DNA of 64,000 bases, taken from NCBI RefSeq assembly GCF_030867145.1, contig NC_134434.1, forward strand, positions 8,308,001 to 8,372,000. The letters run 5' to 3'. The notes below the pieces were generated by a model, which ran no database searches, was not told where the DNA came from, and saw only the letters and a list, made by a program, of their open reading frames with translations. The stretch comes from Opisthocomus hoazin. Taxonomy: Eukaryota; Chordata; Aves; Opisthocomiformes; Opisthocomidae. Made by a program: the position numbers and the translations under genes. Below are positions 1 to 64,000 of this stretch, piece after piece (the first letter of the stretch is position 1; each line of letters begins with the position of its first letter).

Positions 1-208
1 AGCTCCAGGGAAAGCCCTACAGCCATTAAAGGAGCAACAGATTGGAGCACAGACACATACACTCTTGGGAGATTGCTTGGGAGATCCACCTTGTCTACAC
101 CACAGCAAGCACCACCGACCTTTGGGTCCCCAGTGAATTAACTTTACATATATTGGTGGTCCCCCAGATGTTCAGGGACACTACCTGCTGCAGCCAGGGA
201 GCACATAC

Positions 209-3200
209 CTTTCAAGTCATCCTCTTTGGATAGAAGGCCAAGGAGAATTTTAATTCGAATTCTGCTTCGACTAAGATCTTCATTTTGGTCCCGTAACATC
301 CCCACAGCACTTTGTACACAGGTCCTCAGGAGTACAGTGGTGTCCAGGATTTCACCCTTCCCAGGAACAGCATGAAAGAAGTTCACTACTCTTCAGTTTT
401 ACACCCTTGCCCCCAGCACATCCCTCTTAAAACAATTATAGTGCTCTCTAGAAAGGGCCTGTCCTCCTGGCATCCCATCTCCCAGTTTTCCTCTCATCTC
501 AGGCTGCAAATCTAAGTTCTTCTTTTGCTTTTAAGTACACAATGCAACTTCTGTGGCCCTTTCAAACTGGCATGCAACACAGCGCTTGTATTAAGACAAG
601 AACTCCTACAGCAGTTCAGGGGAAAAAGTGGAAATGATAAACATGACTAGGGAAAATATGCCCTTCCTGGGAGAAGCTGAGGCACTAGAGGGGCAAAAGC
701 CACAGGCCGTCACCCTCGTACTGGGCATCCTCCAGCTAAAGCTGTCAGGGGACCATGAGCCAGTCATAACATGGCTGCAGCACAGCAAGGTCCACAGCCA
801 ACTCCAGCACGGCGTCAAACGCACGACTCAGCCAGAAAGCACGAACAGCTGGAGGGGCAGGCTCAGAACCACAGTTCTCAGCTTCACGATATAGAAACAC
901 CACAGATGCTTTTAAAAGTGATTTCTAAAAATTGGCAGCCTGAAATGACTAAGGAATTAGAGCATCCTTAGAATGGTTTTACTGCTTTAATGATGCTGAT
1001 TTCGATTGGGCTGAGGGGGGAGGAATTTGTGCCTGACCATTAACATGCATGATGCAAATAATATTCCTGATGGATTTCAAGTGAATGGGGATGCAAAAGC
1101 TGTGTTGCGCCTATGGATGACGAAGAGTTGAAAGCCATATTGACAGCCGAGAAGCAAACAAATGTATTGTGAACTGACCTCACAGTGCTCTGCAGCTGGC
1201 ACTGGTGTTTCAACCTCCACCTCGTTTTCCTCCTGTTCTCCATTCACAGGCAGAGCTACAACTAAGGTGTAGAACTTTTATTAGAAAGAAGCAGTACACT
1301 TCTGCATTAGTCATGTAAGAGTTTATTTAGCAACTGCATCCCAGAGGTGCAGAATGTCTGTCAGAGATCCATGACACCTGCATGAGTAGCCAAGATCCAC
1401 CCCTCTAAACACAGCTACGGCTGCTAGGGCTGTCCAGCTTCATCCAGCAAGAACTGGAAAAAATGCGATGCTCGGAGCTAACACACTAGGCTCTACCAGA
1501 ATCCTGTACAGCAGCATGGTGAAAAGAAAAAGTGTAAGAAAACACTGAGGGGAAAGAAGTAGTCTTTTCTAACCTTCCTACAGGTTCAGGTGAACAGATC
1601 GAGACTCGTGCAAGTGAGATATTCTCTGGAACGACCCCTTGTCAGTGGTCTCTGCCATGCAGCATCTGCTGCCTCCCGTGCTGAGACAGAGAACTCGGGG
1701 TGTTGAGCAGTGCAAATATCCCGTTTTTGTCAGTTTGGTAGTTTTCCCTTTTTCTTTTAACTTATTTGATAACCCAAAGTTGCAGTAACAAACTAAATAC
1801 AAATACAAGTTGGTAACCGTGTTGTGACCCCCCACAAAAAACAGGTGCTGAGCAGAGAAAATCCTTAGCTATGTTGTACCAGGCAGAATTTCCACTAGCA
1901 CCGAGTCTGGGGCTGCGTCTCCCCCCTCCTCCCCACCAGCACATCAACAGCACTGGCTGGCACAGCCAGTGTGCAGCTCACCTTTGGTTTTACCCAGATC
2001 CTCACAGAACACCTGGCTGATGGTGAGGTTCTGCAGGGCAGTCATATCGGAGACCATGTCTTTGGATCTGCGGAGATCGTCGATATGCACTGACTGCCAC
2101 AGTCCTAAAGGCAGAGGACACAAAAAAATATGCCAATGCAGTTAGCATCGCGTTTCTTTGCTGCTCTCCAGCTGACTAGAGAAAGGACTCATCTGTCAGT
2201 GGGCAAGCAAGGTGCTCTGACAGAGGAGGCTAGGACTCCAAGGGGCAGTCCCCGCGGGTAAGGGAAGCAGCTCTGACAACCCACAGGACACACCGATTCC
2301 ACATTTTGAGCATTAAAAAGGAAGGTGAACAAGAGAAATGTTGCTCTGGAGTGTTTGCCTGAAGCCAGTTGCCGAGTGAGGAGCAACAGATGGCCAGACC
2401 CACCTCCATGGAATCCCACGTAAGACGTTCCTCCTTCCACCCGGGAAAGCTTCATAATAAAGTAAACAAAGACAGACACTTCTCCCAGGTCCACCTTGTT
2501 GAGTTCATTAACAACAGCGTATCTGCAACAAAGAGGAAATGCTGTTGACAGATCAAAGACAGACTAAAGTTCACGGCCGCCAGGCCTTCCTGCGTAAGAG
2601 AGGGCACATTGTCCCCCCATACAGACATAAGTGACTCGCTCACCGCTTCCTCCCAGCTGGCTGTGCTGAGCCCACCACCTCGAGCTACGCCTCGAGTGAT
2701 GCCCCTGGTCCTCAGCTCTTCAGCACTTCCGCAGCCAATGGCAAGAATTCACACTTCAAAGGGGATTATCTGGTAATTTGACCCATCTTAGTTTATTTTG
2801 ACTTGGGTTATGAATCATTACTTGAAATACAGTTATTTCTTCTGGATTAATTCAGCTACAGAATAAACAGAGGATTACGCATCCCTGATTCTGAAATCCC
2901 CAAAACAGCACTAACGATCAAAGAGCGGCAAGGAGTCACCTCGCAGAACAGTTAGCTGGGAACCACTTCACACTTGACTTACTTGGCTGAGGCGATGAGC
3001 TGGGCATTTTGAGAGCCATCTTCAAAGTCTGTCTGAATAATAAGGACTTTATTTCCTGATGTGGCATCAAGGAAATCTCTGAAGAGCAAAAGGGAATTTA
3101 AAAGTAGTCACAAAGTACAAAACCAAAACATTAAAGACTGTAGAAGCAGTCAGTTCACATCAGCTTTGGCTGCTGCAGGTAGAAGGAGAGATTAAAACAC

Positions 3201-3538
3201 CCATCCTAGGGACAGTGTAACTTCAAAAACCCACCTCAGCATGATGGAGCTAATACAGTTTGCACCGAGCCAGTCCACTGTTCAGCACAGCACGGCCTCT
3301 TGCCTCCCTGTTCCATATGTGCTACTCTAAATGTTCTGCCCACGCATCTTCCACCCAGACAACAGTCTGTTCAGAGCAGCATCCTGCAAAACCAGACTCA
3401 CCGGATGCCCTTCAGGAACGAGTACTCTGTGTCAAACTGCTGCAGTAACAGGATCTGAGGCCTTTGCGCTCTACCCTGCACTTCTCTCTCCAGGCAAGCG
3501 GCATCAGCACTGGTGAGGAGCCTCGAGAAGGTGGTGAC
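209..3538 (-). CDS. RNF213: RNF213 exons 30-35, post-motor region up to the window edge
   Basis: The exons are 3402-3538, 2983-3078, 2404-2522, 1982-2104, 1179-1255 and 209-356, all in phase. They encode TTFSRLLTSAD and LLLQQFDTEYSFLKGIR, then NKVLIIQTDFEDGSQNAQLI, VFVYFIMKLSRVEGGTSYVG, LWQSVHIDDLRRS and, last, TTVLLRTCVQSAVGMLRDQN. The human order is the same. The 77-bp exon at 1179-1255 is Glu-rich and corresponds to a variable acidic linker in mammals. Exon 35 ends with donor GTATGT. The next expected exons (E3 shell, RING and RZ finger) lie outside the window. Positions 1-208 and the introns between these exons show no other feature. Confidence 0.93.
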
Positions 3539-6500
3539 CTGGGAGTGCAAGACGCAGGTTTGCTCTTTGCTCAGGAATGCAGCAGGACGGCAGTACAGAC
3601 TTACTCATCTGTGCTCCCAGACACTGCTAACTTGCTGCAGAACTGGCCTGCACCCCAAAAAAACATTTATTGGCCCTGCCAGTAGGCAAAGGGTCAACAT
3701 GGGCTGTTACACCAACCCGGGGCCACTGCTGGGTAGCCGGACACAATGACTCTTGGTGCTGCCAGAGACGGGGCAGCCAGAGACGGCGCAGCGGAACAGC
3801 TGCAAAGGGGCAGTCAAGGCTTTGAGAACCTCCTCGTGAAGCCCCACCGCGTGCCTTCCCTGCTAGGCTGCTTTCCCCGCAGCAGTCTCAGGGAGCAGCA
3901 AGTCCAGCCCCAAGAGAAAGCACGTGGTTTCCATGTCAGGCAGGAGAGGGAGAAATTCTCCAGGCAGTCTCAGCTGAAGTTCTTTAGTTTTGGTACTAGG
4001 CAAAAGTAAACCAGAGCTATCCCATTAATGGCCCATGAAATATCTGGCCACTCGTGGCTCAGCTGGCTTAAAATCTTTTGTGCCTTCAAGACCAGAGGCA
4101 GACACAAAGAAAAGAGTTCAAAGGCTCTGGATGACTTTTTCTGCAGCCAGTAGCCTGTTTTGCTGGCCGTGTTCACGGAGACAGAACTACTTTCAAAGTA
4201 AAGAGATGCATCAGCTGCCCAAACTCACTTAAAATCCCCACTTGCCAGGGAGCATCAAATACCACTTCATACGTAGTGGAGGTGTTGGATTCTTCTGGAT
4301 GCAACAGCACACCTGCTGAGCTACCCACCTCTGCCCATCTGGGCACGAAGCAGCAAGGCTGCTATCAAGTCGACGCGGGTGCAGCCACAGTGCAGCCCCA
4401 GCAGCACAACCCAAAAACCTCAGTGCAGGCTGGGAGGGTTTTGAGAGGATGCTGCAAGATACTCACCTCCGTAAAGACCGTTTGGTACCCAGAGCCAGCG
4501 CGGATGTGGGCTCGGAGGAAGTCTGCAAAAGACATGTGTTGCTGCTGCTTGAAGTATACATTGGCTGGAGAATCTGCCGTGAACAAAGCCATCGAGCTGC
4601 AGAGGCGGAGGACGGAGTCCGGCGTGGCGCAGTTCAGCAGCGCCAGCTGCGCTTCTCTCTTCACGCAGGACACGAGCTCACTAGGAGCACACTCTGGTTT
4701 CAGCCTTTCCATCGTCTGCAGGACCACTGAGGCACAGGTATTGGAGTGGTAGCCCACAAACACATCAGAAGGGCTGTATTTCTGCTTGCTTATGAAGTGC
4801 TCTTCTGTATTGGCTGCAGCGAACTCCTGCACCCACTTCTTCAGCTCTGCCACTGTTTCTCTTTGCCCCTTGTCCAGGACAGTACTGATATCCAAGTAGT
4901 GCTTTTCCAGCCTGTTGATCAGTGGGATGGGAAAGTGCTTATATACCACATCTTTCTCCTCGATGACTATCAAACGGAACTTCGGGTGCACTCGGCACTT
5001 CACCCGGTGGGTGCCCAGCCCCAGATCCACATACTTCTGGTCAGCAAGGTACACATAGTACTGATTGAGGGCATCATAGAGGCTTTCATAAAGGTTTTGC
5101 AAGTTGAGGAGCACAACCATTTGGCCGGTTTCCATGCAGACCTTCACACGGTTGATGTTCCTGCATATCTGGGTATACTCTTGGTCCTTAGGGAAACTGG
5201 AGCCAAAAATAATTTCTGGCTGTTGCCGGGCAGTAAAAAAAGCTTGCTGGAGGATTGGCAGTGCTGCATAATTCTCAGTCAACACAAGCAGGTACCTGCA
5301 ATCACCATCCTGACCACTGCTGTAAATGTTTTGTCGTACCAGCTCAATTCTGCTGATATCACGAGCATGTATTTCTCCTTTTTCTGGTAACTGCGAGGTG
5401 AATATTTCCAAGGCATTGACATCATCTTTGCCACCAAAGTTACGAAGAACAACTTCAGCTATGTCTTGAGGTGTCGGCTCACTTTTGGAGCTCTTAGCTA
5501 AGGCAAAAAACATCTTTATGAGGCTGTAGTAGTCACGCAGACCAAAGAACTCCCTGTCTTGGGCCTTGCAAATATTTTCATATGCATCTGCAAAGTGATA
5601 AAAATACTGTTCGACCTTCTGCAAAGCCCCTCGTGCTGAGCAACAAATCCCCTTCGCACTTTCTATGAGCTCCTCTTTGCTGGGGTCACCACGTGAGACA
5701 AAGATGCCTCGATTCATTTTAGCAGGATCCAACGCCCAGTTGGAAATCCCGACGAAGCCAACCTTTTTGTGAGGAAGGGGGACATCATCTATGCAGCCAT
5801 CTTCCAAAAGTGGATGCAAAGTCTTCAAAGGCATTTTGGGAGAGTCTTCTGCCAGCCCAATCTCATCCAAAACCACCACCGAGACATACTCCTCCAAGTT
5901 CTTCCCTTCCTGGAATCGAGCACAGTGCTTGAAAGTGCCTATGATTCCCTCTGGAGTGGAGAGAGGGCTGCACTGGAAAGACACTAGATGGATCTGCTTC
6001 AGGTTCTTGAACAAATCCGAATGAGCTGCTTGGCCCTGCATAGCATCGGCCACAATGGTCTTCGCAAGAGATTTGGAGCTCCCAGGCTTCCCAACAAGAA
6101 AGAGAGGGATTTTCAACTCAATGCAGATGACCATCATAAAGACATTTTCCTTCAAGGCCAAGTTTCGTGCTATGGTATCTCGGAGGTGCACACCACTCAG
6201 GAATAACTCCTGCATCAGGGAGATTTCTTCTAAAATCTTTTTCTGGGTATCATAAGGTTTTGGAAGGACCTGGCTGATAGCACTTCTATATGCCTCCTTC
6301 TTTTCCAAGGATGCATGATAGCAGACCCCGACTGCCAGCACTAAGGACCAGATAACGGTGTTTCTCTCAGCGGTGCTCTTTGGAGCTCTCTTCTCGGCAA
6401 GGTACTTCTCCAGTTCTCTCAGCAGTAGTTCACTGCGCTTGTGAAACCACTTGAAAACTTCCATGCAGCGTTCCACGTCCCGCAAGCTGACAAAGCCGCA

Positions 6501-9500
6501 TTCATCGTCCCTCTGCCTCATGTATTTCTGGGAAGCAAAAAGCACTTCTGTAATTACCTCTGCTTCAGACTGCCTCATTGGGACGTGTTCAGTAGCTCTC
6601 TGTACAATCTGTTGTATATACAGTTTTTCAGTTAAGTTGTTCAGCTGCCCAAAATCCCACACCAATGGGATCATGCTGGGTGGGAGCGCATGGACCCGGT
6701 ACACAAGCTGTCTCAGTGGAATTGATCCAAGCTTATCCTTCGTCTCATCTGCTTTGACACGGTAGCCCAGCCCAGCTAATTCCAAGCGCTGAATCATCTT
6801 CAGTGTGTGCTTACGATAAGGGTTGCAGGCTGCTATGATCTGCAAGCCAGAGCAAGAGACCAAAGGCTTCCCCTGTACTGTGTGGTCACACAGAACTTCC
6901 TTGATGCTGCTTATGGCCTCTGTTGTGTTGGCTTCATCGAAAAAGAGGACTGTGTCCAACCCGTGCTGCTCCTTATTGGTTTTAGCAAGAGCTTCTGCTT
7001 CTTTGATCCTGGTATATATCATCTCTGCAGTAGTACCTCCATGAACTTTTACAAGCTTCATGTTCTCTACCTCTACACAGCTTCTGCGTAACTTGCACAG
7101 AAACTTTATAAGTCTGGTTTTCCCACAGCCTGTTTCTCCCATGATGACAACTGGGATGTTGCATCTGAATCGCATCTCGATAGCCAAGATTTTTAGCACA
7201 TTGTCTGTCGTGAGTTCGTATGTCTCATCAGGGTCTGTTACCCAGGGGATTCCCAAAACCATGCAAAGTTTCTCCAGCTTCTCATGACGAGGCAGCTGAT
7301 CAAACTGAACATTGAAGGGCACTCTTTGCAGTAACAAGCCCTTGTACAGCCGCGAAGTCATGACATTTTTCTTGATAATGTTGCCATTCAAAGGATTAAT
7401 GACATCAACACCACCACTGCAATTAGGCTGAAAGTGGAAACCGATGAATGTCATGGACACACGATCTTCATTGAAAAACAAATATGGATGAGGCTCAGAC
7501 TCCCACTTTTTCCGAATGCGGAAAGGAAGAAGATCATCTTCTGCAATGTTGTCCAAGCTGGAGGACTGCCTGCCTGAACTTTCATCAGAAATGTTTAGGG
7601 AGGGTGTCGCAAAATCCCTTGCCATTAAAATCATGAAGGTAACAACAAAGTTTTTGAAACCTTGCAAAGTATCCTGGAAAAAGTCAGGGTTGCAAAAGAC
7701 AGAAGCTTCACAGTCCCTCAACTGGATGTTGAGAAACCACGTGAAGTTTCGGAGTTCTGACCAGGAGGGATCCATGATGCCACAGTGCAGGAGGAACTGC
7801 TGCAGGCACTCTGCTGGGTTCCCTTCCACAGAATCCACTTCGTAACAGAATGTGTCCAGATTGTACCCCTGGTCAAACCTTTTCAGATACTGGAAAGGTC
7901 TCTGGAAAGCCTCACTGCAAAATTCCTCCTCGTCCATTCCTGGATCTGAAATATCCCCAGACTGGTTCCCAAGGGTCTCCATTTCCAGCACTTCCTTGGG
8001 AGATTTGCATGTTACTTTAGGGAACACATCAAAGAAATTATACTTCTGACTCGCTGACATCTGGCATAAAGGAAGAGAAAATACGTCATCACAAAGCTGT
8101 AGCCCTAATCTTCGGTTTATTTAATCTGTGCTTACAGTATTCTTGCTTAAAATCAGACCTAACTGAATAATAGCAGCTAGCCTACATCACCATGACACTT
8201 TTTGCCCCATGCATCACTTTTTCCACTTAAAGGGCATCACAACAATTAATCCTTTTTCCTCTTACAGTCTCCTCCCTGTAACATCAGTCCTTTGTTACCT
8301 CCAGCCCCTTCTCAGTGCTACCACAAAGAAAACTAAATCCAAGAAAATGTTATTTATCCCTGTTACTTCTACACTCTGTTCTTATAGCTGCATATAAATA
8401 TTCTATTGCTTTCAAACATGCAAAGTAACATGAGGACAATTAGATCTCGTATTTTTATGTTTCCTGTAAATGCTACAGTGGGGCCACCGAGGCTTGGACT
8501 AACAGACCTTGATAAATTACCAACCCAAGAAAGCCACAGCAGGTATCATTTACTGTCTAGTTTTAATATCGCTTGGTACAACATCAGGGACACCACTTTG
8601 TAATGGAGGTGCATCCCCGGACACAAACAGGGGATTCCTATGCTGCGTTTACAGTTACAGTCTCTGCAACTCCTGTGCATCTATATACAAACATATGTGC
8701 AAAATGACTGAGAAATTCCAAGAAATCAAGTATTGCTGTGCACGTACGTGTCTTGCTGCTTTCTTTGGCACTGGTGATACCTCAAGGATTTCAATGATAT
8801 ACAAGTGGTGCTTCTGTCGTAGCCACATATGTCCATTATTATCTGTCAGATACTGCAAAACCAACAGCTTGAACAGAAACTCTGGAATTCCACTTTGTAC
8901 CTATCACAAGAAAAGACACAAAAGCATTTTCTCTTTATTTACTCATCATAACTTCACAGAATCATAGAACAGTTGAGGGTGGAAAGGATCTCTGGAGATC
9001 ATCTTGTCTAATCCCCCCTGCTCAAAGCAGGCTCAGCTGGAGCTGGTTGCCCAAGACCACGTCCAGTCAGGTTTTTAATATCTCCAAGGTCAGAGACTCT
9101 ACAGCTTCTCTGGGCAGCCTGGTTCTAGAGTTCAGCCACCTTGACGGTAAAGAGTTCTTCACGTTACTTTCTTACACAATAATTAGACAACACATCCTAA
9201 TGAAATGGCTTACTAAGAAACAAAAGCTTTAAAGAAACAAATTCTGCAAGGATCCACACAGAACTTCTAGGACAAGGCAGCTGTGGGAGGATGTACGTAC
9301 TGAAGAGGTGATATCAAAATGGAATATCATGGGCTTTGTCTGGTGTTTTCTCTTCAGAAAAGGCAGAAGAGATTTTAGCACTTTATCTTCATCCACTTCT
9401 GGCTCAACTAGTCTGATGGTTTTCAGAAGTCCTGTATAATAAGGCTGCTCTTCCTGCAGTCTCTCATGTAGCCTCTTCACATATAAAGATTTCCCTGTTA

Positions 9501-12500
9501 TCACAAAAAACACCGAAAGAATTAAAGGCATCAATATCTAATACATCACATTAAAGTCATAATAGCAAGAAGTCAAATGCTTAAGTACGTACCCTGCCCT
9601 CTGAGATCTCTCAACCTTTCTAAAAGGCATTCCAGAAGAAGAAAGCCTAAATCTGGTTAGAGCAGCTGCAGCCTGGAACCAAAGCCATTGCTGCTGTTGG
9701 TCACGGAAGGCTGTCATTATCCACATGGCTTGTTTTGCTTAGAGGGCCTGAGAAAGGCTGTAGCTAACAGAATAACAGAATAGCTATTCTATTGTGTGGT
9801 TGTTTCGAAAGTCAAAAGGTGAGGGGGGCGTAAAAAGTGCTGTTGTCAAAGATAAAAGCACCCTTCAGTTTCCTGTCTTATCCTGTAGAAACTAATTTTG
9901 CCATCATTCGGGCAATGCCAATGACCTGGGTTTGTTTGTGGTTGGCTGGAGGTCAGATTCATCTTACCCAGCATTAGCTAGCTAGTTTATGTTAATGATG
10001 TTAGTCAGCAGAAAGAGACAGAAGTCGGATTAGCAAGACAAACCATCTCTAGGGATGCCTGTCTCCGGCACACAGCTCTCACAGCCCTCACCTCACTCCA
10101 CTGACTGTAGTCTGAATCATTCTTTTTGACTAGATGCTTATGACTTGGGCAGGAAACCTGGCAAGGTGAACCCCACTTGTTTTTAACACTCAGCAGATCC
10201 CACTTTGCATGTGACATCTTACCCACGCCAGCTCTTTTGGAGGACACAATCCCAACACACATGTTGTCCTTGAACACAGAAGCAGCTGAGCTTGAAGGCT
10301 GAGCAACTCTGTAGTGGTGCTGAAGGTATCGCTGGATTTCAGCTAGTGGCCTCTGCGGTATCATGTGCACTTTGTACTGGCTGAAGACAGAAGGGATGTA
10401 GCTGTGCTCCCTCTCGCAGTTGCACAGAATGATGAGGCGATAGGTGCTGTTGTAGTGCTGCAGGTGCTGGAACAGGTCCTCTGCTCTGCAGCTGACATCG
10501 TAACTCAGCTCATCGGCATACAGCATGGTGTAGATTTTCTCTCCTCCGCTGCAGGGAATGAAGCACCTCCTGAGGAAGAGCCCCACTTGCTCAGCAGTGG
10601 TCTGAGGAGTGCACAGGAGAACTTCATCAAAAGTGGGAAGGGGCTGGTTGGGGCTGTTCATGTAAATAGCCAGAGCAGACGCGAGCACCTCAGAGCGAGG
10701 GCACGTGATGAGGTTGGGCTGACCAACATACAGAAGATCCCTTGGAAAGTCTCGTGTAACCTGCTCGCTCTCCCAGCCGGCCAGACTCTTCAGCCACCCA
10801 CCAAGCGTATCAATATCCAGGCAGTTTGGAAGGAGCGAGCCCATGTTGTTCATGTAGCAGTCCCAGATGCACTCCAGCTGCGCAGTCAGATCCTTCTCCC
10901 CGTCCAGCATCACTTGGAAGTCAGAAATAGCCTGCCTTGAGCTGGGAGGCAGCTCACTCCCGGAGACTCTGAGGACATCCCGCTCGGTGCAGTTGTGTTT
11001 TAGGAACGAAAGCATCATCAGGGCATCCTGGCTGGGCATCCCCTGCCCCAGTTCTGTGCACAAATAGACCAGCTGCTCAGCAGTGTAGTAGTTCAGGTAG
11101 AAATGCTGGAGTCGTTTTTCATACATGAAGCTTTTCCAACCCTCCAGGAAACTCTCCATTATCTTGCAGAGGCCTGGGAGCACAGCTGCCATGTCTCCTT
11201 GCCCTTCTAGCACTGGGATCGGTCCCAAAGAGAAGTCTATAAGAACACGTGATTCTCGTTCGGGTGAACAATACACATGGGCAAGCCAGGAGCGGAAGAG
11301 CATGTTCCCAGCTGAATAAAGGTCTATAAAGGCCTGTGCAAGTCTTTGGACATTGGAAAAGATCTGTGTAAGGACAGAGCAGAGATAAATAAAACAACCT
11401 AAGCTGATTCACCAAGACAAGTCCCAGTCATGAAGCCACAAGAAAGACCTTCAATGAAAATAAAGGCTTTGGTCCCAAGCCTTTTACAGTGCCAAAAGAT
11501 TCTCTGTGACTTTTTAACAGCAGTATCCTCAGGAAGCCAGGAAGGAATGCCCAGCTTGCTACAAAAAGCACAACAACCCTCCTGGCCAGGAGCATCCCCA
11601 GTGCAGCCAGAGGATGAGGGTACCAGTCCACTGCCCAGTCTCCGGCTTAGTTCCACCTTAACAGGGAACCAAAGAGGTGGGAACATCTGTCTGCCTGCTA
11701 CCATTCATCCCCAGCAACTCAGCTGTAAACCAGTCTTAAAAGCTGGTATTCAAGGTGAAAAACAACCCCAAGCTCAATATCAGTAACCCTCTGGGTTTGA
11801 AATCTGACCTCAGAGAACTTCTCCACCTCCAAGCCTTGCTCTCCCTTTACCGACATGAGCATCAGTTTGTTCTGCAGTTCACGGAGCTCTGCCAGAGTGT
11901 ATTTCCGTGACGTCTCGTTACCCCCAGAGCTCCCGGGGAGGGTGAAGTGCAGGACATTGTCCAAAGAAACCTGCCAGAGAATGAGTCATTAGCACTGATG
12001 TGCACTGAGGTTCTACTGCTGAGGCAGTGCTATGCCCAGCAAGGGGAGGACTTATGAGGCAGCAGCCCCAAAAAAGGAACTGTGCAAAGTGGGAGAAAAG
12101 CTACAGCACGTTTCTGACAGTCACCTATGTGACAGGAGTGTTGTGTGCAGGAGGGGGGGGAAAGCCAAGCAGCCTCACCTTTTGGCCATCAGCTGGTGCT
12201 CCAAGAACATATATTCCTCTGCTGTTGATGGCAGCTGCCAGCGACAGTGACGACAGCTCCACAGACCCATGGCTCTCTTTCACTGTTTTCAACCACTCTA
12301 AGTGTTGAGCTGAAGCATGCTGTGGGAAGAGAAGACATGGCACTGCCCAGATTGCTCTGACTTGGCACTTCTTTCCAGGATTACATCTGCATTCAGGACA
12401 AACAGCTTGGGCTGGTGTGAGAGTTTCAGGCAGGAAAAAAGGAATGACTACTGGCTACAGCCTGCTCTTTCTGCACAGCTGTTCTTTACCAACACCATGG

Positions 12501-15500
12501 GAGGCCGAACAAACAGAGATCACAGTGCTTCAGTGCCTCTTGCTATAGAAACATACCCTGCTGCAAAGAATAAGACAGTTCCCAGCCATCTGCCTTCCCT
12601 CTTTTGCATCATCATTCAAACTCTCACAAGAGCGAAGCTACACCATGTCGCACTGGAAAGTCTGAGCAGTGCTCTGAAGACATCCATGCTATACCAGTTA
12701 CCACTGCTGCAGTGAATTTTGGTGCCACAGAAACAGGTTTTTCTTCCAATAACCAGAACTGCTGTGATGTCCCCACACAAGTGCAATTTGCCCTGTGCAG
12801 TCAATCTTCCAGCCACTCTTGGAAGGCAGAAACACAGGAGGATGCTCCAGCAGAACTCACCAGTTTCTTGGGAAGATTCTCATCACTGTCCAGGGCTCGC
12901 CACAGCTTCTTCAAGCAGCGCATGAAGTCCTCAAACCCCGACTCTTGCCTAAGCTCATAGAGCAGGGAAGAGTAGCCATGCACAGCATCATGGAAACATG
13001 CCACACGGTCCACATCCATGTCATTCTCCCCAGCAGAGATGGACGCCAAGTCTACAAACACCTTCAGCTCATTCATATCTTAAATGAGATAGACACATGA
13101 ATGAACAACAAACGAGGCAGCTATAATGCAATTCCACACCACCACCTTTTACAGAAAACGCAGAAAGAATGCGTTTGAACAGTCTCCTGTGCAGCTTCCC
13201 TCCACCCACCCTGCCAGCAACTTTACTAGGCGATTCATCTGCATTAACAAACCTCGGCTCTGGCTTTTCCCTGCACTCCACAAACAGCAGCAGATTTGCA
13301 GCCAGGATGAAGCAGTGCAGAGGGTGTGTGTGTCTCTCTGCATGTAAGGTAATGGAGCCGACAGACACACAACTGATCAGACTGCCGCCATCCTGCAAAC
13401 AGACGGCCTCTGCTCTCTTAAATAACTGGTCAGAACTGAACAGTAGGAGCTATTACAACCCTTCAGACCCAGCCCAGCTGTTGGGCAGGGTAGCTACTGT
13501 GTGCTGCATGAGACTACAGTGGCATGGGCATGTTTAAAGGGACTACTTCACAGCACATTCCACACCAAAAGCCATGAGATGCTTGCAACTATCAATACCG
13601 GAAGCTGTGAAGGCATCGAGCAGATAGCAAGTGGGTCACGGCTATGGCATTCCTTCCGCCCCCACACAAACTGGCATCCCTGCTGGCACTATCTGCCCAG
13701 TTCCTGGGTGAGCAGCACACACCTTTCAGCGCTTCTCTGACCCAGCAGACAAACTCCTTCTGCTTGGCCAGCTCCCTCAGACATCCACAACGGTTCACCG
13801 TGATCCCCTGCAGCAGTCTCTGGGCCTTCATAAGCTCAGGGCTGATGGAATCCAGCTTTTGTGTCTCGCATGATTCAAGCTTTTCTGTCTACAAAGGAAG
13901 CCGTGCAAACAAACATTCAGTCTGGAAGCGGGGAATACAACCCATCCTCCAGCAGAGAAAGGACAGCCCCCTGCAAAGCCACACCCCAGAGGAATACCAT
14001 CCTCTCTCTTTTAAGAAAGATTACACAAACTCCCTTTGTTTGAGCATTTAATTTTTACCTCAGATAAGAATTCTGGGACAGGGATATGCCAAACTTGACA
14101 GACTGGGGTAGACCTGCAGCAAGGTTCGGATTTACCCAAGCTTTCTAGCCAACACCCTGACAGTACAGAGGTGACGAGGATACTTACTATGGCCAACAAG
14201 TTTTCCAGGATACTGAAGTCACCAGAGAGGTTAAAACTCTCTTTGACAGTGGCAATCATCTTCGCAGCATCAAAAGTTACGTGCATTTCATGGTACTGCT
14301 GGATCTGCTCAAATCGCTGATCAACCCAGTCTCTGTCTTCTCCAGGTCTAAGCTTACATATGGTATTTAGTTCAGTTTTGATACCTTCAGGGTGAATTGT
14401 GAATTCCTGAAAAATTCTATCAACTGCAGAAAGTGCGAGATTTCCAGATCTGAGATCGTTATACAACCTTTCGTAGCTCACAAAACAAGGCCGGATTAGA
14501 CTGCTGAAAACATTATCAAGGTCCAATGCAGGAACAGTGTTGTCCTCCTCCTCCTCTTCCAAACTTTCATACTCCTCTCCTGCCTTCTGCGCTGCTTCCT
14601 CCCAGAACCGCTGGAAGATCAGGCTATGCTTAAAAGAGTGCATTTTCTGGGCAAATCCTTTCAGCTCTGGGCTGAAGCTGTAGTAGGTCCGCAGGGGTCT
14701 CTCTCCCACATTCACAACTGTGTTTAGTCTTTTTGAGCAAAGATCTTCCAAGTATTGAGATTCCACTTCACCTACATCCACTTTAAAACAGAGAGACAGG
14801 TTGGAGATGGATCAGATGTCTAAGCCTGTGCCCAGCTTACTCCATCTAACCCACCAAATTACAAAATGCTATTGGGCATGTGGACCTCTACAAATATCGC
14901 TTGACACACAAGCACTCACTTGATCCCTCAAACGCTCCAGCTTTACTTCCCCCATCCCTCCCCATCCTTGCTGTGGCGTTTAGAATAAAACCCGTTTACA
15001 AAGTCTAGTCGTTTTCAAAGAAAATAATGTCTTCTGGAGTTGCCACTTCCAAATTGCTCCCTCAAAACACTACCTTTCACAGATGCCTGCACCCTTCTAC
15101 ACATGCTCAGAAAAGTTCCTATTGCTTCTTTCTCTTTTCTTAGAAGTGCTACTTCTTCTCGCCTCCTCCAGAGCAATTCTTTCAGGTCTCTCTGGAGCAG
15201 ATTTCTGCCTTCACGTAATAGCTGCTGGTGCTCTGAAAGAAAACTCATCGGTAGTCACAAGGCAGACACTTCCCACCCCCCACACCCATAACTCATGTTT
15301 GGATTCGCAGAGTCACAACCACAGCGAAGTGCAGACAACACGAACTGGAGGTGGGAGCTCCATATAAAGGACGAAGACAAGGGCAGCACTGCTAACTGCT
15401 GAAGCACCTAACGAGCATTGCTAATCACTGACGCAGGTTAACAGAGTAGGCCATCGATCACTACAATGACACTGTAAGCCAACAATGCCACCTCTGAATG

Positions 15501-18500
15501 GGGCTCTTACTTATCTCCCAGATACAGATGAACTGTTCCTCATGCTGGAAAATCTCTTCCAGATGTTTCACAAGGATACACCCTTTCTGGATGTCATAGG
15601 CGACACTCATAAACACAGAGTCTGCTGTGGCAATTATATTCTTTGCTTCATCTGTAAGTTTTTCTAGGAGCTTTGTGTTTGTTCCTGTTCCAGAAACAAA
15701 GCATGCAAAACCTAGATCAGCCTTGCTTCACAAAAACTGGGCAGAATCAGTAACTATTCAATGTCATGATACAGAGTCCTTGCGTTTCCCATTCGAATCC
15801 CTACCCAAAAGCTTGTGAACTCATCACACTGCCCTCCAACCCCTCATTTTTTTCTGAACAGAAACAGCCAGGATCTCAGGAGAGCAATTCAGACACCCTC
15901 CCATGGAGAGCCCATACCCAAAACCTGTGGGGGAAACACAAGATATTTTGATCCATTCACATGACAAACGCTTTTTCATTTTTGTGTAGCAATAACTTAT
16001 TAGAACTCCTCAGAGAAATAAGTTATGCTCTACAAATCCACTTGATTGACAGGTTCAGCAGCCCAGTACAAAAACTGAACTGGCTGCAGTGGATTAGCAC
16101 AAGAGGAATACTAGCTCCCTCTTCCTTAGCCTTTCTTCTCCAAAACCAGGCTGAATACCCTGAGCTTTGAGACCCTGAATAAAACAAGAGCAGGACAATT
16201 TTTATGCTTGCTTGCTGCTCTGCAAAGTGGGAGTGGCAAGGCAGAGGACAGCTTTTTACAGACTCCTACAAATATAACTAACAGACATACCATTAAAGTG
16301 GAAGATACATTTGATGTCAGGCCGTGTAAGCACACGGTGCAAAATCTCATCAAAATAATTGTCAGATTGCCCACTCTCGACTGACCACAACTTCACAATA
16401 ATAGTTGATACAAGCTGGCTGAACTGGCTCGTGTTGTAGGAAGATATCTTCTCCAGCAGATTGCTCTGAGTCTGCACAAGGCATACAAGACAGAGGGGAG
16501 GAATGCATCAGTGTTTTGGATTACACTGTGTCCATCTTTGTCTGTCAGGAAGTCACTCCCCCAGTGCGGAAGCAAATTCCAAAAAAGCCATATGACATGA
16601 CATGACTGATGCCAGAAGCCATGATGGCAAAAGCTTTATGAGTATTTTTCATGTACCCTTTATAACTGGATCCTTATTTCCCTTGTCAGCATTTTTTTTT
16701 GTTGGTTTAACAAATTTAAACAACCCATGGCAACCCAAGCAAGAAGAAGCTGAATGTGCAACTCTCCTTCTACCACAACACACATCCCTATACTATACAA
16801 CAGGATTTCTACACAACAGAAAATTTGACTTTTCTTTTTCCTACCTTGAGGGAAAATACTATACCTGGCAAGCTGCAGTGACAGCCTCTATGGCACAAGT
16901 ATGGAAACACCAGTCAATGGAAGAGTCAAGTCGTGTAAACTGGTAGTGCAAACAGCAGTAGGCTAAGATCTGGTGAACTGGAAGCTCCTACAGGGAAAAA
17001 GGGAGATTTCCTATCAACTTAAAGTTTCCAAAGTGTTTCTTCTGAAAGCATGAAGGAGTGATGCTATTAAGACAAAAAAAGGAACTAAGTCGAAAAACTT
17101 AAGTTTCCTAGCAGAGCCAAGCATCAGCCCATTAATCAGGGCCTAGAAGAGAGATGAAACACAAATAACTGTTTGGAAAATCTTTCCGTCTAAAATGTGT
17201 GATTCCTTAATACTCCAAGCCAAGCTTCCCCCAGGAAATATTGTTTTCCTGATTATACCATGAAAATCAATGGCTTAAACAATTTTGCAACTGATGTAGA
17301 AAGGAGATGAGATTCAGGAGTTCAGTTTAGAAGGGACCTACACATTTGGGTGTGCACTTGGGAGCCTGGACAACACAATTTCTGCACAATGAATGAAAAG
17401 AGACAAGCACCAACTGTGCTCCTCTAAGTCCTTGCACGCTTACTTTATACCCGCTGTTTCTTAAAACTACAGGGGTGGTAATTGCTCAGGATGTGCAGTT
17501 TCCTTTAGAGCACCAGGATGTCAGCCACTGCTAGAAACAGACCAGCACTGTGGCCAGGCTAGCAGGCTGCCCCAGCCCCTGGCACCAACAACACAGCACG
17601 GTACAGTTTCATGTCCAATTTCTGAGCCTCCACAACATGGTTTATAATAGCAATGGCAATTTTTACGACCAAAGCCACAGTGTTTTCACATGCCCATTCA
17701 GGCTGTAGCAGCAATTCTCTAAGCAGAGCAGAAGCCTGTCTACCCGCTCTGAACCTGGCCCACGGCCATGCAGTCACTGCCTGCAGTCCCCCCTACCGCC
17801 TGAATTCTTCTCTTCAGGTCTGCAAGTAAAGTCTTCCTCCACCTCTCCGTGAGCTGTTCATCTGGAAAGCTGATCTTCACAAACTCGTCCCAGGCCTGCA
17901 AGGGGAGAAGCAAACAAACCCAAAACGCTAAGTGCTAGAATTTAACATTCAAATAAGGAAATTAAAATAACTATGCTGAGGAAAGGCCCCACAGTCTTCA
18001 GACAGTCTGCAGGTATTTCCATTAGGAAGAGAAAGAATACTCCCAGAGCTGCAGCAGCCAGTTTTTAAGCCCAAACAGTGTCAAAATGGCCCCGTTGCTA
18101 CAGGAGACATTTGGAAGAACCACTTCCACCTTGATGCAGGAAACTCTCCCTGGGAGGGCTGGGAGCAGAGCGAGTCGGTCTGCAAGGAGCTGCTCTGTGC
18201 GTTGCCTGCTGGAAGGCCTTTGAAGAAAAGCAACAGCTCCAGCTAAACACCAGCAAGGGCCAGCTCATCCCAGCAATGCCTCTCAGAGCAGCCAAGAAAA
18301 AGCAGAAATAAGGTGAGCTGAGCAGCACCAATTGCAGCCCTTTGCTTTTCAGCCCAACAGTGTTTAAAACAATGCAGCTTAGCTTGTAGTCTGTACTGCC
18401 TGTCCTCATCCCTCCTTACCCAGCCACAGCAGCTACGGCTCCCAGCGAAGAACCATTAGACTAAAGACTATCTGGTTAAGCTACGGCAACACACCTTTTT

Positions 18501-21500
18501 ATTCATATTATTAGAAGATGACAAACCTGAATTTCCCAAGAAACAGAGAACGTCACACTCTCCAGGTATTCTGTCAATAACTTCTGGTTTAAAGCATTTC
18601 TGAACCAGGTTTGAGTGTGTCTCAGAGTTTCACCAAATACTTCTACCACTAGAACTTCCTCCACAGCATCTCTTGGAACCTGCCACACACAGAGGAGAAG
18701 AGAAAAAACTAAGAACGGTTTAAGCAGGAGAGCAATGTACAACTGATTTCAATAAATACTAAAAGAGATGGCCTAAATGCATCCAGAGCACAAACATGCC
18801 CAGCAAGAGACCCACCACTACTTGAATAAAGGATAGAGGGAGGCTGGGAAAACGCAATGCTTACAAATAGTTCCTGCATAAGAACGCTTATTCCAGGAAG
18901 TAAAGTCAACATAAGGAGAAAAAAAAAACAGACAGAAAACAAAACCCATGACAGCCAGCTTAGGCACTTGACCTTATTTTCAATAAGAGTCAAAATCATG
19001 AAATGATTTCACAACTTTTTGAATGTACCATAATCTTGGTTAATTTAGAGTATTAAATCTCCCAGATTGAGAATGGATATGATCTAAAATCAGTTTGTTG
19101 TACCATCTTTGTAATACTTCTAGATATCATGCTCACATCAACCCATGAATGGTTGCTTGGTACTCACTGCTGTGGGCTGAAGTTTGGCAACCTTTGAAAT
19201 TATCATGGCAGAAGTGGCAGGAACCATGAACCACGGCCCCACCTTTGTGTTCTCGCAGACCCTCTTGTGCAGCTTGAGCCAACAGGTCAAGCAGGACTGC
19301 CAGGAGTGAGCTTCAAGAGCTCTGAAGGACAGGAAAAAAGAGGAAGAATTTCTTTCCTGCTCAAAGGAAAAAAGAAAAGAAAAAAAAACCCCACCAAATT
19401 CAATACAATGTGGCAATTAACCATCCCTTCTTGACATGGAATTAAAAAAATGTTGCTGATAGAAGAACAGAAATACAAGATTCTTTTATTCCTACAGATT
19501 TTTACACATTCAAGCTACCAGCAGAACCCCGTCCCACAGGCATGGTGTAAATAAAAAGGATGATGCTCTCAAAGGTGCGCTTCAGTTACCTGGCCTGTTT
19601 CTCATCCAAGGTACACAGCAGTGTCTTCAGAACACTCTCTACTACCTAAGATAGGAAAGACAGAAATATTAAACCATGGAAGGAATTTTACAGACTGTTT
19701 TTTCATTAGTCAAGAGCATGCTGTGAAAGAGGGAATTCAGTATTCTTCCACGCCTTCTCCAACGCTTTTATAAATATGCTATAAAATTGCAAAAATTATT
19801 CACTGGATGTCAGACTCAACATATAGGTGGCTAATATTTGTACAAACGAAACCTGCACTTCTTACAATCTAGGGGTTTCAAATTTATTATTATTAGTTGC
19901 AATGTCCACTTCCTGCTGTACCCATACAAATATAAGTATTTGCACAACACGCAGGAAAATCTCTCAAACCAGCAGCACCTTGCCCAAACCCCCAAGAGCT
20001 GTGCAGCAAATAGTTGCAAACAGCCATCTGAGGATCTCGGGATTAAAATATTTGCCATCAGTGACTAAGAGCAAATCCAGATAAGCAGACCCTTCTCCCA
20101 TCAATGCCAACTACATTTTTTGCTACAGAGACACCCTCTCATCTCCTCTTAGGAGTCCCCTACTTCAGAGCAACCATTTTTGCTTTCAGCTGAGCTTTAA
20201 GCTCCTTGTGCTCCTGCTTGCTACCAACCACATTCCCTTCAGGACAGTCAGTTCTGCTAAAAGGCACGCTACAGTCCAGTTTCAGCCTTGAGCCCTTAGC
20301 TGGGTAAAGGTGCCAGAAGACAAACCTTAGAATTCTTCCACGAAAGGTCAACGTTCTCTAATCTGTAAGCAACACCTTGAAGAATAGCTAACAAATCACT
20401 GGAGAACTCTTTTATAAATGCAGCCAGGCTCTCCAGGGGCAGCACACAGGTCCAGGACTTGACCAGAGTCCTATCAAATTCCATCAAGTATTTCTTTTCT
20501 TTCATTAGTTGCAGTAGGGGTCCCCTGGATGGAAGAAAAGACAAAATCTTCAACTTTTCAAGGTACAAAAGGCTAAAAGCTTGTTCAGCCCACAGAGGAC
20601 TCATTCTCACTCCTCTGCTTTTTTCATTTACTGCTGAAGATCGGTAGAAGACCCCAAGACCCAGTAACTGCAGAAGCAGTGTCAAACTACTGAGCAGAAG
20701 CACTCAAGGAAAATAAACTCCAGGTCTTGCTCAGATTCTGCACAACACATATCATGAGCTGCTTTAACTCGCGTCAGGCATCACCACCCACGCAAGCTGC
20801 TCCACAGCTTGCAGAATTAAGGGTTGTTTGTGTCTGAAAGGTAATGTAATGCACAGCTCTGCTACACACTACAGTCTCCGAGCAACCAATACGGTCTGTG
20901 TTCACATATCCCAAATATCCACCATCAACATGCTACATTTCTTATTTTTTTAAAAACTAGAGAGTTGCAAAAAAGAGATAAAGGTGACCCCCACCAACTA
21001 CAATGTCAAAGCACTGGACGTAACCAGTAATTCTGGAAAACTCACATATCTTGATTCTTCTTTGTTTCAGCAAACGGAAGCCCTTCCAGCCACACACAGT
21101 AATCTTCTTCCATCGGCAAATGGTCACACTGCACAGGAGCCGCAAAGAAATGCAGAAGAGGAAGAATCCACACCCACTGGTCTACTTGCTGATCAATGCA
21201 TCTCTGGCACAAGTTTGTCAGGTGAACCATCAAACTAAAAAAAAGAAAACAATCAAGACACACACACAGAATAAAAGAACAGCCTTTCACAGGGCTCGAG
21301 AATGCCCTTGGCGGGGGGCAGGCTACATCTCAGTCTTACTATGTACCTTCATATAACTTATGATCATTATTTTAGCTCAATCTTATCTTCACTGAAGAGT
21401 ACATATGATAAAAGTTTAAAACTCAAAGCCTGAATCTTACTTGAATCTCTCTGCACAAACCCTACTAATACAGCACGAAGAAGTGCCAATACTGCGTCTA

Positions 21501-24500
21501 CAGTTTCCAGGTGAACCCCTCCAGCTCAGTCAGGGATCGGGCAACACAGATGCACAGAGCCAGGCATTCTAGGGACAATTCTCAGCCTCCTTGGTTGGGC
21601 TGAGGTACTACAAAGGCCTCCAAAAGGATATTTAACAGCTGCAGCTGCGCAAGAGAAGCACTAGAAATTCCAGTGGCAGATAAGCAGTGAGGTAACAGTC
21701 TAATAAGCAGACACTCGGAGGAAAAAAATCAACAAAAAACCACGTGTAATGATGCACGTTAGAGAAGACAAGAAGAATCCAAATACGGCATTTATATTTA
21801 AAGGAGTAGATATATGATGATCCCCGATCATTGGAGTTTGTAAGTGTGAATAGCAAACAGGTAAGAAGGTAGAAACTGCTTGACAGAAAAGAATAGCAAC
21901 TAAGATTTTTATACATAAGAAAACCCAATAGTTTTAACTCAATCTACTACTCTGGCAGCCATGAAAGGGAAATCCTGTCTGGACAAAAGTAAAACATTGT
22001 TCACCCAGAGAGGTATGTGGCTGTCAGAGGGCCCCAGAGAGGTTGTGCAACCTTCATTCCTGGAGTTTTTCAGAACTGGACTGCAACCTTGCCTGGACAT
22101 TAGCTCTGCTTCGAGCAGGAGGCTGGAACAGAGACCTCCAAATGTCCCTTTAAACCTGATTGTTTTTCTGATGCTCTGACACTAGAGAGCTAAATCTCTT
22201 ATTGCTTTACCACAGGGTGCTGTGCTTGCAGCAAAACCAGCCCAGTTAGTTACCTTGCAAGTGTTCCAGTAACTGCTGCAAAAGCCTTTTTGATAGGATT
22301 AATTTCTTCCAGTATGGCTTCTTGTGACACCTTATCCAAGCACAAGAGGCTGCACAGGTGAACCAGATCATCTTTAAGTGCTGGCAGCGTGAACCCTTCA
22401 ACTACTGTGAGAACGGTGAGCCCCAGAGCTAGTTTACTTTTTATTACTATGTCCTCCTGCGATGCTTTTGCACCTTCTGGTGCAAGGAAAGGACGAGCTA
22501 TTTTCCTCATGTATTTCAGCAGCAAATCATTCACCTAGGATAAAGAAGAGAGGAAACAAAACAACCACAGTATTAGTTCCCCAACAAGTTTTTTTCTTCT
22601 GAAGCCATCTTCTGCTGCTGGTTACAGCGAGGACACTTGATAGCCCCGTACAGCCCACGGCACCATGGTGGTACCGGGATCTAAGCACACGTGGTACTGA
22701 CCACCACCAGAACACCAGGCATGACACCCCAGTACCTGTGATGGTTTGGTGCCCCTCTCCGTGCTACCAGCTCCCACCACTCAGCTACTGCTGCCCCTTC
22801 CCACACCCAGCAGAGTTGGGAAGCGCCAAGGGACCAGGGCAGATCTCTGTAGGGGAACCCGTGAGCTGAGCAGTTGTACACCGAATGCTGCCTAAGGTCA
22901 CCACTGCACTCTGCAAGCAGAGACCAGCTTCCCAGAGGACTTGGGCTTGGTTGGGAGTCAGCAAAAGGAGAGAGTTTTCTGTCCTCACCCGCAGACCCCA
23001 AAAGCTACTCTGAAACCACGTCTAGGGGGTCCGTAGTACTGTGGTCCCTGGCAATACCAAAATCGCCCTTCTTAAAATCAGCAACGACACCAACACCCAC
23101 GGACTCTGTGGCCTCTCCTGCATCACCAGGAGCAGGGAGGCTGCGGAGAGTTGGAAACGAGCAGCCCTGACATCAGTCCAAAGCCCCAAAAAAGGACAAT
23201 GTGACATTTCTGCCACATTTCATAATTATGCCAGGGAAGAAATGTAGGACTCCACAAGCCCTGTCTGCACCACTGCTTAGGAATGGACCGGGAAGATCTC
23301 ATCTCAAAAAAAAAAAAAAAAAAGGCAGACTTGGAGGCCAAGATGAGCACAGAGATATCGGTGACAGAGTGACTGGCAGCAAAACTACAGGGCAAGGCTT
23401 AGGAAATTAATGTCCAGACACACAACCCACTCCAGTAAGAAGCCGCCACATCACAGCTCTGCTGCGGACCAGTCTGGGATACTCCGAACAGCACCTAACC
23501 GTAAAGGTGTGATGAAGTTCCCGAGGCAGACAGTGGCAGTCACCCCGAAAGGATCCCGCCACTTCTCTCCCACCTGAACTTTTTGACTAGAAAAACAAAA
23601 CGAACCCAACAAGGTCAAGAACAAAATTAAAGTTCTGTGTTTAGAAACTGAGTGTCTGTTTTCTAGTATCTGTTAAAAGAAAACGGATTACCTGCTGCGT
23701 TCCAAAGTCTAGCTCTGTCCACGGCATTTCCCGGCCGTCACACACCCATGGGTGACTTGTTACTACATAAAACTGTGTCAGCTGGGAAAGGAAGTTTCTC
23801 AGGTTGTCGGGACTCCAGGCTCCAAGAATGCTGAAGATACTTTCTAACATAATGCTTGCTGCTATCATCTTCCCTCTCACCACATCTTTGTTGTTATTGC
23901 GAGAAAATATTTTCTGAATGTTTTTCATTATAGAAGGCTCTGCACACACAATGTCGTCATACTGATGCCATTCTAGAAGGAGGAACACAGACGAGAACAC
24001 AGGAAAACAAACACATATTTGCACATGCCTTCACACTTTCAGCTCCCCACAGAAATGCCTCCACTGACTCATTAAGTTTCCAGCTTCAGACAGTGCTGCC
24101 TAATAACCACGCTAGTCTGTATGAAGTCAGAGATCATCCCAATACACAGATCCCCTCAGAAAAGCTCACCTCCATTGCTGAGCAAGTCGCCTTCTATGAA
24201 CAAGCAGCGATTCACATGATTACTTGATACGGAGCGCTTGTAAATAAATTCATACTTCCCTCCACTACAGGTAACCCAGTATTTGTAAGGAATGGGTTTA
24301 TTCACACTTTCTTTCGCAAGAGTTACATTGCCTTCAATGAGGTATCCATGTCCTTCGAGACGCCTGGGAAACACAAAACACAGCAAAGGAGGGCAAAGGA
24401 CAAATCAGCTGATCTATACACTTCCTTTTCCACACATTACTCCATTTGAATAGGACCGGTGATTATTCTCTCGCGATGAAAGTTTCAGAATAGTTACCTC

Positions 24501-27500
24501 CACTGTGAAAACCCTCGGTAGCCATACTGACCTACGGACATACAGCTACAGTCGTACGTATGAAATGAGGTACCACACTGCATCCTGTTCTTCAGAGCCA
24601 AACCACCTCGGTGCCTCCCTGCGACTCCAGAGGGTACTCACTTGGTGCAGTGCAGCTCGCAGATGTTGTCCTTCCAGCTGGCATAGGCAGCAATGCCTTC
24701 AGCCCTGATGAACACTTTATGGGTCTCAGGGTCTAGTTTGAAGTCTTTGGATAATATTGCGTGGAAATACACTGTAACACCTTCACGTCGGCTCACAGAA
24801 CTACAAAAGAGAATTAGAAGGAAAATAGAAAGAATTCTAATTTTTACCTTTTTTTTTTTTTTTTAAATTGCACAAATCATTATAAACAACAAATGATATT
24901 TGAGCCACCAGCTTACTGGATGCAAGACCCGTAAGCTGTGTCAGCAGCTCACTCAGACTGATGTGACAGAACAAGCCGAGCCCAAAGCCTAGAGCAAGAA
25001 GGAAAACTGGGTTCCTACAGGCAGCATGAAATGCTCCGGCCACACGCATCTGGGTCACTGCATTGGCAAGCCAAGAGAAACTCCTCACCCAGCAGTCACC
25101 TGAAATGGCCATGCTTTATCCCTCGTCCAGCTCACACCCGTTAAGCAAAACAAGTGACACTAACCAAAACAGCTCTTCGTACCATTGATCTGAAGAGTCA
25201 CATCTCTGAAGCACATCTGGCTCCTAACAGTAACAAGAGCGCAACCTCCTTTTTTTATTCATCAGATACCCAAAAAGGTTCAAGCAGCAAGTGTACCACA
25301 TTGCCCAGTACACGACCTGTGCTGCAACTCCCAGCTGAACGTTGGCTCTCTTTTGCATAAGCAGTTTATCTCGATTTTAAGGCAAGTCTATTTCCACATA
25401 TCCAAGACACACACAGACCTAACCTTTGTACTTCAATCCCCTGTCTTATTCTGGAGTCCTCTAGTGCTCCTCACCAAATCCTGTCAGTGAAGAACGCTGG
25501 GGATCAGCACGGGGGTACTCACCTTTCTTTAACCTTATCCACAGGTCGCTGGTTCCTCTTTTGCTTTTTTTCTGTTACAGCTGAAGCATGATCCTTTCTA
25601 GCACCCTCAGGTCCTTTGGTTGGACTTGCCTTCACAGTCACCTCACGCACTTTCTCACCTGGGGTCCCCTTTTTCTCCTTTGCGACTTCGTTCTGCGACA
25701 GGAAGACAGACAAAGCCCAGTTCAACAGCAGACTCTGGCAGCACAACATCCGCAGAAGTGTCCAAAATCTCTGCAGAGGGGTGGGGATTCCCAGAAATCG
25801 CAGCACACCAGCTAGCCTCACACTTCTGCAAACGCTCATCCCTCACAGAGGAAAGACACTGGCTAAAGAAAACACTGCAGGACTGCGAGAGGAATCCAGC
25901 CCTCAGACAGGGGCAAGAAGTCAGGTCAGGAAGCCACAGGTCCCCCGAGGACGGGGCACAAAGACAATGACAGATAACTGTCGTGGTGTAATGGAAGCCA
26001 GCGAGAGCTGAGTTAACACACACCTGGAAGAGCTGGCTGGAGAAGAGACAAGTTCACTGCTCCCGGGGGTAACTGAGCAACCGCTCAGCGAGAAAGCTGC
26101 GCTAGAAATAACACACAGGAGAGCGACACCCAAACGAAACACCTCGTGTGCTCCCTGCTGTCTCCCCATAGCCCCAGCCCCACGGTCTCCAGCTTTACCG
26201 ACAGCACAAACCAGTCACAAAGGGAAACTGGGCCCAACTCAACCAGACACGCACCAGAGTGTGCACTCCCACACTGACCTCGCGAGTCGAATGGCTCACT
26301 TTCTGCCCAGTGTCTTGTTGATCCTTCCCAGCCTGCGAGCTTCTCACTGCAGGTGGAGTCTGTGCATCTTGGCTTCGACGTTCAGCAGAAGCAGCCGCGG
26401 GCGTATGTCCAGGCGCTCCCGTACCAGGAGATGGCCCAGACGAAAGGCTCGCTCGCTCACCGGTTGAGGCCGCTTTCTCGCCACTACCCGAAGACTGGAA
26501 ATCTGCTCGGCTTTCTGCAAGCTGGCCAGCGTCAGGGGCATGACTGCCACCTCCCACACTCCCTTGGACCGTTTCTCTGTGCTCTGTGGTGCTTCCACCC
26601 CCCACCTTCTGCTTTGGGGCCGCAGGGCTTGGAGAAGGGGCAGCCACATTATCCGCGCCCCTCTGCTTTGGTGGGGTCTTCACATCTACGCTGCTGGGAC
26701 TGCCTTCTGCAACTGCTTCCAGACTTCCAGCTTCCTTTGCCGAGTGACCCAACGCCCTGCCGCTTCCACCTGCGCCTCCGCTGCTGCCAGCAAGTACATC
26801 AGCACCCAGCTTGGCTGCTTCACCACCTGGGCTTTGCATTTCTTCTGCAGTAACACAGGCATCGGGCAGCTCTGGGCTTTCAGCTGCTGCTGTGCTTAGA
26901 GGAGGCAGAGTCTCCTGCTCCCCAGAGATGGAAGGATCCTTCTTTCTTTTTTTCCTCTTCTTTTTCTATTAAACAAAAAAAGGAACACCACAATGTCTGT
27001 TTATTCATCAAATAGAAATTCTTTGTCACCTCCTACACCGCAGCTGGTACCAACATCTTCCTGCTACGCTGGGTGAAAGGGGAAGGGTCAGGAAGAGAAG
27101 GGACAAGGGCAGCTGCCACCCACTATAGCAGGTGAAATGCAAGTAACACTGGATTGCAATAGTTTGTCAAGAGCAGTTTTAGAACTCACAACTTTCTCAT
27201 CAGGAACACACAGCAGCTCTGAGCACGATGCTCACTAACAAGACCAGACCAACTACTGAGCTGAAATCGCTGCTGCTTCCCTCGGTGCAGCAAAGCTCCT
27301 GTCCGGGGGAGCTGCACCGCTCAGCACAGCAGCTGCCCGCACACGCAACCCTTCACGTAAGCAAACGCATCCAGTTTGCCTCGGAGCACAGGCAGCAGCA
27401 CCGCAATGCAGGCCAAAGGGACCCGTGGCGATGCACCCAGGCTCCGTGCTTGACAAGAGAGAGAGCAGCGAGCCACCAGCTCCCCCTGCTCCTCAGCACC

Positions 27501-30500
27501 GGCAAAGAGCCTTACCCTCTTCCGCGACTTCCCAGAAGAATCACCGGCCACGCGCCGGGCTGCGGCCTCTGAGCTACCGCTCGGAGCCGTTACACCCTCC
27601 AGCAGCGATGCTCCCTCTTCCCGCTCCTCCCGTGTGTCGGCAGAGGAAGGAGGCCCACCCGCAGCGCGTTCAGCTGTGCTCTCCGGGGCACCGATCCGAG
27701 CAGCCTCAGGTGCTTTGGTTGGACTTGCCTTCACAGTCACCTCACGCACTTTCTCACCTGGGGTCCCCTTTTTCTCCTTTGCGACTTTGTTCTGCGATAG
27801 GAAGACAGACAAAGCCCAGTTCAACAGCAGACCCTGGCAGCACAACATCTGCAGAAGTGTCCAACATCTCTGCAGAGGGGTGGGGATTCCCAGATATCGC
27901 AGCACACCAGCTAGCCTCACACTTCTGCAAACGCTCATCCCTCACGGAGGAAAGACACTGGCTAAGGAAAACACTGCAGGACTGCGAGAGGAATCCAGCC
28001 CTCAGACACGGGCAAGAAGCCAGGTCAGGAAGCCGCAGGTCCCCCGAGGACGGGGCACAAAGACAATGACAGATAACTGTCGTGGTTTAACCCAGCTGGC
28101 AACAAAGCACCACACAGCCGCTCGCTCACTCCCATCCCCCCAGCGGGATGAGGGGAAGAGAACTGGAAGGGTGAAAATGAGAAAATTCATGGGTTGAGGT
28201 AAGAACAGTTTAATAATTGAAATAAAATATAATAATAATAATAATAATTTAAAAATGTAATGAAAGGGAAAATGACAAAGAGAGAGAAATAAAATGCAAG
28301 GAAGACAAGTGTTGCAAATGACAACCAGTGCTCACCACCAACTGATCGATGCCCAGCCAGTCCCCGAGCAGCGGCCCCCCGCCCCACCTCCCGCCCGGTT
28401 TCATTGCTAAGCACGACGGCATACGGCGCAGAATACCCCTTCGGTCAGCTGGGGCCAGCTGTCCCGGCTGTGTGTCCCCCCAGCTCCTTCTGCCCCTCCA
28501 CCCTCCTCGCTGGTGGGGCAGCGTGAGGAGCAGGAAGGGCCTTGACTCTGTGTAAGCACTGCCCAGCAATCACTCAAACATCCCGCTGTTATCCACACTG
28601 TTTCCAGCACAAATCCAAAACATAGCCCGGTACCAGCTACTACGAAGAAAATTAACTCTACCCCAGCCAAAACCAGCACGATAACCAACAGCAACTCGCC
28701 ACTTGACACGCCTGTCCGTGAGCGGAGCACAGACACTGACGAAGCATGAAGACCTCCGCATTCGAGGAGATCCGACAGAGCTCACGGGAAGAGCTGGCTG
28801 GAGAAGAGACAAGTTCACTGCTCCCGGGGGTAACTGAGCAACCGCTCAGCGAGAAAGCTGCGCTAGAAATAACACACAGGAGAGCAACACCCAAACGAAA
28901 CACCTCGTGTGCTCCCTGCTGTCTCCCCATAGCCCCAGCCCCACGGTCTCCAGCTTTACCGACAGCACAAACCAGTCACAAAGGGAAACTGGGCCCAACT
29001 CAACCAGACACGCACCAGAGTGTGCACTCCCACACTGACCTCGCGAGTCGAATGGCTCACTTTCTGCCCAGTGTCTTGTTGATCCTTCCCAGCCTGCGAG
29101 CTTCTCACTGCAGGTGGAGTCTGTGCATCTTGGCTTCGACGTTCAGCAGAAGCAGCCGCGGGCGTATGTCCAGGCGCTCCCGTACCAGGAGACGGCCCAG
29201 ACGAAAGGCTCGCTCGCTCACCGGTTGAGGCCGCTTTCTCACCACTACCCGAAGACTGGAAATCTGCTCGGCTTTCTGCAAGCTGGCCAGCGTCAGGGGC
29301 ATGACTGCCACCTCCCACACTCCCTTGGACCGTTTCTCTGTGCTCTGTGGTGCTTCCACCCCCCACCTTCTCCTTCGGGGCCGCAGAGCTTGGAGAAGGG
29401 GCAGCCACATTATCCGCGCCCCTCTGCTTTGGTGGGGTCTTCACATCTACGCTGCTGGGACTGCCTTCTGCAACTGCTTCCAGACTTCCAGCTTCCTTTG
29501 CCGAGTGACCCAACACCCTGCCGCTTCCACCTGTGCCTCCACTGCCACCACCAAGTACATCAGCACCCAGCTTGGCTGCTTCACCACCTGGGCTTTGCAT
29601 TTCTTCTGCAGTAACACAGGCATCGGGCACCTTTGGGCTTTGAGCTGCTGCTGTGCTTAGAGGAGGCAGAGACTCCTGCTCCCCGGAGATGGAAGGATCC
29701 TTCTTTCCTTTTTTCCTCTTCTTTTTCTATTAAACAAAAAAAGGAACACCACAATGTCTGTTTATTCATCAAATAGAAATTCTTTGTCACCTCCTCCACC
29801 GCAGCTGGTACCAACATCTTCCTGCTACACTGGGTGAAAGGGGAAGGGTCAGGAAGAGAAGGGACAAGGGCAGCTGCCACCCACTACAGCAGGTGAAATG
29901 CAAGTAACACTGGATTGCAATAGTTTGTCAAGAGCAGTTTTAGAACTCACAACTTTCTCATCAGGAACACACAGCAGCTCTGAGCACGATGCTCACTAAC
30001 AAGACCAGACCTACTACTGAGCTGAAATCGCTGCTGCTTCCCTCGGTGCAGCAAAGCTCCTGTCCGGGGGAGCTGCACCGCTCAGCACAGCAGCTGCCCG
30101 CACACGCAACCCTTCACGTAAGCAAACGCATCCAGTTTGCCTCGGAGCACAGGCAGCAGCACCGCAACGCAGGCCAAGGGGACCCGTGGCGATGCACCCA
30201 GGCTCCGTGCTTGACAAGAGAGAGAGCAGCGAGCCACCAGCTCCCCCTGCTCCTCAGCACCGGCAAAGAGCCTTACCCTCTTCCGCGACTTCCCAGAAGA
30301 ATCACCGGCCACGCGCCGGGCTGCGGCCTCTGAGCTACCGCTCGGAGCCGTTACACCCTCCAGCAGCGATGCTCCCTCTTCCCGCTCCTCCCGTGTGTCG
30401 GCAGAGGAAGGAGGCCCACCCGCAGCGTGTTCAGCTGTGCTCTCCGGGGCACCGATCCAAGCTCTTGCATTCTCCATCAGCGATCCTCCCTCCTCCTGCT

Positions 30501-32430
30501 TTGTTTCAGTGGTGGGAGGGAGCCCTTCAGCACCTTGTCCCTTCACATCTCCTCCAGACTCTGCTCCTGTATCGGGGACTGGAGTGAGCTTCCCCTCTCT
30601 TCTTTCTGCAGTGGAGGCAAGGTTCAGTGTTAAACTAGAGTCAGGAAAGAAAACAGTTTTCAGCTGCTGGTGAGCAAACAGGGTCCGTCACTGATTAAAT
30701 GTTATCAGCTGAACACACAGGAGCTGCTTTGTTGTTCCCCGTCCAACAGCTGCCACCAGCAACAACACCATCCTCCCCAGCACAGCTTCCTTCCCTCTCC
30801 AAGGCCCCTGCAGTCTGCAGCAGAATACTTATGATAAGAAACCACTGTACTGAGGTATTGATCTATCCCTACCCCACCTCCAGGTACCATGCCGCTGGTC
30901 GATGTGGCAGGCACTGGGAACCACAACTGCCTGTCAAAACGCTCTGGGACGCCCAAGACGCGCGGTGACAGTACACCGGCATTCCTCAGTTCGCACAGCC
31001 TCCGGCACTGGCTGGGTGACCTCTACCACACAGCTGAGTGTTGTGGCCAGGAAGGCTTGGGAAACTCTCTTTTCATCTTCCAACAGTTTTGCCCAGTCCT
31101 TAAAACCTGTGAAAAGGCAGCTCAGATCCGCGTCAGGCACCAGAGCAGACCTCTACCTTCTACAGACCTGCGCCACAGGCTCCCCAGAACTGACTCTACC
31201 TCTACTTCGAGAGCAAAAGCTTTTAGCCTCTTTGAGTGCAGATCAACCAACACCAGGAGACATCAACTTCCTCTGGATGTTTTTGGGAGCAGGAGCACAA
31301 AAAATCAAGGGGAAGGTATCTCACTGCTCCAAAGGCTGCACCATGCTTAATGACAGTGGGTTGTTTTGTACCTGAAGCAGGCACCTGTTGCAACACTGTT
31401 TCGCATCCAATTTACTATCACATCACTATCTGAAGAGTTTAAACTCTTCCCTGAGCTCTTCCTGCTCCTCAGTGACTCCTCTGCTGACAGGACTTGACCT
31501 ACACATGTTTACTTCGTGGAAATCCCCAGTCCCTGAGACAGGGAGCATATTTACCCAGTAAAGCACTACAGCTCCTTCCACCATCCTTAATCATTGCCAG
31601 AAGCAAAGCTTTCAGACCACCAGAAGAGATGCTTTGGATGTTTTTTCTACAGCATTTAAGACCTGGAGGTCCTGGGTTTGTTACCTTGCCATTCTGGATT
31701 GCAGAGGGATTTGCTAAGAATTGGTCTGGTCAGGACTACAGCAGGCTGGTTCTGATTTAGTGTATTCTTTTACGATCCTACTCCTTCCCATCAACACAGC
31801 AAGAGCAATTGTGGTGGCCCAGGTCATGCTCTCTTCAAGCAAATAAAGGATTAGGAAATCTCTCTCCCCCCGTGTAACTGCATTCATTGTGTACTTGATG
31901 CTGTTACTGTTCATAGGGGCAGAACTGGCGTGTTGTCAAACAGAAATTCAGGGAGGGAATTCTCAACCTAACAATACACTGAAGATAAGAAATTCTGGCT
32001 CAAGAGGGACTAGACTGGTCTTTGTAACACAGCATTCCATAAAAACAACACCAGTTCATCGGCAAAACAGAAACCGGCTCAACGCTGGAGATGCGAGTGT
32101 GGAGAACGTGTGGAGGAGGCATCAGTGACTGCCTCGCTTCTCTCCATCCCCCATCAGGCACTGCAAAGCGAGGAAAACTCCGTCTCTGGCCACTAATGCA
32201 AGGGAAGTATGAGATGAGAGCAGCACGTAGCAACCTGGCCAGAGCAGCCCAGAGCTCCACAGGGCCCAGGGTCACCGGGCAGCCCCCGGACGCTGTCCCC
32301 CAGCACCCCCCCATCACATCCTCCTACCTGGATCCTTGTCCCCAGGGCCGGGAGCCCGCTGGGCCCCGCACTTGCTGCAGGGACCGGGAGCATCATCCCC
32401 AGCAGCCGAGCGAGACGCGCGGTGCTCCAT
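209..32430 (-). CDS. RNF213: RNF213 (mysterin), giant AAA+ RING-type E3 ubiquitin ligase; 3' end off the left edge
   Basis: I assembled 35 coding exons from splice sites and phase. They total about 11.67 kb and roughly 3,890 codons in one open frame, from ATG at 32430 to the donor at 208. The protein follows human RNF213 (5,207 aa) almost segment by segment: disordered lysine-rich N-terminus, CBM20-like module, helical arm, then AAA+ modules with two intact Walker sets. It stops before the RING, which lies to the left of the window. In the family, RNF213 is a cytosolic dynein-like ATPase and E3 ligase that coats lipid droplets and intracellular bacteria; human variants predispose to moyamoya disease. 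The 5' part carries about 321 extra codons from a tandem duplication. The individual exon groups are listed as separate entries. The gene identity is certain; a few exon edges, noted below, are less so. Confidence 0.97.
4467..8060 (-). CDS. RNF213: RNF213 giant exon 29, catalytic AAA+ modules
   Basis: This single 3,594-bp exon (1,198 codons, phase 0 at its start) runs from an acceptor TGCCAG at 8061 to the donor GTGAGT at 4466. It contains two full ATPase sites. The first has Walker A GETGCGKT (about residue 307 of the exon) and Walker B LFFDEANTTE (about 371). The second has Walker A GKPGSSKS (about 656) and Walker B VVVLDEIGLAED. They match human AAA3 and AAA4, whose Walker B glutamates support ATP hydrolysis. 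Flanking stretches such as YELTTDNVLKILAIEMRFRC and GFVGISNWALDPAKMNRGIF are almost identical to mammals. A very large exon at this place is also seen in mammalian RNF213. All key residues visible are intact. Confidence 0.98.
8748..13078 (-). CDS. RNF213: RNF213 exons 23-28, entry to the AAA+ core
   Basis: The exons are 12861-13078, 12179-12319, 11809-11970, 10223-11363 (1,141 bp), 9301-9494 and 8748-8900. Near-invariant RNF213 stretches are present: FVDLASISAGENDMDVDR, WLKTVKESHGSVELSSL, ELQNKLMLMS, AFIDLYSAGNMLFRSW, LPTFDEVLLCTP and, across the 10223/9494 splice, AGVGKSLYVKRLHERL. The last resembles a P-loop (GVGKS) and corresponds to one of the first, degenerate AAA modules. The exon at 8748-8900 encodes QYLTDNNGHMWLRQKHHLYI. 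A CR1 fragment sits in the intron at 8953-9170. Confidence 0.94.
8953..9170 (-). mobile_element. CR1 LINE 3' fragment in an RNF213 intron
   Basis: Read on the plus strand it starts with the reverse complement of a CR1 tail (TCACAGAATCATAGAA). GGAAAGGATCTCTGGAGATC, TCTAATCCCCCCTGCTCAAA and CTCTGGGCAGCCTGGTTCTA follow. It lies in the intron between exons 8748-8900 and 9301-9494, in the same orientation as RNF213. Confidence 0.9.
13723..23972 (-). CDS. RNF213: RNF213 exons 9-22, N-terminal helical arm
   Basis: The exons are 23692-23972, 22254-22534, 21046-21234, 20326-20524, 19590-19645, 19168-19321, 18527-18679, 17797-17895, 16865-16987, 16291-16471, 15511-15651, 15074-15232, 14188-14780 and 13723-13879. 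All phases match. Recognisable RNF213 blocks include EWHQYDDIVCAEPS, WLEGLPFAE, CLTCWLKLHKRVC, AWDEFVKISFPDEQ, LLWRRREEVALLRKEKEA and DWVDQRFEQIQQYHEMH. This is the long helical arm that precedes the motor in the published structures. The acceptor of the last exon is uncertain: the site at 13879/13880 preserves phase, and the one at 13884/13885 does not. Introns hold a CR1 fragment (21995-22182) and an A18 run (23306-23323); otherwise I see nothing in them. Confidence 0.9.
21995..22182 (+). mobile_element. Degraded CR1 LINE fragment in an RNF213 intron
   Basis: The sequence has CR1-like blocks TTCACCCAGAGAGGT, CTGGAACAGAGACCTCCAAA and a TCTGATGCTCTGA tail. It is more diverged than the other CR1 copies here and antisense to RNF213. 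Confidence 0.65.
24170..24800 (-). CDS. RNF213: RNF213 exons 7-8, CBM20-like carbohydrate-binding module
   Basis: The exons are 24642-24800 and 24170-24363. They encode the segment containing GVTVYFHAILSKDF, HKVFIRAEG, GHGYLIEGNV and PYKYWVTCSG, then YEFIYK and VNRCLF. These align with the human CBM20-type fold (GITVFFHAIVS, HKVFVRGG, PYKYVIYNGK, YEFIYK, VNRCLF). CBM20 modules bind starch or glycogen-like glucans in other proteins; a sugar ligand for RNF213 is not established. The segment follows the disordered N-terminus directly, as in mammals. Confidence 0.9.
25523..25692 (-). CDS. RNF213: RNF213 coding exon 6, last exon of the disordered N-terminus
   Basis: The acceptor follows CGACAGAACG's CAG at 25693 and the donor GTGAGT starts at 25522. 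The exon encodes a Lys/Glu-rich stretch beginning NEVAKEKKGTPGEKVREV and ending VDKVKE. It joins in phase 2 to the CBM20-like exon at 24642-24800. Its first roughly 90 bp, with the upstream intron, are the source of the 5' half of the chimeric exon at 27516-27791. The remaining 3' part is outside the duplicated unit. Confidence 0.82.
25603..27702. repeat. Tandem segmental duplication, unit A (2.1 kb) inside RNF213
   Basis: Sequence from about 25603 recurs from about 27703. It starts just inside the coding part of exon 6 and ends inside the copied part of exon 2, so the unit holds part of exon 6, all of exon 5 and part of the chimeric exon, with their introns. The offset to unit B is 2,100 bp at the left end and 2,761 bp after the LTR in unit B. 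Differences are scattered and few by eye. The edges were placed where similarity stops, so they are good to a few bases. Confidence 0.93.
26279..26965 (-). CDS. RNF213: RNF213 coding exon 5, lysine-rich patch plus disordered segment (duplicate copy A)
   Basis: This is the sister of the exon at 29040-29726: same length (687 bp), same phase 0/0, same acceptor and donor. It begins KKKRKKRKKD and runs open to HSTRE before donor GTCAGT. By eye the two copies differ at only a small percentage of positions, including several amino-acid changes, and neither has a stop. This argues that both copies stay under coding constraint or are recent. The flanking intron sequence is duplicated too, so this is a genomic duplication and not a processed copy. 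Confidence 0.83.
27516..27791 (-). CDS. RNF213: RNF213 coding exon 4, chimeric exon made at a tandem-duplication junction
   Basis: This 276-bp, phase 0/0 exon has no single parent. Its 5' part begins NKVAKEKKGTPGEKVREV and copies the exon at 25523-25692. Its 3' part, ending in SGKSRKRV, copies the end of the exon at 30277-30605. The junction is at about 27700-27706, where both parents carry a GCT codon in the same frame, so the fusion stays open. The acceptor (GATAG's equivalent of GTCGCAG in the sister exon) is inherited from one parent and the donor GTAAGG from the other. Whether it is spliced into mature mRNA cannot be shown from DNA, but frame and both splice sites are intact. Confidence 0.78.
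28078..28679 (-). mobile_element. Solo LTR of an avian endogenous retrovirus (fossil)
   Basis: A roughly 602-bp element is bounded by TG...CA-type ends, reading on the minus strand from a TGCTGGTTTTGGCTGGG-like start to a GGGTTAAACCACGACA-like end. This terminal sequence is characteristic of a frequent LTR family in bird genomes. Direct repeats GATAAC flank it at 28072-28077 and 28680-28685; a 6-bp target duplication would suit a class II (ERVK-like) element, but I cannot fix the family by eye. An AAT-rich microsatellite lies inside. There are no internal viral genes: it is a lone LTR in the intron between RNF213 exons 3 and 4. Confidence 0.82.
29040..29726 (-). CDS. RNF213: RNF213 coding exon 3, lysine-rich patch plus disordered segment (duplicate copy B)
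   Basis: This symmetrical 687-bp exon (229 codons, phase 0 at both ends) starts at an acceptor after TTTAATAG and ends at donor GTCAGT. It opens with a run of Lys/Arg (KKKRKKGKKD), matching the KKKRKKKKK patch of human RNF213. It continues as an Ala/Gly/Ser/Pro/Glu-rich stretch that looks intrinsically disordered. A near-identical exon of the same length lies at 26279-26965. Because both ends are phase 0, either copy can be added or skipped without a frame change. Confidence 0.85.
30277..30605 (-). CDS. RNF213: RNF213 coding exon 2, acidic low-complexity N-terminal segment
   Basis: The acceptor CTGCAG ends at 30606 and the donor GTAAGG begins at 30276. The 329-bp exon joins the start exon in phase and encodes an acidic, Ser/Gly/Glu-rich, probably disordered stretch ending in the basic motif SGKSRKRV. 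The 3' part of the exon (about 30277-30461) is the parent of the second half of the chimeric exon at 27516-27791. The 5' part (about 30464-30605) is single-copy. A second possible acceptor at 30634 also leaves an open frame but does not match the phase of the start exon. Confidence 0.72.
30606..32327. other. RNF213 intron 2-1 interval, no feature recognised
   Basis: This 1.7-kb stretch lies between coding exons 1 and 2. Short open frames on both strands lack splice logic or resemblance to anything I know. The side near 32300 is GC-rich and belongs to the promoter CpG island. Confidence 0.6.
32328..32430 (-). CDS. RNF213: RNF213 first coding exon with the start codon
   Basis: The exon runs from ATG at 32430-32428 to a donor reading GTAGGA at 32327. 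It encodes about 34 residues, including a single zinc-knuckle-like pair, CSKCG. The human protein begins with a short zinc-ribbon-like segment having two CxxC pairs; only the second pair has a counterpart here. The exon ends in phase 1, which fits exactly with the acceptor of the next exon at 30605. Upstream, a pyrimidine-rich tract at about 32460-32500 looks like the acceptor region of an intron, so the 5' UTR probably continues from a separate noncoding exon. A different or additional start exon cannot be excluded. Confidence 0.6.
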
Positions 32431-32889
32431 GCCTGCCAGCCGCAAACTGCCAGGAGCTTCCGCACAGCCACAGGGGGAGGGGGAAAAGGACGGGGCAGAA
32501 AGAGAAGCACAAACGTTAACGTGAAGTAACGAACCTTGGCCACAGAGCCTTCCTCACCACAAACCGCTGCTCGGCTCCCTGTGGAGACCTGCCACAGCGA
32601 CCCGCACACCGGGCCCGGCGGGGCCCAGCGGGCTCGGTGGGGGTCAGCAGGCCCAGGCACGGCCCATCACCAGGCCCGGCTCCCTGGGCCGCCGCCCGGC
32701 AGGCCCCGCTCCCTGCCCCCGGCAGCCCGGAGCTCTGCAGGGGGCTGCTCCCGCCAGGCAGGCCGGGAGCCCCGCGCCCCCGGGAAGGGCTGTGGCCGGG
32801 CGGGGGGGACCGGGCAGACCCCACAGGCCCCGGGCCCTCACCTGCACAGCCCGGGGCAGAGGTGGGGCTGACCCCTGGGCGAAGCCTAT

Positions 32890-32992
32890 ATGCAAATGAA
32901 GCACCGCTCGTTCCCCGCCTCTCCCGTGCAGATATGCAAACGAGCCGGGTGGATGGACCAATGGCGCGGCGAAGGGCCAGAGGAATGCAAAT
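32890..32992. promoter_or_regulatory. Cluster of three octamer (POU-factor) motifs with a CCAAT box
   Basis: Perfect ATGCAAAT octamers occur at 32890-32897 and 32985-32992, with a one-base variant ATGCAAAC at 32934-32941. A CCAAT box lies between them at 32958-32962. Spacing is about 44 and 51 bp. The motifs lie about 0.5 kb upstream of the RNF213 start codon, in the CpG island. Octamers bind Oct-1/Oct-2-type factors and are typical of lymphoid and histone promoters. The region is either part of RNF213 intron 1 or an alternative promoter. Confidence 0.55.
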
Positions 32993-33167
32993 GAGGCCCG
33001 TTAGGTGAGGGGCAGGGGGCGGGGCTGCCTGCCGGGGGCACCGCGTCGGGGGGGCCAGGGCGGCCGGGGGCACCGGGGAGGGGGGGCCGGGAGGGCAGGG
33101 GAGGGGGGGGCCGGGGCGGGGGCGGCCGGGACCACCGACGGCTAGGAGAGGGGAGGGGAGTGCCCAG

Positions 33168-33480
33168 GGACGGCCGCACGCACCGGGGCTTCGGGACGTA
33201 CCGGGGGTTCAGCATCCACCGCAGGCTCTGGACGCACTGGGGGTTCGGGACCCACCGCGGGGTCATAGCGCACCAGAGAGGTCGGAGCGTACCGGGGGGA
33301 GGTGGGAGCGCACCACAGGCTCAGGACGTACCGGGGGGGTGGGTCGGGGCGCATCGGGGGGGTCGGGGCGCACCGGGGGCTCGGGGCGCACAGGGGACTT
33401 GGGGCGCACCGGGGGGGGATTCAGGACGTACCGGAGCCTCTGGACGCACCGGAGAGGTCGGGGCGCACCGGTGAGCTCGG
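33168..33480. repeat. GC-rich minisatellite upstream of RNF213
   Basis: About fifteen degenerate units of roughly 18-24 bp share a core like GGGGCGCACCGGGGG, with GGACGTACC variants. The array lies in the CpG island between the RNF213 start codon and its presumed transcription start. It is G-rich on the plus strand and could form G-quadruplexes. Confidence 0.8.
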
Positions 33481-33570
33481 AGCGGGTCCCGGAGCCCGCA
33501 GCGCACGGCCCCGCCCGGGCCCGGCAGGCGAGACCCCCGCGACCCGTCCCGTGCCGCCAGCGCAGCTCAC

Positions 33571-33654
33571 CGACGGCCCGAGGACTGCGCCGGGGACCGG
33601 CACCGCCCCCCGGCAAAGTTTCGCTTCTCCGCCGCGACGGCGAGTTTCGTTTCT
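33571..33654 (-). promoter_or_regulatory. RNF213: Probable RNF213 core promoter: two IRF/ISRE-like motifs and a noncoding exon donor
   Basis: On the minus strand, AGAAGCGAAACT (33628-33617) and AGAAACGAAACT (33654-33643) each contain the IRF-binding core AANNGAAACT, 26 bp apart. Just downstream a strong donor GTGAGC begins at 33570, so a short noncoding first exon could lie at about 33571-33610. A CRE-like ACGTCA sits next to the pair at 33658-33663. RNF213 is interferon-inducible in mammals and has a noncoding first exon, so placement and motif agree. The transcription start itself is inferred. Confidence 0.5.
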
Positions 33655-33689
33655 GGGACGTCACCGCCGGCGGGGCCCGCGGAGCCCCG

Positions 33690-33960
33690 GCCCCCTCCCC
33701 CGGGGGTCCCGCCCCCTCCCACCGCGGGTCCCGCCCATTCCCGCCGGAGGTCCCGCCCCCTCCCACCGCCGTCCCGCCCTTTCCCACCGCGGGCCCACCC
33801 ACTCCACCGCGGGCCCGCCTCCTCCCACTGGGGTCCCGCCCACTCCACCGCGGGCCCAACCCCTCCCCGGGAGGCCCCGCCCATTCCCACCGCGGTCCCG
33901 CCCATTCCCACTGAGGCCCCGTCCCCTCCCCCGGGGTCCCGCCCCACCTGCCGGGCCCGG
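33690..33960. repeat. C-rich minisatellite with GC boxes between RNF213 and SLC26A11
   Basis: Repeated units of about 20-22 bp with the form CCCGCCCCCTCCCACCGCGG fill this stretch. Each unit carries a GGGCGGG-type Sp1 box on the minus strand. The array lies just upstream of the IRF-like motifs, so it may act as part of the RNF213 promoter. Confidence 0.75.
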
Positions 33961-34179
33961 GCCGGGGTCCTCCGCTGCTGCTCCGCCGCGGAGCCGCTCC
34001 CTAGCCCCCGGCGGCCCTTCCCGGTTTGCGGGTCCCGGGCCTCGCCGCCGCCAGCCCCCGGGCGGGAGGAGCAGGGCCGGAGTGCGGCCCCGGGCCTGGC
34101 GGCAGCTGCCCCCCCGCACCCTGCCCCGCGGCTCCCCGCAGTGAAGGCAGCCACGCTCCCCCGAGGCAGCGGGGCTCAG

Positions 34180-34935
34180 CGGCAATTAGTGCTTTATTAT
34201 TTATTGCACCCTCATCGCGGGGCCGCGGGCCAGCCCGGGAAAACCACTTCCCCCGAGCGCTGGCCCCAGCCCCACCGCCCGGCAGCACCGCTGCTTCTTG
34301 CGCCCATTTCACAGCACGGCAGGCACGCGGCGCGGCGGTGCCCAGGCATCGGGCGAGGGGCTGCGCCCGAGGGGCTCACGGGCAGCCACGGGCGAACGCC
34401 CCACGAGCCAGGAGCGATCGGCGAGGGGTGAAACCACTGCTGCTCTGCATTGCCCAGCAGCTCGGGGCTGAGCGGCAGCGTGCCGTGGGGCTCGCAGGGC
34501 AGCGCCGGCGGCCTTGAACCCCGCTCTGGAGCGTCAGAGCTCCGTATGTCCCAGAATAAGAAAAAAATCTCCAGAATTAAAACATGTGATTTAAAACAGA
34601 AAGCAGCTCCACGGACAGGGCAGGCCCGGAGCGGGGACGCCTTCCTCCTGATGACAGTGACAGGGAACGGGTTTTGCCCCCCAATCCCTCCCACGGGCCA
34701 TCGGTCCTTGGCCTTGCTCTGCCCCCCCGGCGTGGGACACGGGAGGGTCCCGGCCCCACAGACACCCCGCCAGCCGCCCGTGGGGCAGGAGCGGGGCAGG
34801 CGGCTCCCGTGGGGTGCGGGTTGGGTGCCGCCGGGGTGTCACAGCCAGCACGCTGTGCGGCACAGGACGTCCAGCCCGGCACAGCGGGAGGTGAGGGGCC
34901 AGCAAGCGGCCGGAGGTCCCAGGCAGCTCCTCGGC
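34180..34935 (-). other. SLC26A11: SLC26A11 3' UTR with two poly(A) signals
   Basis: After the stop codon at 34936 the minus strand runs without further coding exons to two AATAAA signals at 34205-34200 and 34198-34193. Cleavage is therefore expected near 34170-34180. That leaves only about 0.5 kb between the SLC26A11 3' end and the presumed RNF213 promoter on the same strand. Confidence 0.7.
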
Positions 34936-37900
34936 TCACTGGATGAGCCCGGTGGGCAGCAGCGAGCCCTCACGGCTGCTAGTGAAGGGGGGGGCTGCCC
35001 CACCGCCCCCCGGGGCCGCTCCTATGCACCGCTCTGAGCCGGGAACAGGGAGAAGCAGGACAGAGAGTGAAGCCACGGCTTGCCACGAATCCCCGAGGCT
35101 GGGGGACCCCACTCCCCGAGGGGCTCCTCCTCGCCTTCCCGGGAGCCAGGCCCCCGCCGCCCCCCGCACGGCAGCTCCAGGGTCTGGCAGAGGTCAGACT
35201 CCCGGGCTGGTCTCCCACAGCCCCCTCCTCAGCAGCAGCCGGGGCACCCCAGCCCCAGGAGAGCACCCAGAGCCTCACCTGCCTCCTCCCGGCTGGGGAA
35301 ATGCTGGAATCCCTCTAAGCCCGCAGACAGCAGGACTTGGCGAACAGGGTCCTGAGGGCAGAGCAGGGTGGGCTGCGGCAGGCTGCTGCGAGCCCCCCAG
35401 CCCACCCGGGGCAGAGGACGCAGCCCTTCCCCCCCACCCCGCACCCCACCGCCGGGCTCAGACGCTGCAGCCTCCACCTCTTGGAGATGAAGGTGCTGGA
35501 GATGATGGAGGTGCCACCAGCAGAGAGCCAGCGTGGGCCATGCCGGGAGGGCAGCCGGGCTGAGCCCACCGGCGCAGAGCTGACACCCGGCGCGGGGCGA
35601 GGCAGCGGGACCGGGCGCGGGGGGCCCGAGGCTGCGTCCCAGGTACCTGCAGGCTGCAGAAGGCCAGCGAGACGCCGTGCTTGCGCACCTCCCGCAGCAG
35701 CTCTGCCAGCCCTGCCACCACCGTGTAATCCACGCTGCTGACGTGGCGGCAGTCCAGGACGACGGAGCGCGGTGGAGATGCTGCTGGAGGAAGAGCACAC
35801 AGTCACCTCCCTGACGAGTCCAGAAACGACCAGCCCGGGGGACGCAGCCTGCAGAGCCAGAGCCACGGCTGGCAGCCTTGGGAGAGCAGCAGCAGCCGGG
35901 GGCTGGCCCCACCGCGGGGAAGCTGCACTGGCCCCACTGCACCCGCAGCCTGCAGGCCCGGGCAGCACTTGCCACCCCCCCAGAAGCGACCCAGGGGTTA
36001 CAGCCGGGTCCCTGGGACACATCGGCGGGCCGGGGAGCACCGTACCTGCCAGGGCACGGCTGCACACGGCGTCCCGGAGGCACTCGACAGCTGGGAAGTG
36101 CAGGCTGCTCCCTGGCTGCACGAGGAGCACGTCCCCCTCCGACACCTGCGCAAGAGCCCGGAGGCAGGGGAGCGGTCATGGGGCGCTCAGGGACAACTGC
36201 CCGCGGGACAGAGCAAAGCACTGTGCTCCTGGCTGCAGGGGACACGCGGGAGCCCCCAGCCCTCAGGGAAACCCCCCTTCCCGCACACAGCCCAGCGTCG
36301 GCAGGAACAGGGACGGCGATGCCTCCCTCGCCTGCTCTCGGCTCCTGGGATACTCCTGTCCTCACGCTCCTTGAAAGGGGTCCCGGCAGGCTGGGGACGT
36401 GGGACAGGGTAGGAGCAGGACAGGAGCATCCTGCACCCCACCACCCCGCTGCCCGGCTGGCCTCGCCATGTCCAAGGGGAGGTGTGAAGCCCACCTTTAT
36501 CGGGGGCCTGGCAATAGAGTAGAGGAGGAGAATCCCCGAGACCAGCACCCCGGCCACGATGCCATACTGGATCTCCCAGAAGCAGAGCAGGAACGTCACG
36601 CAGAGGGGTACAAGGTCCAGCCCTGCGAGAGAGACAGCCCAGGCTCGCCTGCAGCTTGTCCCGCTGCCACAGGGCCCTCTGGCACGGCGCCTGCTCGGCA
36701 GGCAGAGCCGGGATGGCTCAGGGGAGCGACTGCCCCGGTTCGTGTCCTCACTCTTAACCCGCCAGAGCGTCCTGAAGATCCCCGCGTCAAACATGGGGAC
36801 CACAGCCGAGATGATGACGGCGGCCAGCGCCGCTTTGGGGATGTAGTAGAAGAGCGAGGTGAGGTACGCCAGCGAGAGCAGGACCACGGCGCCTGCAGGG
36901 GACAGGGAGCAGCTGAGCCACCGGCCCCCCACGCCCAGGGTGCCCGGGGTGAGCGGGCACTGGGGGCCTGCAGAGCACCCCACGGCGGGGTCGGGGGCTC
37001 TACCTGTGACGAGCCCTCCCGCGGGGGTGCAGACGCCCGACTGCGCGTTCACCGCTGTGCTGGAAGGCAAAGCCAACGCGCTGTCCCAGGCTGCCACCCA
37101 CTGCTCCCCACCCAGGAACCCCCCACCCCGCCAGACCCCACTGGGAGAAACGCGAGGAAGCCAGCGGCTCCCAGCACCGCAGAGCACACGAGAGCGGAGC
37201 GGAGGTCGCCACGGGACCCACGCACTGCCCAGCAGCCAAGGCGGGCGGCTGGCGACCGGGACTCGAGCTCAGGGACCCACCGGGGTCCGCACAACCTGCC
37301 GCCCCAGCCCCCTCACCACACAGCCCCGGCGAGCGTCCCGCAGGCTGCGGCTCCGCTCCCGCTCCTGCTACCCACCGGCCAAAGCTGCCCGTGACGGGAT
37401 ACGCCGAGACGAAGGAGCCCAGGACGTTGGCGCAGCCTGCAGCGAGGAAGGAGAGGGGCTGGGGCTGCAGCAGCTACGGGAGGCACTGCCGGCAGCTGTG
37501 GCACCGGTCTGCGCCCCACATCGTCTCCTCCATCCCCGGGCTGGTACCCGGGGTCGGAGCCCGCCCAGCCGTGTGAGCTGGGCTCAGGCTGCTCTGGGAA
37601 TTGCTAAGCTGGGAGAAAGGCTACGGGGGGGGGGGGCACCACGCAAGGAGAGACAGGTAAAAGTGCAGGAAGAGGTAGGGCTGCTGAGATGGGGATCATG
37701 CTGCGGGACGCGTAGCGGCGCTCAGGCCGGATCCCCAGCCCTGCCCCCCGGCTCCGAGTGGGCTCTTACCCATAGCCAGCAGCTCCTGGTTGGGGTCAAT
37801 CCTGTAATCGTTCTGCGAGGCTGCAAGGAGACGAGCGGCATTGCCCCGAGCTTCCCGCAGGCACAGCCTGCCACACGCATGGAGCGGGGCCGGCAGCGCC

Positions 37901-40900
37901 TGGCACAGCCGTGGGCCCCGTCCCGGCACCCCCCGAGACAACGCTCAGCTCCCGCGCAAACTCCGGCTGTGCACAACGCAGACCCCCCCCAGCCCGCTCC
38001 CCAGTCAGGCACGGGGGAGCCCAGGGGAGGGGGTCGGCAGCATCCCATGGGACCCCTCCTGCCAGCCCACGCCACGAACCGGGCTCAACGCGGGCAGCCC
38101 AGTCCCTCCCAGTGCCCCCATGGGAACAGCACCCTCCCCAGCACCCGAAGCCCCTCCCACAAGCGCAGGAGCCTGGCGCAGCCGTACCGAAAGCCTTGGC
38201 AATGGCAACAGTCTCCAGCAGGCCCATGAGCGGGACCACGGCCAGCCCGACCCCCATGTCCTGGGAGGGAAGGACGCGGTGAGCGTTGCCACCAAGGGAC
38301 GAGGGTCGCCACGCAGCAAAGCCTCCCCCGCTGTGTGGGGAGCCAGGAGCCAGCAGCCTGCGGGGAGCCCAGGCTCCGCCGGCCACCCCGGCACCCACCT
38401 CCACCATGGTCCCGAAGGGGACGGTGCCGTTGGGCGCAGCCATGGAGAAGCACGGCAGCCGGAAGGCAGGGAGGCCCCGCGGGATGCTGCCGGTGAGCGT
38501 GAAGGGCTGGGAGCCCATCACCTGGAAGGAGTAAGCAACCAGGCCAGCAAACAGGACCACGAGGGCGTTGCGTGCTGCAGCGGAGAGCGCACCCGTGAAA
38601 ACCCGCCCGGAGCCCAGGGCGGCAGGAGGGATGGCAGGAGGTGGGCACGCGGGCTGCCGAGGACTTCCAGGCAGGGGCATGCAGAGCAGCAGGACCATCC
38701 CTGGGACTCCGTCCTCCTCAGCCCACCTCCAGCTCTAAGCTCCTGCCGACCCGGGCTCTGCCAGCTTGGGGCCGTCTCTCCCTCGCCCAGCAGAGACGGT
38801 CCCACGGGAGGGGAGCGGGCAGGGCACGGCCAACACACCCGTGGCGGAGGTCCAGACGATCAGGTAGCTGACCCTAGCAGCCAGCGGCTCCGCGCGGGCA
38901 GCTCGGGGCAGGCGGCTCTTCATCGCCCGCAGCCCTGCCAGCGCGGCCAGGCAGGCCAGCCCCAGCACGGCGTCCCCCGCCCTGCAACAGCACCCCAGTG
39001 CCAGCCCAAACATGCGGCGGGGGCACAGGGAGAGCCACCGCACGGCCCCGCGTCTGCCCGGGCACGCACGGCGGCTGGCAGGGACGCTGCCGGACCCTCC
39101 GCCCCGCCGGCAATGCGCATCACCTCCCCGGGGGGCAGCAGGCAAGGGAGGAGGGGGTGTCCCCCGGCCAGCGGCACAGCGCTGGGGGGTCTGTGGGCTC
39201 TTCACGAAGGGGAAAGCAGGAGCCCTGCAACAGGCAGGGTCTGCGCAGCGGGATCGGCCTCCGTCCGCTCGCAGCGAGGCGGGGGACTCTGCTGCCAGCC
39301 GGGATGGAGCTGCCCCTGCGTGTCACCGCGCTGAGCGCAAAACCCAGGCTGCGGCACAGACCCCGAGCCATGGGGGCAGCTAACGGGAGCAGGCGGGGGG
39401 CACGGGGATGCCTCAGCTCCCTCCTGGACTGTCAAAAATTGGAGGAGGACTTAGGACACAGACAGTCCCGAGGATTTGCCTTTGGGCTGGCAAAATCCCG
39501 GTGCACTTAACTAGGAGTGGAAAATAGGATGAGCGTCCCGCACCGTGCCCTTTCAGCAGCTTGGGAGCCCCCACGCTCCCCCATCTTCAAATTTCCAGCT
39601 CAAATGGAAACAGCTGAGAAGGAGCGGTTGTGTTACAGGGCTGGGCAGGGACCGAGAAATCGGTCCAAGGTGTGACCAGAGACGGGAGCGAAGCAGCAGA
39701 GCCCGAGACCCCGCAGCTGCAGGGGGATGGAGCAGGGCAGGCGCAGGGCTGGTGCTGACCTGGTCTCCCCGACCCTCCGCAGCGTCTCATACACCTGCGG
39801 GAAAAACTGCCGAGGGATCCGCCGCAGCCCCAGGATGTTCTGCGCAGGGAGACGAAGCCTGGTGAAAGCATAGCCCAGCCCGCGCTGCCGGGTGCCGCGG
39901 AGGGGCTGCCGGGAGCACCGGCGCTGAGCCCTGCCCACGGCCCCAGCACTCGGGGCTCAGAGATGCTCCGAGATGCCTCCGCGCAGCTCCCGGGGGGGTT
40001 CAGTTTGGGGCCCCAGCCCAGCCATCCCCCCGCACCCTGCCGGCAGCAGCAGCGAGGGCCCAGCGCCTTCGCAGCAGCCCCCGCCGCGACCGCAGCCGTT
40101 AGCCAACGCCGGTTCCTCGTGCAGCCCAACACCATCTCCCCCAGTCTCTGATTTCGGTTAACCACAGAGGAAGCGCGGCAGCCCCAGCAGAGCCGGAGAG
40201 CCTCAGGTCCCCGAAAAGCCGGCGAGGGACCAGCGGAGCTGCAAACCCACCACACCTCCCGCATCGCTGCAAACCCACCCTGCCGAGAGAGTCACCCAGC
40301 ACTCCCCACACGGGACCACATCAGGTGTCCTGGTTTTACTGGTGTCCTGAATGCCACCGGCCGGTCACAAGCAGAGCAGTGGGCTTGGTCTGCTCAGCGC
40401 AGAGCACTTGGGGACCCACCAGAACCATTGGCAGGGGGGACCCGTGCCCTGTTCGGGGCTCCTTCCTCCCACACCGAGCACATTGCCCAGCCCAGTAGGA
40501 AGCATCCCAGCCCCAGGAGAGAGCGGGCACGGCGTCCAGAGCAGGCCAGGAGAAACCTACCTTGACCTGGTTGAAGCTAATGGTGATGGAAGCAGCCGAC
40601 GTGAAGCCTTTAATGACCGGGCAGGAAATGAAGTCCAGAAGGAAACCTGCACAGGACGGGCAGTGTGAGCACGCTGCCGGCCCCGACGGGGAGCACGGGG
40701 TGTTTGCGGGCACACAGAGCTGTCACGAGTGTTGGCAGGACAACCGCAGCGAGAACACGGGCGAGGCAGGGAACAACTCCAGCATGCAGAGCAACATCCT
40801 AAAAACACAACCCCGCACAGCAAGAGCATCTCACCGAGGCGCAGGAGCCCCATGGCCAGCTGGACGCAGCCGGAGAGGAAGGCGAGCAGGACGGCATAGA

Positions 40901-41400
40901 CAGGCTCGTGGAAGGCGTAAGAGGAGACAAGCAGGGACATGATGGCGGTGGGACCCAGCGTCACGTCCTTGGCGGTGCCCAGGAAGCAGTAGACGAAGCA
41001 GCCCATGAAGGAGGAGTAGAGGCCGTACTGCAGGGGACAGAGGGAGCGTGGGCACAGGGCTCGGAGCCGGGAGCCGGTAGGGACCTCCAGGACGTGCGAG
41101 CGGACACGTGGCTCCCGTGGCTTCGCTCCCCGGACAGCGGGTGGCCGCCCAGGACGGGCCCTCCCGACCCCGGCCCCGGGATGGGGGTCCCCGGGCACCC
41201 ACCTGCGGAGGCAGCCCGGCCACCTCGGCGTAAGCCAGGGCCTGGGGCACGACGGCGAGCCCCACGCTCAGCCCGGCCATGGCGTCGAGCTGCAGCCAGC
41301 CCAGGGAGTAGCGCGGGAGCCAGCGCAGCGCGGGCAGCCGTGCCCGCAGCCACGGCCCCGGCCCCGGGCAGCTCGGCCGGGCTCCCGCCGCCGCCGCCAT
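34936..41400 (-). CDS. SLC26A11: SLC26A11, sodium-independent sulfate/anion transporter
   Basis: There are sixteen coding exons: 41203-41400, 40835-41027, 40561-40646, 39760-39839, 38839-38981, 38399-38574, 38188-38260, 37770-37820, 37376-37436, 37004-37059, 36752-36892, 36495-36622, 36046-36145, 35647-35780, 35279-35351 and 34936-35033. They join in phase to 596 aa (human 606). The protein starts with a short cytosolic tail, then RYSLGWLQLDAMAGLSVGLA and the SLC26 signature region VVPQALAYAEVAGLPPQYGL. Many hydrophobic segments follow, and it ends with a STAS domain (SVVLDCRHVSSVDYTVVAGL). The family exchanges sulfate, chloride and related anions at plasma or lysosomal membranes. The C-terminal tail (SREGSLLPTGLIQ) diverges from human. 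It shares a 199-bp divergent promoter with SGSH. Confidence 0.95.
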
Positions 41401-41599
41401 GGCCCAAGGGGGTCCCGCGGGTGGGCCCGGGGTCGGCGGCGGGGGGGGGGGGGGGCCCCGTTCCCTGCCGCGGGGCCGCCGGCTCCGCCCGGGCCGGATC
41501 TGCGCCGCCCGGGCCGCCTCATGTGACCGGGGCAGAGGAGGAGCCGCCGGGCCCCGCCGACCCCGCCGAGCCCTCCCGAGCCCCGCCGGGCCCGGCGCG
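41401..41599. promoter_or_regulatory. Bidirectional promoter between SLC26A11 and SGSH
   Basis: Only 199 bp separate the two start codons, so both 5' UTRs and the core promoter must share this GC-rich CpG-island segment. It contains GGGCGG-like boxes, a G15 run at 41441-41455 and the sequence CATGTGACC at about 41519-41527, which resembles an E-box/CLEAR-type CACGTGAC site with one mismatch. No TATA box is seen. The head-to-head arrangement is also found in human. Confidence 0.75.
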
Positions 41600-44500
41600 A
41601 TGCGGCCCTGGGCGCTGGCGCTGCTGCTGGGCGCGCTCCGGACCGGCGGGAGCCCGGCCCCGGCCCGCAACGTGCTGCTGCTCCTGGGTGCGTGCGACCC
41701 CGGCCCGCCTGAGCCCCGGCACCGCGCCCGGCTCCGCCCCCCCCCGCCCTGGGAGCCGCCCCGCCATGGGGTGCCCCTGCGTCCCCCCGACCCCACCTGC
41801 GTCCCCCCGACCCCACCTGCGTCCCCCCGACCCCGCGGGTCCTGCTTCGTCCCCGCAACCCCGGGGGTTCCCCTGCGTCCCCCCCCACCCCAGGGCTCCC
41901 GCTGCGTCACCACCACCCCGGGGGTTCCCCTGCATCCCCCCGACCCTGGGAGTTCCCCTGCGTCCCCCCCACCCCGGAGGTTCCCTTGCGTCCCCCCGAC
42001 CCTGGGGTACCCCGGCGTCCCCCCACCCCCCCTGCCTCCCCCCGACCCTGGGGGTTCCCCTGCATCCCCCCGACCCCGGGGTTTCCCCTGCATCCACCCC
42101 ACCCCCCCCGCCTCCCCCCCACCCCAGGGCTCCCGCTGCGTCATCCCCACCCCGGGGGTTCCCCTGCATCCACCCCACCCCCCCCTGCCTCCCCCCCACC
42201 CCAGGGCTCCCGCTGCCTCCCCCCCGCCCCAGGGGTTCCCCTGCGTCCCCCCCAACCCCTGGCCAGCCTCCGCCCGGGGCTGCTCCCGGTGCCACTCGTG
42301 TCCCCTGGGCTTTGCCCGCCGCCGCGGTTCGGGGCAGGCTGGGGGTCGGGCCCTGTGCCCCAGGGCTCACCCCGCTCCCCTCCCGCTGCAGCTGATGACG
42401 GCGGCTTCGAGATCGGCGCCTACAACAACTCGGCCATCCGGACGCCCAACCTGGACGCGCTGGCCCGGCGCGGCGTGGTCTTCCAGAACGCCTTCGCCGC
42501 CGTCAGCAGCTGCTCCCCGAGCCGGGCCAGCATCCTGACCGGCTTACCCCAGGTACGGGCACCCGCAGGCGCCGGGCCGGGGGCTGCCCTTCCATGGTGG
42601 GCACCCAGGGGTGACAAGGGCCGGCGTGCTTGCAGCACGGTCACCGGACCTGGCAATGCCCCCGTGCCCGCAGACCCACTCTCTGCCGTGCCCCCCGGTC
42701 CTGCCACCTGTGCCCGCACGCTGGGCACGCAGCTGGGCTTGTTTCAGGGCCATCCAGCTGTGTCGTGTCCCCCTCCCGCAGCACCAGAACGGGATGTACG
42801 GGCTGCACCAGGACGTGCACCACTTCAACTCCTTTGGCAGCGTGCAGAGCCTGCCCCGGCTGCTCCGCCGGGCACGCGTCCGGACAGGTAGGGAGCGAGG
42901 GGCAAGGGGCATGGGCAGGGGTCCCCCCTTCCTCCGTGCACCGAACCCCTCGGGCGGGAGGGCTTGATGGCTGACCCATCTGGGAGCTGGTGAGCAGCGG
43001 CCGGACCCGTGCCCGTGCTCCATGCTGATGCCTGGGTTTCACATTCCTTCCTCCCACTGCTGCCCCCCTGCCATGCTCCTCACACCTCGCCTCCGCTGCT
43101 GCCCCTCACCCCGCTCCTTCCCGCTTCCCGGGTCCCCGCAAGGCTCGTGCTTGACCCAGACGCCCACCCGGGCCGCTCGGCTGCCTGGCACTCACCTGCG
43201 CCGGTGGCCAGCAGCAGCGTGGTCCCCGCGCGGGTCCCATTTTCGGAGCAGACACAGAAATGCCTCCGTAACTGGCAAAAGAGACTGGAGAAGCCGGCAG
43301 CGCCTTCCGCTCTCCGCAGCGTCTTCTGGAGCCGGTGCTGGCGCGGATGAGCTGCATCGGCCCCCGGGGAGGAGCCGGCGGCAGCGGCCGGCGTCGCAGC
43401 CCGGCTCCCCGCGGCTCCTGGCACGCCGCCTCTGCCTTCTCGCAGGGATAATTGGGAAGAAGCACGTTGGGCCTGAGGACGTCTACCCCTTCGACTTCGC
43501 CTACACGGAGGAGAACAGTTCGGTCTTGCAGGTTGGGAGAAACATCACTCGAATCAAAGCGCTGGTCCGGCGGTTCCTGCAGAGCCAGGACGAGAGGTGA
43601 GACGGGCCCCACGTCCCAGGGGGCTGCGAGGGGCCACAGGAAGGAGATGGAAAGCTCGCTGGAGACGCGTCTCCACGTCGCGGCTGGTCACAGACAGGAA
43701 GGGACACCTTGTCTCTGGGTCACCCCACATCCAGAAGCCCAGATTAGGTGGGGGTTCTCCCACCGGCCCCAGCTCACCCCAGCTCACCCCGGGGAAGGTC
43801 TCGAGAGGCGTGGGCAGCCCTTTGCTGCTCCACCTCCACCCTCTCCATCTCTAGGCCTTTCTTCCTCTACGTCGCCTTCCACGACCCCCACCGCTGCGGG
43901 CACTCCCAGCCCCAGTACGGGGCCTTTTGCGAGAAATTCGGCAACGGAGAGAGTGGCATGGGCTGGATTCCGGACTGGAAGCCACAGCTCTACCACCCAG
44001 AGCAAGTGCAGGTGGGAGCCCGTGGGGCCGCACAGGGCTAGGTGGGGCTGTGTGGGGACATATAGGGGCTGCATGCGATGGCAGCCTATGACGGAGCCGG
44101 TGCATCTGCGGGCTGGCCCCCGCCTCGGTCACTGCCGTCAGCATTATGGGTGGGAGCTGGTGAAGGCCACCCCGGTGCATCCGCAACCTCCTTCCCCGTG
44201 GCTGTCACGTGCCGCTTTCCCTCCCTCCGTTTAGGTCCCCCACTTTGTTCCAGACACGCCGGCTGCCCGGGCGGACCTGGCAGCCCAGTACACAACCATC
44301 GGGCGCATGGACCAAGGTAGGAGCCGCGGGGGCCAGGCTGGTGCCGGCGAGCACCGCGGTCCCTCCCCCCCCCTCAGCTCTGCCGCTCTGTCCGCAGGGA
44401 TCGGGCTGGTCCTGGCCGAGCTGCGGCGTGCCGGCTTCCACAACAGCACGCTGGTGATCTACACCTCTGACAACGGCATCCCCTTCCCCAGCGGAAGGAC

Positions 44501-45483
44501 CAACCTCTACCGGTCGGGCACCGCCGAGCCCCTGCTGATCTCCTCCCCGCAGCACAGCAGGCGCTGGGGCCAGGTCAGCCAGGCCTTCGCCTCCCTGCTA
44601 GGTAAGAGCCCGCGCCCAGGACGGAGCAGAGGTCGAGCTGTGCTGGGGAGCATGAGCTGGTGCCCACCCTCCCCACGCCGAAACGCCGGGTCCTGACCCG
44701 GAGGACAGCCTGCGGCCCTCAGCACCGGCACGGCCAGCGCTGGGGAGGGAGAGGAGGCACGGCAGAGCAGCAGCCTCCCCTGCGGCCACGGTGTCCCGGG
44801 GCTCAGCTCTGCAGCTCATCCCAGGACCACCTGCAGACCCCGGGGACCTTTCTGCCCCGCTCCAGGGCTGAGTTTCCTCCCACAAGCACCAACCCCTCCT
44901 CTCACCCCTCTCTTCCCCTCCAGATCTGACGCCGACCATTTTGGACTGGTTCTCCATCCCCTACCCTTCTTACAGCATCTTTGGCACAAAGCGGGTGCAG
45001 CTCACTGGGAAGTCTCTGCTGCCAGCACTGGAGTCTGAGCAGCCCTGGGCCACCGCCTTCAGCAGCCAGAGCCACCACGAGGTGACCATGTACTACCCCA
45101 TGCGAGCCATCCAGCACCAGCAGTTCCGCCTCATCCACAACCTCAACTACAAGATGCCCTTCCCCATCGACCAGGACTTCTACGTCTCGCCCACTTTCCA
45201 AGACCTGCTCAACCGCACCAGGGCCGGGCAGCCAACCCACTGGAACAAGACCCTGCACCAGTACTACTACCGGGACCGCTGGGAGCTCTTCGACTGCAGC
45301 CGTGACCCCACCGAGAGCCAGAACCTGGCCCCCGACCCCCGCTACGCCGCCGTCTTCCAGCTGCTTCGCACGCAGCTCTTGAAGTGGCAGTGGGACACGG
45401 GTGACCCCTGGGTCTGTGCCCCCGATGCTGTCCTGGAGGAGAAGCTGAGCCCCCCGTGCCAGCCGCTGCACAACGAGCTGTGA
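41600..45483 (+). CDS. SGSH: SGSH, N-sulfoglucosamine sulfohydrolase (heparan N-sulfatase, sulfamidase)
   Basis: There are eight exons: 41600-41687, 42392-42552, 42782-42887, 43446-43596, 43855-44011, 44235-44316, 44398-44601 and 44924-45483. They total 1,509 nt, giving 502 aa, the same length as human. The enzyme removes N-linked sulfate from glucosamine at the non-reducing end of heparan sulfate in lysosomes; human loss causes Sanfilippo A disease. Visible features are a signal peptide (about 1-22), metal-binding DD at 31-32, and the sulfatase motif CSPSR with Cys70, the residue converted to formylglycine. [36 protein letters not shown] and ESGMG follow, with several N-glycosylation sequons. 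It ends CQPLHNEL as in human. All catalytic residues I can check are intact. I see no AATAAA downstream. Confidence 0.98.
41745..42262. repeat. Minisatellite filling SGSH intron 1
   Basis: About sixteen degenerate units of roughly 30-34 bp with the pattern CCCCCCGACCCCGGGGGTTC plus CCCTGCATC/GTC occupy most of the 704-bp intron. The array is C-rich on the coding strand. It generates long spurious open frames on both strands because units lack stop codons. Confidence 0.9.
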
Positions 45484-46180
45484 GCTCCTCCGCCCAGCGT
45501 CCCCATTGCTGTGGGACCACCGCGCGCTGCCATAGGGCACGAGGGGCGCGGAGCGGGATCCCACCTGGGCCAGCCCCAAATCCCTGGGGACACCCTGAGG
45601 CTCTGCTCTCAGTATCGCAAACACGGAGCGTTTGGGGAGCTTTAGCTTTGTTTTCAGCCAGAGGAGCCGCGGGGCCAAGCTGCTCCTCCGTAAAGCCTCT
45701 GGCGGAGAGGGCTCTGTCGTTGCCTGGAGCTGCGCGGGTCCCTGCCCGTCGCCACGCAGCCCTGCGCCAGCGCTGCTGCAGGGGAAGCCACCAGCGCGCT
45801 CCAGCGAGGCGCCCACAGCCGTACGCTCTAATTCAGCAGGGACGGCGTCTGCTCCCTCCCTGCGCAGCAGGGGCTCGACCAGAGCCGCACGGTGGGGGCT
45901 GGAGTCCCCACGGGGCTGCGGTCCCCCGGCTCGGAGCCGGCACGACGGAGAGGCCACGGGGCTCTGCAGCATGGCCAGGGCAGTGTGACCAGCCGGGGGT
46001 CCCCCCGACGCTCTGGGCAATGGGGTGAAGCCTGCGAGGGGTGCAGGGGGTCCCGCTGGAGGCCCCCAGGCAGGGATGGAGCTGGGGGGTCCGAGCCGGG
46101 GGGCTCAGCAGCGCTTCCAGGGCAGGCATGGGCAGAGGGGGGCACGGCCATGGCCTGGGGTGCTCCCAGCAAGCAGCAGC
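45484..46180. other. Intergenic gap between convergent SGSH and GAA
   Basis: About 0.7 kb lies between the SGSH stop codon and the GAA poly(A) signal, and it must also hold the SGSH 3' UTR. I see no exon of CARD14 or EIF4A3, the two genes found here in human. Open frames in this GC-rich stretch have no splice support. Confidence 0.7.
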
Positions 46181-46564
46181 TTTATTCAGAGCACAGCTCC
46201 TCGCCCCCCGCCCCGATCCCCCTCCCCACAGGCACCACCAGCGGACTCCCCCCAGTCCCTCCACAGTTACCAGTTCCTCCTGTTAACAGGTTTCTGTCTC
46301 AAAGGCACTTGGGTCTGGTTTTTTTCTTTCCCGTTTTGGAGATGAGGTTTTCTGTGTCCCCACGGGCTGTGCGAGCCCCCCCCCCCCCCCCCCGGATGCA
46401 AGTCCAGTGCACGCATCTCCAGCGAACTCGCTCGAAGGGCAGCCAGAGCCCAGGAGCCGCGCTGCCAGGGCCCAGCAGCAGCTCCGGGTCTGCCCCGGCC
46501 GGGACGGGTTCAGGCCCAGAGGCGGGGGCAGCAGCATCGCCTCCCCCCGCCGAGCGGTGCAGGC
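46181..46564 (-). other. GAA: GAA 3' UTR and poly(A) signal
   Basis: The minus strand carries AATAAA at 46186-46181, about 380 bp after the GAA stop codon (46567-46565). A run of 18 C on the plus strand (46376-46393) lies in the UTR and would be a G18 run in the GAA transcript. Confidence 0.75.
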
Positions 46565-53473
<6,909 letters not shown>

Positions 53474-53744
53474 GGCCGCGCCGGGCCCGGCTCCCAGCAG
53501 CGCGGCAGGCCCGGCTGACGTCACGCCGCTGCCGGAGGGGCGTTCCCCGGCCCCGCCGCCTGCCCCGGGTGTTGCCGCCGGGCGGGGCTGACGCTGGGGG
53601 CGGTGGGAGAGCGGGGCCCGGGCGGGGCGGTGGCAACAAACACAGGCGGCAACGCGCGGTGCTGCGGCTGCGTCCGGCCCGGAGCCGCCAGCACCGGAGG
53701 GACGTGACCGGAGGAGCCCCCGGGGCTGGAGCCTCGGCCGGGAG
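53474..53744 (-). promoter_or_regulatory. GAA: GAA promoter region with a consensus CRE
   Basis: A perfect palindromic TGACGTCA (ATF/CREB site) lies at 53516-53523, 43 bp upstream of the GAA start codon, in a GC-rich segment with GGGCGGGG and GGGGCGG boxes (about 53582-53632). No TATA box is visible. The upstream limit is set by the CR1 fragment that begins near 53745. Confidence 0.55.
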
Positions 53745-54086
53745 AGCTGGGGCTGCTCAGCCTGGAGGGGAGAGGCTGCGGGGAGAGGGGGGGCTACAGG
53801 AAAGGTGGGGATAGGGTTTGTAGCAGGGCCTGTTGCGACAGGACAAAGGGGAATGGTTTTAAACTGGAAGATTCAGACTGGACTTCATGTTTTTACGCTG
53901 AGGGTGGTGAGACCCTGGCCCAGGCTGCCCAGAGAGGTGGGAGATGCCCCACCCCTAGGAACATTCTAGGCCGGGTTGGACGGGGCTCTGAGCAACTGGA
54001 TCCGCTTGAAGATGTCCCTGCTCACAGCAGGGGGTTGGGCTGGATGGCCTTGAAAGGTCCCTTCCCACCTCAATTATTCTGTGACT
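53745..54086 (+). mobile_element. CR1 LINE 3' fragment between GAA and CCDC40
   Basis: CR1 blocks are present: GCTGGGGCTGCTCAGCCTGG, GGCCCAGGCTGCCCAGAGAG and GGGTTGGGCTGGATGGCCTT, followed by GAAAGGTCCCTTCCCACCTC and a tail ATTATTCTGTGA. It occupies most of the space between the GAA promoter and the CCDC40 3' end. Confidence 0.9.
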
Positions 54087-54188
54087 TTCAATAAACATTA
54101 CACCCTACACATTTTTATTTGTTTACAAAGCCTGCAGGCTGCAGAAGAACAAGAGCAGATGGTTCTATGCATTTTGTCCGTGCCTCCG

Positions 54189-57100
54189 TCAGGCTTCCTG
54201 CGAGGCGAGCCTGGATTCCAAGCACTGGCCGAGCCACTGGAGAGCCCTTTGGTGCTGAGGATGTTCCTGCTGGACCTGGTGGATAACGGCGTTAATGGTC
54301 CGGAGCCGGTCCTGCAGCTTCTGCTGCTTGTGTCGCCAGGCTTGTTCAGTGCGGCACAGGGGAGTGTACTTCCCTTCCTTCAGTGCCTGCAGATGCTTCT
54401 GGCGTGTCTGGTAGGCCACAATCTCCAACAGGTTCTGAGAAAAGCAACAACGGAAATGGCTTTGAGAGCAAACTGCACACAGAAAGGAACAAAGAAATCA
54501 GCGTGACTGTGTCACAGGTCCTGTAACCCTCATCTCTGGAAAGGGAAGGGCTGCTGAAGAAGGATTTTGCCGTGAAGTCCCCACTGTAACAGCCAAGCTG
54601 CATCCCCATTCTGAGTGTTGTAGAGGTGCAGTCATGGCACAGAGTTCCATCAGTCAGAGAAACACCCATGCATACAAGGCAGCCCTTGCCAGGACAGAGT
54701 TTCACCAACTTAAAAACGTCAGAGGAGGTCCTTCAAGCCCTTGCGCTGGCTCTCAAAGTTGTAACGTACTTCTGAGCAGCCAGCTAGCGCTCACGAAGGA
54801 TAGTTGTTACCAGATGATTTCAAAATACAAACAATGTCCTTCAGGCTGATGTTCCCAGGGGAACACTGCCTCGCCAAGAGTGCAACTGCAGCACCAAAAT
54901 TCAGGACCACTACGAGCCCTCAAAATGTGCTCAGTTAACTTACGGTGTTGCTGGAATTACCGCCAAGCACGCCCAGTTCAGCATGGTGGCGAGACAAGGA
55001 GACAGGGAGCTGGCAGCAGAAGAAAGCAGCAGGTCCTATGTGCTTCGTGTGCTGCAAGGAAGCGGATGCACTCACCCATCGTTTCTTGTTCCGAAGACAT
55101 TCTGCGTCTAAATCGAGGCCATCGGACTCCGCCTGCAGTTCATGCAATTCTTGCTGCTTTTCCGAGAAGGAGACACTAAGGGACGCTTGGGTGCTCTCCA
55201 GCTCCAGGATGGTTTTGTTGCAGTCTTCAGTGCTCTAGTGAATGGAAGAGAAGGAAACAGTAGGTTCTGGCTCTTCAGTTCACCTGCATTCCCAGCCACC
55301 TTCCCAGAACTCTTTTTTTTTTTTAATGAGTTTCCAAAGCCTGGCCCCTGTGCAGCGCTGCACCTGTGGAGCTGCAGGATCTGTGTACTGACACCCTGCG
55401 TGCCCGTGCCGAGTGCGCACCGGTGCTCATCACAAGGCAAATACAGGCTACGTGCACTCTCGCAGCCCTGCTTTACTTGCTCACCTTCTGGGTTTTGCTG
55501 ATCTTCCTTCTCAGCTCCTGTTTCTTGCGGTGGAAGTCGCTCCTGGTGATATGTTTCTTATCTGTTTTGTTCTGACGTTCACGAATTGCTATCGCCTCTC
55601 TACGAGAAACAGATGCCTCCATATCACGAGTCATCTTCTCCTGCAGCTTCATCAGCTGGCCAAGGCGGACCTGCCATTTGTCAAGACATAAAATAAGGTG
55701 GAAATAACGAATGGTTCTGAACAGCACCTAACTGAAGTCTTCTGTGTGGCACATGCCATCTACATAAACCAGACATACATGGCACGCGAGCGCTGGCAAG
55801 CCAAATTTGCTCTAAATCTAAACCTAGCATGCGCTACGTGGATCCGGAAGGCAGAGGGCTAGATTATGAACTCGTCTATAAGCTTCAAAATGTTTCACTG
55901 ATAGCAAAAGCAGAAGAGCAGAAGTATCCCAAGAAGGCACGGGAAGACTTGCTTTGCCAGAAGACAGAAGACTTCCCTAACCAGTAATTAAGATGATGCA
56001 ATATTTAGTAATCAACATTTCTTTGCTTACAGATTGGGGTCACGGAATAAGGTGGCAGACGTATTACATTTTAAATAGATTTCTCAGGTCTGTCCAGATT
56101 CTGCTGCAGCCTGTTACAGAGCATGCACAAGGAGCACATAAAGCGCCTGCACGCTGGATGTATTTAATTGAACCTAGCTGCAGAGTGGTGAGATTTCCAG
56201 TACTGCTGTGGCCGTGAAGATGCTACTTCTCCAGCCTGTTCCTCATCTCCTGCCTGACGATTCAGCAACTCCAAAGCCGAATACATTGTGTGCAGCTTCC
56301 CCTCCTCAGTCCTCTTTCTCCACGGCTTACTTGCATCCCATGAATCTCTGTTCTCATGGCTTGGATTTCGCCTTGTCCTGCCTCAGAATCCACCGCTGCA
56401 CGCATCTCTCTCGTCAGCTGGATCTTTTTCTCCCATAGCATGACTTGATGCCTTCAGCGACAGAAAGGGAAAGCAGTGCCTTAGTAAACAGCGGAGAGGA
56501 CGCGCTCTCTGGGCATCAGTGGCAGCACACTCCTGAGGTCGATTCTGAACACAGAGCTGAACGGTTCGGCAGAAACTAAGGGTTTGCATATGGGACATGT
56601 AAAAGGGCGGCAACAGAGCAGCGTAAAATCAGACAGGAAGAGCCTCAATTTAGAATATGGGATGACGACCATAAAAACAAGGACGCCCAGGCTGCCAGGG
56701 GGCTGCCAGACCCCAGTTAATTGCCCAGTGCAGCACACTCGCTCCAAGTTGCTGGCAGAGGAGACAGCACGCAGCCTTCCCATACAGATCTCGGCAACGT
56801 CCAGCACAAGCATGCCGGAATCATTAAAGCCAACGTCCTCTCAGCTCTTGCTGGTTCCAGAGACAGCTAAAGCACCCTTCAGTTTCTGCGTTTCAAAAAT
56901 TCGTTAAACTCCTTTCATCTTATCCAAGAACACAAGCACATTTGCTGGTGCTGGTTCAGTTTGACGGCTGGGAAAGAAAGGTAACATGGACACACATACG
57001 ACTGTGGCACAAAGCAAGAATCTCTCTGGTACCTACTCTGCTTCCACCAGGCTGTTTAGGAGTCTTTCCTTCTCCTCAGTCAACTGGCTGTGCCTCTCCT

Positions 57101-60100
57101 GCAGCTCAATGGATTCTTTTTCTGCTACCTAGGTTTAGGAAGCACAAAGCAATACAACATTGTCAGGCTTTACAGGATCACCGTTCGCCTCTGATGTGCG
57201 TGGGAGGTTGAGACCTGGGAACGAGATTGCAAGCCTCTGTACCTTGAGAGAGCGTACAAACTCGTTCTCTGTGATAATGTTGCCATCCTGCAGCTCCTTG
57301 AAGCTGTTGTTGTTCTTGTTGATCAACACATTCAACTTTATCAAGTCATTTGACATGTTCCTCATGTGACGTTCGATGTCTTTCTGTTCTTTTGTCTCCT
57401 GCTGAATTTCATCTACAGGTGAACAGAAGAAAGTCTTAAAATTCCCAGGAGCACTGGGCTGAATGCAGGCAAGGTGACAAACTGCTATTAGACCAGCCAA
57501 CACTGCACGTGGAGCCACCTGCGTCCCTCATACCCAGCCAAAACATTTTTTCATAAGCCCAAAAATCAAGTAAGGTTTTGAAGGAGACTGCTGCGGAAAA
57601 GAGTTGGTTTTGGCCAAGGAAAGTACTATTGTTGGTGGGGACAGCTACCTGCCAACCACTTGCAAACTTTATTTAAGAAGCATAACATGGGACATGGTCA
57701 CTTCGGGTTCGACTGTGTCAGGTCAGACAGCAGGATCGATCGTTATAGGAAATAACGACATGCAAAACAGCAGAAGGTGCCCGGCTCTCAGCCCCCGAGT
57801 ACAGTGCTGGGACCACTTGCATTATTGCTCACACGTAAGTAGGGGCACTGAGGGCATGCTTTGGTGAAAGTCTAGCATTACCCATCTGTAAGCCTTCCCT
57901 CCCTTTTTTGTTCATTCATGGATGAATATTTCAAGAAACAGTCAGGGAATGACTCACTTTCAGTGCGCAATTTCTTCTGCTGCATTATTGTGAGCTGTTT
58001 CTTTAGCATATCCAAGGAGGCTATTTGCTCTTCCCGTTCATGTGTTAACTTGACCAGCTCATTCTGCAGATTGAGCCAGTACTTCTGTAGCGTCATCACC
58101 TCAGAATTAGATTCTTCTGTCTGCTTGGTCAGCTTGTTGATGTCAATTTCCAGTGGTCCCAGTTCTTGCCCCTGTACGAGGGCAAGCTTTGGGGTTAGTC
58201 AGGCAGAAGCTGCTGGAGCACTTGTTTATAGCATCATTGCAGAAGGCCGGTCCAGCTGCTGAGACGCCCACCAAATACTTCACCTACGCCGAGACTTTGT
58301 CAGTCAGTTACTTGCTGCCTCCATTTCCCATGAGCTGGACGGGACTAATCAGCCCTGACCTCACAGGAATAAATGCAACAGAAGCCCAAACGGTTCTCAG
58401 ACTCTGGCGAGAGCAGCTCCTAAGCTCTTACAACAGGTACATCTGGACATTCAAAAGTTTGCAAAGCGTATGCCCCAGTAATCATTTTTGCACTGGTATC
58501 CATAAAGGTCTTACAGCTCACAGTGCTCGGGATAGATCTGGGTAGCACCCGAACAGGGCCAACCATCACGCAGCTTAAGTCACTCTGCCTGTTCCTTCTC
58601 CACTCATCAGTCTTTGTAGATTTTATAATTACAACCCATTTACTCCCAGAGCAAATTGATGTCATTCAGCATTTTCATCAGTGCAGACAACTCCCTGCTA
58701 GGAGCCTCTGTGCTAGGCACACCCTCGTTTCACAATGATTTCTTAATGCCAGCTCCTCTTCCCATGCATTTTGAACTGCTTGACCAATGTAAACATGTAC
58801 ATCAACCAGTGCAGCTTTTACGTCACAATACCGATGCCTGAAGTTTGAACTGTCCAGCACTTCTGCAGTTACCTTTATCAAAGGCATCTGTGGCCACCAC
58901 AAAGAATAAAATCAAGTTTGGGATTGAAACGTAAGGGTACATACCCCCTGCTGAGAAAGAACCATCTCCAGCCTCTTGTTGTACTGGCTGATGACCCTTC
59001 GCTTGTTCTCAATCAGGAGACTGCACTTTGCAATCTCACTTTCACTGCGGCTGATCAGATCGTGGACATTTTTTATTTCCTTGTCCAGCTCACAAAGTGT
59101 TTTTTGGAGGATTGTCAGCCTGCAGCTGGTATGAGTTGCATTCAGAATAACCTCTGCCATATCATTCTCAACCTTGGAAAAATGCAGCTCCTAGGAATAT
59201 CAACAGACAGGAAACAAATTACTGTCACCAACAGCAACTCGTTGATTTGTAACGCCCACTTATCAAAGCACAGGAATCAAAGGATTTAGATTCTACTCCC
59301 AGGTCGATACCACAAGCTGTAAGCAAGCTACTCACCCTCTCTGTACCTTTGTTTCTCCATCTATTGACAGGAGATAGCAATATTTACCTCTGCCATAAGG
59401 CTGTTGAAAAGCATTCAGGAGCCTAAACATCCACAAACCCTGTAAGAGACCACACTCATCACCTCTGCAATTATCTTCCCTGCCCGGATGTCTCCGGTTG
59501 CCTGGCTAACAGCAGCAGCACATTACTACATGGTGCCTTCTCCACCTGACAGACGCATCCCTCGCCTAACAACTGTCCTAGCCAGGAAGCGTGGCTATGC
59601 CTTTGTTTCAGTGCAGTAGGAAGGAGCCAGGTAACCTTCAAGAGCCCGTCTGCTACTTCCGCACAGTCTGGACACACAGCGAGAGGCTGCAGGTTGGTCT
59701 TTTGCAAGTCCGTAGTCTCTGCGCTATATTCTACTCCCAGATGCCATAGGGGTCAATGCGGAGTATCCACTTGTTTGTGGGTCTGTCGGAAAGGGGGTGG
59801 AGGGGCCTTCCTCACGATGAAAGCCAACCCTGGAAGTCTTCCAGTTCCTTAAGATATACACCTGATTTAAAAAACTCAGGCAGGCTGAAGTAACCTGTGG
59901 TAATACAGAGGTGTGAGCACGTTGTGCTAGTGCCAGCCCACACAACTCAACACAATAAATACTATGCTGAATCTTCTAGTTTTTCTATCCGTACCAGCTA
60001 CACAGTCCCAAAGAGAGCAACTTATCATGCCACGAAGGACTGTGGCTCTGGTGTGACTGTTCCTTGGACTGTAATCCTTATTTGGAAACTGAGAGTACGC

Positions 60101-63100
60101 CTGTACCACATTCCATGAGGCAGTACAGAGATGTAAGTTAATGTGGAGTATTGAAGTACCACACAGCCACTGTCTTCCTGCAATACATAAAGAGGTTCAA
60201 GTTCTTACAGTAAACATTTCCAGGATTCATCATTCTGCCCCATTTTTTAAGTAAAGAAAGAATAGTATGTTATGCGTCAGGCCTCTTTGGCCAAACTCTC
60301 TCGCATGCACAAGAAAGCTGCCGTAAGATGCCTCACTGGAAGAACTAAACTGAAGTTGCAAACCCAGCAGAGCTTCAATTGCAGACTTAAAAAACAAAAT
60401 GAAGACACTGACAAAACGCGCTTGAGAAACACTGCTCTAGGCTGTTTCCTTCCCCTGCCCTCCCAAGCGGAAGAGATACCACACCAGATCTGTTTTTCTC
60501 TTATGAAGTTTTGCAGCCAGCTGTGAGAAGTGTTTTGTGGCTTTGCTGGATATCATCTGGTCCTGAAGCTTTGCCACAATTTCATTCTCCACCTGCAATC
60601 TGGCATCAGTTCCTTTCTCTATATCCTTACTGATGGACAGCAGCTCATCCAGACGAGCAGCTTGATCCTAGAAGGTAGGGAAGACAGAGACAGGATCACC
60701 ACAACTGTTTGGGGAAGGGGTTTAAATACCATCCTACACTTCAAAAGCATTCTTCTCCCATGTGACTCTTCTCACCATCTTGGTCCTGTTGAAGGCCTGC
60801 TCTGTCTCGTGAAGAATGCGAGTGTAAGTGCCAGATTCAACCTTCAGGGCCTCCTGCCTTGAAAGGCACTGGGCAATCAGTTTCTTTGTCATCTCGGCAT
60901 CGTTCTGTGAACGGCTCAGGGTGGTGACAAGCAACTCATTCTTCTCCTCCTCCTTCCTGATCAACTTTCTACAGCCATGGATGTCCGTTTCCAGGGACCT
61001 GAGGTCATGTCTGTACTTGCTGGAGAGGCAAAGAGGATGGAAAAATCATCACAAGGATTGATCTGCGTGCTGAACAGTCAGCGACAAATTCCTCTTTTCA
61101 AACACGCTCTTGCAGCAACAACTGACCAAGAAGGAAGAGTGTTACAAAGGCTAGTCCGCTGTGACAGTGCGGAATCATCGGAACATCCAGATGGAGACAT
61201 TAACTTCTGAAAGGAAATCTATGTGGCAAAATGAATCCCTTCTTTCAGTCTTGTTCCCACCTCCTGCTTCTTACCAGGACGCCACCATATAAAAGCATTT
61301 TGTTTGTTCTCAGAGAACCAGTCAAGCTTTAAGTCTCCAGACCAAATAAACCCTTCCTTTGGCACCAACAGCGAGGCTTTCCTGAAGGTTTCTAAAGGCA
61401 TCACAAAATCCTCACCGAAAGCGATAGACACACCCTTCTTGCTGTCTAGCTCTTTGGATTGACAGATGTTACAAAGGTGAAGGAACTCTTTTAAAGGAAT
61501 AAAATACGAATAGAAAAGCTCTAAACAGCTTTAAAAACCCCACACATTTCAAGGGAGAGTTGTGTTTTGGATTAAAATAGTAACAAAGAACTGTGCATCT
61601 TATCCTTTAACCTTATCACGTGCTTTAGAGCAGCAGGCTTCTGTCTGATGCACCCTGCACACGCAGTAATAAACCTGACAGAAGACGTACTGCCCCTTTT
61701 AGAATCCCACCTGTCCAACCGATCTGAGGTCTCTCCCGGGACTGTTTTCAGAGACCATACCTCAGTAACTCTTGTGCGGCAATATAGGCCTCATCTCTTT
61801 GCTTCATCCCAGCCAAGCTGCTTTTCCAGTGGTTCATCAGTCGCTTTTTCTCCATGTTAATAGCCTGTACCTCCATACAAGCCTAAGGAAGAGAGAATTG
61901 GTAGACAGGATGAATCTGTGCTGGGTTGAAAAACCAGATTCATGTTACAATGCCATATTTTTCTTCTGTTCATAATATGCTGGGCAGGAACATCTTCAAC
62001 TAGTATGTGTCTGGTTTATTGTCACACCAGACCACAGAGCACAGATCTCCAAGGAAAAAAAAAAGTGCTGAGAAGCTGAGAGAGGAAGTGATTTACAGGC
62101 AATTCTCAAGGACAAAGGGGGGGGGGGGGGGGAAAGAAGTCTTCATTCCTGCAAACAGGAACAAACCATACAACTCTGGCCTACATTGACCATAGCACGT
62201 GAGCATGAGCCAAAGGGGTCAGTCCTTCCAGAGGGAAATATTAACCAGAAGAAACAGCACCCTCCTACCTCATTTACTGCTTGCCGAGTTACTTTTGTGT
62301 CCTCTGCCTGGGCTACAAACTGAGCTTCAAACAGAGCAATCTGTTCCTGTAGTTCGTAGGCTTTTCTTGTCAAGCGGTCTACCAGAAGATCCTAAAGAGT
62401 CAGAGCCAAACGGTTCCGGATGAGTAATATAATCTCAGCCTTAACCAACTATATTCTACAAGAATGACATAGGCTAGAAAAGCAATTAAATTGGCAACTG
62501 GATTAGACTTGATTCCTACTCAAACTTTTCCATTCATAAACAAATGACTCGGGAATGCAGCAGTGACAACTTTCAAGAGAATGAGACCACCTGTGCTGAT
62601 TTTTTAATTATTCCATTTGCAGTATATAAATTGATACTTCAGATCTGAAGCAGCTTTCATTCCCGTCAGCATGGATTACATTGTGCCATCTCTGCAGCAG
62701 CTGGGGAGCTTAATAATTTATATTTTAAAGTACTTGGTTAAAAAAACCTCTAAATCCATTCGATTTCAACTGTTTGCCTGCAATTCCGCATCAATAACCA
62801 CCAGCCTGCGTCCTGCTGCAAGCAGACGGCAGCAGAGGGAGCTCCAGCCCGCCGACCGGCTCGGTTCCTTCCCCAAGCTCTGCACCGCCAATCTCGGCGT
62901 GACTCCGAACGATGCCCGACGCTTGAACCTATGACACTTCTTTACTAAAGATCTTTCTGCCCCCACGCCCCCTTTGCTTGAGTGAAGAGGGATTTACTAC
63001 TATAAGGCTTGTCAAAAACCTTTGGGCAGTACAAGCCACTACCTTAGCGGTGGGGATTCTGCTCATTTTTAGAAAAGCCTGCTTTTGGGGAGTTTGGGGT

Positions 63101-63419
63101 TTGGGTGGGGTTTTTTCCAATTATTTGGGAAAAGTATCCCCACGCCTCTTCCATGGTGCTGTCACTATAGCCTTCCTGCTGACAAGGTACCACATCCTCC
63201 CAGACTCACCACGAAGTGTCATCTGTATTTATTTATTTTTTAAAGCAGTTTTACTTGATACCTGTTTTTTCTTTTCCACCTCAGCCTGGACCTTCTCTGC
63301 CTCAGCCTTCTTTGTCGACTGTTTCGTTAGTAAAATGTTATGACGCATATCCTGGTCCATATTCTGCATGTAGAAGAGATGCAAGGCCAGGTTTTCAACC
63401 TGGGTCTGCATTGTAGAAA
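54189..63419 (-). CDS. CCDC40: CCDC40, coiled-coil axonemal ruler protein; 5' part off the right edge
   Basis: Thirteen terminal coding exons are visible: 63262-63419, 62269-62391, 61761-61882, 60776-61019, 60485-60667, 58945-59190, 57958-58171, 57243-57412, 57037-57128, 56331-56451, 55485-55670, 55076-55234 and 54189-54434. They give about 753 C-terminal residues in phase. Human CCDC40 (1,142 aa) matches throughout: [80 protein letters not shown] and [18 protein letters not shown]. The protein is almost wholly coiled coil. With CCDC39 it forms the 96-nm ruler that places inner dynein arms and nexin links in motile cilia; human loss causes primary ciliary dyskinesia. AATAAA for the 3' end is at 54119-54114. 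Confidence 0.97.
59191..60484. other. Longest CCDC40 intron in the window, no feature recognised
   Basis: This 1.3-kb intron separates two coding exons whose proteins are adjacent in human CCDC40. I find no exon, repeat family or RNA gene in it. A short minus frame at 59471-59707 has no matching splice sites. Confidence 0.6.
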
Positions 63420-64000
63420 CTGGGGAGGCAGGAGGAAAAATATGTTTAAACACACACTTTAAACAGACATAAATGAGAAAGAAATATAGAAGCACCCAAA
63501 GCAAAACTCGCCCACATACCAGCTAAATCAGCGCTCCCTGAAATGAGAGTTTACAACAGCTCTGGAGTGTAGCTCCACAAGCAAAGCTCACAATCTTGGT
63601 AAGCAATTCCTTGACTCCCAGCACACAGAATCCCGGGAGATCAAAGATGGGGCCTCGGGAGGCTGGGGATCCACCCCTCTGCCCCAAAACAGAACTGTCT
63701 CTTTCTCAGCCTCTTGAATGCTTCTCTTAATTTTTTCAGTAGCCCAAAAAAATATTTCTAGGCAATTTATTTTCATGCTTAGCTATCCTTGCCATTGAAA
63801 TTTCTTTACTGTTTCCTATCCAAATCCCTGCAACGCAAAAAGAACAAGTCAAGTCCATTTCTTTGGCTGGAATGGGCTCCCATGTGGCTGGTGCTCTCAC
63901 ACTCCTGGATGCCCCTACTGACCTACAACCCTTGCAATCTCATCACACCCTTACAGAGACACAGGCAAAGATAACAGAGCGATGGGAGATTTCCTCCTGC
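63420..64000. other. Right-edge CCDC40 intron
   Basis: After the exon at 63262-63419 no further exon with an acceptor/donor pair and CCDC40-like coding is seen. The next upstream exon, expected to encode the segment around ARALYTKTCAAANEERKKL in human, must lie outside the window. Confidence 0.6.

Follow-up and report, generated by a model that had tools for sequence, protein, structure and literature searches.

An in-frame chimeric exon made by tandem duplication in avian RNF213, with the same seam in protein records from several bird orders

Intragenic tandem exon duplication with concerted evolution of the copies is a known general kind of gene change, and birds offer a familiar in-frame case in ANP32A, a host factor of infection in which an exon duplication is bird-specific. 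We know of no chimeric exon seam in that duplication. The locus described here lies in another gene, RNF213 (mysterin), which encodes an E3 ligase with a CBM20 and a dynein-like core. It resembles the ANP32A case in that the duplication keeps the frame, is specific to birds and affects a host factor of infection, and intragenic tandem exon duplications at large in having head-to-tail exons that are alike within a species, but it differs from the latter in that both breakpoints fall inside exons, which makes a hybrid exon. Judged by title and the start of the abstract, none of the literature matches listed treats a chimeric or duplicated RNF213 exon, subscription papers and preprints being outside the scope of that search.

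The sequence studied, hereafter the window, is the whole stretch of 64,000 nucleotides. Two long open stretches of its minus-strand gene match solved RNF213 chains in the PDB (E 7e-125 over 389 residues and E 0 over 1200 residues), while the three exons that follow the duplicated part provide a third stretch, in which 207 residues align with RNF213 chains (7oim best, E 1.1e-50) and, against human 8s24, fall on positions 413-622 in chain numbering, which may include tags (E 5.3e-50). According to the extract of PMC11549300 consulted, the CBM20 of human RNF213 occupies residues 378-515. Sequence matches along these three stretches confirm the gene as RNF213, and the match to solved chains places the N-terminal region with the CBM20 in it, the duplicated part preceding the CBM20 exons. 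What sets the window gene apart from known RNF213 is a second lysine-rich exon and the chimeric exon. The closest RNF213 bodies are those of Gymnogyps, Aquila, Buteo and Mycteria (90.5-91.0%), none of them close kin, and Rfam gave zero matches at the gathering threshold within the window. The features of the locus are as follows:

32328..32430, minus strand: RNF213 coding exon 1, from the ATG, ending in phase 1 (gene model, with the start codon picked for its position and for a CxxCG motif of RNF213)
30277..30605, minus strand: exon 2 (E2), full length, with the 3' part from 30462 on duplicated (splice sites, frame, self-BLAST)
29040..29726, minus strand: lysine-rich exon, upstream copy (K_u), 229 codons (self-BLAST, gene model)
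28078..28680, minus strand: 603-nt LTR-like insert in the intron of the upstream copy, a candidate solo LTR; GTTAT on either side, at 28681-28685 and 28073-28077, as a putative target-site duplication (by eye from the sequence)
27516..27791, minus strand: chimeric exon, 276 nt, 92 codons, in phase 0 at either end, with exon 6 supplying its 5' part and exon 2 its 3' part (self-BLAST, gene model)
27699..27701, minus strand: seam codon GCT, common to both parents (overlap of the two repeat blocks, and the sequences)
26279..26965, minus strand: lysine-rich exon, downstream copy (K_d), 229 codons, 11 residues unlike K_u (gene model, copy comparison)
25523..25692, minus strand: exon 6 (E6), full length, with the 5' part down to 25600 duplicated (self-BLAST, gene model)
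23692..24800, minus strand: the next three exons (24800-24642, 24363-24170 and 23972-23692), matching the RNF213 N-terminal region that holds the CBM20 (gene model and PDB match)

Comparison of the window with itself by BLAST gave two head-to-tail blocks, 26026-27701 against 28787-30462 (1676 nt, 98.4% identity) and 25600-25991 against 27699-28090 (392 nt, 96.4%), which share three nucleotides, 27699-27701, the GCT codon on the minus strand. The duplicated stretch runs from within exon 2 to within the exon preceding the CBM20 exons, so that the gene order reads exon 1, E2, K_u, chimeric exon, K_d, E6 and then the CBM20 exons. The earlier note on this DNA had placed both breakpoints of a head-to-tail repeat inside coding exons, and had described a junction exon at 27516-27791 with a shared GCT and phase 0 at both ends, together with a second 229-codon lysine-rich exon; the blocks agree with this, the splice borders and phases hold, and the second lysine-rich exon is K_d. 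Its unit of 2.1 kb fits the downstream copy (2.10 kb) and falls short of the upstream one, which measures 2.76 kb because it holds the LTR-like insert. In the gene model, AG precedes and GT follows each of E2, K_u, the chimeric exon, K_d and E6, the phases agree, and the stop-free frame yields 962 aa, against 641 aa without the chimeric exon and K_d; the difference of 321 residues agrees with the gain of about 321 already proposed. An E6-then-E2 order is impossible by linear splicing from a single-copy gene. The window therefore holds an intragenic tandem duplication with defined breakpoints, and both this duplication and the hybrid in-frame exon are confirmed as real in it.

The seam was sought in other species with the first 1050 residues of a longer query, full-length proteins being allowed. 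Of 7963 candidates scored, 254 proteins were found; the comparison set consists of the best 120 of the 254, non-birds and truncated models included, and two ORF searches added 6 and 4 related ORFs. As the set covers representatives of 90%-identity clusters and chosen isoforms, absence of the seam from a bird is unproven. A seam profile of 57 residues, built from the window, P0011, P0025, P0064 and P0009 themselves, scores these five sequences at 93-106 bits and the four other than the window at 98-106 bits, while the next alignment spanning the seam among 131 sequences reaches 33.6 bits and one-sided matches reach up to 48.6 bits. The four lower-scoring alignments that span the seam are E6 exons without an E2 arm. 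Carriers thus number 4 of the 130 proteins compared, and 3 of the best 120 of 254. They are (i) the RNF213 of the flamingo Phoenicopterus ruber (P0011), (ii) that of the kakapo, Strigops (P0025), (iii) that of the razorbill, Alca torda (P0064), and (iv) P0009, an unnamed ORF from the ORF searches in which the E6 arm runs directly into the E2 arm. In the window and all four carriers the seam lies at the same codon, as seen in protein for the four; at the protein level, the seam is common to several bird orders. What the earlier note had taken for a simple duplication is accordingly not private to this DNA.

Copies in the proteins were counted by phmmer domains, since self-BLAST of the flamingo protein returned the full-length diagonal only. 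By these counts P0011 (5493 aa) has the full double architecture, P0025 and P0064 have the chimeric exon, and the Amazona, Neopsephotus and Melopsittacus records have one unit each. All four modules (E2, K, E6 and CBM) occur in 52 of the best 120 of 254 proteins, and two of these 52, P0011 and P0025, show the seam, the E2 match of P0025 being the chimeric arm itself. The three named carriers share with the window the E6-to-E2 seam codon and the order of the modules around it, and differ from the window in detail: the flamingo chimera is without much of the exon-2 arm, the kakapo model begins inside the upstream lysine-rich exon, and in the razorbill the lysine-rich copies are cut short. The razorbill chimeric exon is also altered in its exon-2 arm.

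In flamingo and kakapo, the arms beside the seam have diverged much more than the lysine-rich exons. The two flamingo lysine-rich exons are alike at all but 1 of 225 residues, the chimeric and parental E6 arms at all but 9 of 31 (Fisher value 1.6e-7, entered with 8/31 whereas the count is 9/31); in the kakapo, a stretch of 48 residues from the end of that exon is present twice with zero differences, against 11 of 31 in the E6 arms (9e-6, from the counted numbers). The window has 11 of 229 and 3 of 31, respectively. Flamingo and window lysine-rich exons are about 64% identical, and a tree built from 35 lysine-rich exons joins copies from one species to each other (SH-aLRT 100). Pairing the flamingo and window upstream copies was rejected (log-likelihood 257 lower, p-AU 2e-5), as was pairing their downstream copies (292 lower, p-AU 3e-63; 18 rows in both cases). 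Copies are thus closer within than between species, the pattern of concerted evolution, for which the common origin would be read from the seam. With the seam shared, the 98% identity of the window's copies would reflect later homogenisation and not age.

The E6 arms carry further information on age. E6 has 3 differences in 31 residues between kakapo and Amazona, the kakapo chimera and kakapo E6 have 11 in 31, and relative to Accipiter the kakapo chimera differs at 6 of 31 and kakapo E6 at 11 of 31. As the chimera is nearer to Accipiter than kakapo E6 is, the change would have taken place in parrot E6 and been missed by the chimera, that is, after the copies had parted and before the split of kakapo and Amazona; on these residues, the kakapo seam appears older than that split. 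The razorbill chimera differs from its own E6 at 7 of 30 residues, fewer than the 10 of 30 between Alca and Pluvialis E6, and an old event is therefore not required there. The nearest relatives of the chimeric E6 arms are their own E6 for the razorbill and the window, Accipiter for the flamingo and the kakapo, and other chimeras for P0009 alone. Among 15 arms (nine of carriers and six of single-copy birds) the chimeric arms form no group of their own, 31 residues being too few.

Evidence on tracts of gene conversion comes from the window DNA, other birds being seen as protein. Over 2068 aligned sites the copies show 40 differences, 14 of them in 392 sites on the E6 side and 26 in 1676 elsewhere (P = 0.014), and the differences are uneven over six annotated features (P = 0.027). 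In a shuffling test, the longest identical run gave P = 0.064 and the clustering of runs P = 0.018. These values lend mild support to patchy exchange between the copies within the window. Two JGI ORFs resemble the window closely, P0001 with 99% identity over 84% of its query and P0007 with 98% over 61%. At the six sites it covers that differ between the copies, P0001 agrees with K_u at five and with K_d at one, and P0007 shows, at one exon-2 site, the residue found in the window's chimeric exon. This pattern could be that of a mosaic, though old polymorphism would also suffice. In the downstream unit, the 13 bases just before the same GTTAT match the end of the insert with one mismatch, as judged by eye; given these bases, the downstream unit probably once held the insert too and later lost most of it.

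We consider it probable that these observations go back to one old neoavian duplication, which was repeatedly lost and whose interior was homogenised through gene conversion or unequal exchange. Early in Neoaves, one tandem duplication would have joined exon 6 to exon 2 at the GCT codon, and the gene would thereby have acquired, ahead of the CBM20, the hybrid exon together with one more lysine-rich exon and one more polybasic run. Gene conversion or unequal exchange would have kept the unit interiors alike in each lineage, the arms adjoining the seam drifting apart in flamingo and kakapo. Exchange between long, near-identical copies could also delete a unit scarlessly, and would thereby account for the single-copy form in the other bird records compared; Amazona, Neopsephotus and Melopsittacus would have lost the second unit. 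Three points lead us to prefer one origin: all five sequences use one and the same seam codon, despite a window microhomology of no more than GCT; a seam once lost would not be expected to reappear at an identical codon; and two species have arms much more divergent than their lysine-rich copies. Counting against it, the chimeric E6 arms form no group of their own, and on a tree of 37 RNF213 bodies the window, P0011, P0025 and P0064 fall at four separate positions, requiring at least four changes, which by parsimony on presence alone are four gains. Such a count is what independent, recurrent duplications with the same breakpoints in several bird lineages, favoured for instance by local sequence, would produce; the razorbill and window chimeras, nearest to their own E6, and the near-identical lysine-rich copies within flamingo and kakapo (48 residues seen in the latter) point the same way. 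The one codon used in all five with so little microhomology, and kakapo and flamingo arms too diverged beside their lysine-rich copies for a recent duplication, make recurrence unlikely in our view. A recent duplication private to the window's lineage would suit blocks that are 98.4% and 96.4% identical, and is rejected because the seam recurs elsewhere, in P0009 and in the records of three named birds that belong to other orders; as independent events would be needed to save it, we hold it to be decidedly improbable. Near-identical head-to-tail copies are also a usual form of assembly errors and of false duplications from two haplotypes. This explanation fails on the recurrence of the seam in other species' records, on 40 differences in 2068 aligned sites together with a large indel (the insert) between the copies, and on a seam that lies inside exons with splice sites and frame intact; it is so very unlikely that we give it next to no weight.

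As to function, each unit has a polybasic run where the end of exon 2 meets the lysine-rich exon, so that the protein would gain a second run before the CBM20, in a duplicated region that, by its composition, is probably disordered. Use of the chimeric exon in transcripts is predicted by the gene model. In the extract of PMC11549300, human RNF213 without residues 1-367, which lie before the CBM20, still targets Salmonella and Listeria efficiently, whereas targeting of the Toxoplasma vacuole is partly impaired; in simian RNF213, the same extract places positive selection mainly in the CBM20, the adjacent stalk and the N-terminal regions. Given the effect of the human N-terminal deletion, it is plausible by analogy that the doubled part before the CBM20 may alter pathogen recognition or recruitment in birds. 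Against this stands the reading that the duplication is real and old but functionally inert, a tolerated disordered spacer whose exon is sometimes shortened or skipped. Here the 17 codons that differ between the lysine-rich copies tell in its favour, as the residue is changed in 11 and unchanged in 6; so do the reduced exon-2 arm of the flamingo chimera, the altered one of the razorbill, and the lack of the seam in 117 of the best 120 of 254 proteins (non-birds and truncated models included). The frame through the seam is, on the other hand, open in the window DNA, and the seam is found within three annotated RNF213 protein models, which weighs little because protein records are open by nature. 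We give the inert spacer an even chance; it competes with a functional role and not with the origin set out above, and the weight given to it overlaps that of the single old duplication.

Taking the single old duplication further, we would tentatively, and with rather less than even confidence, propose an exon accordion, in which the chimeric exon was born once near the root of Neoaves, between gene-converted copies, and recombination adds or removes a unit without a scar. If this is true, unit copy number would vary between species and perhaps within populations, and with it the polybasic segments ahead of the CBM20 would be tuned in length and number. Elsewhere among birds, units of this kind may have been merged in short-read assemblies. 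At the RNF213 duplication, percent identity between copies is a poor guide to their age. As a genomic marker the seam is rare and hard to mistake, and with it the birth date of the hybrid exon and the frequency of its loss in birds can be tested.

In P0009, the ORF that carries the seam joining the 5' part of exon 6 to the 3' part of exon 2, the chimeric exon directly follows a lysine-rich exon that breaks off mid-exon. This bird thus carries either an additional deletion or a product of splicing. The RNF213 record of Phaenicophaeus (P0041) displays a small internal duplication within its exon 6 module (residues 327-397), which is distinct from the exon 6-to-exon 2 seam of the window.

Two annotated quail RNF213 proteins (P0084 and P0089) harbor PF00916 and PF01740 on top of the RNF213 Pfam domains, the annotation having probably fused RNF213 with an adjoining transporter gene. 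Within the window, G+C content is approximately 70% across the 22 kb encompassing positions 32000-54000, with both flanks at about 41-57%, and several tandem arrays rich in G+C lie inside this interval (e.g., 33690-33945 and 41816-42259).

The lysine-rich exon of RNF213 from the antbird Pithys albifrons (P0043) contains an extended array of 18-residue repeats (approximately residues 250-560), and that of Oenanthe (P0065) also harbors a repeat, shorter than in P0043. The region is thus enlarged in other birds by means other than the tandem duplication.
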